Part shown: positions 1-64,000 of the stretch, piece after piece
How the letters are laid out: each line of letters opens with the position of its first letter
How positions within the stretch are numbered: the first letter of the stretch is position 1
Source of the DNA: an uncultured Methanoregula sp.
Lineage (GTDB): Archaea; Halobacteriota; Methanomicrobia; Methanomicrobiales; Methanospirillaceae
Assembly (NCBI RefSeq): GCF_963662735.1
Contig: NZ_OY759744.1
Span: forward strand, 1,468,153-1,532,152
DNA length: 64,000 nucleotides
Direction: 5' to 3'
The notes under the pieces: generated by a model
The model's input: only the letters and a program-made list of their open reading frames with translations
Database searches by the model: none
What the model was told of the DNA's origin: nothing
Translations under genes and position numbers: made by a program

Positions 1-2
1 TC

Positions 3-224
3 TTACCGGAATCCCCGTTTGAAATCCTCGACATCGATCCCGGCCTGCTTGAGGATCCCGATCAATGTTCCCTTCTTTAGTTCCCGGTGGAGCGGGACCG
101 AGAAGACCCGCCATTCTTTTTGAACGACAATGTGGCTCGCAGACTGCCGCTTGATCTCGAATCCCTGTTTCGCAAGGTACTTGACCAGATCTTCTCCGGC
201 AATGACCGGGAGTTTAAGCGACAT
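3..224 (-). CDS. hicA: HicA-type mRNA interferase toxin
   Basis: Predicted small toxin of the HicA family, a double-stranded-RNA-binding fold that cleaves mRNA when not held by HicB. The 73-residue protein begins MSLKLPVIAGEDLVKYL and carries the family signature of a glycine-flanked strand followed by the catalytic histidine in SASHIVV. Family length is 60-90 residues, so it looks complete. A longer open frame reaching position 305 exists, but the start at 224 fits the family and gives an 11-bp overlap with the upstream hicB, which suggests translational coupling. The order is antitoxin first. Family knowledge gives the function; activity is not shown here. Confidence 0.85.
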   Translation of the reverse strand: MSLKLPVIAGEDLVKYLAKQGFEIKRQSASHIVVQKEWRVFSVPLHRELKKGTLIGILKQAGIDVEDFKRGFR

Positions 225-438
225 CCGCCACTTCGACCTTGGAGATTTCGCGGTGATGCGCAGGAGATTTCTTGTGTAACTCTTCCCGCTGGACTTCGAG
301 AACAAGTTCTATTGCTTCTTTGATATTGGCAAGCGCTTCTTCCCGGGTCTCACCCTGGCTGATCGCCCCGGGGATCTCGACGCACTGGACCGTGAAACCG
401 CCTTCTTCCTGGGGTTCGAGCACCACCGTATATTTCAT
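214..438 (-). CDS. hicB: HicB-type antitoxin
   Basis: A 74-residue HicB antitoxin with the partial RNase H-like fold: it opens MKYTVVLEPQEEGGFTVQ, then CVEIPGAISQGETREEAL, the usual HicB pattern (glycine-rich strand, then a proline-glycine turn and a helix). It neutralises the HicA protein encoded immediately downstream and overlapping it by 11 bp. It has only a short charged tail after the core and no clear DNA-binding domain, so autoregulation, if any, would need another factor. A TATA-like GTATAC lies about 25-30 bp upstream of the start, around 462-467. Confidence 0.85.
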   Translation of the reverse strand: MKYTVVLEPQEEGGFTVQCVEIPGAISQGETREEALANIKEAIELVLEVQREELHKKSPAHHREISKVEVADVA

Positions 439-676
439 AGGTACTCATTATTCACGAAAGAGTATACAATTTTTCCTCTGGGATCCACGGTTTGGCAAGG
501 GTTCCTTTCGTGCCGGCCGCATCCGTTGGGGCGGGGCCGGGCTTGCGGTGACTGGGCGGACCCGGTGCCGGGTTGGAACCGAGGCCGTCGTCAATTGCCG
601 GAACCTAGAGCACTGAGGTCCATTGTAAAAAATATTTCAAAATCCTTATCCGTGTACTCGCGGAGAGAATCTATTG

Positions 677-1894
677 ATGCTTATAGAAATTCGAATTGGT
701 CCCGGAAAACGGAAAATCGCCAGTTGGATTTCTCATTTTTGTGATAAATGCCGAATCCCTGAAAATAAAATTCATCGAGTTCCGCATATCACTTTGTATG
801 GAAGTTTTGCGGCAGATCATGGTCAAGTTGAAAGAATAAAATCCGTGCTGACAACTATCGGAAGAAAATATTCATTTTTACCCTTCACGATCGACGGTTT
901 AGAATGCATTGATGGAGACAAAGGCATTGTTGTTTATTTTAAAATTGTTCCCTCACCGGAACTCAAACAATTTAGAGATGAACTAGCTTGGAACCTGCTT
1001 ACCATAGTTCCCGATACCAAACCCTTTGATTTTGATAAGAATTTTCTTTTTCACTCTACATTGGCCTATAAGTTGTCCGAGTCGGAGTATAACCGGATAT
1101 CAGAATATGTAAATTCAGTTGATTCAGCTTCCGATGATTTTATTATGCCATATTTTTATTTGCCAATGGCTGCGCTGCGGATCACTCTCCTCAATAACCA
1201 ATCCCGGATTATTTGCGAATACGATCTCCTCCAGCAAAAACTGATGCCGAGATTGGAATCACTTAGTAAACATGAATGGCAACGGACTTCGAAATTATTC
1301 CGATTGAAAAAGGGAATCGAAGGGTATTACGAGTCCTCGGATTCGATTTATCTTTGCAGCGACCTTCACTTCGACCATTCTAATGTAATCAATTACTGTG
1401 CACGGCCATTTTTATCTTCCAATGTCCACGAGATGAATGCTGTACTCGTCAATAATTGGAATAACTGTGTTCAAGATTCGAATACCGTCTATTTTTTGGG
1501 CGATCTCACATTTGGCAGGGGAGCAAGACCTGCGGAATATTGGCTGTCAAAACTTCGTGGGAAAATTCAGTTTATTCGAGGAAATCACGAAGAATGTGTG
1601 AAAGACTCCCGGGAATCCGCCATCTTGAACCATAAGGATCACCGGTTCCTGCTTATCCATGATCCAAAATGTCGGCCAGCACAATGGGACGGCTGGGTAA
1701 TACATGGCCATGTTCATAACAACGATATGAAGAATTATCCGTTCATTAACGGAGAGAAAAAGACAATTAATGTAAGTGCTGAACTTACGAATTACAGACC
1801 GGTTAGTCTTGATTACATTCTTTCCCTGGATCTTGATACCATTCAACGAATGGATACTATCGATAGCATTCCTCAACGGAATATCAGCGTTTGA
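677..1894 (+). CDS. 2H phosphoesterase fused to calcineurin-like metallophosphoesterase
   Basis: A 405-residue two-domain protein. Residues about 1-190 form a 2H (2'-5' RNA ligase/LigT-like) phosphoesterase domain with both paired motifs, H37-I-T39 in VPHITLYG and H126-S-T128 in FHSTLAY. Residues about 220-390 form a calcineurin-like metallophosphoesterase with the metal-ligand series SDLHFDH, GDLTFG, GNHE, LIHDP and GHVH. 2H enzymes open cyclic phosphates or cut 2'-5' oligonucleotide linkages, and the second domain typically removes phosphates, so the pair could process RNA ends or nucleotide signals; this is inference. It stands alone in an accessory block beside an ApeA-like HEPN gene. Start: ATG 677 with GGAGAG at 662-667; an in-frame TTG at 674 is possible. 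Confidence 0.8.
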   Translation: MLIEIRIGPGKRKIASWISHFCDKCRIPENKIHRVPHITLYGSFAADHGQVERIKSVLTTIGRKYSFLPFTIDGLECIDGDKGIVVYFKIVPSPELKQFRDELAWNLLTIVPDTKPFDFDKNFLFHSTLAYKLSESEYNRISEYVNSVDSASDDFIMPYFYLPMAALRITLLNNQSRIICEYDLLQQKLMPRLESLSKHEWQRTSKLFRLKKGIEGYYESSDSIYLCSDLHFDHSNVINYCARPFLSSNVHEMNAVLVNNWNNCVQDSNTVYFLGDLTFGRGARPAEYWLSKLRGKIQFIRGNHEECVKDSRESAILNHKDHRFLLIHDPKCRPAQWDGWVIHGHVHNNDMKNYPFINGEKKTINVSAELTNYRPVSLDYILSLDLDTIQRMDTIDSIPQRNISV

Positions 1895-1994
1895 TCCTGC
1901 GTGTGAGTACGGCGGGGTCGGGATTGTTGGAATAGGCAGATTCGGGACCGTATTAAAGCCGAGTCCATTAAATTGTCATTAATTGTTTGGAAAA

Positions 1995-3419
1995 TCACAA
2001 ATTAAATGTAATAAAATTCTGACTAAATTGACGTGAAGAAATTTTATTCGCGAATTTTTGTGCCTCATCTCTTGTGAAACCTAATTCAAGGAGAATAAGA
2101 TATTGAATTATTGCTTTCAGTTGCTGTGTTGCTTTGACAATATCTGTACCCGATAAGGCCTTTTTCTCTAAATTTGAACTGTAATGTGTGAGGTAATTTC
2201 TCGTATCGGTTACTTCTCGAGCAAAATGCTCACGATGGAAATTAAAAATAAAACCCAATTCACAATACTCCGAGAACAGCTCTTTAAGACGATAATATAA
2301 ACTGGGTTCATTCGCGAAAGCTAGTTTAGGTTTGAGCCATGTTTGCTGATCTTCAGGCAAAGCATGAAGAATGCTTTGTGTCATCTTTCTGAATTCAGTT
2401 TTTTCCAAAAGTTCATTCTTTTTAAATCTTCTATGATAAGATTCAATAGCTTGAACTGCTCCTAAAAATTGGTTATTTATTGACATTTCTGGGTTGAAAA
2501 AAATTGAAAAATACAAATCAATCACAGGTTCGAGTTGTTTTTGTTTTTCAAACCATGTTTTTAATAGATCGCTGAATTTATTTTGAATATCTTTGTAGGT
2601 AAATAACATAAAAATGAAATGAATTTCTTTTTCAACTTCCATTTTTTTATCCAATTGCATGTAAATTCCGATCCATCGATCATATGCCTCCAATTTTTCC
2701 GATACAATCTCTCCAGAAAAATTGTATGGATATACTGGTGTCATAATGCCGAGGCTTAGGAAATATCGTATTTGAGTTATAATTTTCAAAAAATTCGATA
2801 ATTTTTCTTCAGAATTAGACTCTATGGTAATTCTTGGAGTTTGAACAATTTTCACTTCAGATAACGGATTATAACTTGGTCCACTACGCCTGAAATCAAT
2901 AGACATCGTGAATTGGTCATTTAATTTTACAATTATTGATTTTGGGCGAGAATATTCCACAATGAATTTGATATCATCCTTTTCATGATCCACTTCGTGG
3001 TCAACATGGAATCCAGATATTCCTAACCATTCAGTCAGATTGTTCAGACTGAAACTAATTTTTTTGAACTTTATTTCATCTACTGTTAAAAAATGATGAG
3101 AAATGTATGCAGCGGTACAGAAATAACCACTTTTTTGATATGAATAATATTCCGATGAATTCAACCTGCGGGTTCCACTTGGGCCCCCAGAGAAGGCACA
3201 TCCATATAGCGTTATTTGTATTCCTTTTTCCGAAATTCCATTTATTATGTCACTGCAAGAAAAGGGAGAGCAATTTTTTTCGGAATTAAATTCGCTATTT
3301 AGATCTAATTTTATTCCCTCTCGATAATTGTATGATAAAGTACCGTTTATTCTATCATCAGGAAACTCTGGTTTCCACCAAGTGCCATCACAAAAAAATT
3401 TTTCCTTAAATTTATCCAT
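1995..3419 (-). CDS. apeA: ApeA-like HEPN anti-phage protein
   Basis: A 474-residue protein with the layout of the ApeA family: a long beta-rich N-terminal part (about 1-250) and a C-terminal helical HEPN domain. The HEPN RNase motif R-x4-H is present as R407-NYLT-H412. ApeA proteins are known single-gene anti-phage systems whose HEPN domain is thought to cleave RNA and stop growth on infection. The gene is markedly AT-richer than the surrounding chromosome and uses A/T-ending codons, which points to recent transfer. It is monocistronic. The family call rests on the motif, length and domain order read by eye; the exact N-terminal subtype is uncertain. Confidence 0.78.
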   Translation of the reverse strand: MDKFKEKFFCDGTWWKPEFPDDRINGTLSYNYREGIKLDLNSEFNSEKNCSPFSCSDIINGISEKGIQITLYGCAFSGGPSGTRRLNSSEYYSYQKSGYFCTAAYISHHFLTVDEIKFKKISFSLNNLTEWLGISGFHVDHEVDHEKDDIKFIVEYSRPKSIIVKLNDQFTMSIDFRRSGPSYNPLSEVKIVQTPRITIESNSEEKLSNFLKIITQIRYFLSLGIMTPVYPYNFSGEIVSEKLEAYDRWIGIYMQLDKKMEVEKEIHFIFMLFTYKDIQNKFSDLLKTWFEKQKQLEPVIDLYFSIFFNPEMSINNQFLGAVQAIESYHRRFKKNELLEKTEFRKMTQSILHALPEDQQTWLKPKLAFANEPSLYYRLKELFSEYCELGFIFNFHREHFAREVTDTRNYLTHYSSNLEKKALSGTDIVKATQQLKAIIQYLILLELGFTRDEAQKFANKISSRQFSQNFITFNL

Positions 3420-3579
3420 TGTAATACTATTAACTTCTATATCTTCAATAATTCTTCTAACCGTGTCTAATTCAGATTCGCATAAAGTGAATTAATGAGT
3501 ATAATAAGAACAGCCCGTTGTTATAGCTAGTACTAGTTGCAACCTTTTCTATAATCCTTCCCGAATGTAATCCCCCCCC

Positions 3580-3643
3580 TTCACTTTCACCATCCCCAAT
3601 CCTCACTTCTATAAATACCGGAGCCAATCTGTACCCCACGTAA
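3580..3643 (+). promoter_or_regulatory. uvrA-like promoter in front of the broken uvrA copy
   Basis: TTCACTTTC at 3580-3588 is followed 30 bp later by TATAAATA at 3610-3617 and by the ATG of the uvrA fragment at 3644, about 30 bp on. The same box-to-TATA layout precedes intact uvrA and uvrB, but the surrounding bases have diverged although the coding copy behind it is about 98% identical. Confidence 0.55.
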
Positions 3644-3949
3644 ATGAAAGACATCATCATCAAAGGTGCACGCCAGCACAACCTCAAAAATGTCAGCGTC
3701 ACGATCCCGCGGGACAAGCTCGTGGTGATCACCGGGGTCTCCGGCTCCGGGAAATCAACGCTCGCATTCGATACCCTCTACGCGGAAGGCCAGCGCCGGT
3801 ACGCCTGAGTCCCTCTCCTCGTATGCCCGCCAGTTCCTCGGCATCATGCAGAAACCGGATGTCGATTCCATCGAGGGGCTCTCTCCTGCCATCTCCATAG
3901 AACAGAAGACCACCTCCAAGAATCCCCGGAGCACGGTCGGGACCGTCAC
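3644..3949 (+). pseudogene. uvrA: uvrA 5' fragment, frameshifted duplicate
   Basis: These 306 bp repeat the first 305 bp of intact uvrA (5402-5706) with one extra base and about four substitutions. The extra base lies near 3803-3806, where intact uvrA reads TACGTCGAG and this copy reads TACGCCTGAG, giving a TGA stop after 54 codons (3806-3808). The fragment keeps the first Walker A motif, GVSGSGKST, but cannot make a working ATPase. Similarity starts exactly at the ATG and ends sharply after GACCGTCAC. The two copies form a direct repeat with a 1758-bp offset, enclosing the DUF1016 gene. Confidence 0.93.
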
Positions 3950-4131
3950 TGATGTCGGGATCGCACCGGTGAAAACCTCGAAACCGTGTCGGGCAAATGT
4001 CGGGATTAACGGGATTATGAATGGTTTCTGGCGGGTTTGTTGCGGGTTTATCCGGACCTGAAACCATCGCCCGGATATTTCATTAACTATATTTCTTTCC
4101 CGATTAAATCTGACCGGTAACACGGCAGAAT

Positions 4132-5301
4132 GTGCCGGGGGAATTCCTTGTGAGTAAGAAAAAGACGGACCTTGCGATCTCCGGGGAGCCGGAAGATTCG
4201 GATCTGCCATCACTGGTCCGGAGGATTGCGGATATCCACAATCAGCTGGTTGAACGCGCGACAAAAGCAGTGAATGTAAGCCTGACCCTGCGCAACTGGC
4301 TCATTGGTCTCTCGATCCAGAACTACGAGCTCGAAGGGAGGGACCGTGCCACGTACGGGGACCGGTTATTCTCAAAGCTTGCCGGGGACCTTACTTCACG
4401 CGGCGTTTCGAATTGCAGTCGTCGCCAGTTGTACCATTACCGGGATTTTTACCTCGCATATCCTCATATTGTGGGTTCGCTGCCCCCACAATTACAGGAC
4501 CTGCTTCCCCTTCCGGAAGTTTTCGCTCCGGCAATTGTGGGTTCACTGCACCCACAATCCGGCGAAGGCTCCCCGGATCTCCTTCACCGTCTGTCATACA
4601 CGCATTTTGAAGAACTCGTTGCAATCGAAGATCCCCTGAAGCGATCGTTCTACGAAGAGGAATGTGTCCGTGGGAACTGGTCCGTACGGGAGTTGCAGCG
4701 CCAGATCGGCAGCCTGTACTATGAACGGACCGCAATGTCGAAGGACAAAAAACGTCTCGCAAGGACCGTTTTGGGAAAAGCCGAACTCATGAATCCCTCA
4801 CAGGTCATCCGGGATCCGTACATATTCGAGTTTCTCGGGCTGCACCCTCACGAAGCACTCAGTGAAGCAAATCTCGAAGGGCAGCTGATCGACCGGTTGC
4901 AGGAGTTCCTCCTGGAGCTTGGCCGGGGATTCTGCTTCGAGGCCCGGCAGAAACGCATCCTTATCGGAGGGGAGCATTTCTTTGTCGACCTGGTCTTTTA
5001 TCACCGGATCCTGAAATGCCATGTCCTGATCGAGTTGAAGGTCGATACATTCTCCCATGAATATCTCGGCCAGCTGAATACGTACGTGAACTGGTTCCGG
5101 CACAATGAAATGACTGGCGATGATAATCCCCCGATTGGAATCCTGCTCTGCACCAGGAAGAACGAAGCACTCGTTGAGTATGCACTTGCGGGAATGGATA
5201 ACAAGTTGTTCGTCTCGAAATACCAGGTCGCACTTCCGGGAAAAGAGGAGATCCGTCATTTCATCGAGGAACAGATCCGAAACGATGGAGATATGCGGTA
5301 A
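4132..5301 (+). CDS. DUF1016/YhcG-family PD-(D/E)XK nuclease
   Basis: A 389-residue protein of the DUF1016 (YhcG) family, a group with an N-terminal helical domain and a C-terminal PD-(D/E)XK nuclease fold often found among defence and mobile genes. The nuclease core is visible: D286 in FFVDLVFYH, then E301-L-K303 in VLIELKVD, then a conserved QLNTYVNWF helix. Positions about 112-143 contain a doubled IVGSL.PQ segment, encoded by two near-identical palindromes. Start is GTG 4132 or, with a GGGGG ribosome site at 4137-4141, GTG 4150. It lies between the broken and intact uvrA copies on the same strand, so it probably arrived with the duplication. Its target is unknown. Confidence 0.85.
4468..4558 (+). 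repeat. Two copies of an in-gene palindrome
   Basis: ATTGTGGG (4468-4475) pairs with CCCACAAT (4485-4492), and again ATTGTGGG (4534-4541) pairs with CCCACAAT (4551-4558). Both stems are perfect 8-mers with 9-base spacers, and they are in the same reading frame, coding the repeated peptide IVGSL.PQ inside the DUF1016 protein. Confidence 0.85.
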
Positions 5302-5337
5302 GGATGTTTCCCGGCGTTTGGCCGGGGAATTTTTCTC

Positions 5338-5401
5338 TTCACTTTCATGCCCCAACCTGAACCCCTTTAAATCCCGGAACTGATTGTCTGAGCACATATT
5401 C
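5338..5401 (+). promoter_or_regulatory. uvrA promoter with TTCACTTTC box
   Basis: TTCACTTTC at 5338-5346, then TTTAAAT at 5366-5372, 28 bp downstream of the start of the box, and ATG at 5402 about 30 bp after the TATA element. This predicts a leaderless or nearly leaderless transcript. The box and its spacing recur before uvrB (23846) and before the broken uvrA copy (3580). Confidence 0.6.
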
Positions 5402-8209
5402 ATGAAAGACATCATCATCAAAGGTGCACGCCAGCACAACCTCAAAAATGTCAGCGTCACGATCCCGCGGGACAAGCTCGTGGTGATCACCGGGGTCTCC
5501 GGCTCCGGGAAATCAACGCTCGCATTCGATACCCTCTACGCGGAAGGCCAGCGCCGGTACGTCGAGTCCCTCTCCTCGTACGCCCGGCAGTTCCTCGGCA
5601 TCATGCAGAAACCGGATGTCGATTCCATCGAGGGGCTCTCTCCTGCCATCTCCATAGAACAGAAGACCACTTCCAAGAATCCCCGGAGCACGGTCGGGAC
5701 CGTCACGGAGATCTACGATTACCTCCGGCTCCTCTATGCCCGGATCGGGACGCCGTTCTGTCCCGAGCACAATATCCCGATCGCGGCCCAGACCCCGGAC
5801 CGGATCGCCGACCAGATCGCGGCCGAGCACCCGGGCATGATCACGGTCCTCGCCCCCATTGTCCGCCAGAAGAAGGGGACGTACCAGCAGCTCTTGAAAG
5901 ACCTCAACAAGGAAGGGTTCACCCGGGTCCGGGTCAACGGGAAGATCATCCGGACCGATGAGGAGATCAAGCTCGACCGGTACAAGATGCAGGACATCGA
6001 GATCGTCATCGACCGGCTCGAAGCCTCGGAACGCTCCCGGCTTGCCGAGGCGGTGGAGAACTGCCTCAGGAAATCCGAGGGGCTCGTACTCGTTGCCGAC
6101 GAAGAAGGGAAGGAGTCCACGTACTCCTCCCTCATGGCCTGCCCGGTCTGCGGGATGGCATTCGAGGAACTCCAGCCCCGGATGTTCTCGTTCAACAGCC
6201 CGTTCGGCGCCTGCGAGGAGTGCCACGGGCTCGGGGTGAAGATGGAATTCGATCCCGACCTGATCATCCCGGACAAGGAGCGGTGCATCGCGGACGGCGC
6301 CATCGCCCCGTACCGTAACGCCATGGACGGGTTCCGGGGCCAGTATCTCGCAACGGTTGCGAAGAACTACGGCTTCTCGGCCCTCACCCCGATCAAGGAT
6401 CTCACTACGGAACAGTACGAGGCGCTGATGTTCGGCTCCTCGAAGCGGATGAAGTTCTCGATGAGCATGAAAGGCGGCGACGCCGAGTGGTCGCACACCG
6501 GGGAATGGGAAGGCCTCCTCCCCCAGACCGCCCGGCTCTATGCCCAGACCCAGTCGGACTGGCGCAAGCGCGAGCTCGAAGGCTACATGCGGGTCTCACC
6601 CTGCCCGGCCTGCAACGGGAAGCGGCTCAAGGACAAGGTGCTCGCGGTCCGGATCGACGGGAAATCGATCATCGATGTCACGGACATGTCGATTTCGGAA
6701 GGTATCGCGTTCTTTAAAAACATCCGGCTGACCCCCAGGGAAGCGGAGATTGCCAACCTGATCACCAAGGAGATCAAGAGCCGGATCGATTTTCTGGAAA
6801 AAGTCGGCCTCGGGTACCTCACGCTCTCCCGGAACGCCGGGACGCTCTCCGGCGGGGAAGCCCAGAGGATCCGGCTCGCAACCCAGATCGGGTCGAACCT
6901 GATGGGCGTGCTCTATGTCCTCGACGAACCCTCCATCGGGCTCCACCAGCGCGACAACCGGAAACTCATCGAGACCCTCCGGACGCTCCGCGACCTCGGC
7001 AACACGGTGCTCGTGGTGGAACATGACGAGGACATGATCCGGTCCGCAGAGCACGTGATCGACATGGGCCCCGGTGCCGGAATGCACGGCGGCCATATCG
7101 TCGCTGAAGGCAACCCGAAGCAGATCGAGAAGAACAAAAAGTCCCTCACCGGCCAGTACCTTGCCGGGGCAAAGATGATCGATGTGCCCACAACGAGGAG
7201 GGTGCCGAAGAAGTACATCACGGTGAAAAAGTGCCGGGAGAACAACCTCAAGGGCATTACCGCGAAGTTCCCCATCGGCCTCCTCACGGTCGTTACCGGG
7301 GTCTCGGGCAGCGGGAAGTCGACCCTCGTGTACGAGACGCTCTACAAGGGCACGATGCAGATCATCAACAAGTCCCGGGAGCAGGCCGGGAAGCACGACG
7401 CGATCGTCTTCGATGCCGAGATCGACAAGGTGATCGTCATCGACCAATCCCCGATCGGGAAGACCCCCCGGTCCAATCCCGCCACCTACACGAAAGTCTT
7501 CGACGAGATCCGGACGGTCTTTGCCGAGACCAAGGAGGCGAAGATGCGGGGCTTCAAGCCGGGCCGGTTCTCCTTCAACATCCGTGGCGGGCGGTGCGAG
7601 GCGTGCGAAGGCGATGGTCTCATCAAGATCGAGATGAACTTCCTCCCCGATGTGTACATCGAGTGCGAGGAGTGCAAGGGCAAGCGGTACAACCGCGAGA
7701 CCCTGGAGGTACTGTACAAGGGGAAATCTATCGCCGACGTCCTCGACATGAGCGTTGAAGAAGCGATGAAGCACTTCGAGAACATTCCCTCGATCCGGGC
7801 CAAGCTGGAGACCCTGTCGAGAGTCGGGCTCGACTACATCAAGCTCGGCCAGTCATCAACAACCCTCTCGGGCGGCGAGGCGCAGCGGATCAAGCTCACC
7901 CGCGAGCTTGCCAAGCGTGCAACCGGCAGGACCCTCTACCTTCTGGACGAGCCGACCACCGGTCTCCACTTCGACGACACGAAGAAGCTGATCAAGGTGC
8001 TCGACGATCTCGTGGAGAAGGGCAATACCGTGATCGTCATCGAACATAACCTCGATGTTGTCAAGTCGGCCGACCATCTCATCGACATCGGGCCGGAGGG
8101 CGGGGATGCCGGCGGCGAGATCGTGGCAACCGGGACCCCGGAGCAGGTAGCAGCTGTTGCCGGGAGTTATACCGGGCAGTTTTTGAAGCCCATCCTCAAC
8201 CCTTCCTGA
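5402..8209 (+). CDS. uvrA: Excinuclease ABC subunit A
   Basis: UvrA, the damage-sensing ABC ATPase dimer of nucleotide excision repair that loads UvrB on distorted DNA. The 935-residue length is normal. It has two ABC modules: first Walker [10 protein letters not shown] near residue 33 with signature LSGGEAQRI and Walker B LYVLDEPS; second Walker [10 protein letters not shown] with LSGGEAQRI and [10 protein letters not shown]. Zinc-finger cysteines are seen as CPVC...CEEC, CPAC and CEAC...CEEC. The start is ATG 5402, supported by the TATA spacing; a TTG six codons upstream would fall near the predicted transcription start. uvrC follows 77 bp later on the same strand, probably co-transcribed. 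uvrB is about 14 kb away. Confidence 0.97.
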
Positions 8210-8286
8210 TTTTTTTTATCGCTCTCCAGATCCACCTGCCTGCTCCCCATCCCTTATGTTCTTGAAACGGCTAAGATTATTCACCA

Positions 8287-9840
8287 ATGTTTGATACGGC
8301 CACCCTCCCGGGAAGCCCCGGGTGCTACCAGTTCCTGGACCATGCGGGTACGATCATTTACGTAGGGAAGGCCAAGAATCTCAAAAAAAGGGTCAGCAGT
8401 TATTTCCAGAAGAAGGATCACGATCCCAAGACCCTGAAACTCGTGGAATCGATTGCTTCGGTCAGCGTGTTTGTGACCAACACCGAGACCGAAGCTTTTC
8501 TTCTTGAAAATAATCTCATCAAAAAATACCAGCCGAAATACAATATCGATCTCAAGGATGCCAAGCGCTATGCGTATATTGAGATCACGCGGGATCTCTA
8601 CCCCCGTATCGGCATAGCGCGACGGACGAGCAAGGAGGAAGGCACGTACTTTGGCCCGTTCGTGTCCGGGGCTGAGCGCGACGCAGTCCTCAAGGTGATA
8701 AAACGGATATTCCTCCTTCGTTCGTGCAGGAAACTGCCCAAACGTGCCTGTCTCCGGCACCATATGCATACCTGCAGTGCGCCGTGTATCGGTAATGTCG
8801 GCGAAGAGGAATACCGGGAAAGCGTGAACCGGGCAATGGCTCTCCTCAGGGGAAAGAGCAGCGAGCTGCTCGTCACCCTCCGGTCCGAGATGACTGCTCT
8901 GTCTGCCCGGCAGGAATACGAGAAAGCCCTTGCTGTCCGCAACCAGATTGCGGCCATCGAGCATCTTGCCGAACGGCAGCATGTGGAGCAGATCCGCGAG
9001 ACCGACCAGGACGTGATAGCGTACACGGTTGCCGGGCCTTTGGTATACCTCATGGTATTTTCGGTAGAGAAAGGGCGCCTTGCCGGCAAACAGGAATACT
9101 CCTTTGATCTCCACGAGGATTTCTTCGAGGAGTTCCTGGTCCAGTATTATACCGAACGCATGCCTCCTGCCGAACTGATCCTTCCCCACGAGATCGATGG
9201 CGCCCTTGCCGAATACCTTGCGGAGCGCAAAGGCAGGCTCGTAACGATCACGGTTCCGAAGATCGGGGAGAAGAAGAAGCTCCTCTCGCTTGTCGAGAAG
9301 AATATCGAGCACGCGTTCCTGAAAAACGATCTGAAGATGAACGATCTCCAGTCGAATCTCGGCCTTGCCGGTTTACCCGAGGTGATCGAATGCTTCGATA
9401 TCTCCCATATCTCCGGCACTGCCATGGTGGGATCCATGGTCCAGTTCCGCGGCGGGGTGCCGGACAAGAAGAATTACCGCCGGTTCAAGATCAAGACCGT
9501 GGAGGGCATTGACGATTTTGCTTCGATCGCGGAGGTTGTGACACGGCGGTACCGCAGGCTTGTCGAGGAAGACGGGGATCTTCCCGACCTCATCCTCATC
9601 GATGGCGGGAAAGGCCAGTTATCCGCTGCCGCCGCGGCGCTTGAGAACCTGGGCGTGGAAGTACCGGTCATTGCGATCGCAAAACGGGAAGAGGACATTT
9701 ACGTCCCCGGTGAGATGCTCCCGCGCAAGCTGGACCCCAAGGGAATGGCCCTCCATTATCTCCAGGAGATCCGGAATGAGGCGCACCGGTTCGCGATTGC
9801 CTATAACCGCCTGCTCCGGAAGAAAAAACTCCTCAAGTGA
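8287..9840 (+). CDS. uvrC: Excinuclease ABC subunit C, short form
   Basis: UvrC makes both incisions flanking the lesion bound by UvrB. The 517-residue protein has the N-terminal GIY-YIG nuclease (CYQFLDHAGTIIYVGKAKNL), the cysteine-bearing middle with CSAPCIG, a UvrB-binding UVR motif around residues 205-230 (EYEKALAVRNQIAAIE), and the C-terminal RNase H-like nuclease with CFDISHISG and LILIDGGKGQL. It ends right after that domain, with no tandem helix-hairpin-helix tail, so it is about 80-100 residues shorter than Escherichia coli UvrC. Its last 8 bp overlap the convergent permease gene. Likely transcribed with uvrA. Confidence 0.96.
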   Translation: MFDTATLPGSPGCYQFLDHAGTIIYVGKAKNLKKRVSSYFQKKDHDPKTLKLVESIASVSVFVTNTETEAFLLENNLIKKYQPKYNIDLKDAKRYAYIEITRDLYPRIGIARRTSKEEGTYFGPFVSGAERDAVLKVIKRIFLLRSCRKLPKRACLRHHMHTCSAPCIGNVGEEEYRESVNRAMALLRGKSSELLVTLRSEMTALSARQEYEKALAVRNQIAAIEHLAERQHVEQIRETDQDVIAYTVAGPLVYLMVFSVEKGRLAGKQEYSFDLHEDFFEEFLVQYYTERMPPAELILPHEIDGALAEYLAERKGRLVTITVPKIGEKKKLLSLVEKNIEHAFLKNDLKMNDLQSNLGLAGLPEVIECFDISHISGTAMVGSMVQFRGGVPDKKNYRRFKIKTVEGIDDFASIAEVVTRRYRRLVEEDGDLPDLILIDGGKGQLSAAAAALENLGVEVPVIAIAKREEDIYVPGEMLPRKLDPKGMALHYLQEIRNEAHRFAIAYNRLLRKKKLLK

Positions 9841-10936
9841 TCTGATCCGGTGGCGGTCCTTCGTCCCGGTGTTCGGGAGCCGCCGGGCTTTCCTGTTCGT
9901 CCTCGAAGAGGTGGCTGACCCCCAGCACACGGTTGATCCAGCGGCATTCTTCAAAGAGCTGGAATACGAGGAACAGCACGAGGGTGATGGGGATAGCAAA
10001 GAGCATGCCGATCAGGCCGAAGAGCCATCCCCAGAAGATCACGGAAGTGATGACAATGAGGGCCGGGATCTCAAATTTCTTCGCTGCAAGGAATGAATAG
10101 ACCGGGTTTTCGACAACAAGGTTCAGCACGCAGATCGCGGCAATAACGGCAACTGCTCCCCACACGCCGAACTGGAGCCATGCGAAAAAGATCGCCGGAA
10201 CTGCCGCTATGATGAGGCCGATATACGGGATATACCCGAGGAGGAATGTCAGGATCCCCCACAGGACTGCTGCATGCACGCCCATGATGCTGAGAAATCC
10301 CCCGAAAAGCACGCCGTGAATAAAATTGGTTTCCGTCCTCACCACGATGAAATCCATGACGTACCCTGCCATGCGCGAGACCTGCTTTATCGTCCCGGCG
10401 TTTTTCCCGCCAAGCTTCCCGAACCGGGCGCTCAGGTGCGGGGCTTCAAGCAGCAGGAAGAACGTTGTTACTGCCACAAAGAAGAGGAAGATGATGGCAT
10501 CGGTTATGCCCATGACCGAGGAAACCCCCAGCGAGATGATACTCTCAAGGTTTAATGAGGGTAACGTGAGCTTGTCGCTGGTGATACCGATCGTCTGGAG
10601 GAGGCTGGTTATCCCTGAAAGCCTCATGTCGAGCTCTTTCTGGTATAACGGGATATCGGAAATAAGGGTATTGACCGACAGGACGGTCAGCAGGATAAAT
10701 GCGAGAATCACCAGGCATGCCACGACCGTGATGATCGCGACTGCAACGATATCGGAGAGTCCCTTTTTCTTGAGCCAGTCCACACTTGGGAGTGCGAGCA
10801 GCGTGATAAAGACAGACGTCAGGAAGATCGTGACCACAAACGTCATCGTCTTCACGGCAATGATGATGAAAAAAACAAGTGCGATTGCCAGGAGCGCTCG
10901 CTCGATCCGCGACAGTTCTGCGGGAAACATGATCAT
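9833..10936 (-). CDS. AI-2E/PerM-family membrane permease
   Basis: A 367-residue polytopic membrane protein of the AI-2E transporter (DUF20, TqsA/PerM) family, with about seven to eight hydrophobic helices. The typical C-terminal half is visible: LLGYIPYIGLIIAAVPAIFF, then a PVYSFLAAKK stretch and GWLFGLIGMLFAIPITLV. Family members export signals or small solutes or act as Na+/H+ antiporters; the substrate cannot be read from sequence. The start at 10936 (MIMFPAEL) is preceded by GAGAG, better than the longer frame opening at 10984. A short acidic tail rich in proline and glutamate follows the last helix. Confidence 0.88.
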   Translation of the reverse strand: MIMFPAELSRIERALLAIALVFFIIIAVKTMTFVVTIFLTSVFITLLALPSVDWLKKKGLSDIVAVAIITVVACLVILAFILLTVLSVNTLISDIPLYQKELDMRLSGITSLLQTIGITSDKLTLPSLNLESIISLGVSSVMGITDAIIFLFFVAVTTFFLLLEAPHLSARFGKLGGKNAGTIKQVSRMAGYVMDFIVVRTETNFIHGVLFGGFLSIMGVHAAVLWGILTFLLGYIPYIGLIIAAVPAIFFAWLQFGVWGAVAVIAAICVLNLVVENPVYSFLAAKKFEIPALIVITSVIFWGWLFGLIGMLFAIPITLVLFLVFQLFEECRWINRVLGVSHLFEDEQESPAAPEHRDEGPPPDQIT

Positions 10937-11109
10937 CTCTCTATCTGTTGAGCCAAGATACAAAGATTGGCTTTGTTGATGCAACCTTCTCCGGGAACTA
11001 TAGTGATAAACCGGGCCGCTACTGGTGTGACCTGTCTGTTCCCGCAGTGGAACAATTCATGGCCCGGGATCGCCGGAAATGCGTTTTCGGCGAGAAGGCC
11101 GGGGGCTCC

Positions 11110-11499
11110 TCACTCTTCCCGATCCTGGTAACCTGCGGCCCAGTACATCAGTCTCATGAGGTCCATAAACGGTTTTTTCTCGGTACCTCTTCTCGTGATG
11201 AACCCGTAGGCATCGTTCTGGTAGGCCTCGTTTTTCACCACATCCGAATCGTCATCGGTAAAAAAGATGAACGGGACCCGGATGTTCTGTTCCCGCAGCG
11301 ACCGCAGCAGCTCGATTCCGCTCATCCCGGGCATACGGGAATCCGATACGATGACGTCGGCGTTGTTGGTAAAGAGCCAGACCTGCGCTGCTTCACCGGA
11401 TTCGGCCAGGTGGATTTTAAATGAACCGGTATTCTCGCAAATGTCGGATATATAGGAGCTCCGGGCCGGATCCGCATCAACAACCAGGGCTGAGATCAT
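11110..11499 (-). CDS. Stand-alone response-regulator receiver protein
   Basis: A 129-residue single receiver domain without an output domain. The acidic pair (VVDADPA), the phospho-acceptor aspartate (VIVSDSRMPG) and the switch threonine (FIFFTDDD) are present. The usual C-terminal lysine is replaced by arginine in FITRRGTEKKP, an arrangement resembling the methanogen receivers that read K-GG-DP there. It would relay phosphate between kinases and other regulators. Its ATG overlaps the stop of the upstream small membrane protein by 4 bp, so the two are translationally coupled. Confidence 0.85.
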   Translation of the reverse strand: MISALVVDADPARSSYISDICENTGSFKIHLAESGEAAQVWLFTNNADVIVSDSRMPGMSGIELLRSLREQNIRVPFIFFTDDDSDVVKNEAYQNDAYGFITRRGTEKKPFMDLMRLMYWAAGYQDREE

Positions 11500-11786
11500 G
11501 GGGCAGCCTCAGGAATTTCCATCCCCCCGGGCAGCCTGGTTGCAGTAACGATTCTTCCGGTCATGTCATGATCCTCAACGTGACCCGGCCCGTGCGGGGT
11601 GAAAAGCGCCGGATGATCCGGTTGTGCATCCGGCGGTTCTCCAACCGCCTGTGCCGGGGAAACGAAAATAGAAATGATAGCGATGACGATCAGGCAGAGG
11701 TACAGCAGCAGGTTGTGGCGTTCCTTTATTCGCCGGAACGCGGGAGGGCGGTTTATTGTTTTTTCATTGGCACCCTGCGGATTCAC
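11496..11786 (-). CDS. Small single-pass membrane protein, unknown function
   Basis: A 96-residue protein with a basic N-terminus, one hydrophobic helix at about residues 24-47 (LLLYLCLIVIAIISIFV) that could also be a signal peptide cut after SPAQA, and a proline/histidine-rich remainder of about 50 residues. I recognise no family. Coupling to the receiver gene (ATGA overlap) suggests a sensory or anchoring partner. AT-rich sequence around 11837-11862 could hold its promoter. Confidence 0.55.
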   Translation of the reverse strand: MNPQGANEKTINRPPAFRRIKERHNLLLYLCLIVIAIISIFVSPAQAVGEPPDAQPDHPALFTPHGPGHVEDHDMTGRIVTATRLPGGMEIPEAAP

Positions 11787-12019
11787 TGCCTGTCCCCTCC
11801 AATATTCTCTGGATCTAAATCATTTACATTAATTTATTATAAATATTTCCTTTATAGACAATACAATTGTATAATAACCAATCCTGGTACGATTCAGCAA
11901 ATACAAAAAAACGGGAAATTATTGGAGGCGGTTCTGGATAATCCCGGATTATCCGGTGAACCAAAGAGTCCTGAAACGATGAAACCTGAAAAAAAGTAAA
12001 AAGGAACCGGGCTGGAAAA

Positions 12020-13363
12020 TTATGAAATGAGCTGCTGGAGCGATGCGATGCGATCCCGGAGGGCGCGTTCCCGTTCAGCCGATTCTGTTACATCTGTCAT
12101 GGTAACATACGTGCTGATCTTCTCTCCCTGTGCCGCTGCAGTGACGCGACCCAGGATACAACGCCGTGTTCCGTCTTTCCGGTTGATCCAGAACGTAATC
12201 TCATTCTGGCCCCGGGAATCGGGATGTGTATTCTGTATAATTTCTTCCATCTTCATCTTGTCTTCGGGAGAGACAAGATCTGCGGATCCCATCTTGATGA
12301 GATCTTCAGTGGAATAGCCGCTGATCTCGGAAACCCTCCGGTTCGCATAGATAAACTCCCCGTTTTCAACAATGATGAGCCCGTCCTGGATATTCTCGGC
12401 CATCATCCTGAACCGCTCTTCGCTTTCCCGCAACCGGACTTCCTGCCGTTTCGATTCGGTCATGTCGGTAAAAATTACGAAATTATACTTGGTATCCTGG
12501 TGCCGGACAGAACTGACGCGGGCGGATACGAATCTCCGCTCGCCATCCTTCCTGATGATCCAGACCTGAATTTCTCCCGGTTTTTCAGGATTGTTTTCAA
12601 GATCCTTCACTTGCTGGGTCATTATGTCGTGGCATTCGGGAGCGATAATTGCCATGGGATCAAGACCGAATGATTCCTCAAATGTGTACCCGGTTATCTC
12701 GGCAATGCGGCGGTTGGCGTACACATTTTTATCATTCTCCATAATGATGAGTCCGTCCTGGATATTTTCAGCCATCATCCTGAACCGCTCTTCGCTCTCC
12801 CGGATCTGCCGCTCGGCAAGGATATGTTCTGTAACATCCTCGAGAATGATCGTCCGGCCTTTCCCGCCATCTTCAAACACTGCAGGAATTGACTTTTGTT
12901 TGAAAATTCTCTCTCCCTTACCCCTGACGCGGAAGGTGAGGGTGTGGTCTTTACCTGGCGAACCCTCAGAAAGGGTTTCGAGCAATTCGTGCATGTCCAC
13001 ATCGGGTGGAGTAAGGTAGGCGAGGTTTTGCCCTACGGTAGTGTCCCTCGCCAAGTGAAGAAGTTTGAGAAAATTATCATTGATCTGGATGATGCGGGAT
13101 TCAGCGTCAAGTACCATGATGAGTTCATTGGAGTAACTGATCAGGGCTGACAAGGGAACACGCTGGGATAGGGAAAAGACTTTTGCCATCCCGTAGGTCC
13201 TCATATCGACCTGCCCGGAAATGAGCAGGATATCGAGGTACCTGCCCACCGTGTTTTTATTTTTTCCCAGCGCCTTTGAGAGATCGGTTACACTCATGCC
13301 CTCTGGTTTTTTCTTGAGGAGCTCTTTTATCTGGCTGAGCTCATGCTGGTAATCCTGCATCAT
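12020..13363 (-). CDS. HTH-PAS-PAS-PAS transcriptional regulator
   Basis: A 447-residue cytoplasmic protein with an N-terminal winged helix-turn-helix (about 18-65, MSVTDLSKALGKNKNTVGRYL) and three PAS domains at about 75-180, 190-310 and 315-435. No kinase or other output domain follows, so ligand or redox sensing by the PAS units probably acts on DNA binding directly. PAS2 and PAS3 start with nearly the same peptide (ESEERFRMMAENIQDGLII), and their DNA repeats almost exactly over about 60 bp (12372-12432 and 12742-12802), a sign of recent domain duplication. It is divergent from the MscS-like gene at 13512; the AT-rich gap 13364-13511 carries promoters for both. Confidence 0.85.
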   Translation of the reverse strand: MMQDYQHELSQIKELLKKKPEGMSVTDLSKALGKNKNTVGRYLDILLISGQVDMRTYGMAKVFSLSQRVPLSALISYSNELIMVLDAESRIIQINDNFLKLLHLARDTTVGQNLAYLTPPDVDMHELLETLSEGSPGKDHTLTFRVRGKGERIFKQKSIPAVFEDGGKGRTIILEDVTEHILAERQIRESEERFRMMAENIQDGLIIMENDKNVYANRRIAEITGYTFEESFGLDPMAIIAPECHDIMTQQVKDLENNPEKPGEIQVWIIRKDGERRFVSARVSSVRHQDTKYNFVIFTDMTESKRQEVRLRESEERFRMMAENIQDGLIIVENGEFIYANRRVSEISGYSTEDLIKMGSADLVSPEDKMKMEEIIQNTHPDSRGQNEITFWINRKDGTRRCILGRVTAAAQGEKISTYVTMTDVTESAERERALRDRIASLQQLIS

Positions 13364-13511
13364 GGGATCGTTTCAACAATTAGTGTATGGCATGAAGAAT
13401 TTATAATTGTTCTTAATTACCAATATGTATACTCTATTAAAGAAAAATATATCAATCGTAAATGTCTATAAAGATGTGGAAGTATATTCCAGAATGTAGG
13501 AAGTCTGTGTT

Positions 13512-14186
13512 ATGGATACTATTACGGTTGTTACGCAAAACAAATGGTCCGACATGATCCTGTCGTCCCTGCCTGCAATTATTGGTGCACTTATCATTCT
13601 CCTTGTCGGCTGGATTGTCGGCCGCCTGCTCGGAAGGGCAGTCCGCTTTGTCATCGACAAGGTTGTTTCAAGCTCGCTCGTGAACAAAACTGAATTTGCG
13701 GAAAAGGCTACAAAATCCGGTCTCACGCTCGGATACCTGGGAGATGTGGCAACGAGATGCTTTGTTTACCTCATCGCCATCCTGGCTGCGGTTGATTTCC
13801 TCAACCTGAATTACATGAGCCTCCTGATGACCGCAATTGTCGGCTACATCCCGCACATTGCAGCATTTGTCATCATCCTGGTTGTCGGTTTCATCCTCAT
13901 CGACTACTTCATTGATCTCATTGTCAAGTACCACGAAAACCAGCAGGTTGAACTAATCACGCCGGTAATGCTTATCCTTCGCGTGTTCCTGTATTTCGTC
14001 ATCGTTGTTCTGGCACTTTCCCAGCTGATGATTGACCTCACGATCATCTACACCTTCGTCACACCCATTGCATGGGGCATTGGCATTGGTCTTGGTGCAG
14101 CAATCGCCATCACCTTCTGGTTCGGCATGAAGAACCGTTCCGAACAGATCATGGACCGGTTCATGGAAGTCATTGCGAAAAAGTGA
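13512..14186 (+). CDS. MscS-related conserved TM-helix membrane protein
   Basis: A 224-residue integral membrane protein with about five hydrophobic helices, starting after a short N-terminal arm (LPAIIGALIILLVGWIVGRLLG). The GWIVGRLLGR segment and the later repeated glycine-rich helices match the conserved-TM-helix family related to CmpX and small mechanosensitive channels. It lacks the cytoplasmic beta and vestibule domains of full MscS. A role in osmotic or membrane-tension response is inferred from the family only. Single gene, divergent from the HTH-PAS regulator. Confidence 0.75.
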   Translation: MDTITVVTQNKWSDMILSSLPAIIGALIILLVGWIVGRLLGRAVRFVIDKVVSSSLVNKTEFAEKATKSGLTLGYLGDVATRCFVYLIAILAAVDFLNLNYMSLLMTAIVGYIPHIAAFVIILVVGFILIDYFIDLIVKYHENQQVELITPVMLILRVFLYFVIVVLALSQLMIDLTIIYTFVTPIAWGIGIGLGAAIAITFWFGMKNRSEQIMDRFMEVIAKK

Positions 14187-14276
14187 ACTCCCGAACTTAC
14201 CCTCTCTTTTTTCTGCCGGATATTCAGCAGGATAGTTTCAGGATCGTGTTTTCCTGGTGTGTTGATCGCTGCATGA

Positions 14277-15086
14277 TTACGGATCTTCCTTTGTGAGGTA
14301 CTCCATGATCCGCCCAAGGACCTGCGGGTTCCGGAGCAGGTTGATGTGGCAGTACTGATCGACCGGGATCAGGTCGATGGTATCATCGGGGCTGGCGGGG
14401 AGAACGTCGAGCGTAACCCCCGGAAGGACCGACTCCCGGTTTGCAACAATGCCGTCGCCATTCTCCGTCATGGAGTACTCCCCGCACTCCGACGACTCCC
14501 AGGTTTTCCCGTCAAACAGGGGAAAAAAAGCCGGGATACTGTACGGGTTGGCCGTAACGATCATGTGGTACGTAATATCAGGGCGGATTCCGGCCAGCCG
14601 CAGCTGCTGCATTGTTGTACTGGCAGGCCGGACACCCTGCACGAGGGGATCGGCGTTCGGATCAAAACCCTGCGGAACAAAAATGCCGTTCAGCTGTTCT
14701 ATGATCTTCGGGCCATACAGCGGGTTAAAGAAGAGTTCTGCAAGGGCAGAACCATTGTTGGGAGAGCCGATACCGATGAGCTGGCGTACCTTTTCGTGCC
14801 GGGAAACCCCGTCCCCGACTTCCAGGAAATACCGGGCAATACAGGTACCTACGGAATGGCAGGCGATATCAACCGGCCCCTCGTAGTGCTCATCGCTCCG
14901 GATCTTCCGGAGAAAATCCCCGAACGCCCGGGATATTTCTTCCAGTGAAGTGTCCTGCATGCCGGAATGATCGAATTTTTTGTAAGGAATGCCTGCCTCG
15001 TCAAGCCTGCGACAGAGCCGGTTCCAGATCCCGGGATGGCTGTTCCACCCGTGAACGAGTATTACGGGAACCGGCCGGGAATGCAT
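14277..15086 (-). CDS. Lipase-like alpha/beta hydrolase
   Basis: A 269-residue alpha/beta hydrolase resembling triacylglycerol lipases and lipase-class esterases. It opens with the oxyanion-hole motif PVILVHGWNSHPG, has the nucleophile elbow CHSVG (a cysteine replaces the usual first glycine), and near the C-terminus DQYCHINLLRNPQV, where the histidine likely completes the triad. GIGSPNNGSALAEL matches the lipase-2 family. No signal peptide is visible, so it should act in the cytoplasm. The substrate is unknown. Convergent with the gene at 13512. Confidence 0.78.
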   Translation of the reverse strand: MHSRPVPVILVHGWNSHPGIWNRLCRRLDEAGIPYKKFDHSGMQDTSLEEISRAFGDFLRKIRSDEHYEGPVDIACHSVGTCIARYFLEVGDGVSRHEKVRQLIGIGSPNNGSALAELFFNPLYGPKIIEQLNGIFVPQGFDPNADPLVQGVRPASTTMQQLRLAGIRPDITYHMIVTANPYSIPAFFPLFDGKTWESSECGEYSMTENGDGIVANRESVLPGVTLDVLPASPDDTIDLIPVDQYCHINLLRNPQVLGRIMEYLTKEDP

Positions 15087-15255
15087 AATCCGGTATTTCT
15101 CTCAACAACGATAGGTTAAACGGTCCGGCTGCCGGTTTTTATTCACCTGCTCTCGCAATTCATGGGAGATATCCGGTCATGGTATCATCAGGATCGTTCT
15201 TGATAATAATTAACATCCTCAACGGAGAACGATTGATACAGCAAAGGGATCTTGT

Positions 15256-17856
15256 ATGGATTTTCATTCTCTGGAAAAATACCGCAATTATTTCATAGCA
15301 GGCGTTCTCGCCCTTTTTGTCGTGTTCGCGCTCTGGCTCCGCATTCTTCCCCTTTTCACCATGGGGAATACGGATGTCATCAACCATGTGGCAATGGATG
15401 ACCCGTTCTATAACCTGCGCCAGGTTGAACAGATAATCGCACACTTCCCCCAGTACGGCTGGTTCGATGCCATGACCAATTATCCCACCGGGACAGCCAC
15501 GTACTGGGGACCCCTCTTTCCCCTGATTGTTTCCGCCTGCTGTATCATAACCGGAGCAGCAACCCGTCCTGAGATTATCAGCACCGCCCTGCTCGTGCCA
15601 CCGTTAATGGCAGCAGTAACCATCGTGGTCATGTATTTCGCCGGCAAATGTTTTGGCGACTGGAAGACCGGCCTTCTTGCAGCCGGGTTTACCGCGATCG
15701 TATCGGGCCAGTTTTTTTACCGGTCATACTATGGCTATCTCGACCATCACATAGCCGAAGTGTTGTTTTCAACAATATTCTGCCTGTTCTATTCGTATGC
15801 AATACTCTCGGACAGGGACGCATCTATCGACCTGAAACACATTGCCCGATACAAAAAAACGATCCTGCTCGCATTCCTTGCCGGGCTTGCCTACCTTGCG
15901 GGACTGTTTGTCATGCCGACGATGATCCTCTTTGCCATGATCGTTGGTATCTTCACGGTCATCCAGGTACTCGTTGATTTTTACCGCAACCGGACCAGTG
16001 AATATCTCCTGGTCATCAACACGATTGTCTTTGCAACCGCAGTTATCGGCCTGTTCCTCTTCGGTTTTAAGGCACCCGGCCTTGGCCTTGCAACCTATTC
16101 CGCCGGGCACATCCTTGCATACGCCGTCCTGATCGCAGGAACCATCGTGCTGTACTATTTAGCCCGGTTCTTCACGGGAAAAAAGCCCGTGCTCTTCCCG
16201 GCGTCAATTGTCGGGATCGCAATTGCAGTCATTGCAGTCATTGCCCTTGCAGCACCGGATCTCTTTGCGTTTCTCGTGAACAATCTCAACGCGTTTTTCG
16301 GGCAGGAAGCCGTCACCGATACGGTGCTCGAAGCCCGGGGCTGGTCGATCGACTATGCCTGGCAGGCGTTCAGCTATGGCCTCCTGCTCTTTATCGGCGG
16401 GGCAGTGGTCATGCTGTACCAGAATATACGCAACGAGCACCCGCACCAGGTATTTGCGCTGGTCTGGTCGGTTGTGATGTTCTATTCCACCTGCCAGCAC
16501 GTGCGGTACGAATATTACCTGGGTATCAATATCGCCCTCCTTGCAGCGGTGTGCGTCAGTTTTGTCATAACCCGCAGTGAGCCCGGGATTCAGGGGCTCC
16601 TGAAGGGATCGGACTCCGGGAACTCACCGGCAGAAACATCCGCGGCTGAAAAAACCCCGCCGAAATCCGGTAAATCTTCAAGGAAATCTTCGAAAAAAGC
16701 CTCCCGGTCAACATCCCCGGATTACCTGGTAATTCTCCCGCTTATCTTCACGGTGGTCATCGCGGTTCTTTTTGTGATCAGTTCCGTCTCTTCCAGCTAC
16801 ACGATCTCTTCCAGCCGGTCGCTTCCTTTAAGTCCCGACTGGAGAGAATCCCTGGAATGGATGGAGAAAAATACACCGGCAACCGGTGTTGATTACCTGG
16901 CCATCTATGACCAGAAAACATTCCGGTACCCGAACACCTCGTATGGCGTCATGTCATGGTGGGATTACGGGCACATGATAACCTACATCGCAAAGCGCAT
17001 TCCCAACGCAAACCCGTTCCAGCAGGGCGTTTCGGGACCGAACGGGGCTGCAGCCTTTTTCGTTTCCACGTCAGAAGATACTTCGGATAAAATCCTCGAT
17101 GCAGACGGTACCCGGTATGTAGTCACCGATTACATGATGGACTGGGGAAAATTCGGAGCAATGGCAACCTGGTATAATTCCTCCGCCGCCTCTGAACCTT
17201 ATGTCATGGAAGTGCTGGTGCCGGACCAGAACGATCCCACTCACCGGGCAAATATCGTATTCCTTAACAGGGATCTGTACTACCAGACGATGATCTCCCG
17301 GCTGCACAATTTCGACGGGTCGATGACAAAAGCGGCGAACGCATCGTATTACATTGAATATGAAGACCCGTCTGTTGCCGGGACATCCCTGCCGGTGGTT
17401 ACCAATGTACTGGCATTGAATGTAACGGAAGCTGCAAACAAGGTGAGGGAGTACAATGCCAATGCCCCGAAGGGATCGCATGCCATTGTGCTGAGCCCCA
17501 AGATGACCCAGCCGATCGGGGATGTTGCGGCGCTCCGCCACTACCGGCTTATCCATGAATCCCCGAATAATTCCCCGGACACAAATACTGCGGACCTCAA
17601 AAGCGTCAAGGTGTTCGAATACGTGAAGGGTGCGCATATCAAAGGATCCGGGATCATCGAAGTCCCTCTCGTGACCAATACCGGCAGGGCGTTTACCTAC
17701 CGGCAGGAGAGTGTCAACGGGGAGTTCGTGGTGCCGTATTCAACCACCGGTAATTCGTACGGCGTAAAAACAACCGGTAAATATCGTATATCCGGCACCG
17801 GCCAGGAATTCGATGTTCCCGAACCGGCAGTGATCCAGGGTCTTGCTATCAACTAA
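15256..17856 (+). CDS. aglB: Oligosaccharyltransferase, STT3/AglB family
   Basis: AglB transfers a lipid-linked glycan to asparagine in N-x-S/T sequons on the outer face of the membrane, modifying S-layer proteins and archaellins. The 866-residue protein has about 12-13 N-terminal membrane helices and a soluble C-terminal domain from about residue 520. D48-D49 in MDDPFYNLRQ form the first catalytic acidic motif, and the family hallmark WWDYG is at 568-572. A lysine/serine-rich loop near 460-485 precedes the last helix. Start is ATG 15256 after AAAGGGATC. A plausible substrate, an archaellin, is encoded at 58216, and several sequon-rich secreted proteins are also in the window. Confidence 0.94.
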   Translation: MDFHSLEKYRNYFIAGVLALFVVFALWLRILPLFTMGNTDVINHVAMDDPFYNLRQVEQIIAHFPQYGWFDAMTNYPTGTATYWGPLFPLIVSACCIITGAATRPEIISTALLVPPLMAAVTIVVMYFAGKCFGDWKTGLLAAGFTAIVSGQFFYRSYYGYLDHHIAEVLFSTIFCLFYSYAILSDRDASIDLKHIARYKKTILLAFLAGLAYLAGLFVMPTMILFAMIVGIFTVIQVLVDFYRNRTSEYLLVINTIVFATAVIGLFLFGFKAPGLGLATYSAGHILAYAVLIAGTIVLYYLARFFTGKKPVLFPASIVGIAIAVIAVIALAAPDLFAFLVNNLNAFFGQEAVTDTVLEARGWSIDYAWQAFSYGLLLFIGGAVVMLYQNIRNEHPHQVFALVWSVVMFYSTCQHVRYEYYLGINIALLAAVCVSFVITRSEPGIQGLLKGSDSGNSPAETSAAEKTPPKSGKSSRKSSKKASRSTSPDYLVILPLIFTVVIAVLFVISSVSSSYTISSSRSLPLSPDWRESLEWMEKNTPATGVDYLAIYDQKTFRYPNTSYGVMSWWDYGHMITYIAKRIPNANPFQQGVSGPNGAAAFFVSTSEDTSDKILDADGTRYVVTDYMMDWGKFGAMATWYNSSAASEPYVMEVLVPDQNDPTHRANIVFLNRDLYYQTMISRLHNFDGSMTKAANASYYIEYEDPSVAGTSLPVVTNVLALNVTEAANKVREYNANAPKGSHAIVLSPKMTQPIGDVAALRHYRLIHESPNNSPDTNTADLKSVKVFEYVKGAHIKGSGIIEVPLVTNTGRAFTYRQESVNGEFVVPYSTTGNSYGVKTTGKYRISGTGQEFDVPEPAVIQGLAIN

Positions 17857-17939
17857 TCTCTCTCCTTTTTACACCCCGAACCACTCCCTGAATCCCGGAA
17901 AAACGCATGATTACGGGGCTGCACGCTACCCTATTGTGC

Positions 17940-17982
17940 ACCTTTTTTAACCGGTATATCCTTTACAGGTATTGGAATTACT
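17940..17982 (+). promoter_or_regulatory. RuBisCO promoter
   Basis: A T-rich element TTTTTTAACC around 17943-17952 and TATATCC shortly after lie 25-40 bp before the ATG at 17983, a normal archaeal TATA spacing. No regulator site is obvious. Confidence 0.4.
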
Positions 17983-19275
17983 ATGGCAATTGACTGGTAT
18001 AACGAATTTGTCGACCTGAATTATACCCCGGCGCGTGACGATCTTGTCTGCCTGTTTTATTTTGAACCGGCAGCCGGCATCGGGCCTGAGGAAGCGGTCG
18101 GCCGCATTGCATCCGAGAGCTCGACCGGTACCTGGACAACGCTTTTTACGATGCCGCCGCGGATGAAGGCGCTCCAGGCAACGGCATTTGAGATCGAGGG
18201 AAATTTCGTGAAGATTGCCTACCCCCTCGAACTCTGGGAAGAAGGCAATGCCGTCCAGCTGTTAAGCGGGATTGCCGGCAACATCTTCGGGATGAAAGCG
18301 CTCAAAAACCTCCGGCTCATCGATGTCACGTTCCCCGCAGCGTACCTGAAGCATTTCAAGGGTCCGCACTTTGGCAATGACGGGATACGGAAGATGATGA
18401 AGATCCCAAAACGCCCGCTGACCGGTGCGGTGCCCAAGCCGAAGATCGGTTTTACCGCAAAGGAGCACGCCGAGGTAGGGTACGAGACCTGGATGGGCGG
18501 GTTCGATTTTGTCAAGGACGACGAGAACCTGACATCGACTTCATTCAACCGGTTCGATGACCGGGTGAAGTACATGACGAAACTCCGGGACAAGGCGGAG
18601 AAGGAGACCGGTGAGAAAAAATCCGCGTTCCTGAACATCACGGCCGACACGGAGACGATGAAGAAGCGGGCCGATCTCCTCGCGGAGTACGGCTGGAACT
18701 ACGCGATGATCGATGTGGTGGTTGCGGGAACATCGAGCGTCATGACGATGCGGGACTACTGTTCCGATCTCGGGCTTGCCATCCACTCCCACCGGGCCAT
18801 GCACGCAACCTTTGACCGGAATCCCAAGCACGGCATCACGATGCAGTTCCTGGCAAAGCTCATGCGTCTTGTCGGCGTATCGCAGATCCACTCGGGCACG
18901 GCGGTCGGGAAACTGACGGGCACGAAAAAGGAAGCCACCGTTATCGCGGACGTGCTCCGGGAGAAGAAGACAAAGGCGGTCGGCACCATGCTGCTCGACC
19001 AGGACTGGGGAAAGATCAAAACCGCGTTCCCGGTCTCCTCGGGCGGGCTTCACCCGGGGCTTGTCCCGGATGTGCTCGACATCTACGGCACCGAACTCGT
19101 GCTTCTCGTGAGCGGCGGGATCCACGGCCACCCGAAAGGGACCCGGGCCGGGGCACGGGCAACCATGCAGGCAATCGAGGCGTGGCAGGAAGACATCATG
19201 CTCGATGAGAAAGCCAAAAAGGCAAAGGAACTCAAAGGCGCCCTTGAGAAGTGGGGATACTACAAGCCGAAGTGA
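17983..19275 (+). CDS. rbcL: Form III ribulose-bisphosphate carboxylase large chain
   Basis: RuBisCO of the archaeal type, 430 residues, complete. The catalytic lysine is K152 in PKPKIGFT; the carbamylated lysine and metal ligands are K178, D180 and E181 in GFDFVKDDE. HSHRAMHA, HSGTAVGKL and SSGGLHPG match later active-site loops. In methanogens of this order RuBisCO is known to act with phosphoribulokinase in the reductive hexulose-phosphate pathway, or otherwise in nucleoside salvage; the window contains no phosphoribulokinase, so the local sequence does not decide. It follows aglB by 126 bp but has its own TATA element and no functional link to it. Confidence 0.95.
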   Translation: MAIDWYNEFVDLNYTPARDDLVCLFYFEPAAGIGPEEAVGRIASESSTGTWTTLFTMPPRMKALQATAFEIEGNFVKIAYPLELWEEGNAVQLLSGIAGNIFGMKALKNLRLIDVTFPAAYLKHFKGPHFGNDGIRKMMKIPKRPLTGAVPKPKIGFTAKEHAEVGYETWMGGFDFVKDDENLTSTSFNRFDDRVKYMTKLRDKAEKETGEKKSAFLNITADTETMKKRADLLAEYGWNYAMIDVVVAGTSSVMTMRDYCSDLGLAIHSHRAMHATFDRNPKHGITMQFLAKLMRLVGVSQIHSGTAVGKLTGTKKEATVIADVLREKKTKAVGTMLLDQDWGKIKTAFPVSSGGLHPGLVPDVLDIYGTELVLLVSGGIHGHPKGTRAGARATMQAIEAWQEDIMLDEKAKKAKELKGALEKWGYYKPK

Positions 19276-19535
19276 GAGCGGGGAATTTTTTTTTGGAAAT
19301 TTTTTTCACGTGTGCTCCCACGACGGATCAGTGGCCGGAAGCAAATTGAATAATACTTAACTGCCCCACCGTACCCCGGAGCGGCCCTGAAGCGCAGGGC
19401 GCTTTCGGATTTTTCTGTTGCGGGAAAGAGCGTTACGGTTTCATCCCTGTTTTTTCAGAGCATAATGTTGCCTTCACCTCGCCGGAAAATGTGCATCATC
19501 GTAACCTTCATGAACCTGCAATTCCATCGGACAGT

Positions 19536-19730
19536 ATGCACGACATCATCAGCAGCAAAAAGATGGAGAACGGAATCGTTGTTTTCTGGGACGAGGAAGG
19601 CGCAAAAAAGTTCGAATCATTCAATTATGCCGAACTCGTGGACATGAAGATCAATGCGCTCGATCTGCTCGAACGCCCGAAATCGTACAAGGCTGATCCG
19701 GCGGCGCACAAGTTAATCGTAAAAAAATAA
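19536..19730 (+). CDS. Small conserved-looking hypothetical protein
   Basis: A 64-residue acidic/basic soluble protein beginning MHDIISSKKMENGIVVFWDEEG and ending in AAHKLIVKK. No cysteines, membrane helix or known motif are visible. The codon use resembles neighbouring genes, which favours a real gene. The start could also be ATG 19563 (MENGIVVFW) or further upstream at 19491. It lies between RuBisCO and the redox operon, on the same strand as both; no function can be proposed. Confidence 0.55.
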   Translation: MHDIISSKKMENGIVVFWDEEGAKKFESFNYAELVDMKINALDLLERPKSYKADPAAHKLIVKK

Positions 19731-19784
19731 TTCTTCTTTTCTCCGGTTTGTAAAAATTCTCCCGCTGATATTCAGCACAACGCA

Positions 19785-19810
19785 TATAAGTGTATAAGCA
19801 AACACTTATA
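19785..19810 (+). promoter_or_regulatory. Perfect palindromic operator before the ArsR-flavodoxin gene
   Basis: TATAAGTGT (19785-19793) and ACACTTATA (19802-19810) form a perfect 9-bp inverted repeat around an 8-base spacer, ending 9 bp before the ATG at 19820. It covers the place where a TATA box would lie for a short leader, as expected for self-repression by an ArsR-family protein. Sequence symmetry is seen directly; binding is inferred. Confidence 0.75.
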
Positions 19811-19819
19811 CAGAATTTC

Positions 19820-20710
19820 ATGGAGCCCTGTAACAAGTGCAATGTATGTACCAAGCTCTGCGAGATCGTTCCCGTGATGGCCGGGACGTTCAAGGCGCTG
19901 GGCGATTTGACAAGACTCCAGATCATTTCCATCCTCTCGACCGATACGAGCGGGACGCTCGGTGTTTCCGAACTCGCAGCCCGGCTTAACATCTCCCAGC
20001 CCGCGGTCTCGCAGCACCTGAAAACACTGAAGAGCGAAAGGCTCGTTGATTCGCGGCGGGACGGGTTCTATGTCTATTACACGGTCAACCGCGAGCGAAT
20101 GATGGAGTTCCGGGAGCATTTCGAGCTGATGTACGCGAGCGTCATGCAGCAGTGCAGCCGCGAGATGATCCGGAAGGCATCCCCCGGCCGCACGGTCCGG
20201 GCCTGCGTCATCTACTACTCGTACTCCGGCATCACGCGGGGCATAGCGGAGGGCATCCGGAACGCAAGCGGGTGCGATCTCATCGAGGTCCGGACCAAAA
20301 CCCCGTACTCTTCGTTCACCGCGTACACGACCGGTGTCCTGCGGTCCCGGAAGATGGCCTGCGACCCCATTGTCCCGGACGAGATCGATGTCTCGCAGTA
20401 CGATCTGCTGATCATCGGAACCCCGGTCTGGGCATGGAAGCCGTCGCCTGCCATCAATGCGGCAGTGAAGGCACTCAAAGGCTCCGAAGGAAAGATGGCC
20501 GTGATCTTCACTACCTGCTCCAACCATCCCGGGGAAGCCCTGCCGCTTCTCAGCAAAGCCCTGGAGGAACGCGGGGTTACCGTAATGGCAGAGATCAGCC
20601 TGAATGCGGAGGATACGAAGAACCCGGATGCGGGAGGCGAGATCCTCCGGCAGATCATTGCGGCGAATCCGCTCAGGGGAATGGACGAAGGAACAATGAA
20701 CACGACGTGA
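19820..20710 (+). CDS. ArsR-type regulator fused to flavodoxin, with N-terminal Cys4 motif
   Basis: A 296-residue fusion. Residues 1-20 contain C4-x2-C7-x2-C10-x3-C14, the spacing of a [4Fe-4S] ferredoxin half-site. Residues about 21-110 are an ArsR-type winged helix (FKALGDLTRLQIISIL, then ISQPAVSQHLKTLKSERLVD). Residues about 130-280 are a flavodoxin fold with the FMN phosphate loop YSYSGITRGIAEGI and the ring-binding GTPVWAWKPSP loop. This suggests a redox-responsive repressor that carries its own flavin and perhaps an iron-sulphur cluster. The start is ATG 19820, immediately behind the palindrome. It heads a cluster with two more flavodoxin-like genes; the next gene begins 4 bp after its stop. 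Confidence 0.88.
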   Translation: MEPCNKCNVCTKLCEIVPVMAGTFKALGDLTRLQIISILSTDTSGTLGVSELAARLNISQPAVSQHLKTLKSERLVDSRRDGFYVYYTVNRERMMEFREHFELMYASVMQQCSREMIRKASPGRTVRACVIYYSYSGITRGIAEGIRNASGCDLIEVRTKTPYSSFTAYTTGVLRSRKMACDPIVPDEIDVSQYDLLIIGTPVWAWKPSPAINAAVKALKGSEGKMAVIFTTCSNHPGEALPLLSKALEERGVTVMAEISLNAEDTKNPDAGGEILRQIIAANPLRGMDEGTMNTT

Positions 20711-20714
20711 AACC

Positions 20715-21200
20715 ATGAAGACCAGTATTGTTTACAACTCATATTCCGGGAATACCCGGGGAATTGCAGAACAGATCCACGGAGCCTGCGGAGGCGATCT
20801 CATAGAGGTGAAGTCAAAGGAATACTCCACCCGGCTCGCTGCGTACACCGTCGGGTGTTACCGCGCGATAAAAGGAAAATATGATCGCATCGAACCGGCA
20901 GTCATCAATGTTTCCGGCTCTGACTGCGTGGTTATTGGGACGCCCGTCTGGGGTGGGAAACCAACACCGGCGATCAACGGGGTGGTTGCGATACTGCAGG
21001 GATGCAGCGGGAAACCGGCCGTGCTCTTTGCAACCTGCGGGAAGAATGCAGGTGATTCCCTCGCGATTCTTGCCAGAGCGCTCGAAGCAAAGGGCATGAC
21101 GATTGCCGGGCAATTCGTTTTCACAAAGCAGGATCTCCGGAACAAGGAACTGCTGGATACGCTGATCTCAGGAATAACGAAAACGGAACGGAGCCCATGA
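20715..21200 (+). CDS. Flavodoxin family protein
   Basis: A 161-residue single-domain flavodoxin. The phosphate-binding loop is YNSYSGNTRGIAEQI and the flavin-ring loop GTPVWGGKPTPAING. It is clearly a paralogue of the C-terminal domain of the preceding fusion (same TR-GIAE loop, same AYT-G segment, same GTPVW loop), so the cluster grew by duplication. It probably carries one or two electrons between the EFR1 protein downstream and an unknown partner. The stop overlaps the next start by 4 bp. Confidence 0.9.
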   Translation: MKTSIVYNSYSGNTRGIAEQIHGACGGDLIEVKSKEYSTRLAAYTVGCYRAIKGKYDRIEPAVINVSGSDCVVIGTPVWGGKPTPAINGVVAILQGCSGKPAVLFATCGKNAGDSLAILARALEAKGMTIAGQFVFTKQDLRNKELLDTLISGITKTERSP

Positions 21201-21991
21201 AGACCATCATCTATTATTTTACCGGCACCGGCAATTCGCTGGCCGCTGCGAGGAAGATCGCGACAGCACTCGGGGACTGTGAGCTCGTATCGATCGCAAC
21301 GCTTTCGGATACGCAGGGGCCAATTGTCCCGGAATCGGATCGCGTGGGAATCGTCTGCCCGGTGTACTTCTCGGGACTGCCGCTGATGGTGGAAGAATTT
21401 TCCGGCCGTCTCGATCTCTCCCGCACCCGGTACACCTTTGGTGTTGTCACGTTCGGAGGCAGCGGAAGCGCCCCGACCCTCCGGCAGCTGGATGAACTGC
21501 TCAAAAATAACGGCCACGGGCTGGATGCCGGTTTCCCGGTGAAGATGCCCGGCAATTATATCTTCTTGTACGGCTCCCCGGCCGGCAAAAAACAGGTGGA
21601 TCTCCTCGCATTGGCTGACAGCCAGATCAGAGCGATGATTCCTGCAATTGAACGCTGTGAACACCGCAACCTGCCCCGGTCCATCTTTGGCAGGCTCCTC
21701 CATGCGGTGGCATATCCCTGGTTCGTCTCCCATGCACATACCGAGGACCGGAAGTTTTCGGTAACCGATGCCTGCACTTCCTGCGGTACCTGTGTACAGG
21801 TCTGCCCCGCCCATAATATCGAACTCGTCCAGGGCCGGCCGGCCTGGCAGCACCGGTGTGAGGTCTGCTGCGCATGCATCCAGCTATGCCCGGCCCAGGC
21901 TATCCAGGCCGGCAGTAAAACCCCGAATCGCCAGAGGTACCGGAACCCGGAGGTCAGTGTCGCCGATCTGAAAGCACGGCGGGGCGAATAG
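21197..21991 (+). CDS. EFR1-family flavodoxin-ferredoxin protein
   Basis: A 264-residue electron carrier of the EFR1 type: an N-terminal flavodoxin-like domain (YYFTGTGNSLAAARKIA phosphate loop, about 1-165) and a C-terminal double [4Fe-4S] ferredoxin domain with CTSCGTCVQVCPA and CEVCCACIQLCPA. Such proteins are thought to pass electrons between ferredoxin and flavin pools in anaerobes. It is translationally coupled to the flavodoxin upstream by a 4-bp overlap. A radical SAM gene, which would need low-potential electrons, follows 72 bp later. Confidence 0.9.
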   Translation: MKTIIYYFTGTGNSLAAARKIATALGDCELVSIATLSDTQGPIVPESDRVGIVCPVYFSGLPLMVEEFSGRLDLSRTRYTFGVVTFGGSGSAPTLRQLDELLKNNGHGLDAGFPVKMPGNYIFLYGSPAGKKQVDLLALADSQIRAMIPAIERCEHRNLPRSIFGRLLHAVAYPWFVSHAHTEDRKFSVTDACTSCGTCVQVCPAHNIELVQGRPAWQHRCEVCCACIQLCPAQAIQAGSKTPNRQRYRNPEVSVADLKARRGE

Positions 21992-22063
21992 AATCGGTCA
22001 CCGGCAGGCAGGAATTTTTGTGAGAGTTCTGCAGTATAACGGCCCGGATGCGATCAGGACCGT

Positions 22064-23152
22064 ATGATGGAATCAAGCGGCACAAAATCCCGGGATATCT
22101 TCAACCGCGTCATCGCGGAGACGCTTGCGCAGGCGATCCGGATCATTGCCAGTGACCCGGCCCTTGTTATCCCCGGGTCTGTCATCCTCCACCACCAGAA
22201 AAAAGCTGCGGATGTGCGCAGGCAGTACGAACGGGAGGGACTCTTTGTCCCGCCCGTCATCATCGCAAGCATCACCTCGCGCTGCAACCTTGCCTGTGCC
22301 GGCTGCTACATGAACGGGCGGAACACCAGGCCTGCAGCGGAGATGAGCCCGGAGACCCTTGCATCACTCGTCAGCCAGTCCGCTGAACTGGGGGTCTCGG
22401 TCTTTGTCACTGCCGGGGGCGAACCGCTGGTACGGCGGAACGAGATCTTCCGCAATGCACAGGCCCACCCGGAAATACTTTTCCCGGTCTTCACGAACGG
22501 ACTCCTGGTTGACGACGCAGTTGCCGACCGGATCGCACAATTACGGAACATTGTCCCGGTCATCAGTTTCGAAGGATTCCGCGAGGACACCGACTCGCGC
22601 CGGGGCAACGGGGTGTTCGACCGGCTGCTGGAGACCTGCGCCCGGCTGAAAAAACACAACATCTTCTTCGGCTGCTCGGTCACGATCACCCGGGAGAATT
22701 TTTCCCGGGTTACGGACGAGGCATTTATCCGGCAGATGACCGGTGCCGGCGCCCGGGTCTTCACGTTCGTTGAGTACGTGCCCATGGAGCCCGGGACGGA
22801 AAGCCTCGTTCTCACCCATGAACAGAAGAAAGTACTCCAGGTGGTTCTCATGGACTTCAACCGGAAATTCCCGGCACTTTTCATTGGCTTCCCGGGTGAT
22901 GAGGATGAGTACGGCGGGTGCCTTGCAGCAGGCCGGGGCTTTGTGCATGTCAGTCCGTCCGGTGATCTTGAACCCTGCCCGGCAGCGCCGTACTCGGACG
23001 CGAACCTTGCAGCAGTTCCGCTCAAAAGTGCGCTGCGGTCCCGGTTACTTGAGCGGATCCGGCATGAGCATGGTCTTCTCACGGAATCAACCGGTGGCTG
23101 TGCGCTCCGGGCAAACCGGGCATGGGTCCAGGAATTGCTGGGCTCACCATAA
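22064..23152 (+). CDS. Radical SAM protein with SPASM-like C-terminus
   Basis: A 362-residue radical SAM enzyme. The cluster motif is C-x3-C-x2-C in CNLACAGC, followed by the SAM-contacting TAGGEPL. Later cysteines in GGCLAAGRGF, DLEPCP and STGGCAL resemble a partial SPASM/twitch auxiliary-cluster region. The substrate is unknown; the set of flavodoxins and EFR1 just upstream on the same strand suggests they supply its reducing electrons. Two in-frame ATG codons (22064, 22067) serve as possible starts. It may be the last gene of the cluster controlled by the palindrome at 19785, or have its own promoter in the 72-bp gap. Confidence 0.85.
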   Translation: MMESSGTKSRDIFNRVIAETLAQAIRIIASDPALVIPGSVILHHQKKAADVRRQYEREGLFVPPVIIASITSRCNLACAGCYMNGRNTRPAAEMSPETLASLVSQSAELGVSVFVTAGGEPLVRRNEIFRNAQAHPEILFPVFTNGLLVDDAVADRIAQLRNIVPVISFEGFREDTDSRRGNGVFDRLLETCARLKKHNIFFGCSVTITRENFSRVTDEAFIRQMTGAGARVFTFVEYVPMEPGTESLVLTHEQKKVLQVVLMDFNRKFPALFIGFPGDEDEYGGCLAAGRGFVHVSPSGDLEPCPAAPYSDANLAAVPLKSALRSRLLERIRHEHGLLTESTGGCALRANRAWVQELLGSP

Positions 23153-23845
23153 TTTTTCACCGGGTTTTTCCGGCCACCCGGCATAATGGTAAAAAATTTC
23201 CCGGAAATTTTTCCAAAAAAAATCCGGAAATGGTTGTCGACATTTTTTTTATTTTTTTGCACCAGAATTTTTTCCGGATGCCGGAAGATTATCTCCCCAT
23301 TACCAGCCGGAGCAAAGTACAGTCAGTACCTTCTCCTCTGTCGGCATGCAACCTGTGCTCCGGCGTTAAAAAATCTCTTCAAAAATCGAGTATTTTGCCA
23401 TAATTCTCGCTAAAAACGTCCAGTTTTTACCCCTGCGTTCCGGGGCACGCTATGGGGCCTGGAATCGCGTTTCTCCAAAAAACGGCCTGAAGTATGTGGC
23501 AAATCAACAGAAGCGCAATAAAAGGGTTCCGGAAATAGTCTCAATTTATGCGTATTTTGGTGAAAAGAGCGAATTTTGAGCGATTCAAAAATAGTCTCGC
23601 ATTCAATTCCCTGCCGAACCGCGATTCGACAAAAAAAGCAGGTAAACGGAGCCCGTATAGGGCGTATTTTGGCAATCCGGGCAATGTGGGGATCATGGGG
23701 AGCCCCGTCATTCCAGGTAGTCTTGCAGTATTGCCGCAGGGGGTGTAATACCTGACACGGCCAGTAGGCATCACGTTTTTTGTAGGGTGATTCCCGCGAA
23801 AAATTTTTCCCGGTTTTTTCCCGGTTTCATTCTGAAATTTTTTTG
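23153..23845 (+). other. Long intergenic region before uvrB
   Basis: About 690 bp with no convincing gene. It is rich in A/T runs and CCGG-containing short repeats (for example AAATTTCCCGGAAATTTTT near 23193-23211). A perfect 7-bp hairpin TAAAAAC/GTTTTTA with a 5-base loop lies at 23411-23429. Short open frames on both strands show no protein-like composition. Its end merges into the uvrB promoter. Confidence 0.6.
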
Positions 23846-23904
23846 TTCACTTTCCTGCCCCATTCCCATTCCTTTTAATATCATAATCCGAGATCCTAAG
23901 CACC
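23846..23904 (+). promoter_or_regulatory. uvrB promoter with TTCACTTTC box
   Basis: TTCACTTTC at 23846-23854, followed by CTGCCCCA and then TTTAATA at 23874-23880, 28 bp after the start of the box; the GTG start at 23905 is about 30 bp further. The box, the CCCC-rich spacer and the distances match the uvrA promoter at 5338, pointing to shared control of the two repair genes. Confidence 0.6.
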
Positions 23905-25832
23905 GTGACAGAATTCCAGCTTGTCTCCGGCTTTGCACCGGCCGGCTCGCAACCTGAAGCAATCAGGCAACTGACCGCAGGTCTCGTCCGGGACGATCAG
24001 TACCAGACGCTCCTTGGCGTCACCGGCTCCGGCAAAACGTTCACGATGGCAAACGTGATCGCGGCCGCGAACCGGCCGACCCTTGTACTTGCGCACAACA
24101 AGACGCTTGCCGCCCAGCTCTATTCGGAATTCTGCGACTTCTTCCCCCACAATCATGTCGAGTACTTCGTCTCCTACTACGACTATTACCAGCCCGAGTC
24201 CTACATCCCGGCAAAAGACCAGTATATCGAGAAAGACTCGGCTATCAATCCCAAGATCGAGATGCTCCGGCTCTCGGCCACCGCTTCGCTCTCGCATCGC
24301 CGCGACGTGATCGTGGTTGCCTCGGTCTCCTGCATCTACGGTCTCGGCAACCCGGAGAATTTCCGGAACATGGGGTTCGAGCTCGCGGTCGGCCAGAAGA
24401 TCTCGCGGAACGATATCATGAGCCGGCTGCTCGATATCCTCTTCGAGCGAAACGATATCGAGCTCATGCCGGGCCGGTTCCGGGTCAAGGGGGACACGAT
24501 CGATATCATCCCCGGGTACTTCAACGATATTATCCGGATCGAGATGTTCGGCGACGAGATCGAGCGGATCAGCGAAGTGGACAAGAACACCGGCAACCGG
24601 AAAGAGCAGCTGAAATATTTCTACGTGTACCCCGCCCGGCACTTCGTTACCCCGGAGAGCGCCCGCGTCGCAGCCATTGCCTCGATCGAGCAGGAACTCG
24701 ACGAAGTCCTGCCCACGCTCGGCATGATCGAGGCGCACCGGCTCGAACAGCGGACCCGGTACGACCTCGAAATGATCCGGGAGACCGGTTCCTGCAAAGG
24801 GATCGAGAATTATTCCCGGCATTTCGATGGCAGGAGTGCGGGCGAGAAACCCTACTGCCTGCTCGACTATTTCCCCGATGATTTCCTGATGATCATCGAT
24901 GAGAGCCACCAGATGATCCCCCAGCTCCACGGGATGTACAATGGCGACCGCTCGCGCAAGAAATCCTTGATCGACTACGGGTTCCGTCTCCCGAGCGCCT
25001 ACGATAACCGGCCCCTGAAGTACCACGAGTTCGAGCAGTACATGACTTCCGTTGTGTTCGTATCCGCGACTCCCGGGGAATACGAGCTGAGGAAATCCGG
25101 AACTGCGGTAGAACAGATCATCCGCCCCACGGGGCTTGTTGACCCCGAAGTCGAGGTTCGGCCCATCGAAGGGCAGACGGACGATGTAATCCGCGAAGTG
25201 CAAAAAACCATTGCCCGGGGCGACCGTGTCCTCGTCACCACGCTCACCAAGAAACTTGCCGAGGAACTCTCGGAATTCCTGGCCGACCAGGGGATCAAGA
25301 CCCGGTACCTCCACTCCGAGATCCAGACGCTTGAGCGGAGCGAGATCATCCGCGAGCTCCGGCTTGGCAAGTTCGATGTCCTTGTCGGGATCAACCTGCT
25401 GCGGGAAGGGCTCGATATTCCCGAAGTCGGGTACATCGGTATCCTGGATGCGGACAAGAAGGGTTCCTCCGGGATACAAAGAGCCTGATCCAGATCATCG
25501 GGCGGGCGGCCCGGAACGTGAACTCGAAAGTTGTACTCTACGCCGATGTCATGACCGACTCGATGAAGCGGGCGATTGCCGAGACAAAAAGGCGGCGCAC
25601 CCTGCAGGTGGCGTTCAATAAAAAACACAACATTACCCCGCTGACCATCATCAAGCCCGTCAAGGAGAAAGAAGTCGAGATCACCGACACCCGTCACATC
25701 CCGAAGAACGAGATCCCCAATGTGGTCATCAATCTTGAAAAAGAGATGATGGATGCAGCCGAGCGGCTCGACTTCGAACGGGCGATTGCGCTGCGGGAGC
25801 AGATCAAACAGTTACACGCAAGGCTTGGATGA
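23905..25832 (+). CDS. uvrB: Excinuclease ABC subunit B, broken by a one-base deletion
   Basis: UvrB is the DNA helicase-like damage-verifying subunit handed over by UvrA. Walker [11 protein letters not shown], the beta-hairpin [17 protein letters not shown] and the later motif [14 protein letters not shown] are intact. At 25458-25459 one G is missing from an expected AAGGAAGGG run, so the first frame stops at 25488 after 527 residues; the next frame continues with [12 protein letters not shown] (motif VI) and ends with the UVR domain ([20 protein letters not shown]) at 25832. Restored, it would be about 642 residues, normal length. A lone defect in otherwise conserved sequence suggests either a sequencing error or a very recent mutation. 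Confidence 0.93.
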
Positions 25833-25871
25833 GCTGGTCTGGAATATTTTTCTTTCTTGTTAATTCGACAC

Positions 25872-26016
25872 TCGTTACATAGTGCCTGCAATGTGTGATA
25901 TGTTTGTGAGGGTGACCCCCTCGCTCCCCCAAAGGGGGAGGCATCCCAAGGGGAGCGCCCCCTTGACCCCCGGTGATTTCCGAAGCCACTGATGGAGTCA
26001 ACCGGCACTATAACGA
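25872..26016. repeat. Hairpin-rich segment with imperfect inverted ends
   Basis: Just after uvrB, TCGTTACATAGTGCC (25872-25886) is the inverted match of GGCACTATAACGA (26004-26016) apart from a 2-base gap. Inside lie two perfect 7-bp hairpins: CTCCCCC/GGGGGAG with a 3-base loop (25924-25940) and CAAGGGG/CCCCTTG with a 5-base loop (25947-25965). It could be a small non-autonomous mobile element or a structured RNA. No protein frame is supported. Confidence 0.6.
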
Positions 26017-26068
26017 AGGTACAAAGGCATTTTTTTGATTTTTGCAGGAAATAGAAGCGACGCGGGGG

Positions 26069-26128
26069 CGCCCCGTCGGGGGCGGCGCAACTCATCAAAA
26101 CCTGGGGTATGGGGGCATCAGCCCCCAT
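26069..26128. repeat. Second GC-rich hairpin pair
   Basis: CGCCCC/GGGGCG with loop GTCG (26069-26084) and ATGGGGGC/GCCCCCAT with loop ATCA (26109-26128) lie between the uvrB 3' side and the convergent polB stop. They may be terminator or transcript-end structures for the convergent genes, or belong with the hairpin segment just upstream. Confidence 0.55.
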
Positions 26129-26208
26129 CATTGTATCTCGAAAAATGTTTGTCCAATTCAATGATGACTACTGAAAAAAGTACGGTAAAGCCGGAATATT
26201 GCCCGGCT

Positions 26209-28674
26209 TCAGCCAAGTCCCCACTGTGCAAGCGTTGTCCTTGAGGGATCGAGATCGTCCCAGTTCCAGCCCAGCGCTTCGATGATCCGGGAGATGGGCT
26301 GCTTGATGGTCTTCTCAAGCATCAGCTCCCAGTCCACGACAAACTCTTTTGGCACCTGGTCAGCGTACTCGAAGCAGAGGACATCGGTCTTGGGATATTT
26401 TGACGTCACGTTCTTGATGTAGATCCGTTTCGGCTTGCTGCCTTTGCCAAACTCCGTGTGGAGGTATTCGTTGGCATATTTTGCACCCCGGACCTGCGCA
26501 TCATCGGTATCGTAATCGTCGAGCGCTTTCCCGATGCCGCCGGGAATACCGATCTCGTCAAGCGTGTACTTGCCGGCCCGGTATTTTTTGATCACATCCG
26601 ACAGGAGCGTCTTGATCACGGGATACTCTTCCCCGGCAAGGATCATCTCCATAACCTGCATCTGGACCGTTTTCGTGATCTGCGGCGTGTCGCTCCGCCG
26701 GATCTCGAACCCCACGATATCGGTCTCGTTGACTTCCTTTCCTTCTTTCCAGACAAGCGATCCTGCATAGCGCTTCTTCTTGCCGGCCTGGAAGAACCGG
26801 GCATAGATCTTCTCGAACTTGATGGAAAAGAAGTGCACGTCGGCATTGAGTTCGGCTTTTGCAAACCCGGAGTAACTCGCGTTGAGCGTCTTCTCGATGG
26901 AGCGGGCGAGCTCGATCGTCTTCTCCCGGTCGAGCGGCGGGAGCTGGATCATGCAGGAGTCCGTGTCGCCGTAGATCACCTTGTAGCCCTGCGCCTCGAT
27001 CGTGCGCCGGGTGTGCTCGATAATTGCCCGGCCCACCGAGGTCACGGCCGATCCGATCTCCCGGTCGAAGAGGCGGAACCGCACGTATCCCGAAACCCCG
27101 TAATACGTGTTCATGATCACTTTCAGAACATTCTGCTGCATGTCGTACATCAGGTACTCGGGCGAGCCGAAGGCAAACGTATTGCGCAGGCGCTTCTTCT
27201 CGTCCCGCTCCTTGAGGAGGTCGGCGATGATGCTCCTTGTCAGGCCGTCCGGCTCTTTCCGGAACCGGATCCCGTTCGGGGCATGGAGCTCGCCATCCGG
27301 GTCCTTGGTCTCCATCGAGGCATTGATCGTCATCATCGCCATCGGGTACAGGGATTTTAAATCGAGCACGACTACGTTCTCGCGGACACCCCGGCTTGGC
27401 TCGAAGACGGTTGCGCCTTCAAATTCCTCGGCATTGGCAAATCCCTTGGAGGGCAGCACGTACTTCCCGAACGCCTTTTTCAGGACATAGATATCGATCA
27501 CGTTCGAGGAGTTCAGGGTCCGGTCGAGCGGGCAGCCCACGTACCGGGCAATCTCGCGGTAGAACCCGATGATGTTGTCTTTCTTGTTGATCTTAACGCA
27601 GAGCTCCACGTCCTTGAAGTTGTACTCGACAAAGAGCGCCGGCTGCTTTTTCCAGAGATCGGAGACGGTCCCGGTGTAACGTACTTTCTGCTCGCCCAGC
27701 TCCTCCATGGCAACCGCATCGAGCCGGTACGATTCCTTGAGCGAGGAATGCATCTTCTTGTAGGCGGTGAGGAGATCGAAGAGCGCCCGGCCCCGGAGGG
27801 CGTTTCTCTCGGTCTGGCCCGGGATCCGGGCCAGCGAGTCCGGCCGGAGCCCGAGCCGCTCCATCCGGCCGGTGATATAGGGCATATCGAAGTCTACGAA
27901 GTTCCAGCCCGAGAGGACGTCCGGGTCGCGGGCAATGATGTAGGCTGAAAACGCCCGGAGCATCTCGGTCTCGTCCGCGTACGGGCAGATCGTGTGGGTC
28001 CCTTCCCGGAAGCACCCGTTTTTCAGGCCCTCCCCACCCAGCTTACCGGCAAGCTCGCCCGGCATTCCGTCCGCCAGCAGGAACGTGGTGTAGTCCTCGT
28101 CAAAGGAATCGTAACAGGTGATGCAGGTGATCTTGTCGCGCTGGGGATCGGGAAAGCCCCGCTCGTCCTCGCACTCGATATCGATGATGCAGTTCCGGGC
28201 CGGGGCATCGACATCGGCCGCGGAAATCTCGCGGAAGTCCGCGGTCTCCTGCGGGACGGTCACGCCCCCGGTGAGCCCGGAGTCGATCATGAACCGGGTG
28301 GCAAACGGGATGTCGGCCTCGAAATGGCGGTAGCGTTCCCGCACGTCCCGGACATCGCCCGGCCGCTGGGTATAGATCCGGCGGAGCGGTTCGTTCCGGA
28401 TCGAGCGGTAACTGGTTCCCGTCTCAAGGGTTGCCTGCGGGGGAAGGGGAAGTGTCTCTGCCTGCTCGGCCGCAACGTAAAAGTAAGGACGGAACCCCGT
28501 GATGTCCAGCCGCCTGGCCTTTCCCGCTGTATCGCGCCCGAAGATGTGGATAACCGGGCCATCCGGTGAATTGCTGTATTCCACCTGGTTGATGGCGAGG
28601 GAGATGCCGGAAAAGGAATCGAGCGTGCGGGGAACATTCATGGCTGCATTCGTATTCTGGACCTGCGATGCCAT
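26209..28674 (-). CDS. polB: Family B DNA polymerase
   Basis: Archaeal replicative or repair DNA polymerase of family B, about 821 residues from the ATG at 28674. The 3'-5' proofreading domain is intact: Exo I in CIIDIECED, Exo II in GWNFVDFDMPY, Exo III in YNFKDVELC. The polymerase motifs follow: A as DLKSLYPMAM, B as KVIMNTYYGVSGY, and C as YGDTDSC. The protein ends in TTLAQWGLG, which might serve as a weak PCNA-binding tail. The start codon lies 1 bp after the mdh stop, so the two genes form an operon and are probably translationally coupled; a start at 28641 (MNVPRTL) is an alternative. Confidence 0.95.
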   Translation of the reverse strand: MASQVQNTNAAMNVPRTLDSFSGISLAINQVEYSNSPDGPVIHIFGRDTAGKARRLDITGFRPYFYVAAEQAETLPLPPQATLETGTSYRSIRNEPLRRIYTQRPGDVRDVRERYRHFEADIPFATRFMIDSGLTGGVTVPQETADFREISAADVDAPARNCIIDIECEDERGFPDPQRDKITCITCYDSFDEDYTTFLLADGMPGELAGKLGGEGLKNGCFREGTHTICPYADETEMLRAFSAYIIARDPDVLSGWNFVDFDMPYITGRMERLGLRPDSLARIPGQTERNALRGRALFDLLTAYKKMHSSLKESYRLDAVAMEELGEQKVRYTGTVSDLWKKQPALFVEYNFKDVELCVKINKKDNIIGFYREIARYVGCPLDRTLNSSNVIDIYVLKKAFGKYVLPSKGFANAEEFEGATVFEPSRGVRENVVVLDLKSLYPMAMMTINASMETKDPDGELHAPNGIRFRKEPDGLTRSIIADLLKERDEKKRLRNTFAFGSPEYLMYDMQQNVLKVIMNTYYGVSGYVRFRLFDREIGSAVTSVGRAIIEHTRRTIEAQGYKVIYGDTDSCMIQLPPLDREKTIELARSIEKTLNASYSGFAKAELNADVHFFSIKFEKIYARFFQAGKKKRYAGSLVWKEGKEVNETDIVGFEIRRSDTPQITKTVQMQVMEMILAGEEYPVIKTLLSDVIKKYRAGKYTLDEIGIPGGIGKALDDYDTDDAQVRGAKYANEYLHTEFGKGSKPKRIYIKNVTSKYPKTDVLCFEYADQVPKEFVVDWELMLEKTIKQPISRIIEALGWNWDDLDPSRTTLAQWGLG

Positions 28675-28675
28675 A

Positions 28676-29542
28676 TCACGACACCGCCCTGGCGGAGAGC
28701 TCCCGTGCAAAGGATCCGGCTTCATCCATCTTCTGCTGCTCCCATGAGTCCAGCTGCCATTCCTCTATTGCATGGATCCCGTCCCGACCGATACGGGCCG
28801 GGACCCCGAGCGAGCAACCGGTAAGACCGTACTCGCCCTCCAGCACTGCCGAACAGATCGCCAGGTCCCGTTTATCCGCAAGAACCATCCGGACCAAGTG
28901 GGCGAGGTGGAGGGCCGGGCCAAATACCGTGCCACCCTTGCCTTTGATCACTTCCATGCTCGCGCCGCGGAGTTCCATGAGTATCTCATTCCGCGGCCCC
29001 TCACCAACCGGCTCTTCCAGCCGGGAGAAGACCGGGACCTGGTGCTCGCCGTGCTCCCCCAGAACAAACGGGAACCCGCTGATATTCCGGTTCCGGAGCG
29101 CGATCCCGAACCGGGCACTGTCAAGCTGGCCGCCAAACCCGATGCAGCGTTCACGGGCGATCCCGGTTTTTTTGCAGAGATAAAAATTATTGATATCCAT
29201 GGGGTTTGTTACGGTGATGAGAATGCCTTCAAACCCTTTAAGCAGCGCCGTGCATTCTTTTACTGCCGGAAGATTTGCATCGAGAAGATCGGCCCGGGTC
29301 TTTACTGCCGGATTGCGGGGGAGACCTGCGGAAAAGATGCAGATATCCGCTCCCTTCACCTCGTTTTTGTCCGTGCTGATGGTCATGTCAAGACCCGTGT
29401 GCTCGATATCGAGCACCTGGGCCCGGAGCAGGTTTGAGGCGCTGTCATAAAGAACCATTTCGTCGACAATTCCCAGCGATGCCGATAAATACGCGACCTC
29501 GCCGCCAATCCTGCCAACTCCTACAATTGCAAGGCGCGCCAT
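28676..29542 (-). CDS. mdh: Malate/lactate dehydrogenase family protein
   Basis: NAD(P)-dependent 2-hydroxyacid dehydrogenase of the LDH/MDH family, 288 residues. The nucleotide fold starts VGVGRIGGEVAYL; substrate and catalytic residues are seen in AGLPRNPAVKTR (two arginines), TNPMDI, GGQLDSARF (arginine) and the catalytic histidine in GEHGEHQVPV. Arginine in the PRNP loop favours malate over lactate. In methanogens it interconverts malate and oxaloacetate in the incomplete TCA route. The start at 29542 (MARLAIVG) fits the fold; the frame extends 14 codons further upstream. Divergent from pyrD across 53 bp. Confidence 0.9.
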   Translation of the reverse strand: MARLAIVGVGRIGGEVAYLSASLGIVDEMVLYDSASNLLRAQVLDIEHTGLDMTISTDKNEVKGADICIFSAGLPRNPAVKTRADLLDANLPAVKECTALLKGFEGILITVTNPMDINNFYLCKKTGIARERCIGFGGQLDSARFGIALRNRNISGFPFVLGEHGEHQVPVFSRLEEPVGEGPRNEILMELRGASMEVIKGKGGTVFGPALHLAHLVRMVLADKRDLAICSAVLEGEYGLTGCSLGVPARIGRDGIHAIEEWQLDSWEQQKMDEAGSFARELSARAVS

Positions 29543-29561
29543 CCGGTTACAGTATGGGTAT

Positions 29562-29578
29562 GCTAATAATAAATTAGC
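29562..29578. promoter_or_regulatory. Palindrome in the mdh/pyrD divergent promoter
   Basis: GCTAAT-AATAA-ATTAGC is a perfect 6-bp inverted repeat in the 53-bp gap between the divergent mdh-polB and pyrD-pyrK operons. Its AT-rich middle could serve as TATA element for either direction, so a protein bound here would affect both. Confidence 0.5.
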
Positions 29579-29595
29579 AACCATCTTCTGATGAA

Positions 29596-30483
29596 ATGGT
29601 GTCTATCAGGCCGGGTCCGGTCATGGCAGGTGGTGTCCCGCTCGACAACCACCTGATCCTCGCAGCCGGGATCCTGGGAACAACGGGCTCATCGCTTTCG
29701 CGTATGCTGCTGCTCGGGGCTGGCGGTGTAGTGACCAAGTCGATTGGCCCGGCACCGAAAGAGGGGCATGCAGGGCCCTGCCTTGTCGTGCTGGAAGACG
29801 GGCTCATGAATGCAATGGGACTTCCCAATCCCTCGAAGGATTTTGTCGAGGAACTGACAGGGCTTGCGAAAAAACCGGTGGTGGTGAGCATCTTTGGCGG
29901 AAACCCGGAAGAATTTGCTGAGGTTGCCGGCTGGTTTTCAGGAAAGGCTGCCGGCTTTGAACTCAACCTTTCCTGCCCGCATGCGGAAGGATACGGCGCG
30001 GCGATTGGCAGCGACCCGGCCCTTGTTGAAGCCTGCACCCGGGCGGTCAGCAAATCGGGCATTCCGACCTGGGTGAAGCTCACCCCCAACGTGACCGACA
30101 TCACGGCAATCGGTAAGGCTGCCGAGAAAGGCGGCGCCAGCGCGATCGTTGCCATCAACACGGTAAAAGCAATGCGGATATCAACCGGCCTGCGCCGACC
30201 GGCCCTGGGGCACGGGTACGGCGGCCTCTCGGGGCCGGCCATCTTCCCGGTAGCGGTCCGGTGCGTGTATGAACTGTATGAATCCGTAACCATTCCCATC
30301 ATCGGCTGCGGGGGCGTTTCCTCTGCGGATAACGTGATCGAGATGATGATGGCCGGGGCAGCTTCTGTTGAGATCGGCAGCGCTATCTACGGGGATGTCA
30401 ACGTGTTTGATGCCATTAAAAAAGACCTCTACCAGAAAGACGGGATAGAACCCGGAGAGATCGTGGGGTGCGCCCATGGCTGA
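29596..30483 (+). CDS. pyrD: Dihydroorotate dehydrogenase, catalytic subunit (class 1B)
   Basis: Oxidises dihydroorotate to orotate in pyrimidine synthesis; class 1B enzymes pass electrons through FMN to the PyrK subunit. The 295-residue TIM barrel shows LILAAGILGTTG, GGVVTKSIG, AMGLPNPSKDF, ELNLSCPH (the class 1 active-site cysteine lies in the loop NLSCPH), WVKLTPNV, INTVKAM and GCGGVSSADNVIEMMMAGA, all usual for the family. Pairing with pyrK, whose start overlaps by 8 bp, confirms class 1B. Confidence 0.95.
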   Translation: MVSIRPGPVMAGGVPLDNHLILAAGILGTTGSSLSRMLLLGAGGVVTKSIGPAPKEGHAGPCLVVLEDGLMNAMGLPNPSKDFVEELTGLAKKPVVVSIFGGNPEEFAEVAGWFSGKAAGFELNLSCPHAEGYGAAIGSDPALVEACTRAVSKSGIPTWVKLTPNVTDITAIGKAAEKGGASAIVAINTVKAMRISTGLRRPALGHGYGGLSGPAIFPVAVRCVYELYESVTIPIIGCGGVSSADNVIEMMMAGAASVEIGSAIYGDVNVFDAIKKDLYQKDGIEPGEIVGCAHG

Positions 30484-31240
30484 TTCCCTGTCTGTTCCTG
30501 TTACCATCGTCCGCGTGAAAAAAGAGACGCCCCTAATCCATACGTTCGTGTTCGACACATCGTTCACCTTCAGCCCCGGGCAGTTTGTGATGGTCTGGGT
30601 GCCGGGCGTTGACGAGATCCCCATGGCATTGTCCTCGGAAAACAGCATCACCGTCCAGAATGTTGGCGATGCAACCAATGCATTGTTTAACCTTGCCCCC
30701 GGCAGCAAAATCGGGATCCGGGGCCCGTTTGGCAACGGGTTCACGAAGGGAGAGAAGGTTCTTGCCATTGCCGGTGGAGTGGGAGCAGCCCCGCTCCTGC
30801 CGCTTGCCCGGGCAGACTGCGTGATGACGCTGCTTCTCGGTGCAAAGAGCGAGACCGAGCTTCTCTTCCTCGACCAGCTGGACGAGTGTACGGATGTTAT
30901 CATTGCAACCGATGACGGGTCCCTTGGGCATCACGGGTTCGTGACTGCCCTTATCGATGATCTCAACCTTGCAGCCTACGACCGGCTCGCGGTCTGCGGG
31001 CCTGAGATCATGATGCGGGCTGTGCTTGCCAAAGTTGCCGAGAAGGGTCTTGCCCATAAAACAGAATTCTCGCTCCACCGGTACATGAAATGCGGTGTCG
31101 GTGTCTGCGGATCGTGCTGCATTGACCCGTCAGGTCTTCGTGTCTGCCGGGACGGCCCGGTCTTCTCCGGCGATCTTCTCCAGAAGAGCGAGTTCGGGCA
31201 CTACATGCGGGATGCCAGCGGCAGGAAAAAGAACCTGTAA
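30476..31240 (+). CDS. pyrK: Dihydroorotate dehydrogenase electron-transfer subunit
   Basis: A 254-residue FAD/[2Fe-2S] protein that takes electrons from PyrD and passes them on to NAD+ or another carrier. It has the ferredoxin-reductase layout: FSPGQFVMVWVPG flavin-binding strand, IRGPFGNGF, AIAGGVGAAPLLPLA nucleotide loop, VCGPEIMMRA, and the C-terminal cluster motif MKCGVGVCGSCCID followed by VCRDGPVF. The gene overlaps pyrD by 8 bp and is certainly co-translated with it. Confidence 0.95.
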   Translation: MADSLSVPVTIVRVKKETPLIHTFVFDTSFTFSPGQFVMVWVPGVDEIPMALSSENSITVQNVGDATNALFNLAPGSKIGIRGPFGNGFTKGEKVLAIAGGVGAAPLLPLARADCVMTLLLGAKSETELLFLDQLDECTDVIIATDDGSLGHHGFVTALIDDLNLAAYDRLAVCGPEIMMRAVLAKVAEKGLAHKTEFSLHRYMKCGVGVCGSCCIDPSGLRVCRDGPVFSGDLLQKSEFGHYMRDASGRKKNL

Positions 31241-31290
31241 TACAGCCGGTTTTTTAGATCCTGACAATTTTTATCTTTTAAAAACAGGTA

Positions 31291-32754
31291 TCAGGGATTG
31301 CTGGTATCGGCAGTAAAACGGAACTCGCCTGCAGGGATGCGGATCTCGAACCGGGCACCCTTTTGCGGCACGCCGGTCTCCTTTATCGTAAGATTGGTGA
31401 TACTGAGAATTTCGTGGGCAAGGAACATCCCGTACCCGGTGTTCCGGTAATATTCCCGTTTGAAGATCTTGTCCTTGGCATTTGCGGGCACGCCGACCCC
31501 GTCGTCTTCGTACACGATGGTAACCCCGTCGGCATCATTCAGGTACGAGAACCGGCATACGGTAACTTTTTCCCCGTGCCGGAGGGAATTGTCCACTAAG
31601 TTGAAGAACACTTTTTCCAGCAGGTAATCTGCATAGATCTCAAGCTTGTCAAGCTCGTTTTTTACCTGGACGGTACCCATGTTGAGATTTACGATCGCGC
31701 TATTTACAGTCGACGCCACCTGCTGCCACAGGGGATCCGCCGCCCCGATGCTCTGGTAATCCTTGGTGAACCGGATCTGCGCCTGGATGAGCTCGGTGAG
31801 CTGGCCTATCTTCTGGAGATGTTCGAGTACCTGGGGCTCGGAGGTGATCTCCTGGGCAAGCGAGAGGTACATGACAATGGCCGTGATCTGGTTGAGGATG
31901 TCGTGGCGGGTGATCGATGAGAGGGTGTTGAGCTTCCGGTTGGCAAGCTGGATGGCGGTCTCGAACCGCTTGCGTTCCTGGATTTCGATTTTCAGGACAT
32001 CGTTTGCCCTGAGCAGTTCGTCGGTCCTCTCGCGGACCCGCTGCTCGAGATCGTCTTTTGCCTTCTGGATCACCCGCTCGGCAAGCTTGCGCTCGGTGAT
32101 ATCGATGGCCGAGCAGATCACGGTATTGTTCGGTGAGAGGGATGCGGAGACGAGGAAATGGCGGACTGCTGCATCCCGGGTCTGGAACCGGAGCTCGGTA
32201 TCCCCGGTATTTGTATGGGTGCGGATCTCGTGCAGGAATGTATCCCTGTCGTACGTGTCGGGAATGATCCGGGAGAGATCTTTACCAATGAGATCATTGC
32301 TCCCGTATTTCAGCATCCGGGCGCACTTGCTGTTGAGCTCAAGGATACGTTCCGATGCGAGATCGAATGTCAGGATGCCTGCCTGTGAGTTCTCGAAGAT
32401 CCCCCGGTATTTCTTCTCTTCTGCCTTGAGCCCTTCGGCAAACGATGAGGTGACAACACCGATCGTGACAAAGATCACGAACCAGGCTGTTGAGACGGCG
32501 ATGAAGGACGGGTTGAAGTTGCTGTAGTAGTAGACGAGCAGCAGGTAGATCGAACTCATAAAAAGCGAGAAGAGCACGCCCCACCGGGGATACTGGTACA
32601 CGAAGAGGATGATGGGCAGGAAATAGAGGAACGGGTATACTTCGTAGATACCGTGGGTTAAGGAGAACACGGTTGAATAGATCGCAAAGAGCGTTGTTGC
32701 AAGGATGATGACGGTCCAGAACGCCTGGCGTTTTGCCGCAGGAGAGAACGTCAT
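31291..32754 (-). CDS. Membrane PAS-domain histidine kinase
   Basis: A 487-residue sensor kinase: about three N-terminal membrane helices with the phrase STVFSLTHGIYEVYPFLYFL, a PAS domain (about 118-220), a coiled coil rich in E/R (about 225-270), the phosphoacceptor H284 in SSITRHDILNQ, and a HATPase with N box NLVDNSLRHG and G boxes EDDGVGVP and GYGMFL. No transfer or receiver domain is attached. Its ATG overlaps the stop of the upstream paralogue by 4 bp, so the pair is co-translated. The kinase resembles the one at 46787 (same ITRHD-LN H box). Its partner is unknown; free receivers lie elsewhere in the window. Confidence 0.9.
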   Translation of the reverse strand: MTFSPAAKRQAFWTVIILATTLFAIYSTVFSLTHGIYEVYPFLYFLPIILFVYQYPRWGVLFSLFMSSIYLLLVYYYSNFNPSFIAVSTAWFVIFVTIGVVTSSFAEGLKAEEKKYRGIFENSQAGILTFDLASERILELNSKCARMLKYGSNDLIGKDLSRIIPDTYDRDTFLHEIRTHTNTGDTELRFQTRDAAVRHFLVSASLSPNNTVICSAIDITERKLAERVIQKAKDDLEQRVRERTDELLRANDVLKIEIQERKRFETAIQLANRKLNTLSSITRHDILNQITAIVMYLSLAQEITSEPQVLEHLQKIGQLTELIQAQIRFTKDYQSIGAADPLWQQVASTVNSAIVNLNMGTVQVKNELDKLEIYADYLLEKVFFNLVDNSLRHGEKVTVCRFSYLNDADGVTIVYEDDGVGVPANAKDKIFKREYYRNTGYGMFLAHEILSITNLTIKETGVPQKGARFEIRIPAGEFRFTADTSNP

Positions 32755-33602
32755 GGGTTGTCCTCATCGTCCCTGGCAGATTTCATGGTTTCTGAAAGCA
32801 TCTTCTGTTCGAATCTCCTGCGCTCCAGGATCTCCGCCCGCAGTTTTTCGTTCAGCTCCTCGAGATGTGCCGTGCGGGCCCGGACCTGGTCCTCGAGGTC
32901 ATCGAGGGTCTTCCGGATCTCCTCGTCAACAATCTTGCTGCCGGTAATATCTATCGCGGAACAAAGGATCCTGTCCGGTAAAACCAGTACTGCGGAGACG
33001 ACAAACCGGAGCACGGCCCCGTCTTTGGCCCGGAACAATCCTTCCGTCTCGTTATTGCGGGGATCTCTTCTCGCCCGTTCAATGAACCCCTCGCGCTCGT
33101 CAGCATTGGACCAGATCAGCGCAAGACTCGTTCCAAGCAGTTCTTCCCGTTCATACCGGAGCCACTGGGCGCACTTGGCATTGATCTCGTGCACCTGCTC
33201 GGTCCTGGTATCAAAACAGAAAATCCCGTCCTGCGAGTTGTGCAGGACCTGGCGGATTCTTGCTTTTTCCGTCTGGAGTTTGGTTGCATAAGAGGATGCG
33301 ACTACGCCTATCGTGATGAAGATTGCAAACCATGCCGTTGCAATGGCAATAAGGCCCGGGTTGGAAAACCCGAAGAGGTAGACAAGGCTGATGTACAGCA
33401 GGCTGATGCCAAGGGAAAAGAGCACGCCCCGGTTGGGATAGAAATACACGACGAGGATAATGGGCAGGATGTACAGGAACGGGAATATCTCGAAGAGCCC
33501 GTGGGTCAGCGAGAAAACCGTTGTGATAATTGCCCCGATGGATGCCGCAGCAATAATGAACAAACGCAGTGAGTCTTCATTCTCGTCTGGCAAGGCTTTC
33601 AT
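32751..33602 (-). CDS. Membrane PAS protein without kinase domain (paralogue of the next gene)
   Basis: A 283-residue protein matching the sensor half of the downstream kinase segment by segment (TTVFSLTHGLFEIFPFLYIL against STVFSLTHGIYEVYPFLYFL, then a similar PAS and ICSAIDIT segment), but ending in a coiled coil before any H box. It looks like a tandem duplication that lost or never had the catalytic half. It could form mixed dimers with the kinase and modulate it. The start at 33602 is preceded by AGGAGG with a good distance; the frame continues open to 33677 without a ribosome site. Confidence 0.82.
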   Translation of the reverse strand: MKALPDENEDSLRLFIIAAASIGAIITTVFSLTHGLFEIFPFLYILPIILVVYFYPNRGVLFSLGISLLYISLVYLFGFSNPGLIAIATAWFAIFITIGVVASSYATKLQTEKARIRQVLHNSQDGIFCFDTRTEQVHEINAKCAQWLRYEREELLGTSLALIWSNADEREGFIERARRDPRNNETEGLFRAKDGAVLRFVVSAVLVLPDRILCSAIDITGSKIVDEEIRKTLDDLEDQVRARTAHLEELNEKLRAEILERRRFEQKMLSETMKSARDDEDNP

Positions 33603-33726
33603 CACCTGTCCTCCTGCATCCCGGAAAACAACGGTACCGCTTTTGTACTCGTGGTATAGTATACTCGGTGATCTCATTACATATATTTTTACAACCCCGG
33701 ATCCGTAAACCGGCCCGTGATCCGGG

Positions 33727-34341
33727 TCATTCCGGCAGGTTCAGCCCGTTTGCCGAACCGCCATTGATCTGTTCGAGATCCTCGAGCTTGTTGATGTTGG
33801 TGAAGGTACGGAGTTTGGGATCGAACTGCCTGAGTTCCTCTACAGGAACATACCGGGTATTGATGCTGCGGATCATCGGCCGCAGGGATAAGGAATCATG
33901 GCTTTTCAAGTAATCCATGAGTATTGATCGACGGTAGACCGCATGGAGGGGCTCTATCATGTCATAGTTCCAGCTGGGTATTGCCGCATCGTAATTATCA
34001 ATGGACTCGAAGAGATACCGGACAACATTGCTGTCGATGCAGGGCATGTCGCAGGCAGATACAAAGATGTAATCGCCACGGGCGGCCATGGCCCCGGCGT
34101 GGAGTCCCCCGATGGGCCCGATGCCGGTACGGATGTCGGTAATGCACCGGACGCCAGCGATTGCATGGAACCGCTTGCACTGTTCCGGGTCCCGGGCAAC
34201 AAGGATGATCTCGTCCACGACCGGCCTGAGCGAGTCGATCAGGCGCTCGATAAAGGTCCTGCCCTCGAACACGAAGAAATATTTCTCCTGCCCGTTTGCG
34301 CGTCGCGCCTCCCCGCCTACGAGAATGACTGCCGATCTCAT
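33727..34341 (-). CDS. mobA: MobA-like molybdenum cofactor guanylyltransferase
   Basis: A 204-residue nucleotidyltransferase of the MobA family. It opens SAVILVGGEARRANGQEKYF, the MobA consensus loop in which the usual R-M-G is altered to RANGQEK, then shows FVSACDMPCID with the metal-binding aspartates and PLHAVYRR. MobA joins GMP to molybdopterin; methanogen formylmethanofuran dehydrogenases need such a cofactor. CofC/glycosyl nucleotidyltransferases share the fold, so the exact substrate is not certain. Confidence 0.8.
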   Translation of the reverse strand: MRSAVILVGGEARRANGQEKYFFVFEGRTFIERLIDSLRPVVDEIILVARDPEQCKRFHAIAGVRCITDIRTGIGPIGGLHAGAMAARGDYIFVSACDMPCIDSNVVRYLFESIDNYDAAIPSWNYDMIEPLHAVYRRSILMDYLKSHDSLSLRPMIRSINTRYVPVEELRQFDPKLRTFTNINKLEDLEQINGGSANGLNLPE

Positions 34342-34436
34342 CCGCTCACCTGTTCATACTGCAACCCGGCGGGATCTGTGCCGGTGCAGATTCCCCGCGT
34401 GTCAATAACCTTTCTTTGATTACTTAGATCTTTTGT

Positions 34437-34550
34437 TCAATGTATTTTACGAAGACCTTTTTGTTCCAGCAGAAGGAGCGCTTCCTTGATACCGATGTCG
34501 GGGGAGAACCCGCCGATGCCCCGGGCAGCCACGATCCGGTGGCAGGGGAT
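34437..34550 (-). pseudogene. ogt: 3' remnant of an ogt (methyltransferase) gene
   Basis: A 37-codon open remnant, read IPCHRIVAARGIGGFSPDIG and onward to a stop at 34437, corresponds to the C-terminus of O6-alkylguanine-DNA alkyltransferase, including the active-site cysteine motif PCHRV/I. Nothing upstream in that frame is recognisable. 47 bp (34504-34550) are identical to intact ogt at 36778-36824 in the same orientation; the remaining codons have diverged. It marks one side of a segment carrying two secreted-protein genes. Confidence 0.85.
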
Positions 34551-34992
34551 TCGGGGGGAGGGGGACAGTCCATTTTATTTTGGAGAGAGGGATACGGGAT
34601 CTTCAATTCCCCGGAGATCGGGTCAGCAATTATAATGATGCCCGACATGGGGGTACTAATACCGCGCAGTTTTTCTTACCCCGGAAAAAAATTCTTCCAG
34701 GTAACATCAATTCATCCTATTTACGTTTTTTCGCTCAAATCTTTACACGTTTTTTCATTAATCACGCCAGTTTGAAGAATTGGACAGAAAATATAAATAT
34801 TGCAGTTATAAATCGCTCAGTGTGGACAGCCGGTGGTTGTCCCGAAAACTAAAGGACGGGTTCACCAAGCGTCGAAACTATGTTGAACCCGGCCCTGCCC
34901 GTAGGCATGTGATTATTATCTTTCATTCTTATGAAGATTTTCCCGTGCCTCCGAGCGTAGCGTATTGAAAAACGCGAAGGAGTTGAAAAAGA
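34551..34992 (+). promoter_or_regulatory. Intergenic region with long structured leader
   Basis: AT-rich sequence with TATA-like AAATATAAATATT near 34788-34800, giving a leader of up to 180 bases before the secreted-protein gene. CGGGTTCA (34857-34864) pairs perfectly with TGAACCCG (34884-34891); the CGGG at 34857-34860 can instead pair with CCCG at 34841-34844, so two exclusive folds exist. GCGT and ACGC also pair just before the GGAG ribosome site near 34980. I cannot assign a known riboswitch class. Confidence 0.4.
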
Positions 34993-36078
34993 ATGAACCT
35001 ACGCAAATTGAGCATCGTCCTGCTGGCACTGCTGCTGGCAGCGATGGTGATGGTACCGATGGTGAGTGCGGGGAATGAGCAAATAACGAACGGAGATAAT
35101 TTCCAATTATCTCAACTCAAACCCGATAATTCACAAACAAAAATTGTAATCCAAAATGGTTTCAGTCTCACTAAAGATGATAACCAAACGGTGATTCCAG
35201 CAGGATCAATTATTCAGCATTCTGATGCTGGAATTACACGGGTATTTGATTCTGACGGAAAACAAATTTCAATTTCTAATGATAGTGATTCACCAAAGAT
35301 CTCCACACCCTATGGAGATCTCCCCGCAGTGAATGTCAATCAGATTCCGGATGGATCCTACGTAGATGTGAAAGATAACGGGATTACAAATGTTTATTCA
35401 AAGGGTCAACGTGTCCTGACAGTTGTATCCCCGGTAGGTAAACGAATACCTGTACCGTCAACAGATGGCTGGATCGAAGATACCAATGCTTGGAATATTC
35501 CACAACTGGGTCAGTTCATTGCAGATTGGACCGTGCCTTCATCACCCCCCAACCAGCAGACCGGAGCAATTAATTATATTTTCAACGGAATTCAGCCGGG
35601 TAATAGCGTTGGAATTGTCCAACCGGTTCTTGAGTACAATGTCGCGGGAACCCACCAATGGACCGGAGCCCCTTGGTATGTTGACAGTAATAACATAGGA
35701 TACCGTGGCACACCGATTAGTACCTCTGTTGGGCATACCGTAAGAGGGACGCTAGGCTGGAATCAGAATCTGAACCGGTGGAATATCATATTCCAGGATC
35801 TAACCAATGGAGGCTTTTCTTCCAAGTTCTCAACAAATGCACCAAACATCGGTACAAATAATGTTGGCGCGTTTTGTGCTTTGGAAGGGAAAAATATCAA
35901 CAATGATAACGATGTTTCGGGTAAAATTACATTCTACAACATGCAATTCCGGGATGTAAACCTTAACCCGGTTTCATTCAGTTGGAATAGGTATACAAAC
36001 ACTAGTATGGGATTAACAAATCTTAATGTTGCATGGAGTGGCATGACCCCGGTAACTCTATGGACAAAAAATCCATGA
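34993..36078 (+). CDS. Secreted protein of unknown function
   Basis: A 361-residue exported protein: a clear Sec signal peptide (lysine/arginine start, LLALLLAAMVMVPMVSA, cut after ASAG-like VSAG), then an asparagine/threonine-rich beta-type domain. The C-terminal two thirds hold a compact aromatic-rich region (DWTVPSSPPNQQTGAINYIF, QPVLEYNVAGTHQW, APWYVDS) that looks like a jelly-roll or lectin-like fold. I do not recognise a catalytic motif. Many N-x-S/T sequons make it a possible AglB substrate. Low GC and A/T-ending codons differ from the core genome. It pairs with the lipoprotein gene 71 bp downstream. Confidence 0.75.
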   Translation: MNLRKLSIVLLALLLAAMVMVPMVSAGNEQITNGDNFQLSQLKPDNSQTKIVIQNGFSLTKDDNQTVIPAGSIIQHSDAGITRVFDSDGKQISISNDSDSPKISTPYGDLPAVNVNQIPDGSYVDVKDNGITNVYSKGQRVLTVVSPVGKRIPVPSTDGWIEDTNAWNIPQLGQFIADWTVPSSPPNQQTGAINYIFNGIQPGNSVGIVQPVLEYNVAGTHQWTGAPWYVDSNNIGYRGTPISTSVGHTVRGTLGWNQNLNRWNIIFQDLTNGGFSSKFSTNAPNIGTNNVGAFCALEGKNINNDNDVSGKITFYNMQFRDVNLNPVSFSWNRYTNTSMGLTNLNVAWSGMTPVTLWTKNP

Positions 36079-36149
36079 CTTAAAAATATATTTATATTTT
36101 TTACTTGAAAATAAAGCTCATAGATCTGATAAAAAAAATATGGTAGGGC

Positions 36150-36635
36150 GTGAACAGTATTCAACAAATATCGAGTGTATTATTATCGTTGGCAATAATT
36201 CTTTTGACCATTCTTTCGGGGGGTTGTCTCTGTACAGATCAGTACCATCCAAATGCCGATGCTGTGCCAGTACATTGTTCGGAAACATTGGTGTCGGGAC
36301 AAACTATGATCATCAATGAAACCCAGAACAATGCAACGATCTGTGCTGGCCTGAATAGCTCGTTGATAATCCATCTGATGGACTCCAGCAGAACCGGACG
36401 GGAATGGTCCGTAACCGGGAGTCCTGGTCTCCAGATAGTTGACAACGGAGTTACCTGGTATGATGAACCGGGAGTTCCACCGGAATCATTAATTGAATTC
36501 GGGATACATCAATGGAATGTCACTATGGTAAATACGGGCATACAGACCGTAAATGGTGTCCTTCAATTTCCGGTAGGAAATGGTCCTGGCCCGACCAATA
36601 AACAAACGTTCAATTTGATAATTGTTGTCAAATAG
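36150..36635 (+). CDS. Chagasin-like (I42) protease-inhibitor lipoprotein
   Basis: A 161-residue exported protein with a lipobox-like LSGGC near residue 25. The mature part follows the chagasin/amoebiasin pattern of cysteine-protease inhibitors: a strand ending SLIIHLMDSS, then RTGREWSVTGSPGLQIVDNG (where chagasins have N-P-T-T-G-Y-x-W), a central loop, FGIHQWNVTMVNTGIQTVNG, and a final strand. The conserved TG-x-x-W and W-x-V-x-x-x-x-x-G spacing is visible; the N-P-T-T part is degenerate (DSSR). Start GTG 36150 follows GGTAGGG. A protective or regulatory role against extracellular proteases is inferred. Confidence 0.65.
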   Translation: MNSIQQISSVLLSLAIILLTILSGGCLCTDQYHPNADAVPVHCSETLVSGQTMIINETQNNATICAGLNSSLIIHLMDSSRTGREWSVTGSPGLQIVDNGVTWYDEPGVPPESLIEFGIHQWNVTMVNTGIQTVNGVLQFPVGNGPGPTNKQTFNLIIVVK

Positions 36636-36698
36636 AAATTCCCTGATTTTCGGTTTATTGGTTCTGATAAGTTGGCGGTTGATTTGTATTTTTTTGAA

Positions 36699-37157
36699 TC
36701 ACTCCGCCTTCTTCTTTCCCTTTTGCACGGTCTTGGCCTCCAGTGCCAGAAGCGCTTCCTTGATCTCGACAGATGGAGAGAACCCGCCGATGCCCCGGGC
36801 AGCCACGATCCGGTGGCAGGGGATGACGAGCGGTGTCGGGTTGCGGGCCATGGCCTGCCCGACCACGCGGGGCCCGGTCCCGGCCAGCAGGGCGATCTCG
36901 CCATAGCTTGCCGTCCGGCCGTACGGTACTTTCCGGACAACGTGATAGATCCGGCTGTACGTGCCATCATCGTGAAGCGGGACGCTGTCAAGCGTTGTCA
37001 GGTCGACCGGCATGCCGGCGCAGTATTGCCGGACCGGTTCCGGCACCGTGCCCGGTATACCTTCGCGGGCAAACCGGATCCGGTGCATGGTGTCGCCGCT
37101 CCAGTGGACATGGACATGCCAGAGACCGAGCCGGCAGGACCCGCTCTTCACTTCCAT
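36699..37157 (-). CDS. ogt: Methylated-DNA-protein-cysteine methyltransferase
   Basis: O6-alkylguanine-DNA alkyltransferase, 152 residues, which removes alkyl groups from guanine onto its own cysteine. The helix-turn-helix VPYGRTASYGEIALLAGTG and the suicide site NPTPLVIPCHRIVAARG are intact, followed by GGFS. The protein is short because the N-terminal domain is reduced, as in many archaeal members. The ATG at 37157 overlaps the end of the helicase gene by 10 bp, giving a DNA-repair operon; a much longer open frame upstream is only the helicase gene read out of frame. 47 bp of its 3' part are repeated at 34504. Confidence 0.92.
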   Translation of the reverse strand: MEVKSGSCRLGLWHVHVHWSGDTMHRIRFAREGIPGTVPEPVRQYCAGMPVDLTTLDSVPLHDDGTYSRIYHVVRKVPYGRTASYGEIALLAGTGPRVVGQAMARNPTPLVIPCHRIVAARGIGGFSPSVEIKEALLALEAKTVQKGKKKAE

Positions 37158-39154
37158 GTACCGATCACCTCCCGGAACTTCGTGATATCGCATTCGATCA
37201 TCTCTTTCTGCATCCAGCCGGGCAGGGCTCCTCTGACCCGCTTTTCCAGGAACCGTTTCTCTGCAAGGACCAGGACGCCGCGGTCTTCGGGAGTCCGGAG
37301 TACCCTGCCGAGGGCCTGGAGGGAACGGTTGATGGCCGGCAGCGTGTAGCAGATGAATTCTCCTTCCTCCCCGAACTTGTGCCGGAAGTAATCGATCATC
37401 ATCCTGCGCACCCGGTTGAATGGCGCAAGCGGGAGGCCGACAACCATTGCCCCGTTCAGCATTTCGCCCCGGTAGTCCAGGCCCTCGCTCCATTTGCCCC
37501 CGCAGACGGCAAACATGACCCCCGACTCGCCCCGTTCCGGCAGCGAGAGGAAATGGGAGAGCGCTGCGCCGGCTTCTGCTGCATCCCGGGATTCAATGAA
37601 GATCTTCCGGTTGCGGATATGCGGGACCGCGAGGTTTGCATAGGATTCAAGGATCTGGTAACTGGGAAAATAGACTGCCCGGTTTCCTTTGAGCGCGGAG
37701 AATGCCCGGATATAGTCCGTGATCCGTGTCGTGTTGTCCTTGTTCTGCCGCATCGAGTAGGCGGTAGTGATGTCGTTTGCGCAGGTCACGAGCCGGTTTT
37801 CTTTCGGGAATGCGTTGGGCAGGGAGAGGGTGGTAACCGCTGCGTTGCCGAAGTAGTAGCGCCGGAAACTCTCGACCGGGGAGAGGGTTCCGGATATCAG
37901 GATGCAGCAGGCATGCGATCCGCAGACATCCGAAAGTGCCGCGGCAGGATCGATGTTGCGGACTTCGAGCGTGATGCCGCTCTCGTCCCGGTGGTATACC
38001 GTCAGGAACGCCGGATCGGTCGAGGAATTGGCCAGCCGGACAAGGAAGATCGTGAGCCGCTCGATCGCGGTCTCGCGGTACTCGCCGGACTTGAGGTTCT
38101 TCTCCCGGATTGATTCCGAGAGCCCCATGAGGTCGTCGACAATCTCGTCCATCTCCTTGTAGAGGGACTCCCGGAGGATCACGCGTTCGAAGATAGTGGG
38201 ATCGAACCAGTCCTCCGTTTCCGTTGAATTGGCCAGGCCCCGGATGAATTCCGTGAGCCGGGGCAGGACATGCTGGACTGCCTCTGCCCCCTTGTGGCGT
38301 TTGCGCATGCCGGAGAGTTCCCGGGATGCCTGTTCAAGGTCCCGCTCTTCGAGCGTTACGCTCTCGATTCCCGTGATGACATCGCCGCAGTTGTGCGCTT
38401 CGTCGATAAGGAGCATGACGTCCTGGGGCTCGACCCCGAGATTTGCATAGAGCTGCTCGCGGATATCCCGGTTGAAGAGGTGATGATAGTTGAGGATCAC
38501 GACATCCGTGTTCCGGGCTGCCTGCATCATCAGCTCGTAGGGGCAGATGTCGGCGCAGAATTCCGCAAGTTCTCTTGGAGGAACCGGGTTAGCTATCACC
38601 CGGTCGGCTTTCGAGCGCAGCGCAGTCGAAGGTACCATCTTGACACCGACCGTCTCTGCCGGCACGAACATCTTGCTGGCAATGTAATACGGGCAGAGGA
38701 TCGGGTGCTCCTTGTCCATCTTCCGGATCTGCTGGATGATGAACGGGTCTTTTCCCGGCGTGAGGGCTCCTTTGTCAGCCCGGTCCCGCATGAGCGAGTT
38801 CGAAAATGCCTTGACTCCTTCGCACCTGCGGTACACGTCCCCTTCGCCGCCGAGCGGGCACATGCTCCCTTTTCCTACCAGGTACACGGTCTTGAGATCC
38901 GGCTTTTTTCTCCTCACGAGTTCGAGCTCGCGGATGAAGGTCGTGAGCTGGCTGACGGTTCTGACCGCGATCACGATCTTGCGCTTGTTCCGCTCGGCAA
39001 GGAGGGAGGCAACTACGCTTGACTTCCCGCTGCCGGTCGGGGCATCGATCATCGCGATCCCGCCTTCACGGGCTACCTGCGCCGCGACTTCGAGCATGTG
39101 GCGCTGGCCCGGGCGGTATTCGCCGTACGGGAAGTAGGTGTCGATGCTGTCCAT
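37148..39154 (-). CDS. XPD/Rad3-type iron-sulphur DNA helicase
   Basis: Superfamily 2 helicase of the XPD/DinG/Rad3 group, 668 residues. Walker A is DAPTGSGKSSVVA, motif II LLIDEAHNC (DEAH). Four cysteines for a [4Fe-4S] cluster are found between them in GSMCPLGGEG, RRCEGV, HPILCPYY and CADICPYE. Later motifs include LISGTLSPVESF, VYFPSYQILE, CGGKWSEGLDYRG and QALGRVLRTPEDRG (motif VI). Such 5'-3' helicases unwind DNA in nucleotide excision repair; here it coexists with bacterial-type UvrABC. It is coupled to ogt downstream by a 10-bp overlap. Confidence 0.93.
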   Translation of the reverse strand: MDSIDTYFPYGEYRPGQRHMLEVAAQVAREGGIAMIDAPTGSGKSSVVASLLAERNKRKIVIAVRTVSQLTTFIRELELVRRKKPDLKTVYLVGKGSMCPLGGEGDVYRRCEGVKAFSNSLMRDRADKGALTPGKDPFIIQQIRKMDKEHPILCPYYIASKMFVPAETVGVKMVPSTALRSKADRVIANPVPPRELAEFCADICPYELMMQAARNTDVVILNYHHLFNRDIREQLYANLGVEPQDVMLLIDEAHNCGDVITGIESVTLEERDLEQASRELSGMRKRHKGAEAVQHVLPRLTEFIRGLANSTETEDWFDPTIFERVILRESLYKEMDEIVDDLMGLSESIREKNLKSGEYRETAIERLTIFLVRLANSSTDPAFLTVYHRDESGITLEVRNIDPAAALSDVCGSHACCILISGTLSPVESFRRYYFGNAAVTTLSLPNAFPKENRLVTCANDITTAYSMRQNKDNTTRITDYIRAFSALKGNRAVYFPSYQILESYANLAVPHIRNRKIFIESRDAAEAGAALSHFLSLPERGESGVMFAVCGGKWSEGLDYRGEMLNGAMVVGLPLAPFNRVRRMMIDYFRHKFGEEGEFICYTLPAINRSLQALGRVLRTPEDRGVLVLAEKRFLEKRVRGALPGWMQKEMIECDITKFREVIGTWK

Positions 39155-39360
39155 TGGTACACGTATTGGCGCTGGTGGGTTTTATGGGTGTGGGGATGCG
39201 GGGCGAAGATGAATAGACTTACAGGATTTGAATGGATCCTGTAATGCTTTCATAAAAAGGATCTCAAAATACCCGACGAACGGAATTGTTGCAGTGAGAA
39301 AAATGGCAACAGGGATGCGTGCCGAAAAAAGTATATCTGTGTATACACAATGAATCTTTC

Positions 39361-39594
39361 ATGGTGACCAAGACCATCAACATCCGGGAGTCCGCGTATC
39401 ACGCGCTCAAGGCACAGAAACGTGCCGGGGAGAGTTATTCCGATGTGATACTCCGCGTCACCGGTGGCGAGGAAAAACGTGTCTGCGATTTTTTGCAGAC
39501 AATCGATCCCGCGGTCCGCAGTGAGATTGCAGATGCCGTGAAGACTGCGAAGTCCGAACTCGATCGCGTCAAGCCCCGGAAGGTATCGCTTTGA
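39361..39594 (+). CDS. vapB: VapB-like antitoxin
   Basis: A 77-residue protein beginning MVTKTINIRESAYHALKAQK, the pattern of the DUF217/AbrB-like antitoxins: a DNA-binding strand followed by a helical region, then a charged tail that wraps the toxin. The frame opens earlier (39319) but the ATG at 39361 matches family starts. Its TGA stop overlaps the TTG start of the PIN-domain gene, the normal antitoxin-first order with coupled translation. Confidence 0.82.
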   Translation: MVTKTINIRESAYHALKAQKRAGESYSDVILRVTGGEEKRVCDFLQTIDPAVRSEIADAVKTAKSELDRVKPRKVSL

Positions 39595-39968
39595 CTATTG
39601 TGGATACCTGCTTTCTCATCGATCTCATGAAAGGAGATCCGGATGCAGAAGAGGTAACAAAAATCCACAAATCCCTTAAAACCACATCAGTCAGCAGTGC
39701 TGAATTCCTGTATGGTGCAAAGAAGAGCGGGAAAAAGAACGTGTATGATGTTTCGGAAAAATTTCTCCGTTTTTTCCCGGTTGTCCCGTTCGATGCGGAG
39801 TCTGCGGTCATTTATGCCGAGGTTGCATCCTCTCTTTCCGGCAGCGGCCGGCATATTTCAACCTTTGACGAGCTTATTGCGGCAATCGCGCTCCATCATG
39901 ATGAACCGCTGGTAACCAGGGATCGGCATTTTTCTGCAATTGACGGCCTGGAACTGATCTCCTACTGA
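39591..39968 (+). CDS. vapC: VapC-like PIN-domain toxin
   Basis: A 125-residue PIN-domain ribonuclease. The acidic metal-binding residues are present: D in IVDTCFLIDLM, E in SAEFLYGA, D in TFDELIAAIAL and D in LVTRDRHFSAI. VapC toxins cut tRNA or rRNA when VapB is lost. It starts with TTG 39591, sharing TTGA with the end of vapB. Length and motif spacing are normal. Second toxin-antitoxin pair in the window after HicBA. Confidence 0.87.
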   Translation: MTIVDTCFLIDLMKGDPDAEEVTKIHKSLKTTSVSSAEFLYGAKKSGKKNVYDVSEKFLRFFPVVPFDAESAVIYAEVASSLSGSGRHISTFDELIAAIALHHDEPLVTRDRHFSAIDGLELISY

Positions 39969-40061
39969 TAATCTGAAAAAGACTATTACGGAATTATTCC
40001 GGTGCGGGAACTGGCCTTATAAACCGGGTGGAGATCTTGTTGAACGATTAAAGCGAGGGCT

Positions 40062-40079
40062 CAGGGGGATGATCCCCTG
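40062..40079 (+). terminator. Hairpin downstream of the VapBC-like pair
   Basis: CAGGGG (40062-40067) pairs perfectly with CCCCTG (40074-40079) across GATGAT. It lies in the 278-bp gap between the toxin gene and purB and may help end or stabilise the toxin-antitoxin transcript; no long T run follows directly. The rest of this gap holds only the purB TATA element CTTATATCC near 40211-40219. Confidence 0.35.
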
Positions 40080-40246
40080 TGGATTGCACTAAAAATCCAT
40101 ATATCCATCTGTTTCCAAATTGAGTTCAAAATGAACGAATTTTTTGACGTCTGGATTATGGCAGATCGGTTGACTAATGTTCCCTGAAGAAATGATCTGG
40201 TTATCCCCCCTCATTCCTTATATCCCAACAAAACCCATTTCTACCC

Positions 40247-41587
40247 ATGGCAGTCCACCCCATCGAGGAGCGTTACGGCACAGCGGAGATGCGTGCTGTC
40301 TGGAGTGAGAAGAACCGGTTTTCCTGCATTGTCAGCACCGAAGTTGCGCTGGCAAAAGCCGAGGCCCACAACGGCCTGATCCCGGCAGCAGCGGCAGTCG
40401 AGATCAGCGAGAGGGCCCGCAATGCCTCGCTCGAACGGGCAAAGGCGATCGAGCTTGAGATCAGCCACGACATGATGGCAATCGTGAAAGCCATCTCGGA
40501 AGTCTGCGGGGACTCCGGGCGCTGGGTGCACTACGGTGCCACGAGCAACGATATCCTCGACACGTCAACCGGCCTCCAGCTTGGCCAGGCTCTCGACCTG
40601 ATGGACGAGAAACTCCGGCGGCTGCTGGGCGTGCTTCTCAAGCGGGCGGAAGAGAACAAGCATCTTGTCTGCATTGGCCGGACCCACGGGCAGCATGGCG
40701 TCCCGACCACCTATGGTCTCCGGTTTGCCATCTGGGCAAGCGAAGTGGGCCGGCACATCGAGCGGCTCGAACAGATGCGCCCCCGGGTTGTCGTGGGGCA
40801 GATGACCGGTGCGGTCGGGACGCAGGCAGCGCTCGGCCCAAAAGGCATTGAAGTCCAGAACTCCATGATGGAATTCCTTGGTATGAGCTCGGTGGACGTC
40901 TCAAACCAGGTGATCTCCCGCGACCGGTATGCAGAATATTTCATGTTCTGTGCGGGGGTCGCGACAACGCTCGACAAGATCGGCGTCGAGATCCGCACGC
41001 TCCAGCGGACCGAGATCGGGGAAGTCGAGGAAGCCTTTGGTGCAAAACAGGTGGGCTCCTCCACGATGCCGCACAAGAGAAACCCCATCAAGTCCGAGCA
41101 GGTCTGCGGTCTTGCCCGTATCATCCGCTCTGCCGTTGAACCGGCGCTCCAGAACAACACGCTCTGGGATGAGCGTGATCTCACCAACTCCTCCTGCGAG
41201 CGGGTACTCTTCCCCGAATCTTCCATTCTCACTGATCACTGCCTCCGGCTGATGACCGTAGTCCTTGAAGGACTTGTCATCAACAAGGCGGCGATCCGCC
41301 GGAACCTTGCCTTCCTCCACGGGATCAACATGGCGGAATCGGTGATGATCGAACTCACCAAAAAGGGGATGAGCCGGCAGGACTCCCACGAACGTATTCG
41401 TATGGCCAGCATGCAGGCGCTTGCGGAGGGAAAACCCCTTGCCGATGTGCTGGGAGCCGATCCCGAAGTTGTACGGTACTGCTCGAAGGCCGAGATAGAG
41501 GCCCTGCTCTCTCCCGATGCCTATATCGGAACCGCTGTGCTGCAGGTCGAGCGCCTTGCAGAAAAACTCTCCCCGCTCTGCATCTGA
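40247..41587 (+). CDS. purB: Adenylosuccinate lyase
   Basis: Splits SAICAR to AICAR and adenylosuccinate to AMP in purine synthesis. The 446-residue protein has the superfamily signature GSSTMPHKRNPIKSE with the flexible catalytic loop, the active-site histidine region IGRTHGQHGVPTTYG, and HYGATSNDILDT near residue 90. Full length for the family. Single gene behind a TATA box about 30 bp upstream, so the transcript is nearly leaderless. Confidence 0.96.
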   Translation: MAVHPIEERYGTAEMRAVWSEKNRFSCIVSTEVALAKAEAHNGLIPAAAAVEISERARNASLERAKAIELEISHDMMAIVKAISEVCGDSGRWVHYGATSNDILDTSTGLQLGQALDLMDEKLRRLLGVLLKRAEENKHLVCIGRTHGQHGVPTTYGLRFAIWASEVGRHIERLEQMRPRVVVGQMTGAVGTQAALGPKGIEVQNSMMEFLGMSSVDVSNQVISRDRYAEYFMFCAGVATTLDKIGVEIRTLQRTEIGEVEEAFGAKQVGSSTMPHKRNPIKSEQVCGLARIIRSAVEPALQNNTLWDERDLTNSSCERVLFPESSILTDHCLRLMTVVLEGLVINKAAIRRNLAFLHGINMAESVMIELTKKGMSRQDSHERIRMASMQALAEGKPLADVLGADPEVVRYCSKAEIEALLSPDAYIGTAVLQVERLAEKLSPLCI

Positions 41588-41766
41588 AGCAATTTCCTTT
41601 TTTCCTCCCTGGTAAAAACCGGGTCTGCCAGGACGCTCCGGTTATGGTACCGTATGCGTAAACACCGGTGAATTTGTCCGGGGTATGGACAACCGGCAGA
41701 GACGTTTTTAAAAAGGAGGGAATGAAAGCCTCTCACCCATGTACCTGTATAACCGGATAATGCCGG

Positions 41767-43056
41767 TTACCAGGGGAGTTCCGGAAGCCCTTTGGATTTG
41801 AACGAGGAGTTGATCTCCAGACGGAGTTGTTCGACACGTTTCTCATGATCCCGGTTTTTGACATTGATATAATCGGCAACTGACATGGTATCGAGAAGAT
41901 CCAGATCCGCCGCCGCGGGTACAACCTCGGGAACGTGCAGAACTTCGATGATCTTCATGTTGACCGAGATACGCCGGGTGAGTCGGGCAAACTCACATAC
42001 CTTCTCCTTCTCAACGTCGGCATTTTTTGCCAGTTGCAGGATTTCTTTCAGTTTCTGTTTCCGTTCAAGGAAATATGCCACCGTGGCGTAGAGTTTCGCG
42101 GGCTCGTAGGGTTTTATGATATAATCGTCGATACAGATCCGGTATTTTTTTGCTTCAGCAGCAGTGAGTCGCTTGGCGGTAAGCATCAGGATCGGGACCG
42201 ATTTGGCGTCGGGATTTTTCCTGATCTGCTCCAGGGTCTCCCATCCATCCATCGGTTCCATCATGATATCCAGGAGGATGAGGTCGGGGATCTGCCGTTT
42301 TATAATGTCAAGACATTCTTTCCCCCCGGTGGCCATAAGGGTGGCATAGCCTTTTCTTTCAAGGATCAGGTGAAGAGAATCGACAATATCCGCATTATCA
42401 TCAACGATAAGGATGGTTTGCTTTTCGGGAGCCTGCACCTTATTTTTTCTACGGATTGTCATAATCGCAAGACCCGCAGCCATGATAACTGAAGCGGAGA
42501 GAACGGTGGCGAGTATAAGATATACGAGGGAATCGGGAACCGTTGTTTTTACCGGTGCGGTTTGTACAAGGCAATCCGGATCATTGGGATAATCGGTGCA
42601 GAAAAGTGCAGCCGTGGGCTCGAGATCGGCAAGGACAAGAACGGATCCGTCCCGGGTGTCAGAGAGGCTGAATTGTTTCATACCCTGCAGGTAGGGAACG
42701 ATAATAGTCATACCCCCGGAAACAGGCCTCTCCGTATACCCGATGAGATCTCCCTCCCCGGGAGGTACCAATATGTCCCCGTAGGCAACTCCCGGCTCTG
42801 GCATTGAGAAGGATTTCAGTATCTTTCCCTCCGGATCCAGAATTGTCCCCTTCAGGCTGCCGGTCCGCAGGTTCAGGTTCGGGGCTTTTCCGTATCTGAC
42901 TTCCATCGATGAGACGGAATATCCCTGGCCCTGGTAATCCAGATGGATCTCAAGGATTTTACCGTAATCAGGGAGAGGCTGTGCAACGGCGGTTACGGAA
43001 GTACATACGTTTGCCACAAAGCAGAGCACCAGACACCAGATCACGAATTTTCGCAT
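41767..43056 (-). CDS. Membrane-tethered response regulator with extracellular domain
   Basis: A 429-residue protein with an unusual order: signal peptide (about 1-25), an extracytoplasmic beta-rich domain (about 26-170), one membrane helix (about 178-200, LILATVLSASVIMAAGLAIM), then a complete cytoplasmic receiver domain (about 212-335) with acidic pair VDDN, phospho-acceptor D263 in LILLDIMM, switch threonine in LMLTAKR and lysine in YIIKPYEP, and a helical C-terminal tail of about 90 residues. Receivers are normally soluble; this one would be fixed to the membrane and could report an outside ligand by phosphorylation-dependent contacts. It starts 2 bp after the stop of the secreted metalloprotease gene, so the two form an operon. 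Confidence 0.85.
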   Translation of the reverse strand: MRKFVIWCLVLCFVANVCTSVTAVAQPLPDYGKILEIHLDYQGQGYSVSSMEVRYGKAPNLNLRTGSLKGTILDPEGKILKSFSMPEPGVAYGDILVPPGEGDLIGYTERPVSGGMTIIVPYLQGMKQFSLSDTRDGSVLVLADLEPTAALFCTDYPNDPDCLVQTAPVKTTVPDSLVYLILATVLSASVIMAAGLAIMTIRRKNKVQAPEKQTILIVDDNADIVDSLHLILERKGYATLMATGGKECLDIIKRQIPDLILLDIMMEPMDGWETLEQIRKNPDAKSVPILMLTAKRLTAAEAKKYRICIDDYIIKPYEPAKLYATVAYFLERKQKLKEILQLAKNADVEKEKVCEFARLTRRISVNMKIIEVLHVPEVVPAAADLDLLDTMSVADYINVKNRDHEKRVEQLRLEINSSFKSKGLPELPW

Positions 43057-43058
43057 AT

Positions 43059-44186
43059 TTATCCGGCTCCTGACTGCGTTAACACATAGTCGATCCGTTG
43101 CGTTGCTGCAGACCCGTATTTACCGCTGTAACCTTCACCCATAATATCCGGATTCGGATCCCAATGCCAGAAGTCCTTTGTGCAGGATGCCGATGCAATG
43201 GAATTCTTTTTCTGGATCTGCCGGCAGAGTTCCGGATCGCGGTTATGGGACTGCGCTTCGGCTTTGCAGGATTCCCGGGACGCCCAGACATTCGCGTAGG
43301 GGTCATTTTCATAGTAATAGGTTTCCCCGCAATAGGTATCGACCAGTTCAAATACCGCGTGTCCCGTTTCATGTCGGATGAGTGAGATCTGGTCGGCAGG
43401 AGCTTTCATCAGGTTGCGTCCCGGCCCAAAGTTCTGGAAGCACCCGGTCGGCTGGCAGGACGAGTCCCTGTACATTCCGGTATAGGTCGGGTACAGGATA
43501 ACCGTAACATCACTGAACGGTACATCCTTCCAGTAACTTTCCGGGACAGAACCGGCACAGCCTGAGAAGGCATCGGCCGGCCGGGACGGATCGAAATAAT
43601 AATAGAAGTTGAACCGGTCCTGGAAATTGGCGGGAAGCGAATCTGACGGAGTGGTGATCCGGTCCAGGTTCAGGTACGTCTGGTTGATTACCTTCAGGAC
43701 ATCTTCCTTAAAGCGGGTCTCATTGGTCATGTAGAGGGGGGTTGATACTATCCTCTTCTCAGCGCAGTTGTAGGAAGTCGATGACGGATAAAAAACTACA
43801 TCGATGGCATCCGGGTAGGGAACATCCGGGTTCAGGGAGACCAGGGGCCTTTTCGTGATGGTCACCTCAACTTTCGGTTCATCCGGATAAACAATCTTTT
43901 TTGTCACTTCCGTAAAATCGGGTTTGGTAATGCGTACCGTGTGGGTTCCCTGGCTGACATCCTGAAGTACGAGAGTGCCGGGATCAGCTGCTGCTGATGT
44001 TGTTCCCCGATATCCGCCGTCAAGGTATACCGTGGCGCCGCCCACGGTTTCTTTGGTCCGGGCATCTATGACACTGATGATTAAGGAATTCGAAACAGGT
44101 GCAGCTGAAACTGTGCAGGTAAGTGAGATGACAACAATAACGACAATAATCCAACCGGTTGTTCCGATACCAGAAAGCCACGTCAT
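43059..44186 (-). CDS. Secreted M64-like zinc metalloprotease with PEGA/carboxypeptidase-regulatory-like domain
   Basis: A 375-residue exported protein: a hydrophobic signal helix (GWIIVVIVVISLTCTVSA), an N-terminal beta-sandwich of the PEGA type (ATVYLDGGYRGTTSA, VLQDVSQGTHTVRITK), then a peptidase-like domain with the zincin site HETGHAVFELVD (H272, E273, H276), matching the M64 pattern where a third ligand follows in D/E-Y. Paired cysteines suggest disulphides. The start at 44186 sits behind a TATA-rich stretch at about 44236-44257; the frame is open up to 44303 but that part overlaps the promoter. It probably processes or senses surface proteins. Operon with the membrane receiver. Confidence 0.8.
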   Translation of the reverse strand: MTWLSGIGTTGWIIVVIVVISLTCTVSAAPVSNSLIISVIDARTKETVGGATVYLDGGYRGTTSAAADPGTLVLQDVSQGTHTVRITKPDFTEVTKKIVYPDEPKVEVTITKRPLVSLNPDVPYPDAIDVVFYPSSTSYNCAEKRIVSTPLYMTNETRFKEDVLKVINQTYLNLDRITTPSDSLPANFQDRFNFYYYFDPSRPADAFSGCAGSVPESYWKDVPFSDVTVILYPTYTGMYRDSSCQPTGCFQNFGPGRNLMKAPADQISLIRHETGHAVFELVDTYCGETYYYENDPYANVWASRESCKAEAQSHNRDPELCRQIQKKNSIASASCTKDFWHWDPNPDIMGEGYSGKYGSAATQRIDYVLTQSGAG

Positions 44187-44348
44187 AGGATCAGGGGTTT
44201 CATCTGCCTGCACAGAGTATGATGAATTGTATATTCTCTTTTTATTAATATTTTTAATATGTCCCATTAAACACAAGGTTGGATTCCGGGGAGTCACCCT
44301 CATTTTTTTGAGAAATCTTCGAAGATACTGGTTTTATTAACTTAGACC

Positions 44349-46169
44349 GTGAACAACGGAATATCTATGGATCGGTATCTCCGGGTTGCAGGAAAAACAA
44401 TTTCCCACACCGATATTGTCCGCCTCTGTGTCATTGCCTCTCTCACGCTTTCCTGCATCCTCATCACCTCCATCTCCCTTTCCCTTCATGTCGAGACGAT
44501 CTACTCCCAGCTCTTTTACTTTCCCATTCTCTATGCAGCCTATTTTTTTCCCCGGCGCAGCCTCTACCTTGCCGGCTTCTGTGCTGTGGTATACGAAGTT
44601 CTCGCATACGTGTATTTTTTTCCCGATACGGGAGCCCTTCTCATAACAACCGGCCAGGCGATCCTCTTCATCGGGATTGCCGCGGTTGTCTCCTATTTCA
44701 TTGAGAAGATCAATTCCAGCGAATCCCGTTACCGCAGTATCTTCGAGACCTCGCTTCTTGGGATAGTCCTCTTTGACCAGAACAGTTTCGCCATCCGGAT
44801 GGCCAACTCCTATCTCTCGCAGATCCTGGGGTATACGCAGGAAGAGCTCCACACGATGACATTTCCCCAGCTCTTCCTCTCGAAAGACGAACACCGGCGG
44901 TTCTATGAATACCTGGGCTCCAGCGAGGATGTGACGAATTTCGAGACTATGTTTCTCTCCAGCACCGGTGCACCGCTCTGGGTGAACCTCTCCTGGAGCC
45001 GTATCTCCGGAAACCTGGTCAGCTGCTCGGTCATCAACATTGACGAGCGGAAACGCGCCGAACAGGAGGCCAGGGAAAATTACCTGCAGTACAAGCAGGT
45101 CACCGAGAATGCCCCCACCTCGATAGTCATCCTCCGGAACAACACGATAGTGTACATAAATCCCTCATTTCTGGCCTTCTCGGGATATGAACCGGCCGAG
45201 CTGATAGGAAACGATCTGTTCCCGTTCATTCACTCTGAAGACCGGGAACGGTTCCCGTTCTTTTCAGAAACGGCGGATGCAAGGATACCCCTGCCCGGCA
45301 TGACCGAGCTCCGGCTCATCTCGAAGTCCGGCGAGATCCGGCTTGCCATCTTCTTCTTCACCTGGATCCTCCAGCATGGCAGTCCCGCGGTCCTGATCAA
45401 TCTCATGGATATCACCGAGCAGGAACGGCTCAAGGAGACGATCCAGAAAGACAACGAGCGGAGGCGGGGGATCATCAGCACGGTTGCCCACGAGCTCCGC
45501 ACCCCGCTCCAGCCGATCATGGGATACCTCAACCTGCTCACGGAAGACCCCGAAACGTACGGCGTCACCGATGAGACAAAAGCGATCCTGGACCGGTGCG
45601 CAAAAAGCGTTGATCGCGAACGGCAGATCATCAACCAGATGCTGGAACTCTCTGTTCTCGATTCCGGTAAAATCCCCCTGAAACGCTCCGTTTTTTCCGT
45701 ACCTTCCATGCTCAGGACGATCCTTGATGCCGGGGGATATGTGACAAAGGCCGAGATCACGCTGGATGTACCGCATGATTTGACCTTTGACGCGGATGAG
45801 AACAAGATCTCGATCGTGATTGAATCCATGCTCTCGAATGCTATCAACTACTCCAAGCCCCCGCGGAAGATCCGCATCATCTACTCCACTACCCCGACCG
45901 ATCCTATGCACCGGTTGTCCATCCAGGACAACGGGATTGGTATCACCAACTCCCAGCTCGACGAGATCTTTGAGCCATTCCAGTTGCCCGATTCCGGGAG
46001 TATCAGCCGGAAGTATGACCGGATCGGGCTCTCACTCTCGATTGCCAAGAAGTATGTCCAGATGCACGGGGGATTCATCAGCGTGGATTCCATCGTGAAT
46101 CTCGGAAGTACGTTTACTATCCATATCCCCAAACAGCGCCCAAAGGAGGAACCCTCTCATGACGCATAA
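44349..46169 (+). CDS. Membrane PAS-PAS histidine kinase
   Basis: A 606-residue sensor kinase with about four N-terminal membrane helices (25-115), two PAS domains (about 125-245 and 255-365), a dimerisation helix with phosphoacceptor H381 in STVAHELRTPL (HisKA type), and a HATPase with N box SMLSNAINYS, G1 IQDNGIGI and G2-like RIGLSLSIAKKY. It starts with GTG 44349 or ATG 44367. Divergent from the metalloprotease/receiver operon; the response regulator follows with an 11-bp overlap and is the obvious partner. Confidence 0.9.
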   Translation: MNNGISMDRYLRVAGKTISHTDIVRLCVIASLTLSCILITSISLSLHVETIYSQLFYFPILYAAYFFPRRSLYLAGFCAVVYEVLAYVYFFPDTGALLITTGQAILFIGIAAVVSYFIEKINSSESRYRSIFETSLLGIVLFDQNSFAIRMANSYLSQILGYTQEELHTMTFPQLFLSKDEHRRFYEYLGSSEDVTNFETMFLSSTGAPLWVNLSWSRISGNLVSCSVINIDERKRAEQEARENYLQYKQVTENAPTSIVILRNNTIVYINPSFLAFSGYEPAELIGNDLFPFIHSEDRERFPFFSETADARIPLPGMTELRLISKSGEIRLAIFFFTWILQHGSPAVLINLMDITEQERLKETIQKDNERRRGIISTVAHELRTPLQPIMGYLNLLTEDPETYGVTDETKAILDRCAKSVDRERQIINQMLELSVLDSGKIPLKRSVFSVPSMLRTILDAGGYVTKAEITLDVPHDLTFDADENKISIVIESMLSNAINYSKPPRKIRIIYSTTPTDPMHRLSIQDNGIGITNSQLDEIFEPFQLPDSGSISRKYDRIGLSLSIAKKYVQMHGGFISVDSIVNLGSTFTIHIPKQRPKEEPSHDA

Positions 46170-46524
46170 GATCCTTGTAGTGGAAGACGATCAGCCGATT
46201 CTTGAGCTGATGGATCTGCTTATCCGGAGACTCGGGTATGAGCCGGTCCTGATCACGAACGGTGCTGATGCCCTTGAGGCGATCCGGAATGATCCGCCGT
46301 CGCTTATCCTGCTCGATATCATGATGATGCCAATCAACGGCTGGGAGTTTTTGGAGAAGCTCCGGACCGAATACGGGATGAAGGATCTCCCGGTCATCAT
46401 ATTCTCTGCATCGCCCGCGGTCGAAGAACACATGGCAAGAATCCAGGATCCCCACCTTGGGGTGCTCCATAAACCTGTCTCGTTTGCAGAGCTCAGGGAA
46501 GGTATCAGGCGCTACCTGCCCTGA
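46159..46524 (+). CDS. Single-domain response regulator
   Basis: A 121-residue receiver with all key residues: VVEDDQ acidic pair, LILLDIMMMP phospho-acceptor, IIFSAS switch serine, and LHKPVS lysine. No output domain; it acts by protein contact. It overlaps the end of the preceding kinase gene by 11 bp, making it the likely cognate partner. It resembles the receiver of the membrane-tethered protein at 41767 (LLDIMM, GWE), so phosphate could also be shared within this cluster. Confidence 0.92.
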   Translation: MTHKILVVEDDQPILELMDLLIRRLGYEPVLITNGADALEAIRNDPPSLILLDIMMMPINGWEFLEKLRTEYGMKDLPVIIFSASPAVEEHMARIQDPHLGVLHKPVSFAELREGIRRYLP

Positions 46525-46786
46525 ATACCATTCCCGTATTTCATAAAAAATTCTGTTTTTCAGGTAGTTTTCTTTAAAAAAAACTCAATCTACGGGAGGA
46601 TATCCTCAGGAAATACTATTGATCCGGATAAAAACGTTAGCAGGGACCGTATGGGGGAAATAGCGCGGCCAAATGGCGAAAAATTCGTTTAAAATCAAAA
46701 ATTTCGGAATTTATTTGTAAATATTTTTAAATAAAGGTAGCAAAACTTTACCCGAGATGCCCGGCGTCTCTCTCCTGTGGTGTACG
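46525..46786 (+). promoter_or_regulatory. Intergenic region and promoter of the receiver-PAS kinase
   Basis: AT-rich gap of about 260 bp. TTTTTAAATAAAGG at 46726-46739 is a good TATA element; it would place transcription near 46757-46765, just at an in-frame ATG (46757) and 25-30 bp before the better domain start at 46787. No regulator site is obvious. Confidence 0.4.
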
Positions 46787-48664
46787 ATGATTTCAGTTCT
46801 CCTTCTCGATGATGATCCGGTGTTTCTCCGGAAGACAAAGGAGTACCTGGAGTCGTCCGGCACCTTTGATGTCGAAACCCGCGTATATCGCCCGGAAGAT
46901 CCGTCACCGGTCCCCGCTCTCCATTATGATGCCATTGTAGCCGGTTCCGGTATTTGTGGGATCACGGACCGGGAAACGCTCAGAGATGCAACTCCTGCCG
47001 GGAACATAAGACCGGCAATCATCCTTACAACAAGTGATCCTGTAAGGGATGGCTTCGAAACACTTCCCCCCGATGTGCTGGTTTTTGTCAAAACCGGAAA
47101 CGATCCTGCATCCCGGTATGCAGAACTCTCCTGCATGATCCGGTTTATCGCTCACCGGAATCTGCCGGCAAACCGGCGTACTGGTACAAATCGTCTTTAT
47201 GCGGCCGGGGACCCGGTATCAGAACCAGCGGGATCCGGCGCTCCGTCCCCCGGGATGATTCCCTGCTGCGAGGAATATTTCCGAAAATTTGCCGATTCCC
47301 TCCCGGTCATTGTTGCCGATGTGGACCCTGACGGCCGGTTCCTGTACGCAAACAGGACACTCTCCCTGCTGACCGGGTATTCCTCATCAGAGCTCACCCG
47401 GGACATTGATCTGTATGCCCTGATCGTGCCGGAGAATCGCGGGAGGCTGGAGGAATGCCTCGGGGCTCTTTTTTCCGGCGGGGTTTGCGATCCCGAAGAA
47501 TTCCAGGCCATCAGGAAAGATGGCAGCACATTTTCGTTCCTGCTCCATTTCACACCCCTGTTGAAGGATGGGCACATTCATGAAGTGCGCCTGATCGCAA
47601 TCGACATCTCGCGGCATAAGGAGGTTGTGGATGCCCTTACCCGGCGTGAAACAATGTTCCGGATGCTCACGGAAAATTCCGGGTCCGGGTTCTTCATCAC
47701 CCAGGGCGGGCGGTTCCGGTACGTAAACCCATACTTTGTCAGGACAACCGGTTATACGCTGGAAGACCTGGATACGCGCTCGGTCTGGGATATTATCGAT
47801 CCCCAGGATCACGATACGGTACGACAGCACAGGTTTGCCCGGGAAAAGAACCCGGATATCGAGGGGCAGTTCGAGATCCGGTACATAACCCGGGACGGGG
47901 AGGACCGTTTTGCCCGGATCACTACCTCGCCCATCTCCTTCGAGGGAAAACCCGCAACCCTCGGGACAATGCTCGACGTCACCGACCAGAGGACCGCCCA
48001 GGACGGGCTCCGGCAGGCTAACCGGAAGCTCAACCTGCTCGGGAGCATCACGCGCCACGATCTCCTCAACAAGTTTTCCGCCCTGCAGGGATACCTGGAG
48101 ATTATCCAGGCCGGGATAGTTGAGGAGAAGATCAAGGCACACCTTGCAAAACAGGAGCAGATCCTTACATCCATCCGTGAGCAGATCGATTTTGCCGAGG
48201 ATTATGAACAGATAGGAATCCAGAAACCGACATGGCACTCCCTGGAAAAGATGGTCCGTGAGGTTGCTGCATCCCTTCCGCTCGAAGCCCATAACCTCTC
48301 TGTTGACTTGAAAAACGTGGAGGTTTTTGCCGATCCGCTCCTTGACCGGGTCTTCTACAATCTCATGGAAAATACGATCCGGCACGCTTCCGATGCAAAG
48401 GAGATGCGGTATTATGCAAAGGAGACTCCTGAAGGGCTCAGGATTGTGTACGAGGACGATGGTATCGGTATTCCCCCCGAGGACAAGGAGAATATATTTC
48501 TCCGGGGATATGGGGAGAATACCGGTCTTGGCCTCTTCCTTATCCGGGAGATCCTGATGATCACCGGCATTGCCATCAGGGAATCAGGTGATCCGGGTAA
48601 AGGAGCCCGGTTCGAGATCCTTGTACCAAAGGGACATTACCGGATTCCTCCTGTACAGGAATAA
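46787..48664 (+). CDS. Histidine kinase with degenerate receiver and two PAS domains
   Basis: A 625-residue soluble kinase. The N-terminal receiver-like domain starts ISVLLLDDDPVFLRK, but the phospho-acceptor position in YDAIVAGSG is glycine and the C-terminal lysine motif is VKTGND, so it is a pseudo-receiver. Two PAS domains follow (about 155-275 and 285-400), then the H box SITRHDLLN with H424 and a HATPase (NLMENTIRHA, EDDGIGIP, GLGLFL). The kinase half resembles that at 31291. An alternative start at 46757 adds ten residues. It stands alone on the plus strand. Confidence 0.9.
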   Translation: MISVLLLDDDPVFLRKTKEYLESSGTFDVETRVYRPEDPSPVPALHYDAIVAGSGICGITDRETLRDATPAGNIRPAIILTTSDPVRDGFETLPPDVLVFVKTGNDPASRYAELSCMIRFIAHRNLPANRRTGTNRLYAAGDPVSEPAGSGAPSPGMIPCCEEYFRKFADSLPVIVADVDPDGRFLYANRTLSLLTGYSSSELTRDIDLYALIVPENRGRLEECLGALFSGGVCDPEEFQAIRKDGSTFSFLLHFTPLLKDGHIHEVRLIAIDISRHKEVVDALTRRETMFRMLTENSGSGFFITQGGRFRYVNPYFVRTTGYTLEDLDTRSVWDIIDPQDHDTVRQHRFAREKNPDIEGQFEIRYITRDGEDRFARITTSPISFEGKPATLGTMLDVTDQRTAQDGLRQANRKLNLLGSITRHDLLNKFSALQGYLEIIQAGIVEEKIKAHLAKQEQILTSIREQIDFAEDYEQIGIQKPTWHSLEKMVREVAASLPLEAHNLSVDLKNVEVFADPLLDRVFYNLMENTIRHASDAKEMRYYAKETPEGLRIVYEDDGIGIPPEDKENIFLRGYGENTGLGLFLIREILMITGIAIRESGDPGKGARFEILVPKGHYRIPPVQE

Positions 48665-48986
48665 TTTTTTGCAGTTCCGTATTTTTATTATCCGATTAAA
48701 TTTTTTAAAAAAGTTAAATAATACGACAAACTCTATTTTAATATTGAGTGGGACCTACATCCAATTATATATATTTCAGTTTAAATCAGGGGGTCAGTGA
48801 CCAGACTTTTACAATCCTGGTGAGGGCAGTCACCTTAACCGGAAACTGTTATCGGGGTGAGGACGGTATTGAATACTTTGGATGGTATCATCCGTCATCT
48901 CTTTAATTCCCGCTTCAGATGAAGCCATAAATCCGGTTATTTCTCCCCGGGGAAACCCGTACAGACATCAATTGGACCGGTGAGAC
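48665..48986 (+). other. AT-rich intergenic stretch
   Basis: About 320 bp without a supported gene. It is AT-rich up to about 48790, with TTAAATTTTTTAAAAAAGTTAAATAA-like runs and a TATATATATTT element near 48765-48775 that may drive the small open frame and regulator downstream. No hairpin terminator with a T run was found. Confidence 0.45.
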
Positions 48987-49208
48987 ATGATATTGCTGGA
49001 AAATTTCCCAAAAGACCGGGAACCGGGTATTCCCGGCATGGCGGAATTCAGAAGATACGCCCTTCCATCCGGGATAGATCCCTTCTCTGATGTACCTCAT
49101 AGTTCGTGGGGTACTTCACTTAATATCCCGGATTATGGTTCTGGTAATCCATTGTATAAGCCACGGCAAGCGTTGCCACCCTGCCAACCGTATGGAGTTC
49201 TCGTATGA
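48987..49208 (+). CDS. Possible small protein coupled to the receiver-PadR regulator
   Basis: A 73-residue open frame, MILLENFPKDREPGIPGMAE onward, proline- and glycine-rich and without membrane helix or known motif. It has a GGTGAG ribosome site a few bases before the ATG and its TGA shares the ATGA overlap with the regulator start at 49205, a typical coupling. Codon use is not strongly gene-like, so it may only be a leader that controls translation of the regulator. Confidence 0.35.
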   Translation: MILLENFPKDREPGIPGMAEFRRYALPSGIDPFSDVPHSSWGTSLNIPDYGSGNPLYKPRQALPPCQPYGVLV

Positions 49209-50566
49209 AACATGTGACAATCCTCGTAGTTGAAGATGAGGAGATCGTCAGCATGGACATTATGTCGAGTCTTGAGAATATGCACTATTACCCCTGTTGT
49301 GCTGTCAGGACAAGTGATGCGGCTGTTGCAAAGGCACACGAGTTTGTACCTGATGTCGTTTTAATGGATATCGGGATTCCCGGTTCGATGGACGGGCTCG
49401 ATGCTGCCAGGGTTATCAGGGATGAGCTGAATATTCCGGTAATATTTGTCACTTCGCATACCGACGATGCAGTCATTGAGAAAGCAAAACTTGTCAGCCC
49501 TTATGGATATGTGGTAAAACCATTTACCGACGGGGGATTGAAAGTTGCAATCGAGATAGCACTATCCAGGAAAGCTGCTGAAACACAGGAAAAACAGGGA
49601 AAAGAACAGGAGGATATACAGGCAATCCTCGATGGAGGAGCAAAAAAACAGGATGAAAAGAACCGGGAATATACCAGTCTTCCGGATGTAAGGACATTGT
49701 TTATCAAGGATTTTTTTGATGATATTGTCCTCCTGCTCTATACCGACCCGGAGGTTAAGGAGCAGATATTCACCTTGTTTATGGAGAAAAACCTCAAAAC
49801 GCAGGGGAACCTGCTGTTTGTTCATTCCCTCTCAAAAGCCCACAGGAATTTTTTGCCCGAGATCCAACTGGGAAAAATGAGGGTTTGCCGGATAAAGAAG
49901 GGGGAAATATCCCCCCTCATGAAATTTTTTTCCGAACCTGGTGAACCATCTGATATCACTGATGGGATTCCCCTGCGATTCATAGTGGATTTCTCCGAGC
50001 GATTTGATGATTGCGATATCCTGTCCGCAGTTGACCTGATCCTTGCGATCCGGAAAAAAGGAGTACAGGTTCGTGGTATTATCGCAATTGCTGTCGGGAC
50101 CAACGATGCCGGTCTGATAAAAAAACTCTCGCTCCGTGTGCCCAACATCATTGTAACCACCGGCAGGGGAACGGTAATTTCCTGCCCGGATCATTCGCTT
50201 CCCCTGGAATCCCTCACGTCTCTCCCCCAGGTGGCCCTGGATGAAATTGTGAAAAAAGTCCTGGAACCGGTTGTTCTCTCCCTTTTGGAAAAACCGATAT
50301 CCGGGCATGACATTCTCCAGGAAATCCAGGGACGCTACAACCTGTCGGTTCCCAAGGCCCGGGTCTATATGCAGCTGTACGATCTCCAGAAGAATGGATA
50401 TCTTTCGGTAAGTACGGTCGGGAAATCAAAAGTATATTCCCCCACCGAGATCGGAAAAAAGCATATCCGCCAGAAGCTGGATGAGTTCAGATCGGTATTC
50501 CACCACATTCTTGCAGAAATGGCAGACCTGGATGGCAGTCCAGGTTTCCCGAAACGAAAAGAGTGA
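49205..50566 (+). CDS. Receiver - middle domain - PadR-type HTH regulator
   Basis: A 453-residue response regulator. Residues 1-125 are a full receiver (VVEDEE, VVLMDIGIPG, FVTSHTD, YVVKPF). A linker with charged coiled coil (about 130-165) leads to a domain of about 190 residues resembling the DUF835/MEDS sensory modules (LFVHSLSKAHRNF, RFIVDFSERFDDCD, GTVISCPDHS). The C-terminal part (about 365-440) is a PadR-like winged helix (VVLSLLEKPISGHDILQEI, VYMQLYDLQKNGYL). This gives a complete phospho-switch to DNA output, unlike the other free receivers here. The kinase at 46787 is the nearest candidate partner. Confidence 0.82.
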   Translation: MKHVTILVVEDEEIVSMDIMSSLENMHYYPCCAVRTSDAAVAKAHEFVPDVVLMDIGIPGSMDGLDAARVIRDELNIPVIFVTSHTDDAVIEKAKLVSPYGYVVKPFTDGGLKVAIEIALSRKAAETQEKQGKEQEDIQAILDGGAKKQDEKNREYTSLPDVRTLFIKDFFDDIVLLLYTDPEVKEQIFTLFMEKNLKTQGNLLFVHSLSKAHRNFLPEIQLGKMRVCRIKKGEISPLMKFFSEPGEPSDITDGIPLRFIVDFSERFDDCDILSAVDLILAIRKKGVQVRGIIAIAVGTNDAGLIKKLSLRVPNIIVTTGRGTVISCPDHSLPLESLTSLPQVALDEIVKKVLEPVVLSLLEKPISGHDILQEIQGRYNLSVPKARVYMQLYDLQKNGYLSVSTVGKSKVYSPTEIGKKHIRQKLDEFRSVFHHILAEMADLDGSPGFPKRKE

Positions 50567-50595
50567 AGTGAATTTTATCATCGTCAGATGTACGT

Positions 50596-52767
50596 TCACT
50601 CTTTCTTTTTCAGCCTCTTCCCAGTACCGGATTTACGGTCGTAGATGATTATTCCGGCTCCAAGAGCCAGCATGATCGCGAATATTCCGACGATTAGGAT
50701 GAGGTTGTCTGCAACAAATTTCCCGGCAACCCCTGCAATATTCTGGATGCCCCCGGGAGACTGCTGTCGGGATGCAGGTACCGTGGAAGCCGGGACCGTG
50801 GCCGGTGCCTGTGCTGCGACTGTCTGGTCTTTCAGGCTGACCAGGCTGAATGTGGACAAGCCCTTTGGCGAGGTTGCCTGGAAGATAATGTTGCCATCCT
50901 TATCGATCCCGGAATAATCCGTGGCAAGCAGTTCTGCGGTTCCGTCATCTGCGATGTGGGCGATACCTATCGATTTAGTCCCGCCGTGGGTCATCACCCA
51001 GTCCGGCGAGATGGTCAGCATGACCTTCGCAGGGCCGGTGGTGGCAAGGGCTGTCTTTTCCACGACAACGCTGTAGGCAACGTCCCCGACCTGCTTGTTG
51101 TTCAGGGCTGCGGACTGATATGCCTTCAGCATATCCGGGTTTGTGGTTTCTGAGATCGTTGTCGTGATGGCCGCGTTCTCGGGAACTGCGGCAAGCGGTG
51201 TATCAAGCGAGAAGGCGACCGTACCTGTGCTTAATGATGCAGATACAGGGGTTGTGTGTAACCCGATACTCTTAATAGTACCGGTTATCTCTCCATACTC
51301 GTTGACCGGTGTATCGCGTGTCTCCATGATGAGAGTAAAGCCGGGCTGGCTGATGGTGATCAGGTTGTTCGTGACAAAGACCGTTGCACCGGATTTTTCT
51401 GTAAGTGCAGTTGCGAGGCGGATCTTCTGCATGCCTGCCGGACCGGGTGCGACCGTTAATCCGGTAATCGAAACCGGCTGGTTCGTTATCCCCGCTTCCT
51501 GGAATGGTGCCAGGAACTTGTTGATCTCCTGGATGAACGGGCCGATTGCCTGCTCGACAGGACTGGAACGGCTCACCGGGCCGCTGTCACTTCCTCCATC
51601 GCTGACACCGCCGGTGCTCGTCCCGCCACCGTTATTCCCTCCGCCGCCCCCGTCACTACTCGTGGAACTGGTGGCGGTCATGCCAAAGGTAGAAAGGCCG
51701 TGAGGGGATCTGGCCTTGAAATAATCCGTGGAGCCTGAGCTTCGATCATAGGTCGTGGTGAGGACTTCCTTGGTGCCATCATCCCCGAACCGGAAGATCG
51801 TGATGCTGCCGGTACCTCCATTGGCTACAACCCAGTCATGGGAAACGCCCAGATCAAGGGTGACACCGGCACTGCCCAGGTTGGTGTTGAGATTTGCAGT
51901 GTTTGTGAATTCAACCGTATAGGCAACTGACTTGATGTTGAGATTGCCGCTGGTTGCGGCAACCTGGAACGCATTGGCAGTTGATGTTGTTGCTCCCTGG
52001 ATGATGTTCTGCTGGACGGTGACCCCTGAGACCGGCTTGGTCAGGGCGACATCGATCTGGGCGCTGGCAGTCCCGATGTTCCCGCCAAGGTCTGCGGTAA
52101 CCGGGGTTGTCGTCATGACAACGCTCTGGAGGTTGTTGACACTATAGGTATTCGTACTGGGATCCGTAACGACATCTGTCCCGGTATATTTCATTGAATC
52201 CCAGCCGGTTGCCGGGTTTGTAATTGTTACCGTGTTGGCAGTCTTTGTGGCGGACGATTGCGCGGTTGTGCTGATGTTTACCTGCTGTCCGCCGCTGGAC
52301 GTTGTTGCTGTGGTAACTCCTGATACGGTGGTGTCTGCCGGTTTGGATTCGACGGTTGTGCCGGTGGGACGGGTGGTTTTGAAGGTAGCGTCGGAACTTG
52401 TGGTGGATGACCCATCGCTCATTTTTGAAGTGATCCGGTAGTGGTAGGTAGTAAATTGGGAGAGTCCATCCAGCTGGACGAGGTGGGAATAGTCTAGTGT
52501 TCCATTTGTTTTGGGCGAACCATAACTGCTGGCAGAAGAGCCTAATTCAACTATGCTGTTGGAATTCCCATTAGTCATCCATGTGATGTTGGCAGTGTTG
52601 GATCCGATGTCGGAGGCAGATACGTTATAATTAATAAAAGGGACTTGTCCGGAAATTACGCCAGTTACTGTGTATCCCGCTTCTGCAGGAGCCCAAAGGA
52701 AACCCGGGGTTAAACTGAATGTAATGCAGATAATTAATAAAATAATTTTTTTTTTTCCAATCATCAT
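50596..52767 (-). CDS. Large surface protein with fibronectin-like and PGF-pre-PGF-type domains
   Basis: A 723-residue exported protein: signal peptide (about 1-30), a fibronectin-III-like domain (35-130, ANITWMTNGNSNSIVELGSS), serine/threonine-rich beta domains, two copies of a segment ending ARSPHGLSTFGM and ATSPKGLSTFSL (typical of PGF-pre-PGF surface proteins), a Gly/Ser-rich linker near 375-400, and a C-terminal membrane helix with a basic tail (LILIVGIFAIMLALGAGIII, KRLKKKE). It would be anchored in the membrane with most of its length outside. Many N-x-S/T sites are available for AglB. Its ATG overlaps the stop of the upstream gene (ATGA), so it is co-translated with it. Confidence 0.82.
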   Translation of the reverse strand: MMIGKKKIILLIICITFSLTPGFLWAPAEAGYTVTGVISGQVPFINYNVSASDIGSNTANITWMTNGNSNSIVELGSSASSYGSPKTNGTLDYSHLVQLDGLSQFTTYHYRITSKMSDGSSTTSSDATFKTTRPTGTTVESKPADTTVSGVTTATTSSGGQQVNISTTAQSSATKTANTVTITNPATGWDSMKYTGTDVVTDPSTNTYSVNNLQSVVMTTTPVTADLGGNIGTASAQIDVALTKPVSGVTVQQNIIQGATTSTANAFQVAATSGNLNIKSVAYTVEFTNTANLNTNLGSAGVTLDLGVSHDWVVANGGTGSITIFRFGDDGTKEVLTTTYDRSSGSTDYFKARSPHGLSTFGMTATSSTSSDGGGGGNNGGGTSTGGVSDGGSDSGPVSRSSPVEQAIGPFIQEINKFLAPFQEAGITNQPVSITGLTVAPGPAGMQKIRLATALTEKSGATVFVTNNLITISQPGFTLIMETRDTPVNEYGEITGTIKSIGLHTTPVSASLSTGTVAFSLDTPLAAVPENAAITTTISETTNPDMLKAYQSAALNNKQVGDVAYSVVVEKTALATTGPAKVMLTISPDWVMTHGGTKSIGIAHIADDGTAELLATDYSGIDKDGNIIFQATSPKGLSTFSLVSLKDQTVAAQAPATVPASTVPASRQQSPGGIQNIAGVAGKFVADNLILIVGIFAIMLALGAGIIIYDRKSGTGKRLKKKE

Positions 52768-54194
52768 TTCCTTTTCCCGGTGCGATATCCGGCAGCCAAC
52801 ACTGCGATGGCAAGTGAGATGAGGATTATTGTCAGCGGAAGCGGGGAGCCCTGCGCAGTTGTTGTCACTGCTGTACTCGCTGAGGCCGGACTACTGGTTG
52901 TTGAGGATGAGACCATAACTGCCCAGACACTGAGGTGATTTGTTGTCGTTGTCAGGATCATACCGGCTGAATCTACCTGTGTGGGCAGGATGACCCATGC
53001 ATTCTGGGCGGCATCATAATAGGAGAGTTTTAACTTTGAGGTATCTCCTCCCGCAGCTGCGAGATCGTTTGCTGAGTATTTGACCTTGACCGTTGCATCC
53101 TTGCTGAGCAGACCGGAGAGTCCGGTGATCTCGAAACAGGTTGCTCCAAGTTTCGCACCTGTCGGAGCTGCCTGAAGTTTATCTTTTGAGTAAGCTTTCA
53201 GAGTAACTACCGCGTCACCAAGTACCGCACCCTGCGGGAACGAGACCGAGTACCTGCCATCCGGGGAAGTGAGAGTTCCGGCGCTTCCTGGTGTGAGCGT
53301 GATGTTGGCCTCTGTCGCCGGAGGGACATAAGCGGTCTTTATGGTAAATGTTGATGTCTTCTCATCGAGAACATTCCCATTATCGAGGAGGATATCTGAC
53401 CTGATAGTGTAGGTTCCCACTGGCAGGTTCTTCACATCAGGTTTGATAATATATTGGGCAGTATTTCCGGGAATTATAGAGTTCATGAGTCCCGCTTGTG
53501 CTGAACCCTTTGCAACGATGTTCCCGCTCGCGTCAGTGATTGTGACATTGTTAACGCTGTACCGGTAGTGGTAATTTCCCGTATTTTTGAGGGAAGTAGT
53601 GATCACAACCGGCTGCCCGACAGTCAAATCCCCGACATCAATAGTCGAGATGCTGCCGGTCACCGTGGGTTTTGTCCCTGATATTGTGATTAATACCGGT
53701 ATTACTATTCCCGTTGAAAATACAGCCTGTCCCCCATCTGCAGCCTGTCCCCCGTTTCCTGCCGGGGATAGAGTATGTGCGTAAATTATCGCATATCTCC
53801 CCCCAGCGCCTACATCTTTTGGGAGGGTGATGGTCGCAGTTACCTTTTGTGATTTGCCGGGTTCCAGATGGAAACTTGTCTTGTCAAGAGAGATATATTT
53901 CCGCGCCGAATAGGGGGAAGTATCACTCACCGGATCAATGGGAGCAAATTCAGTATCTGTATGCTGGCCAAATCCCATTACCTCAACTGCCAAATCAGTT
54001 GGATTTTCATTTGATCCAATGCCCAGGGTTATCGGGAAGGTGGCTGTGGTGCCAGGAGCGATACTTTCGACATATTTTGTTGCGGTCGTGCTGAGTGCTG
54101 ATGCAGGCACAAAACAGAGTTGTACGAATACTATCAGAACTGTCAGCAGAAAGATCCTATTTATCGTTTTCCGCCGTAAGAGTTGATTGTTCAT
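52764..54194 (-). CDS. Membrane-anchored surface protein resembling DUF916/WxL-interacting proteins
   Basis: A 476-residue exported protein: N-terminal signal helix (INRIFLLTVLIVFVQLCFVPASA), a tandem pair of beta-sandwich domains (about 35-150 and 165-270; TFPITLGIGSNENPTDLAV, SFHLEPGKSQKVTATITLP, then VTGSISTIDVGDLTVGQPVV and TSLKNTGNYHYRY), a third domain (about 300-430), a Ser/Thr linker and a C-terminal membrane helix with basic tail. The first two domains follow the pattern of DUF916-type proteins that bind WxL proteins in Gram-positive bacteria. The start at 54194 has GAGAGGT upstream; the frame is open to 54263. Co-translated with the gene downstream. Confidence 0.72.
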   Translation of the reverse strand: MNNQLLRRKTINRIFLLTVLIVFVQLCFVPASALSTTATKYVESIAPGTTATFPITLGIGSNENPTDLAVEVMGFGQHTDTEFAPIDPVSDTSPYSARKYISLDKTSFHLEPGKSQKVTATITLPKDVGAGGRYAIIYAHTLSPAGNGGQAADGGQAVFSTGIVIPVLITISGTKPTVTGSISTIDVGDLTVGQPVVITTSLKNTGNYHYRYSVNNVTITDASGNIVAKGSAQAGLMNSIIPGNTAQYIIKPDVKNLPVGTYTIRSDILLDNGNVLDEKTSTFTIKTAYVPPATEANITLTPGSAGTLTSPDGRYSVSFPQGAVLGDAVVTLKAYSKDKLQAAPTGAKLGATCFEITGLSGLLSKDATVKVKYSANDLAAAGGDTSKLKLSYYDAAQNAWVILPTQVDSAGMILTTTTNHLSVWAVMVSSSTTSSPASASTAVTTTAQGSPLPLTIILISLAIAVLAAGYRTGKRK

Positions 54195-54454
54195 CTGATA
54201 CCTCTCTATGTGTGTTTCATGATGCATGAAAATAAACCCGTGTATATTTCCCGCATCGATCACTTATATGACGTTATCTTGTCCGGCATGTTGCTGCTTC
54301 TTTGACATTATTGCAATAAATCGTGAGAATATTTTAATATTTTTAATAATTTCAAGCATTCAAACAATTGCCCTCAAATAATTTGGGAATACCTCCGGTA
54401 TCTACCCTAAAAAAGCCAGAAAAAAATTATTTTTTCTGTCTGAAGAGGATATAT
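54195..54454 (-). other. Gap between the WxL-like and DUF916-like genes
   Basis: 260 bp, AT-rich, with several TATA-like runs (TTTTAATATTTTTAATAATT near 54332-54351). It probably carries a second promoter so that the anchored proteins can be made separately from the abundant small one. No gene is seen. Confidence 0.4.
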
Positions 54455-55009
54455 CTAGGCTCCCGAGGCGTAATTAACGGTAATTCCCATGCTGTAACTG
54501 CTGGAAGCCTTATCCTTTGGAATAACGGTTTGGGAAAGTGAAAGGGAAACATTACCCTGGTCCATAGCTGTACCTCCGATAAAATTGGTACCCGGTGTTG
54601 TGGTTGTTAGGGTCGATGGTGTATCATGACTGAAGTAGTTGATACTCCCAATGTCTCCCGTGGAAGAGCCGGAAACCGTTGCAATATTCATTGCATTCGC
54701 AAGGGTATACCCTTCTCCGGATTGCATAAAGTTGTGAGTCCCGACAACATTTATGTGCCATGCATTTTCATTCGAATATACAACGATTTCGGGGAAACCG
54801 GAAGCACTATAATGGCTGGGAGATATCACATTACTGCCTACTGCAAATGATCCAAAATTAACTGAAGCATTATTCATTGAAACAGAGGCATTTACATCCT
54901 GGGTTCCCCCAGCACTGCCTCCTGTTGATGTGTCCGCCGTCACCGGTACGGCCATCGCGGCCAGCGCAATAATCAACACTCCAAACAGAACCAAAGATTT
55001 TGTTTTCAT
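54455..55009 (-). CDS. WxL-like small secreted surface protein
   Basis: A 184-residue exported protein with signal peptide LVLFGVLIIALAAMAVPVTA and a mature beta-rich domain of about 150 residues full of serine, threonine and asparagine. The central NAWHINVVGTHNFMQSGEG, then YTLANAMNIATVSG, and the last strands SSSYSMGITVNYASGA follow the layout of the WxL domain of Gram-positive cell-wall proteins (W-x-I/L-x-V, then a strand pair, closing with Y-x-x-x-I-x-V). There is no membrane anchor, so it would need the DUF916-like partner encoded downstream. Start ATG 55009 after GGAG; a longer frame begins at 55042. Confidence 0.65.
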   Translation of the reverse strand: MKTKSLVLFGVLIIALAAMAVPVTADTSTGGSAGGTQDVNASVSMNNASVNFGSFAVGSNVISPSHYSASGFPEIVVYSNENAWHINVVGTHNFMQSGEGYTLANAMNIATVSGSSTGDIGSINYFSHDTPSTLTTTTPGTNFIGGTAMDQGNVSLSLSQTVIPKDKASSSYSMGITVNYASGA

Positions 55010-55565
55010 CCTTTTGCACTCCATGATCTTTTGATCAATCATAAAATAATTTCATAATTATTAAATCCGGGTCTATGGTTCAATTTTTGAACCGAGCTTT
55101 TTTTCAGGAAAAACAGGCAGTTTTTCCTGCAATAAATGCAATATTTCGGAAAACCCGAATACTTTTTTCCGGCCATGAATCTGGTTTACCAGAAATTTTT
55201 AGAAAATTAGGAATTCATCTGGCTCTGATTAAAATAATATAATATAAATACTGACACAAAAAATCCAACAGCCCGGTAAATCCGGCCCGGAAACCCTATC
55301 AGGAATTCTGGAAATTCACACTTCATTATCCCCTTTTTTCCATGCGCGTTTGTCCGGGGGAGACCGGCAGTATTTCCTCACTTCGTACTCTCAGGACCTT
55401 CCCCTCCCGCACATAAGAAAATGGCTAGTCATGATGGTGCTGATAAAAACAAATCCGGAACGTTCCGGTGACCGTGCATACAAGATCGATGTTATAGGAA
55501 CACGATGAAATGTGCCCCTCAATGGAAACGGACACGCGGATACCAAAAAAACTCAGAAAAAAAGA
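55010..55565 (-). promoter_or_regulatory. Promoter region of the surface operon, with palindrome
   Basis: About 550 bp. GGTTCAA-TTT-TTGAACC at 55077-55093 is a perfect 7-bp inverted repeat lying just upstream of the TATA-like ATTTAATAATT (55057-55067, minus strand) of the WxL-like gene, a good operator candidate. The remainder is AT-rich. A 25-codon open frame on the plus strand from about 55432 (ending at 55509) has no recognisable product. Confidence 0.5.
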
Positions 55566-57398
55566 TCAGATATACCGGGCTTTCATCGAAAGCTTCCGGG
55601 GAGTATAGAGAGGACGGAACGGCTTGCCCTCGGTCTCCTTCTTCACTGCGGCGATGAGTGCCTCGGTCGTGAGCTCTTCCTTGTGCGGCTTGTTCGGCTG
55701 CGACTTCTTTCGTATTGTTACGGTCAGTTTTTTCGATGCAGCTTCTTCGTCGCCGACTACGATCACGTACGGGACCCAGTCCATGCCGGCTTCGCGGACT
55801 TTCTTGCCCACGCTCTCCTCGCGGTCATCCACATCGCACCGGATCTTTGCTGCATTGATTGCATCGCAGACTTCCGTTGCGAACGCCCCGTGGCGCTCGG
55901 CAACCGGGACTACCCGGACCTGTGTTGGCGAGAGCCACGTGGGAAGTGCCGGGACCGGCTGGGTGGAGATGTTCTCGAGGATGGCGCACATCACGCGCTC
56001 GACACTGCCCGTTGGCGAGCAGTGGAGGATCGGCGGGTGGACGGGCGTGCCGTCTTCCTTGTGGTACTTGATGTTGAACCGGGTCGAGGACTCGACATCG
56101 ATCTGGACGGTCGGGTTCTCGATCGGGCGGAGCTGGCCGTCGATGGCTGCAAGATCGATCTTCGCAACCCAGTAGTGGACCCGGTCGGAGAGGATCTCGA
56201 TGAGCATCGGGCAGTTGGATTCCTTCACGATCTTCTTGACCCATGCCTCGTGCTGGGCATAGAACTCTTTCGTGCACCGGAATGCGGCTACGAGTTTTGT
56301 CTCGAAGTCCCTGCCGGTCTGCCAGCCCATGGCCAGCTGCTCCTCGAAGCACTTCAGGGCCTGCGGCATATCGAGGCAGAGCGAGTGCATGTCGGGCATC
56401 GTGAAACACCGGAGGCGTTTCAAGCCGATAACCTCGCCTTTCTGCTCGTGGCGGAAGGAGTAGGTCGAGAGCTCGTACATCTTCATCGGGAGATTGTTGG
56501 GCGAGATGTGCATGTCCCGCATGATCGAGAACATGCCAAAGCAGGCGGCAAACCGGAGCATCATGTTCCGGTTGTTGGACTTGAAGCGGTACTGACGCTC
56601 CCCGAACTTGTCGGCATGCTCGAAGATCGCCTTGTCGCCAAGGTCGTACATGACCGGGGTCTCGACCGGCGTTCCTCCGTATTCGAGCACCATGCCGAGC
56701 ACGTAATCGCCAAGGAGGTCACGGACGATCTTGCCTTTGGGCATCCAGCGGAGGCAGCCAACGTCGCTAGCCGGCTCGTAATCCACGAGCTCTTTTGAGC
56801 GCATCAGGTCCACGTGGGCTGGTTCGCCGCCGACCGGGACCGCGACACCGAGTTCCTTTTTCACGAGGCAGCCGAACGGGGAGTCATCGAGGAACTCCTT
56901 GTAGTCGTGCTGTTTCCCGTCAGGAGTGAGCACGAACCAGTCGTGGGTGACCTCTTTCTTCTCCTTTTTGACGGTCCCTTCTCCCGGGATAATTGTCTTG
57001 GAGAGTTCCGAGAGCGGGTGGCCCTTGCACGAGAGCTTGAAGGACTTGTACCAGCCGAAGGGAGCACGCTTGACCGCGAATCCCTCTGCTTCAAGGCCAG
57101 CCCTGAGCGCGTTCAGGACCGTGACTGCGGTCTCGGGGGATGAGAGGTCGCTTGAGAGGTGGGCGTACGGGTAGATCACGATCTTCCGTACATTGACCTG
57201 CCCGGCAGTCTTGGTTATCTCCGCGATGCCCTGCAGGACAACGCCTTCAAGGTCTTCCTCGTCGATCGATTCCACGGCGCAGAAAACAGTAAGTGCCTCC
57301 TCTTCCCTGTCTGAAAGAACAGAGCACTCCTCCGCCATCTTCGTCTTCTTTTTTGCTTCGTATTCTATGTAATCTGAATGAATGAGAAGAAGTCGCAT
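55566..57398 (-). CDS. thrS: Threonyl-tRNA synthetase, archaeal type
   Basis: Charges tRNA-Thr. The 610-residue protein has the archaeal N-terminal editing domain resembling D-aminoacyl-tRNA deacylase ([14 protein letters not shown] start, with [12 protein letters not shown] near 75), which removes serine mischarged on tRNA-Thr, then the class II catalytic core ([14 protein letters not shown]; motif 2 [30 protein letters not shown]; motif 3 [14 protein letters not shown]) and an anticodon-binding domain ([33 protein letters not shown]). Complete. dcd lies 94 bp upstream in the same direction. Confidence 0.96.
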
Positions 57399-57492
57399 TA
57401 ATTCATCTCCGGATGGATCTGATCATTGATCATAAATGGGATTTCCCAGTATAAATAACGCGTAACCGGTGCACAACCCTTTTTCGTATGCC

Positions 57493-58053
57493 TTATTGCA
57501 GCGTCTTTTTGTTCCCGTGGTACCGCGAGAGGGTTGCCTGGCGCTGGTCGAGGTACTTGGCATCGCCTTTCCTGTCATAGGGAATCTCCGCCCGCTCGGT
57601 TGTATAGAATACGAGCTGCCCAATCGGCATCCCGGCATAGACTTTTACCGGCCGGGCATTCACGTTCGCCATCTCCAGCGTGATCGTGCCCCGGAACCCG
57701 GCATCGATCCAGCCACCGGTCTGGTGGAGGGTGACGCCGAGCCTCGCAATACTGGATTTTCCTTCAATGGTTGCAACAATATTGTCGGGGAGTCCGATGC
57801 ATTCCATTGTTTCGGCAAGGATGAACTGTCCCGGCTGGAGGACAAACGAATCGGCGTGGATTTCCTCCACGTCAGCCGTCACGGAGTCTTTCGCAAAGGG
57901 ATCGATGACCTCTTTTCCCGGTTTGTACCACACAAAGTGGTTCCCGAGCCGGATGTCCAGCGAATTGGGCTGGATGAGTTTCGGATCATAGGGATCGATC
58001 CTGATATGGCCCCGCCCGATGCGATCGAGAAGCTGCCAGTCAACGAGAATCAT
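57493..58053 (-). CDS. dcd: dCTP deaminase
   Basis: Converts dCTP to dUTP (or dUMP in bifunctional archaeal forms) for thymidylate synthesis. The 186-residue trimeric-fold enzyme shows [45 protein letters not shown] with the catalytic glutamate, and PIGQLVFY. The start at 58053 ([12 protein letters not shown]) matches the family; the frame extends six codons further. Divergent from the archaellin gene at 58216. Confidence 0.94.
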
Positions 58054-58215
58054 GGGGAATAATATGGACACTCATGTATCTTTAGCACTTCCGGTAATCC
58101 GCATCCTGCCGGATACCATATCCCCGTCCATATATTTCCTCCTGTGTTCAATTACAAACATATTAAAATCAGGAAAAAAAATTATTATTATCTATTCGTT
58201 CAGGCAGGTCCGTAC

Positions 58216-58797
58216 ATGCGAACCCGGAATATTATTGAAAATGCTTTTACCGGCCTTGAGGCCGCGATTGTGCTCATCGCGTTCATTGTCGTTGCTGCCG
58301 TCTTCTCGTACGTTGTTCTCGGCGCCGGCTTTTATACCACCCAGAAGAGCCAGGAAGTAGTCCACACCAGTGTCCAGTCGGCAGGCTCCAACCTGCAGAT
58401 CGTCGGGAATGTCTATGGGATCGGGACCTCGGGAGGTACCGTAACGATGGTGAACTTCAGCATCGGCCTTGCGGCTGGCGGAACTCCGATCGACTTTGAA
58501 AAAGTAGTCATGATTTACAGCAACTCTTCCCAGGTCGAGACCCTTACGCCGGTAACCGGGTGGCAGGGTACCGCGGTCACCCCTGGCAAATGGGCGATTT
58601 CCGGTGTCCAGAACCCGGTCGGGGCATCCAATAACCTGCTTGAGAGGGGGGAGCAGTTCGATATCTCTGCCTATCCTACCAATGGTATCATCAAGAACGA
58701 TGCGTTTACCCTTGAAGTCAAACCGGATATCGGCTCTTCCATGGCAATCAAGCGGACCGCACCTGCCTCTGTGAGCAATGTAAATATTCTCTATTGA
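58216..58797 (+). CDS. flaB: Archaellin (archaeal flagellin)
   Basis: A 193-residue filament subunit. The class III signal peptide is MRTRNIIENAFTG, cleaved by the FlaK peptidase before LEAAIVLIAFIVVAAVFSY, the hydrophobic N-terminal helix that packs the filament core. The rest is a beta-rich outer domain with sequons such as NFS and NSS for N-glycosylation by AglB. The start at 58216 is chosen because it gives the short charged signal typical of the family; an earlier in-frame start at 58144 would spoil it. AT-rich sequence with TATTAAAATC near 58160 acts as promoter. No other fla genes are in the window. Confidence 0.93.
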   Translation: MRTRNIIENAFTGLEAAIVLIAFIVVAAVFSYVVLGAGFYTTQKSQEVVHTSVQSAGSNLQIVGNVYGIGTSGGTVTMVNFSIGLAAGGTPIDFEKVVMIYSNSSQVETLTPVTGWQGTAVTPGKWAISGVQNPVGASNNLLERGEQFDISAYPTNGIIKNDAFTLEVKPDIGSSMAIKRTAPASVSNVNILY

Positions 58798-58910
58798 TTT
58801 TTTCTGTTTTTTGTAGTTTGGTCCCCTGGTGGGGTCGGCGAGTATCAGGGCAGTATTTATGAAAAACCACTGCTCCTTTTAATTATAAAAAAAAAGGCCG
58901 GCGCGATCCG

Positions 58911-59660
58911 CTATTCATCCTTCATTTTCTCATCGGGTGCTTCTCTTGGTATGTCCCTGTCCAGAAGTTCAGGGTCGATGTGCCACTCGCTCCTGCGCAG
59001 CAGCCCGTGCAGGGTGCTTGCCTCACGGATGGTCAGGTTGGCCCGCCCGAGGACCCGCCGGATCAGGATCATCGTATTCTCCCGCTTGAACTCCGGGTGA
59101 TGGATCTCGTCCAGGTACCGGTCGATATGCCGGAAGAGATGATTCATATCCCCCGGCGGGGCAAGCCGTATCTCCGGCAGCGGGAGGTTGGCGAGTTCAT
59201 AGCAGACAACACCCACCGCATGCGAGAGATTGAGGATCGGGTACTCATCGCTCGTGGGAATCGTGCAGATCATGTCGCTTCGCTTGACCTCGGCATTGTT
59301 CAGCCCCCAGTTCTCGCGGCCAAAGAGGATCGAGATGCGGCCGTCAACATCCTTGATCCGCTCCCGCAGCTCTTTCGGCGAATAGAACGGCATCCGCATC
59401 GCATGACAGACCGACTTGCTGACGGTGCCGGTTGTTGCGATGACAATGTTACTCCGGGCAAAAACATCTTCAATGGTGCAGGTTTCCGCCCCGTGGAGCA
59501 CATCATAAGCATGCGATGCCCGTGCATCCGCTTCATTGCCAAGCTTGCAGGGATTGATGAGTACAAGCCGGGTAAAGCCGAAGTTCTTCATTACCCGTGC
59601 GGCAAAACCGACGTTGCCCTCGTAGATGGGTTCAACAAGGACGATGTCAATCTCCGGCAT
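58911..59660 (-). CDS. trmJ: TrmJ-like tRNA 2'-O-methyltransferase
   Basis: A 249-residue SPOUT-class methyltransferase of the TrmH/TrmJ family, which in archaea methylates the 2'-OH of cytidine 32 in tRNA. Family motifs are VEPIYEGNVGFAARVMKNFG (motif 1), FGRENWGLNN (motif 2) and LNLSHAVGVVCYEL (motif 3), ending in a helical tail. Last gene of a run gatB - topoisomerase - GGGP synthase - trmJ on the minus strand, 8 bp after the GGGP synthase stop. Confidence 0.92.
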   Translation of the reverse strand: MPEIDIVLVEPIYEGNVGFAARVMKNFGFTRLVLINPCKLGNEADARASHAYDVLHGAETCTIEDVFARSNIVIATTGTVSKSVCHAMRMPFYSPKELRERIKDVDGRISILFGRENWGLNNAEVKRSDMICTIPTSDEYPILNLSHAVGVVCYELANLPLPEIRLAPPGDMNHLFRHIDRYLDEIHHPEFKRENTMILIRRVLGRANLTIREASTLHGLLRRSEWHIDPELLDRDIPREAPDEKMKDE

Positions 59661-59668
59661 AAAAAAAG

Positions 59669-60355
59669 TTACTGGACCGCGTCAACGGTCGCTTTCAGGA
59701 CGCCGGCACCCTGGTCATAAACGGCATTTCCAACAACGATCGTATCAGCATATTTTCCCATCTGTGCAGCCCTCTCTTTTGAGTTGATGCCGCCGCCATA
59801 ATAGAGGATCGACGAATCGACAGCCTCCGATGCGGCCCTGACGACTTCCGGGTCACCAAACATCCCGCTGTATTCGAGGTAGATAATCGGGAAATGGAAG
59901 TACCGGTCGGCAACTGTTGCATATGCGGCAACTTCTTCCGCCTTGAGATCGCAGACCGCCCGGGTTACTTTCCCCACGGAAGAGTTCGGGTTGAGAACAA
60001 TGTATGCCTCGGGAACGATAAACTCCCACGGAATTGCTCCCTTCTGCATCTGCACCCAGGCCCGGTGCTTGCCGACGATCCACTGGACATCGGTGGTATT
60101 CATGACGCTCGGGACAAAGACATAATTGATACCCTTTGTCAGTACCGCCTCCGGCCCGGCCGGTTCCATGACCAGCGGAAGGTCGTATGCCTTGACCTGT
60201 TTTAAAAGTGCAGCAAGATTTTCCTCTGTGACATTCAGCGTGCCGGAGAGCATGAGGGCGTCCGTCCCGCTCGCTGCAATCGCATCGATATCACCGGGTT
60301 TCAGCTGTTTGTCGGGATCGAGTTTGGTCACATGAACCCAGTCTTTCCACTTCAT
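59669..60355 (-). CDS. Geranylgeranylglyceryl-phosphate synthase
   Basis: Joins geranylgeranyl diphosphate to sn-glycerol-1-phosphate, the first committed step of archaeal membrane lipid synthesis. A 228-residue TIM barrel beginning MKWKDWVHVTKLDPDK, with ALMLSGTLNV, PLVMEPAG, YIVLNPNSSVG, FPIIYLEYSGMFG and ILYYGGGINSKE, where the glycine-rich loop holds the phosphate. Upstream in-frame ATG codons at 60364, 60388 and 60424 are alternatives, but the chosen start matches the family. Eight bp before trmJ. Confidence 0.93.
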   Translation of the reverse strand: MKWKDWVHVTKLDPDKQLKPGDIDAIAASGTDALMLSGTLNVTEENLAALLKQVKAYDLPLVMEPAGPEAVLTKGINYVFVPSVMNTTDVQWIVGKHRAWVQMQKGAIPWEFIVPEAYIVLNPNSSVGKVTRAVCDLKAEEVAAYATVADRYFHFPIIYLEYSGMFGDPEVVRAASEAVDSSILYYGGGINSKERAAQMGKYADTIVVGNAVYDQGAGVLKATVDAVQ

Positions 60356-60479
60356 CGTGATCATATCATATTGGCATTCCATCCCCATAAACCGGTAACC
60401 TTGTTCCGGGTCTGCCTTACCCATTAATGATCCAAATCTCCGATACGGTAAACTGGGTCAATAAAAAAGGTGTGCTGGG

Positions 60480-63308
60480 TCAGAGCTGGATGATCGCCGT
60501 ATCTCTTTTTTTCTGGCAGATCTTCTGGAAATCCCTGATCTTCTGTTCCGGTATTCCGGTCTTTACAGCAATGCCCGCTGCATCAGCTGCAAGGAGGGTA
60601 TCCCCGTTGATAATATCCGCCTGGAACAGTTTTTCCAGGATGGTTTCCGAGAGCCCTTTGATGGCAAGGAGTTCTTTTTTGCCTTTCCCGACACGGATTT
60701 TTGTCAGTTTCTTTGGTACGGGTTTATCAAGGTATTTGCATACAATATCGACATGCTTCTGGACCGTAGTCGCTGACATGCCGGTGAGCTTTGCCAGGTC
60801 TGCCGGCGTGCGGGTGCAGAATTCCTCCGGCTCCATGATCCCCGCTGCCAGGTATTTTTTCAGGCTGACTGCGGGGATGCCGATCTCCCTGAGCACCTGC
60901 CCGTGGTAGATCTTTTTTGCCTCCGCGAGCAGGGTTTCCGCTTCGCCATCCCCTATCCCGGCCTTTTTCAGGCTGGCAATATCTGTTTTTGCAAGGCCCG
61001 AGAGTTCGGTGATTCCCGATTCTTTCAGGGCACCCATGATCTTCGAGTAGCTGCGCCCTTTCCTGGGGATCAGGTTCTCGCGCAGGAACTTGCGGCATTC
61101 GGACCGGCGCCGGAGCGTTGCAAGGACCGTTTCGGCGTCCCGGACCAGCTGTTCAGCTTTTGTAAGGGGAAGGTCCAGTTTCTTTGCAAGATCTTCCGGC
61201 GTGCTGCGCGAAAGTTCGGCAACCGTGTAGATATGCCGGTCCCGGATCTTTTTTGCCAGCGCTTCGTCCATGGAAGGGATCTCGGCAAGTGACTCGCTGT
61301 TGGAGTTGAGGTGGTGACAGAGCGGGCATCCTATGTCCCAGGGTCTAGCCCCTTTTCTCACGAGCCGTACAAAGTTGAGCTGGTGCTTGTCGCACACTTC
61401 ATCCGTGCGCACGGCAAAGCCCCACTGGGCCATGGGCAGGCCGATATTGAAACTGCAGTCGGGATACCGGGAGCACCCGATGAACTGCGTGTTTCCCCGC
61501 AGGTGCTTGATTGCGAGGGTTCCCCCGCAGACCGGGCATTTGCCGAGGTTCATCTCTTCGGCAGTACGGTTGCGGATATCGTCCCCGATAACCTGTTCAT
61601 TTGCCTCAAGCTGGTCGAAGGCATGGTGCAGCATCTCCCGCGATTCCCGGATGGCATCCTCCCGGGTTCGCTTGCTCTCCTTGATCTGCTGCATATGCGC
61701 TTCAAGCGTCTGGGTCATGTCGGGCCTGGTGATCGCATCCGCATGCTGCTCCAGCGTCTCGGTGACTGCACGACCAACAAGTGTCGGGCGGAGGGGATTT
61801 CCCTCAACATATTTCCGGGATACGAGTTTTGCGATAACCTCGTGCCGGGTGCTCTTGGTGCCAAGCCCCAGCTCTTCCATCCTCTGGATCAGTTTGCTCT
61901 GGGTGTACCGCGCCGGTGGCTGGGTCTCTTTCTCGTCCAGCTGCACCTTCTTCACCGGGAGATGTTCCCCGGTTTCGAACGCGGGAAGGATCACTTCCCT
62001 TGCTTCCGAGAACGGGTACACGGTGTGCCACCCGGGTTCGAGGAGCTGTCCGCCGGTGGTAGTATATTCCTCTCCTCCCGCTTCGAACAGGATCTTGAGG
62101 GTCTTCCACTCTGCGTCAGGGGAGAGTGTTGCCAGGAACCTGCGGAGAACCAGCTCGTAGATCTTAAAAACATCATCTCCCAGCGCCTCCCTGGTTGCCC
62201 CCCCGGTTGGGTGAATCGGCGGATGGTCGGTTGAGGATTTCTTGCCCCGCGTAGGTATGGCCCGGCGGTTTGCCATCACCCATTCCACGTCTTTCTTGAA
62301 CGGGGAGTTCCGGATTGTCTTGAGGATCCCGTCGAGATCGAGCGATGGCGGATAGACCGTATTGTCGGTCCTCGGGTACGAGATGAAACCGTTCATGTAC
62401 AGGTCTTCGGCAATCCGCATCGCGTTTGCCGCTGAGAACCCCATCCGGGCTGCTGCCACGATATACGTTGTCGTGTCAAACGGGGATGGTGCCCGGTCCT
62501 GCTTGCTCCCGAACTTGACATCGGTTACGACCAGCGGGGCCTTCGTTTTGTCCCTTGCGGATTCTGCGGAGGTCTTATCGTGGAACCGGCCGTTCGTGTG
62601 CCGGGCTTCTATTGTCTCCCCTGATTTCTCAGTCAGGAGCGAGAGCTGCCAGTATTTTTCCGGGACAAAGGCATCGATCTCTTTCTCCCGGTCCACGATC
62701 ATGCCAAGCGTCGGGGTCTGTACCCTTCCTACCGAGAGGATATTCTGCCCGCCCCGGCGGGCTGCCAGGGATATGAACCGCGTTAAGGACGCTCCCCACA
62801 TCAGGTCGATCGACTGCCGGGCTTCTCCTGCCGCTGCAAGCGCGAAATCCAGATCGGTCGTGTTGGAGAACGCGTGTCTGAGTTCCTGCTCGGTGATCGC
62901 GGAAAACCGTGCCCGGTCGATCGGGACTTTGGTGTTGACCGCCCGGACAAGCTCGAATGCCTCTTTACCGATCAGTTCCCCTTCGGTATCAAAGTCCGTT
63001 GCAATGGTTACCCGGTCTGCTTTCTTTGCCAGTTTCTGGAGCAGGGATACGATCCTGCGTTCAGTCGGGATCTTGATGGTTTTTGCATCGATGAGGCTTC
63101 TCGGGGTAAACTTGTCGCTTCGCCAGTTCTGGTATCCCGGCTCAAAATCGATCTCGACAACATGTCCCCGGAGCCCCATGGTCATGGTGTCCCCGTAACT
63201 GTACGTGGAAACACCGGCATCCTTGTGCTCGGTGACTTTTTTACCCTCGCTGAGGATCTGCGCAATACGCCTTGCCGAGATATTCTTTTCTGCAACAATG
63301 AGGTGCAC
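60480..63308 (-). CDS. topA: Type IA DNA topoisomerase with helix-hairpin-helix tail
   Basis: Relaxes negatively supercoiled DNA by cutting one strand. The 942-residue protein has the Toprim domain (LIVAEKN at the start, ATDFDTEGELIG), the active-site tyrosine in GFISYPRTDNTVYP, LSVGRVQTPTLG, and TKSTRHEVI. After the catalytic core, two zinc-ribbon-like cysteine sets (KCPVCGGT ... GCSRYPDC and VCDKHQ ... GCPLCH) are followed by about 290 residues of helix-hairpin-helix repeats (SGITELSGLAKTDIASLKKAG and similar), unusual in length for TopA and typical of methanogen members. The stop of gatB lies 5 bp upstream of its start. Confidence 0.94.
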   Translation of the reverse strand: MHLIVAEKNISARRIAQILSEGKKVTEHKDAGVSTYSYGDTMTMGLRGHVVEIDFEPGYQNWRSDKFTPRSLIDAKTIKIPTERRIVSLLQKLAKKADRVTIATDFDTEGELIGKEAFELVRAVNTKVPIDRARFSAITEQELRHAFSNTTDLDFALAAAGEARQSIDLMWGASLTRFISLAARRGGQNILSVGRVQTPTLGMIVDREKEIDAFVPEKYWQLSLLTEKSGETIEARHTNGRFHDKTSAESARDKTKAPLVVTDVKFGSKQDRAPSPFDTTTYIVAAARMGFSAANAMRIAEDLYMNGFISYPRTDNTVYPPSLDLDGILKTIRNSPFKKDVEWVMANRRAIPTRGKKSSTDHPPIHPTGGATREALGDDVFKIYELVLRRFLATLSPDAEWKTLKILFEAGGEEYTTTGGQLLEPGWHTVYPFSEAREVILPAFETGEHLPVKKVQLDEKETQPPARYTQSKLIQRMEELGLGTKSTRHEVIAKLVSRKYVEGNPLRPTLVGRAVTETLEQHADAITRPDMTQTLEAHMQQIKESKRTREDAIRESREMLHHAFDQLEANEQVIGDDIRNRTAEEMNLGKCPVCGGTLAIKHLRGNTQFIGCSRYPDCSFNIGLPMAQWGFAVRTDEVCDKHQLNFVRLVRKGARPWDIGCPLCHHLNSNSESLAEIPSMDEALAKKIRDRHIYTVAELSRSTPEDLAKKLDLPLTKAEQLVRDAETVLATLRRRSECRKFLRENLIPRKGRSYSKIMGALKESGITELSGLAKTDIASLKKAGIGDGEAETLLAEAKKIYHGQVLREIGIPAVSLKKYLAAGIMEPEEFCTRTPADLAKLTGMSATTVQKHVDIVCKYLDKPVPKKLTKIRVGKGKKELLAIKGLSETILEKLFQADIINGDTLLAADAAGIAVKTGIPEQKIRDFQKICQKKRDTAIIQL

Positions 63309-63313
63309 GGCCG

Positions 63314-64000
63314 TTACGCCTCCAAATTTTTGAGCGCTTCCAGGAGAAGCCGGTTCAGCTCCGCCGGGTCGGCTTTCCCGCGGGTCTTTTTCATAACCTG
63401 CCCTACGAGGAAATTCAGGGCCCCTGCCTTGCCGCTCCGGTAATCCTCGAGTGCCTTGGGGTTTTCCCGGATGGCTTCCTCGATGGCAGTTGCGATCGCA
63501 CCGGCATCTCCCGAGGTTTTGGCCAGGTTCAGACGCTTCACGATCCCTGCCGCGGTTTCCGCATTCTCCCCCTTCTGGCGCTGGTCGAGCATGACCCGCA
63601 GGACTTCGACCCCGCTCTTGTCGGTGATGGTTCCCTCTTTGAGGATCCGGATAAGGCCGGTGAACCCGTCGGCATCGATCGCATCAAGGTTCAGGTTGCG
63701 GTAATTCAGCTCGCCTATCAGGGTATCGGCAATCCATGTTGCGGCAAGGGGGGAGAGACCAGGTTTGTCTGCTGCAACGACCTGCTCGAAGAAGTTTGCA
63801 AGTCTGAGTTCGCCGGTAAGGGTCCGGGCATGGTTGAGCGAGCAGCCGTATTCTTTGATGAACCGTTCCCTGCGGGCATCCGGGAGCTCGGGGAGGACAA
63901 TATCCTCCACCCAGGATTTCACCCGGAGCGGGCGCAGGTCGGGCTCGGGGAAGTAGCGGTAATCGTGCTCCTGCTCCTTGCTCCGGCCGGCCTGGGTGAC
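63314..64000 (-). CDS. gatB: Aspartyl/glutamyl-tRNA amidotransferase subunit B, partial
   Basis: C-terminal part of GatB, the transamidase subunit that phosphorylates the misacylated Asp- or Glu-tRNA. The window cuts the gene; the visible frame enters with TQAGRSKEQEHDYRYFPEPD, the conserved DYRYFPEPDL turn, and continues through the helical and YqeY-like tail domain (GEYGCSL-like IKEYGCSLNHARTL; GALNFLVGQVMKKTRGKADP) to a stop at 63314. It heads the run gatB - topA - GGGP synthase - trmJ. Confidence 0.93.
   Translation of the reverse strand, partial: VTQAGRSKEQEHDYRYFPEPDLRPLRVKSWVEDIVLPELPDARRERFIKEYGCSLNHARTLTGELRLANFFEQVVAADKPGLSPLAATWIADTLIGELNYRNLNLDAIDADGFTGLIRILKEGTITDKSGVEVLRVMLDQRQKGENAETAAGIVKRLNLAKTSGDAGAIATAIEEAIRENPKALEDYRSGKAGALNFLVGQVMKKTRGKADPAELNRLLLEALKNLEA

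What the first reader, a model, noticed from the sequence alone, without database searches (positions are those of the whole stretch)
677..3419. 2H-phosphoesterase/metallophosphoesterase fusion next to an ApeA-type HEPN gene
One protein carries both HxT motifs of a 2H enzyme (H37/T39, H126/T128) and the full metal-site series of a calcineurin-like phosphatase. The first activity opens cyclic phosphates or cuts 2'-5' linkages and the second removes phosphates; together they could heal RNA ends or destroy a nucleotide alarm signal. Its converging neighbour is an AT-rich ApeA-like HEPN protein, likely an RNase. An RNA-cutting defence gene beside an RNA-end or signal-processing fusion would be a new pairing, although both could simply sit in the same defence island.
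Basis: partly seen in the sequence, partly recalled or inferred. Interest (0 to 1): 0.72.

Follow-up and report, generated by a model that had tools for sequence, protein, structure and literature searches.

The report
Predicted two-in-one phosphate-removing enzyme
The window of a methane-producing archaeon really does hold one protein that joins two different phosphate-cutting enzymes, but it belongs to an old and mostly household archaeal family, and its place beside an RNA-cutting defence gene looks accidental.

Summary
Window 677-1894 (+) encodes a 405-aa 2H-metallophosphoesterase (MPE) fusion with both HxT motifs and every MPE metal ligand. Window 1995-3419 (-) encodes an ApeA-type HEPN protein, tail to tail with it. 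The pairing does not hold. ApeA's HEPN occurs in 7 of 100 sampled genomes of the order (own included) and lies beside the fusion only here. In the nearest relative the homologous block (89% identical) stops 41 bp short of ApeA. The fusion is an old archaeal family: 34 of 39 Methanoregula genomes carry a paralogue, mostly near mutS/mutL where read. The window copy is a second, probably horizontally acquired type, in a toxin-antitoxin/defence island. Best-supported reaction: 2H opens a 2',3'-type cyclic phosphate and MPE removes the phosphate; the substrate is unproven. The recurrent partner of this 2H subfamily is a NUDIX hydrolase, not ApeA: in a Dehalococcoidia-class sample 8 of 8 NUDIX genes of one subfamily adjoin it, 7 of 8 with LemA upstream, 2 of 8 fused to MPE. 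The window's genome lacks that NUDIX. I found neither fusion nor cassette described in what I could read. Verdict: real architecture, known chemistry, defence pairing unsupported; the NUDIX link is the lead worth testing.

The parts
677..1894 (+). 2H-MPE fusion protein, 405 aa (alternative TTG start at 674)
677..1231 (+). 2H phosphoesterase-like domain, residues 1-185
   Evidence: PF13563 45.3 bits; structural match of residues 1-185 to Usb1, LigT and CPDase
785..793 (+). first HxT motif, H37-x-T39
1052..1060 (+). second HxT motif, H126-x-T128
1337..1831 (+). calcineurin-like metallophosphoesterase domain, residues 221-385; ligands D229, H231, D276, N303, H304, H328, H345, H347
   Evidence: PHROG 547 3.9e-38; AQ665 (1xm7) Z 16.8 over residues 221-385; motifs
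1995..3419 (-). ApeA-type protein, 474 aa: ApeA_NTD1 (residues 11-289) + HEPN (319-451); R-x4-H at 407-412. A neighbour, not judged part of a system with the fusion
3..305 (-). HicA toxin gene (start codon uncertain)
   Evidence: PF07927 54.3 bits, cut-off 27
214..438 (-). HicB-like antitoxin ORF, divergent from the fusion
   Evidence: read in locus L041 13367-13591; phmmer to PDB HicB 1e-06
4132..5301 (+). YhcG/DUF1016 PD-(D/E)XK nuclease (PADLOC candidate PDC-S02); an island neighbour
   Evidence: PF06250 188.8 bits; PDC-S02 1.3e-128
3579..3952 (+). truncated duplicate of the 5' end of the next gene (uvrA-like, name recalled)
   Evidence: 92% identical to 5337-5709

Best explanation
The protein is most likely a bifunctional end-cleaning enzyme. 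Its 2H half opens a 2',3'-type cyclic phosphate, on RNA fragments or 2',3'-cyclic nucleotides, to a 2'- or 3'-monophosphate. The fused metal-dependent half then removes that phosphate and leaves a hydroxyl end. In Methanomicrobiales this most likely serves turnover of RNA fragments or nucleotides rather than heal-and-seal repair. The window copy is a second, probably horizontally acquired version that landed in a toxin-antitoxin/defence island, and ApeA beside it is a coincidental island mate. Shown: domain architecture, intact catalytic and metal residues, family distribution, separate place in the tree, lack of a recurrent ApeA link. Inferred: both activities, their order, the substrate, the transfer and the physiological role.
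For: Both active sites are intact in the window protein and in most of 58 ORFs carrying both domains. Separate but overlapping 2H and MPE genes occur in two other Methanoregula (L049, L050), and a NUDIX-MPE gene stands directly before a 2H gene in L197, so the two activities are linked outside the fusion too. The 2H half matches Usb1, CPDase and LigT structures, the MPE half AQ665 and LpxH. Paper passages read: 2H enzymes open RNA 2',3'-cyclic phosphates and linear phosphatases then act (PMC7824862, PMC9503650). By my count of the rows, 34 of 39 Methanoregula genomes carry a paralogous fusion (one with a stop, one cut by a contig edge). Of 8 such loci read, 7 share the MutS and MutL gene clusters, and 6 or 7 share pyridoxamine-oxidase-like, thioredoxin-like and peptidase genes: a household setting. 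The KptA 2'-phosphotransferase is absent from 100 of 100 sampled genomes of the order while 3 of 14 control genomes ring, so a 2'-phosphate would need another remover there. The tree puts the window copy with Chloroflexota and distant archaeal copies (100/98), apart from the Methanoregula paralogue.
Against: No activity was measured. The KptA argument is confounded by ancestry: 33 of the 100 genomes without KptA also have no match to the fusion protein, and outside the order four of four carriers checked (G111, G133, G168, G417) do have KptA. The Rnl3-type ATP-dependent RNA ligase is absent from 100 of 100, which argues against sealing but says nothing on turnover. In six copies (L027, L033, L064, L082, L088, L200) the 2H half has lost its catalytic histidines while MPE stays intact; in one (L065) it is the MPE ligands that are lost; in four Chloroflexota copies (L035, L036, L037, L186) N303 of MPE is R, R, W and K. 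So the two-step reaction is not universal in the family. A NUDIX partner in related loci hints at a diphosphate-bearing small molecule instead.
Confidence: 0.5

Rival explanations
1. The fusion clears a small nucleotide, such as ADP-ribose 1'',2''-cyclic phosphate or another cyclic-phosphate nucleotide with a diphosphate. 2H opens the ring, MPE removes the phosphate, and in relatives a NUDIX enzyme splits the diphosphate.
For: A NUDIX subfamily adjoins this 2H subfamily (within 130 bp) in 8 of 8 loci of a Dehalococcoidia-class sample of 245 genomes; 4 of those 8 were not used to build the profiles (G664, G665, G674, G647: 4 of 4). The next 22 NUDIX loci of the same search give 1 of 22 within 1.5 kb. 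NUDIX also sits beside MPE or 2H in Methanoregula G001 and G025 and in G286, G294 and G343. In G168 an ADP-ribosylglycohydrolase gene abuts the broken fusion (one locus). ADP-ribose cyclic phosphate has one bond for each of the three enzyme types (inference). Passages of PMC9503650 tie 2H and Nudix to ADP-ribose processing.
Against: KptA, the known source of this compound in RNA processing, is absent from 100 of 100 sampled genomes of the order. The window's genome has no match to that NUDIX. 0 of 16 loci with a single-frame fusion listed have it nearby (some with short flanks). In Halobacteriota only 2 of 12 close NUDIX loci lie by a 2H gene (two of the 12 are cut by contig ends).
Confidence: 0.25
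2. The fusion and ApeA form a two-gene defence unit: ApeA cuts RNA and the fusion repairs the ends or removes a signal to switch the response off.
For: Adjacent genes; ApeA has an intact R-x4-H; HEPN RNases leave cyclic phosphates (established knowledge, not tested here); other toxin and defence genes lie around.
Against: Adjacency is seen in one genome only. The homologous block in G001 (L034) covers window -108 to 1954 and ends before ApeA. Genes converge and differ in G+C. Neighbours of the other copies differ.
Confidence: 0.05
3. The fusion degrades cyclic or 2'-5' oligonucleotide immune signals (CBASS, type III CRISPR), as a counter-defence or off-switch.
For: 2H-like folds among the structural matches include a poxvirus cGAMP phosphodiesterase and rotavirus VP3 2',5'-phosphodiesterase (Z 10.1-10.4).
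Against: 0 of 972 matching phage records (of 50,697) cover 80% of the query; none of the 80 viral loci read (best 80 of 375 found) is a fusion; a household copy is near-universal in the genus. Co-occurrence with Cas10 or CBASS was not tested.
Confidence: 0.12

Closest known systems
2H phosphoesterase superfamily (LigT/ThpR, CPDase, Usb1, YjcG)
   Same: Two HxT motifs, PF13563 above its cut-off, fold matched by structure
   Different: Carries a conserved extension after the second motif (R168, E181-Y182-D183) and a fused MPE
Calcineurin-like metallophosphoesterase of the AQ665 / PHROG 547 type
   Same: All metal ligands; best structural match AQ665 (Z 16.8); found as a stand-alone gene in phages
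   Different: Fused behind a 2H domain; below Pfam's own MPE cut-off; the PDB title calls AQ665 a protein of unknown function
Phage RNA-repair gene sets with 2H, Nudix, cREC and calcineurin-like genes (PMC7824862, PMC9503650; passages read)
   Same: Same enzyme classes, proposed there to clean 2',3'-cyclic ends or ADP-ribose cyclic phosphate
   Different: There separate viral genes, often with RNA ligases or sirtuins; here a cellular fusion, with no Rnl3 ligase in 100 sampled genomes of the order
ApeA (HEPN defence protein)
   Same: Neighbour gene meets both ApeA Pfam models and a PADLOC candidate model
   Different: Not a recurrent partner of the fusion

Membership tests
2H phosphoesterase superfamily | two HxT/S motifs | tested here: met
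   H37-x-T39 and H126-x-T128
2H phosphoesterase superfamily | family profile above curated cut-off | tested here: met
   PF13563 45.3 bits, cut-off 27
2H phosphoesterase superfamily | 2H fold | tested here: met
   Z 10-13 to Usb1, CPDase and LigT over residues 1-185, on a model of moderate confidence
2H phosphoesterase superfamily | cyclic phosphodiesterase activity | not testable with these tools
   needs an assay
Calcineurin-like metallophosphoesterase | D-x-H, GD, GNH, H, GHxH metal-site series (motif recalled) | tested here: met
   D229, H231, D276, N303, H304, H328, H345, H347
Calcineurin-like metallophosphoesterase | Pfam profile above curated cut-off | tested here: inconclusive
   PF12850 21.6 bits against 27; PHROG 547 3.9e-38
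Calcineurin-like metallophosphoesterase | fold | tested here: met
   AQ665 Z 16.8 over residues 221-385, LpxH Z 10.8 over 221-396
ApeA (neighbour gene) | ApeA N-terminal domain plus Apea-like HEPN with R-x4-H | tested here: met
   PF18862 160.8 and PF18739 115.2 bits; RNYLTH at 407
Fusion + ApeA defence system | gene pair recurs in independent genomes | tested here: not met
   ApeA HEPN in 7 of 100 genomes, beside the fusion only in the own one; in 293 loci fetched, ApeA only at the own locus and at the G085 locus fetched for it
LemA-NUDIX-2H(-MPE) cassette | NUDIX gene of the subfamily adjoins 2H | tested here: not met
   holds in 8 of 8 loci of the class sampled, but no such NUDIX in the window or its genome, so the window copy is not a member of the cassette
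RNA 3'-end heal-and-seal pathway | a ligase that uses 3'-OH ends | tested here: inconclusive
   Rnl3-type TIGR01209 in 0 of 100 relatives, 2 of 14 controls ring; other ligase types not searched

The most novel reading that the evidence does not exclude
2H, MPE and NUDIX enzymes form an undescribed modular system that dismantles a cyclic-phosphate, diphosphate-bearing nucleotide or RNA end. In a Dehalococcoidia-class group and one Methanoregula it is tied to the membrane through LemA or a hydrophobic domain. The 2H-MPE fusion is a compressed, portable version that moves between methanogens and Chloroflexota.
Probability: 0.25. Interest if true: 0.65.

Novelty: new variant of a known kind. Interest (0 to 1): 0.42.

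Why it matters
If the two-step reaction is right, one archaeal protein turns blocked cyclic-phosphate ends into plain hydroxyl ends without KptA, in an order where KptA was not found in any of 100 sampled genomes. If the NUDIX and LemA link is right, it points to an unknown substrate handled by three hydrolases near a membrane protein of unknown role. Removing the ApeA pairing also saves others from testing a coincidental neighbour.

Tried and rejected
Rejected: the ApeA pairing. Rejected: a phage origin of the fusion. The MPE part is common in phages (972 of 50,697 records match, none covering 80% of the query), the 2H part alone has no phage match, the 80 viral loci kept of 375 found hold MPE only, and one apparent viral fusion (L159) is an MPE gene that starts inside the match. 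Of 72,556 plasmid records 88 match, none over 80%. A first viral scan with the window protein alone found nothing. Rejected as general: KptA complementarity, because four of four fusion carriers checked outside the order have KptA.

Defence enrichment was inconclusive. Among 98 neighbour proteins of window-type copies, PADLOC models at 1e-10 include PDC-S02 and PDC-S58 (window), AbiEi, AbiEii, and MADS models in up to 3 members (25 of 99 families shown). Among 98 of the 108 neighbours listed for household-type copies, the 25 of 32 families shown are methyltransferase models with one member each and mad2 with two. The calls do not name the members; ten proteins tested one by one, eight of them from the first set, had no match.

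Phage neighbourhoods of the MPE gene (four records) gave no recurrent partner. Passages on LigT in Deinococcus led nowhere. A HepT-like gene about 2 kb upstream of the window (L041 10796-11143) is recalled from its sequence only; the PDB search gave nothing. Not done: co-occurrence with Cas10 or CBASS; the second structure prediction; a KptA search in Chloroflexota.

Literature. Searches on 2H with calcineurin-like, metallophosphoesterase, phosphatase fusion, LigT, LemA, Nudix and on COG4186 gave, in the listings and passages I saw, no description of the fusion or of LemA-NUDIX-2H. The 2002 survey of the 2H superfamily and the 2016 survey of RNA repair are not held and may mention either; they are recalled, not read.
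Full report
Names. I take the genus as Methanoregula because G001, whose 7,161-base contig holds a 91% identical copy, matches record L034, titled Methanoregula sp.; that genus is in the order Methanomicrobiales. 'Dehalococcoidia class' means the class of G100, the genome of L037, whose record is titled Dehalococcoidia bacterium; L035 and L038 are titled only Chloroflexi bacterium.

The observation. Window 677-1894 (+) encodes a 405-aa protein with a 2H domain (PF13563, 45.3 bits, cut-off 27) and an MPE domain (PF12850 21.6 bits, below its cut-off of 27; PHROG 547, 3.9e-38). H37/T39, H126/T128 and the MPE ligands D229, H231, D276, N303, H304, H328, H345 and H347 are all present. In 58 distinct ORFs that carry both domains, fragments included, the 2H histidines are kept in 48 and 50, and each of the eight MPE ligands in 51 to 57. 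An AlphaFold2 model (24 rows; mean pLDDT 72.9, pTM 0.55) matches AQ665 (Z 16.8) with residues 221-385, and Usb1, CPDase and LigT (Z 11-13) with residues 1-185. The 2H half has low to moderate confidence. Window 1995-3419 (-) is an ApeA-type HEPN protein with an intact R-x4-H.

The neighbourhood. HicA (3-305) and a HicB-like ORF (214-438) lie upstream of the fusion on the other strand. A minimal nucleotidyltransferase-like gene lies about 2.4 kb upstream of the window (PDB 1wot, 1e-08). Downstream come ApeA, a YhcG-type nuclease (4132-5301) and a uvrA-like gene (name recalled from sequence). About 370 bp around the start of that gene occur twice, at 3579-3952 and 5337-5709 (92%), bracketing the YhcG gene. 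G+C is 40.1% for the fusion, 32.3% for ApeA and 53.2% for the window. This is a patchwork toxin-antitoxin/defence island.

Does ApeA belong to the fusion? No. Across 100 sampled genomes of the order, the own one included, HEPN_Apea is found in 7. In the six others it does not lie beside the fusion: G065 has them about 64 kb apart, G060 and G085 far apart, G013 (2H gene only) and G025 on different contigs, and G049 has no match to the fusion protein. Among all 293 loci fetched, the ApeA protein matches only the own locus and the G085 locus that was fetched for it. In G001 an 89% identical DNA block spans window -108 to 1954 and ends 41 bp before ApeA. There the fusion is flanked on both sides by HicBA-like copies (91% identical to each other over 562 bp), with AbiEi/AbiEii nearby.

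Where else is the fusion? 67 of 100 genomes of the order and 75 of 392 Halobacteriota sampled match the protein somewhere, often in only one domain. By my count of the rows, 34 of 39 Methanoregula genomes carry a paralogous fusion, typically in a frame of 430-530 codons; one has a stop and one is cut by a contig edge. Of eight such loci read, seven share the MutS and MutL clusters, and six or seven share pyridoxamine-oxidase-like, thioredoxin-like and peptidase genes (families named from one member each). The window type is a second clade: Methanoregula G000, G001 and G007, Chloroflexota (52-62% identical in L035-L038 and G570; 47% over part of G614) and scattered Halobacteriota (G111, G133, G417 in the tree). 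The tree joins these 11 rows at 100/98 and the seven Methanoregula and close Chloroflexota rows at 100/99, apart from the 23 Methanoregula paralogues in it (two long branches, L187 and L076, meet and their place is unsure). Two of the three Methanoregula copies (window, G001) sit among toxin or defence genes, with partly different partners; four neighbours of the third (G007) scanned with Pfam gave no recognised defence gene. The Chloroflexota and other archaeal copies sit beside RuvB and RNA polymerase, metabolic enzymes, a TPR protein, DnaJ-HEAT, SfsA, tryptophan synthase, an ADP-ribosylglycohydrolase or a transposase. One (G168) is interrupted by a transposase ORF.

A recurrent partner, but a different one. 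Stand-alone 2H genes of this subfamily and MPE genes lie beside a NUDIX gene in several places. In G001 NUDIX precedes a gene for a hydrophobic region (by eye) plus MPE. In G025 it follows a hydrophobic-2H frame and an MPE frame. In G549 NUDIX is fused to MPE and followed at once by 2H. Anchored on the NUDIX gene, the class sample (245 genomes) has eight close members (E up to 4.5e-30; the next is 3e-13). All eight have 2H within 130 bp; seven have a LemA gene upstream on the same strand (six within 50 bp, G488 about 650 bp away); two are fused to MPE. The next 22 NUDIX loci give one 2H within 1.5 kb, no LemA and no MPE. Four of the eight were not used to build the profiles: 4 of 4 have 2H and 3 of 4 LemA. 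LemA was confirmed by Pfam in L197, L220, L222 and, weaker, L042. Anchored on stand-alone 2H genes instead, 4 of 5 in that class and 3 of 7 in an archaeal family (f10) have the NUDIX gene within 0.7 kb. Results against: in Halobacteriota 2 of 12 close NUDIX loci lie by 2H (two of the 12 cut by contig ends), and 0 of 18 controls. 0 of 16 loci with a single-frame fusion listed, and 0 of 10 stand-alone archaeal MPE loci (L051-L053, L203-L209), have NUDIX in the stretch held. The window's genome has no match to it.

Mechanism. The most economical reading is two steps in one chain: 2H opens a 2',3'-type cyclic phosphate and MPE removes the resulting monophosphate. Passages of PMC7824862 and PMC9503650 say that 2H enzymes do the first step in RNA-end clean-up and that phosphatases follow; the fusion itself is not in the passages I saw. 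KptA, which removes 2'-phosphates elsewhere, is absent from 100 of 100 sampled genomes of the order but present in 176 of 392 Halobacteriota, including G111, G133, G168 and G417, which carry the fusion. So the absence fits but proves nothing. Rnl3-type RNA ligase is also absent from 100 of 100, which favours turnover over sealing. Loss of 2H histidines in six copies, of MPE ligands in one (L065), and of N303 in four Chloroflexota copies shows that the two halves can drift apart. A small-molecule substrate with a diphosphate, such as ADP-ribose 1'',2''-cyclic phosphate, is the main rival because of the NUDIX link; the lack of KptA in the order counts against it there.

Novelty. Both domains and both chemistries are known; the fused architecture and the LemA-NUDIX-2H(-MPE) cassette were not described in what I could read, but the two classic surveys were not held. 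I rate it a new variant of a known kind.

Noticed in passing
window 3579-3952 and 5337-5709: The 5' end of the uvrA-like gene is duplicated (92% identical) on both sides of the YhcG-type nuclease gene; the upstream copy is frame-broken. Looks like an element that entered the gene's 5' end and brought or rebuilt a new start.
   Followed up: partly
L234-L241 (Dehalococcoidia-class genomes); L042, L197: Conserved LemA - NUDIX - 2H gene cassette, in two genomes with MPE fused to NUDIX; in Methanoregula G001 LemA - NUDIX - hydrophobic region plus MPE.
   Followed up: partly
L042 10792-11799 and L046 10322-11293: A similar-looking N-terminal hydrophobic region (judged by eye) is fused to MPE in one Methanoregula and to 2H in another.
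   Followed up: no
L094 9319-9957: The G168 fusion gene is split near residue 309 by an insert with an IS240-type DDE transposase ORF; an ADP-ribosylglycohydrolase gene follows.
   Followed up: partly
L034 4109-4544 and 6177-6612: In G001 the fusion is flanked on both sides by similar HicBA-like modules (91% over 562 bp) in the same orientation, which could have served its transfer.
   Followed up: partly
L027, L033, L064, L082, L088, L200: Fusions whose 2H half has lost its catalytic histidines while the MPE ligands stay intact; L065 shows the reverse.
   Followed up: partly
L035, L036, L037, L186: Chloroflexota copies replace the MPE metal ligand N303 by R, R, W and K while keeping the other ligands.
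   Followed up: no
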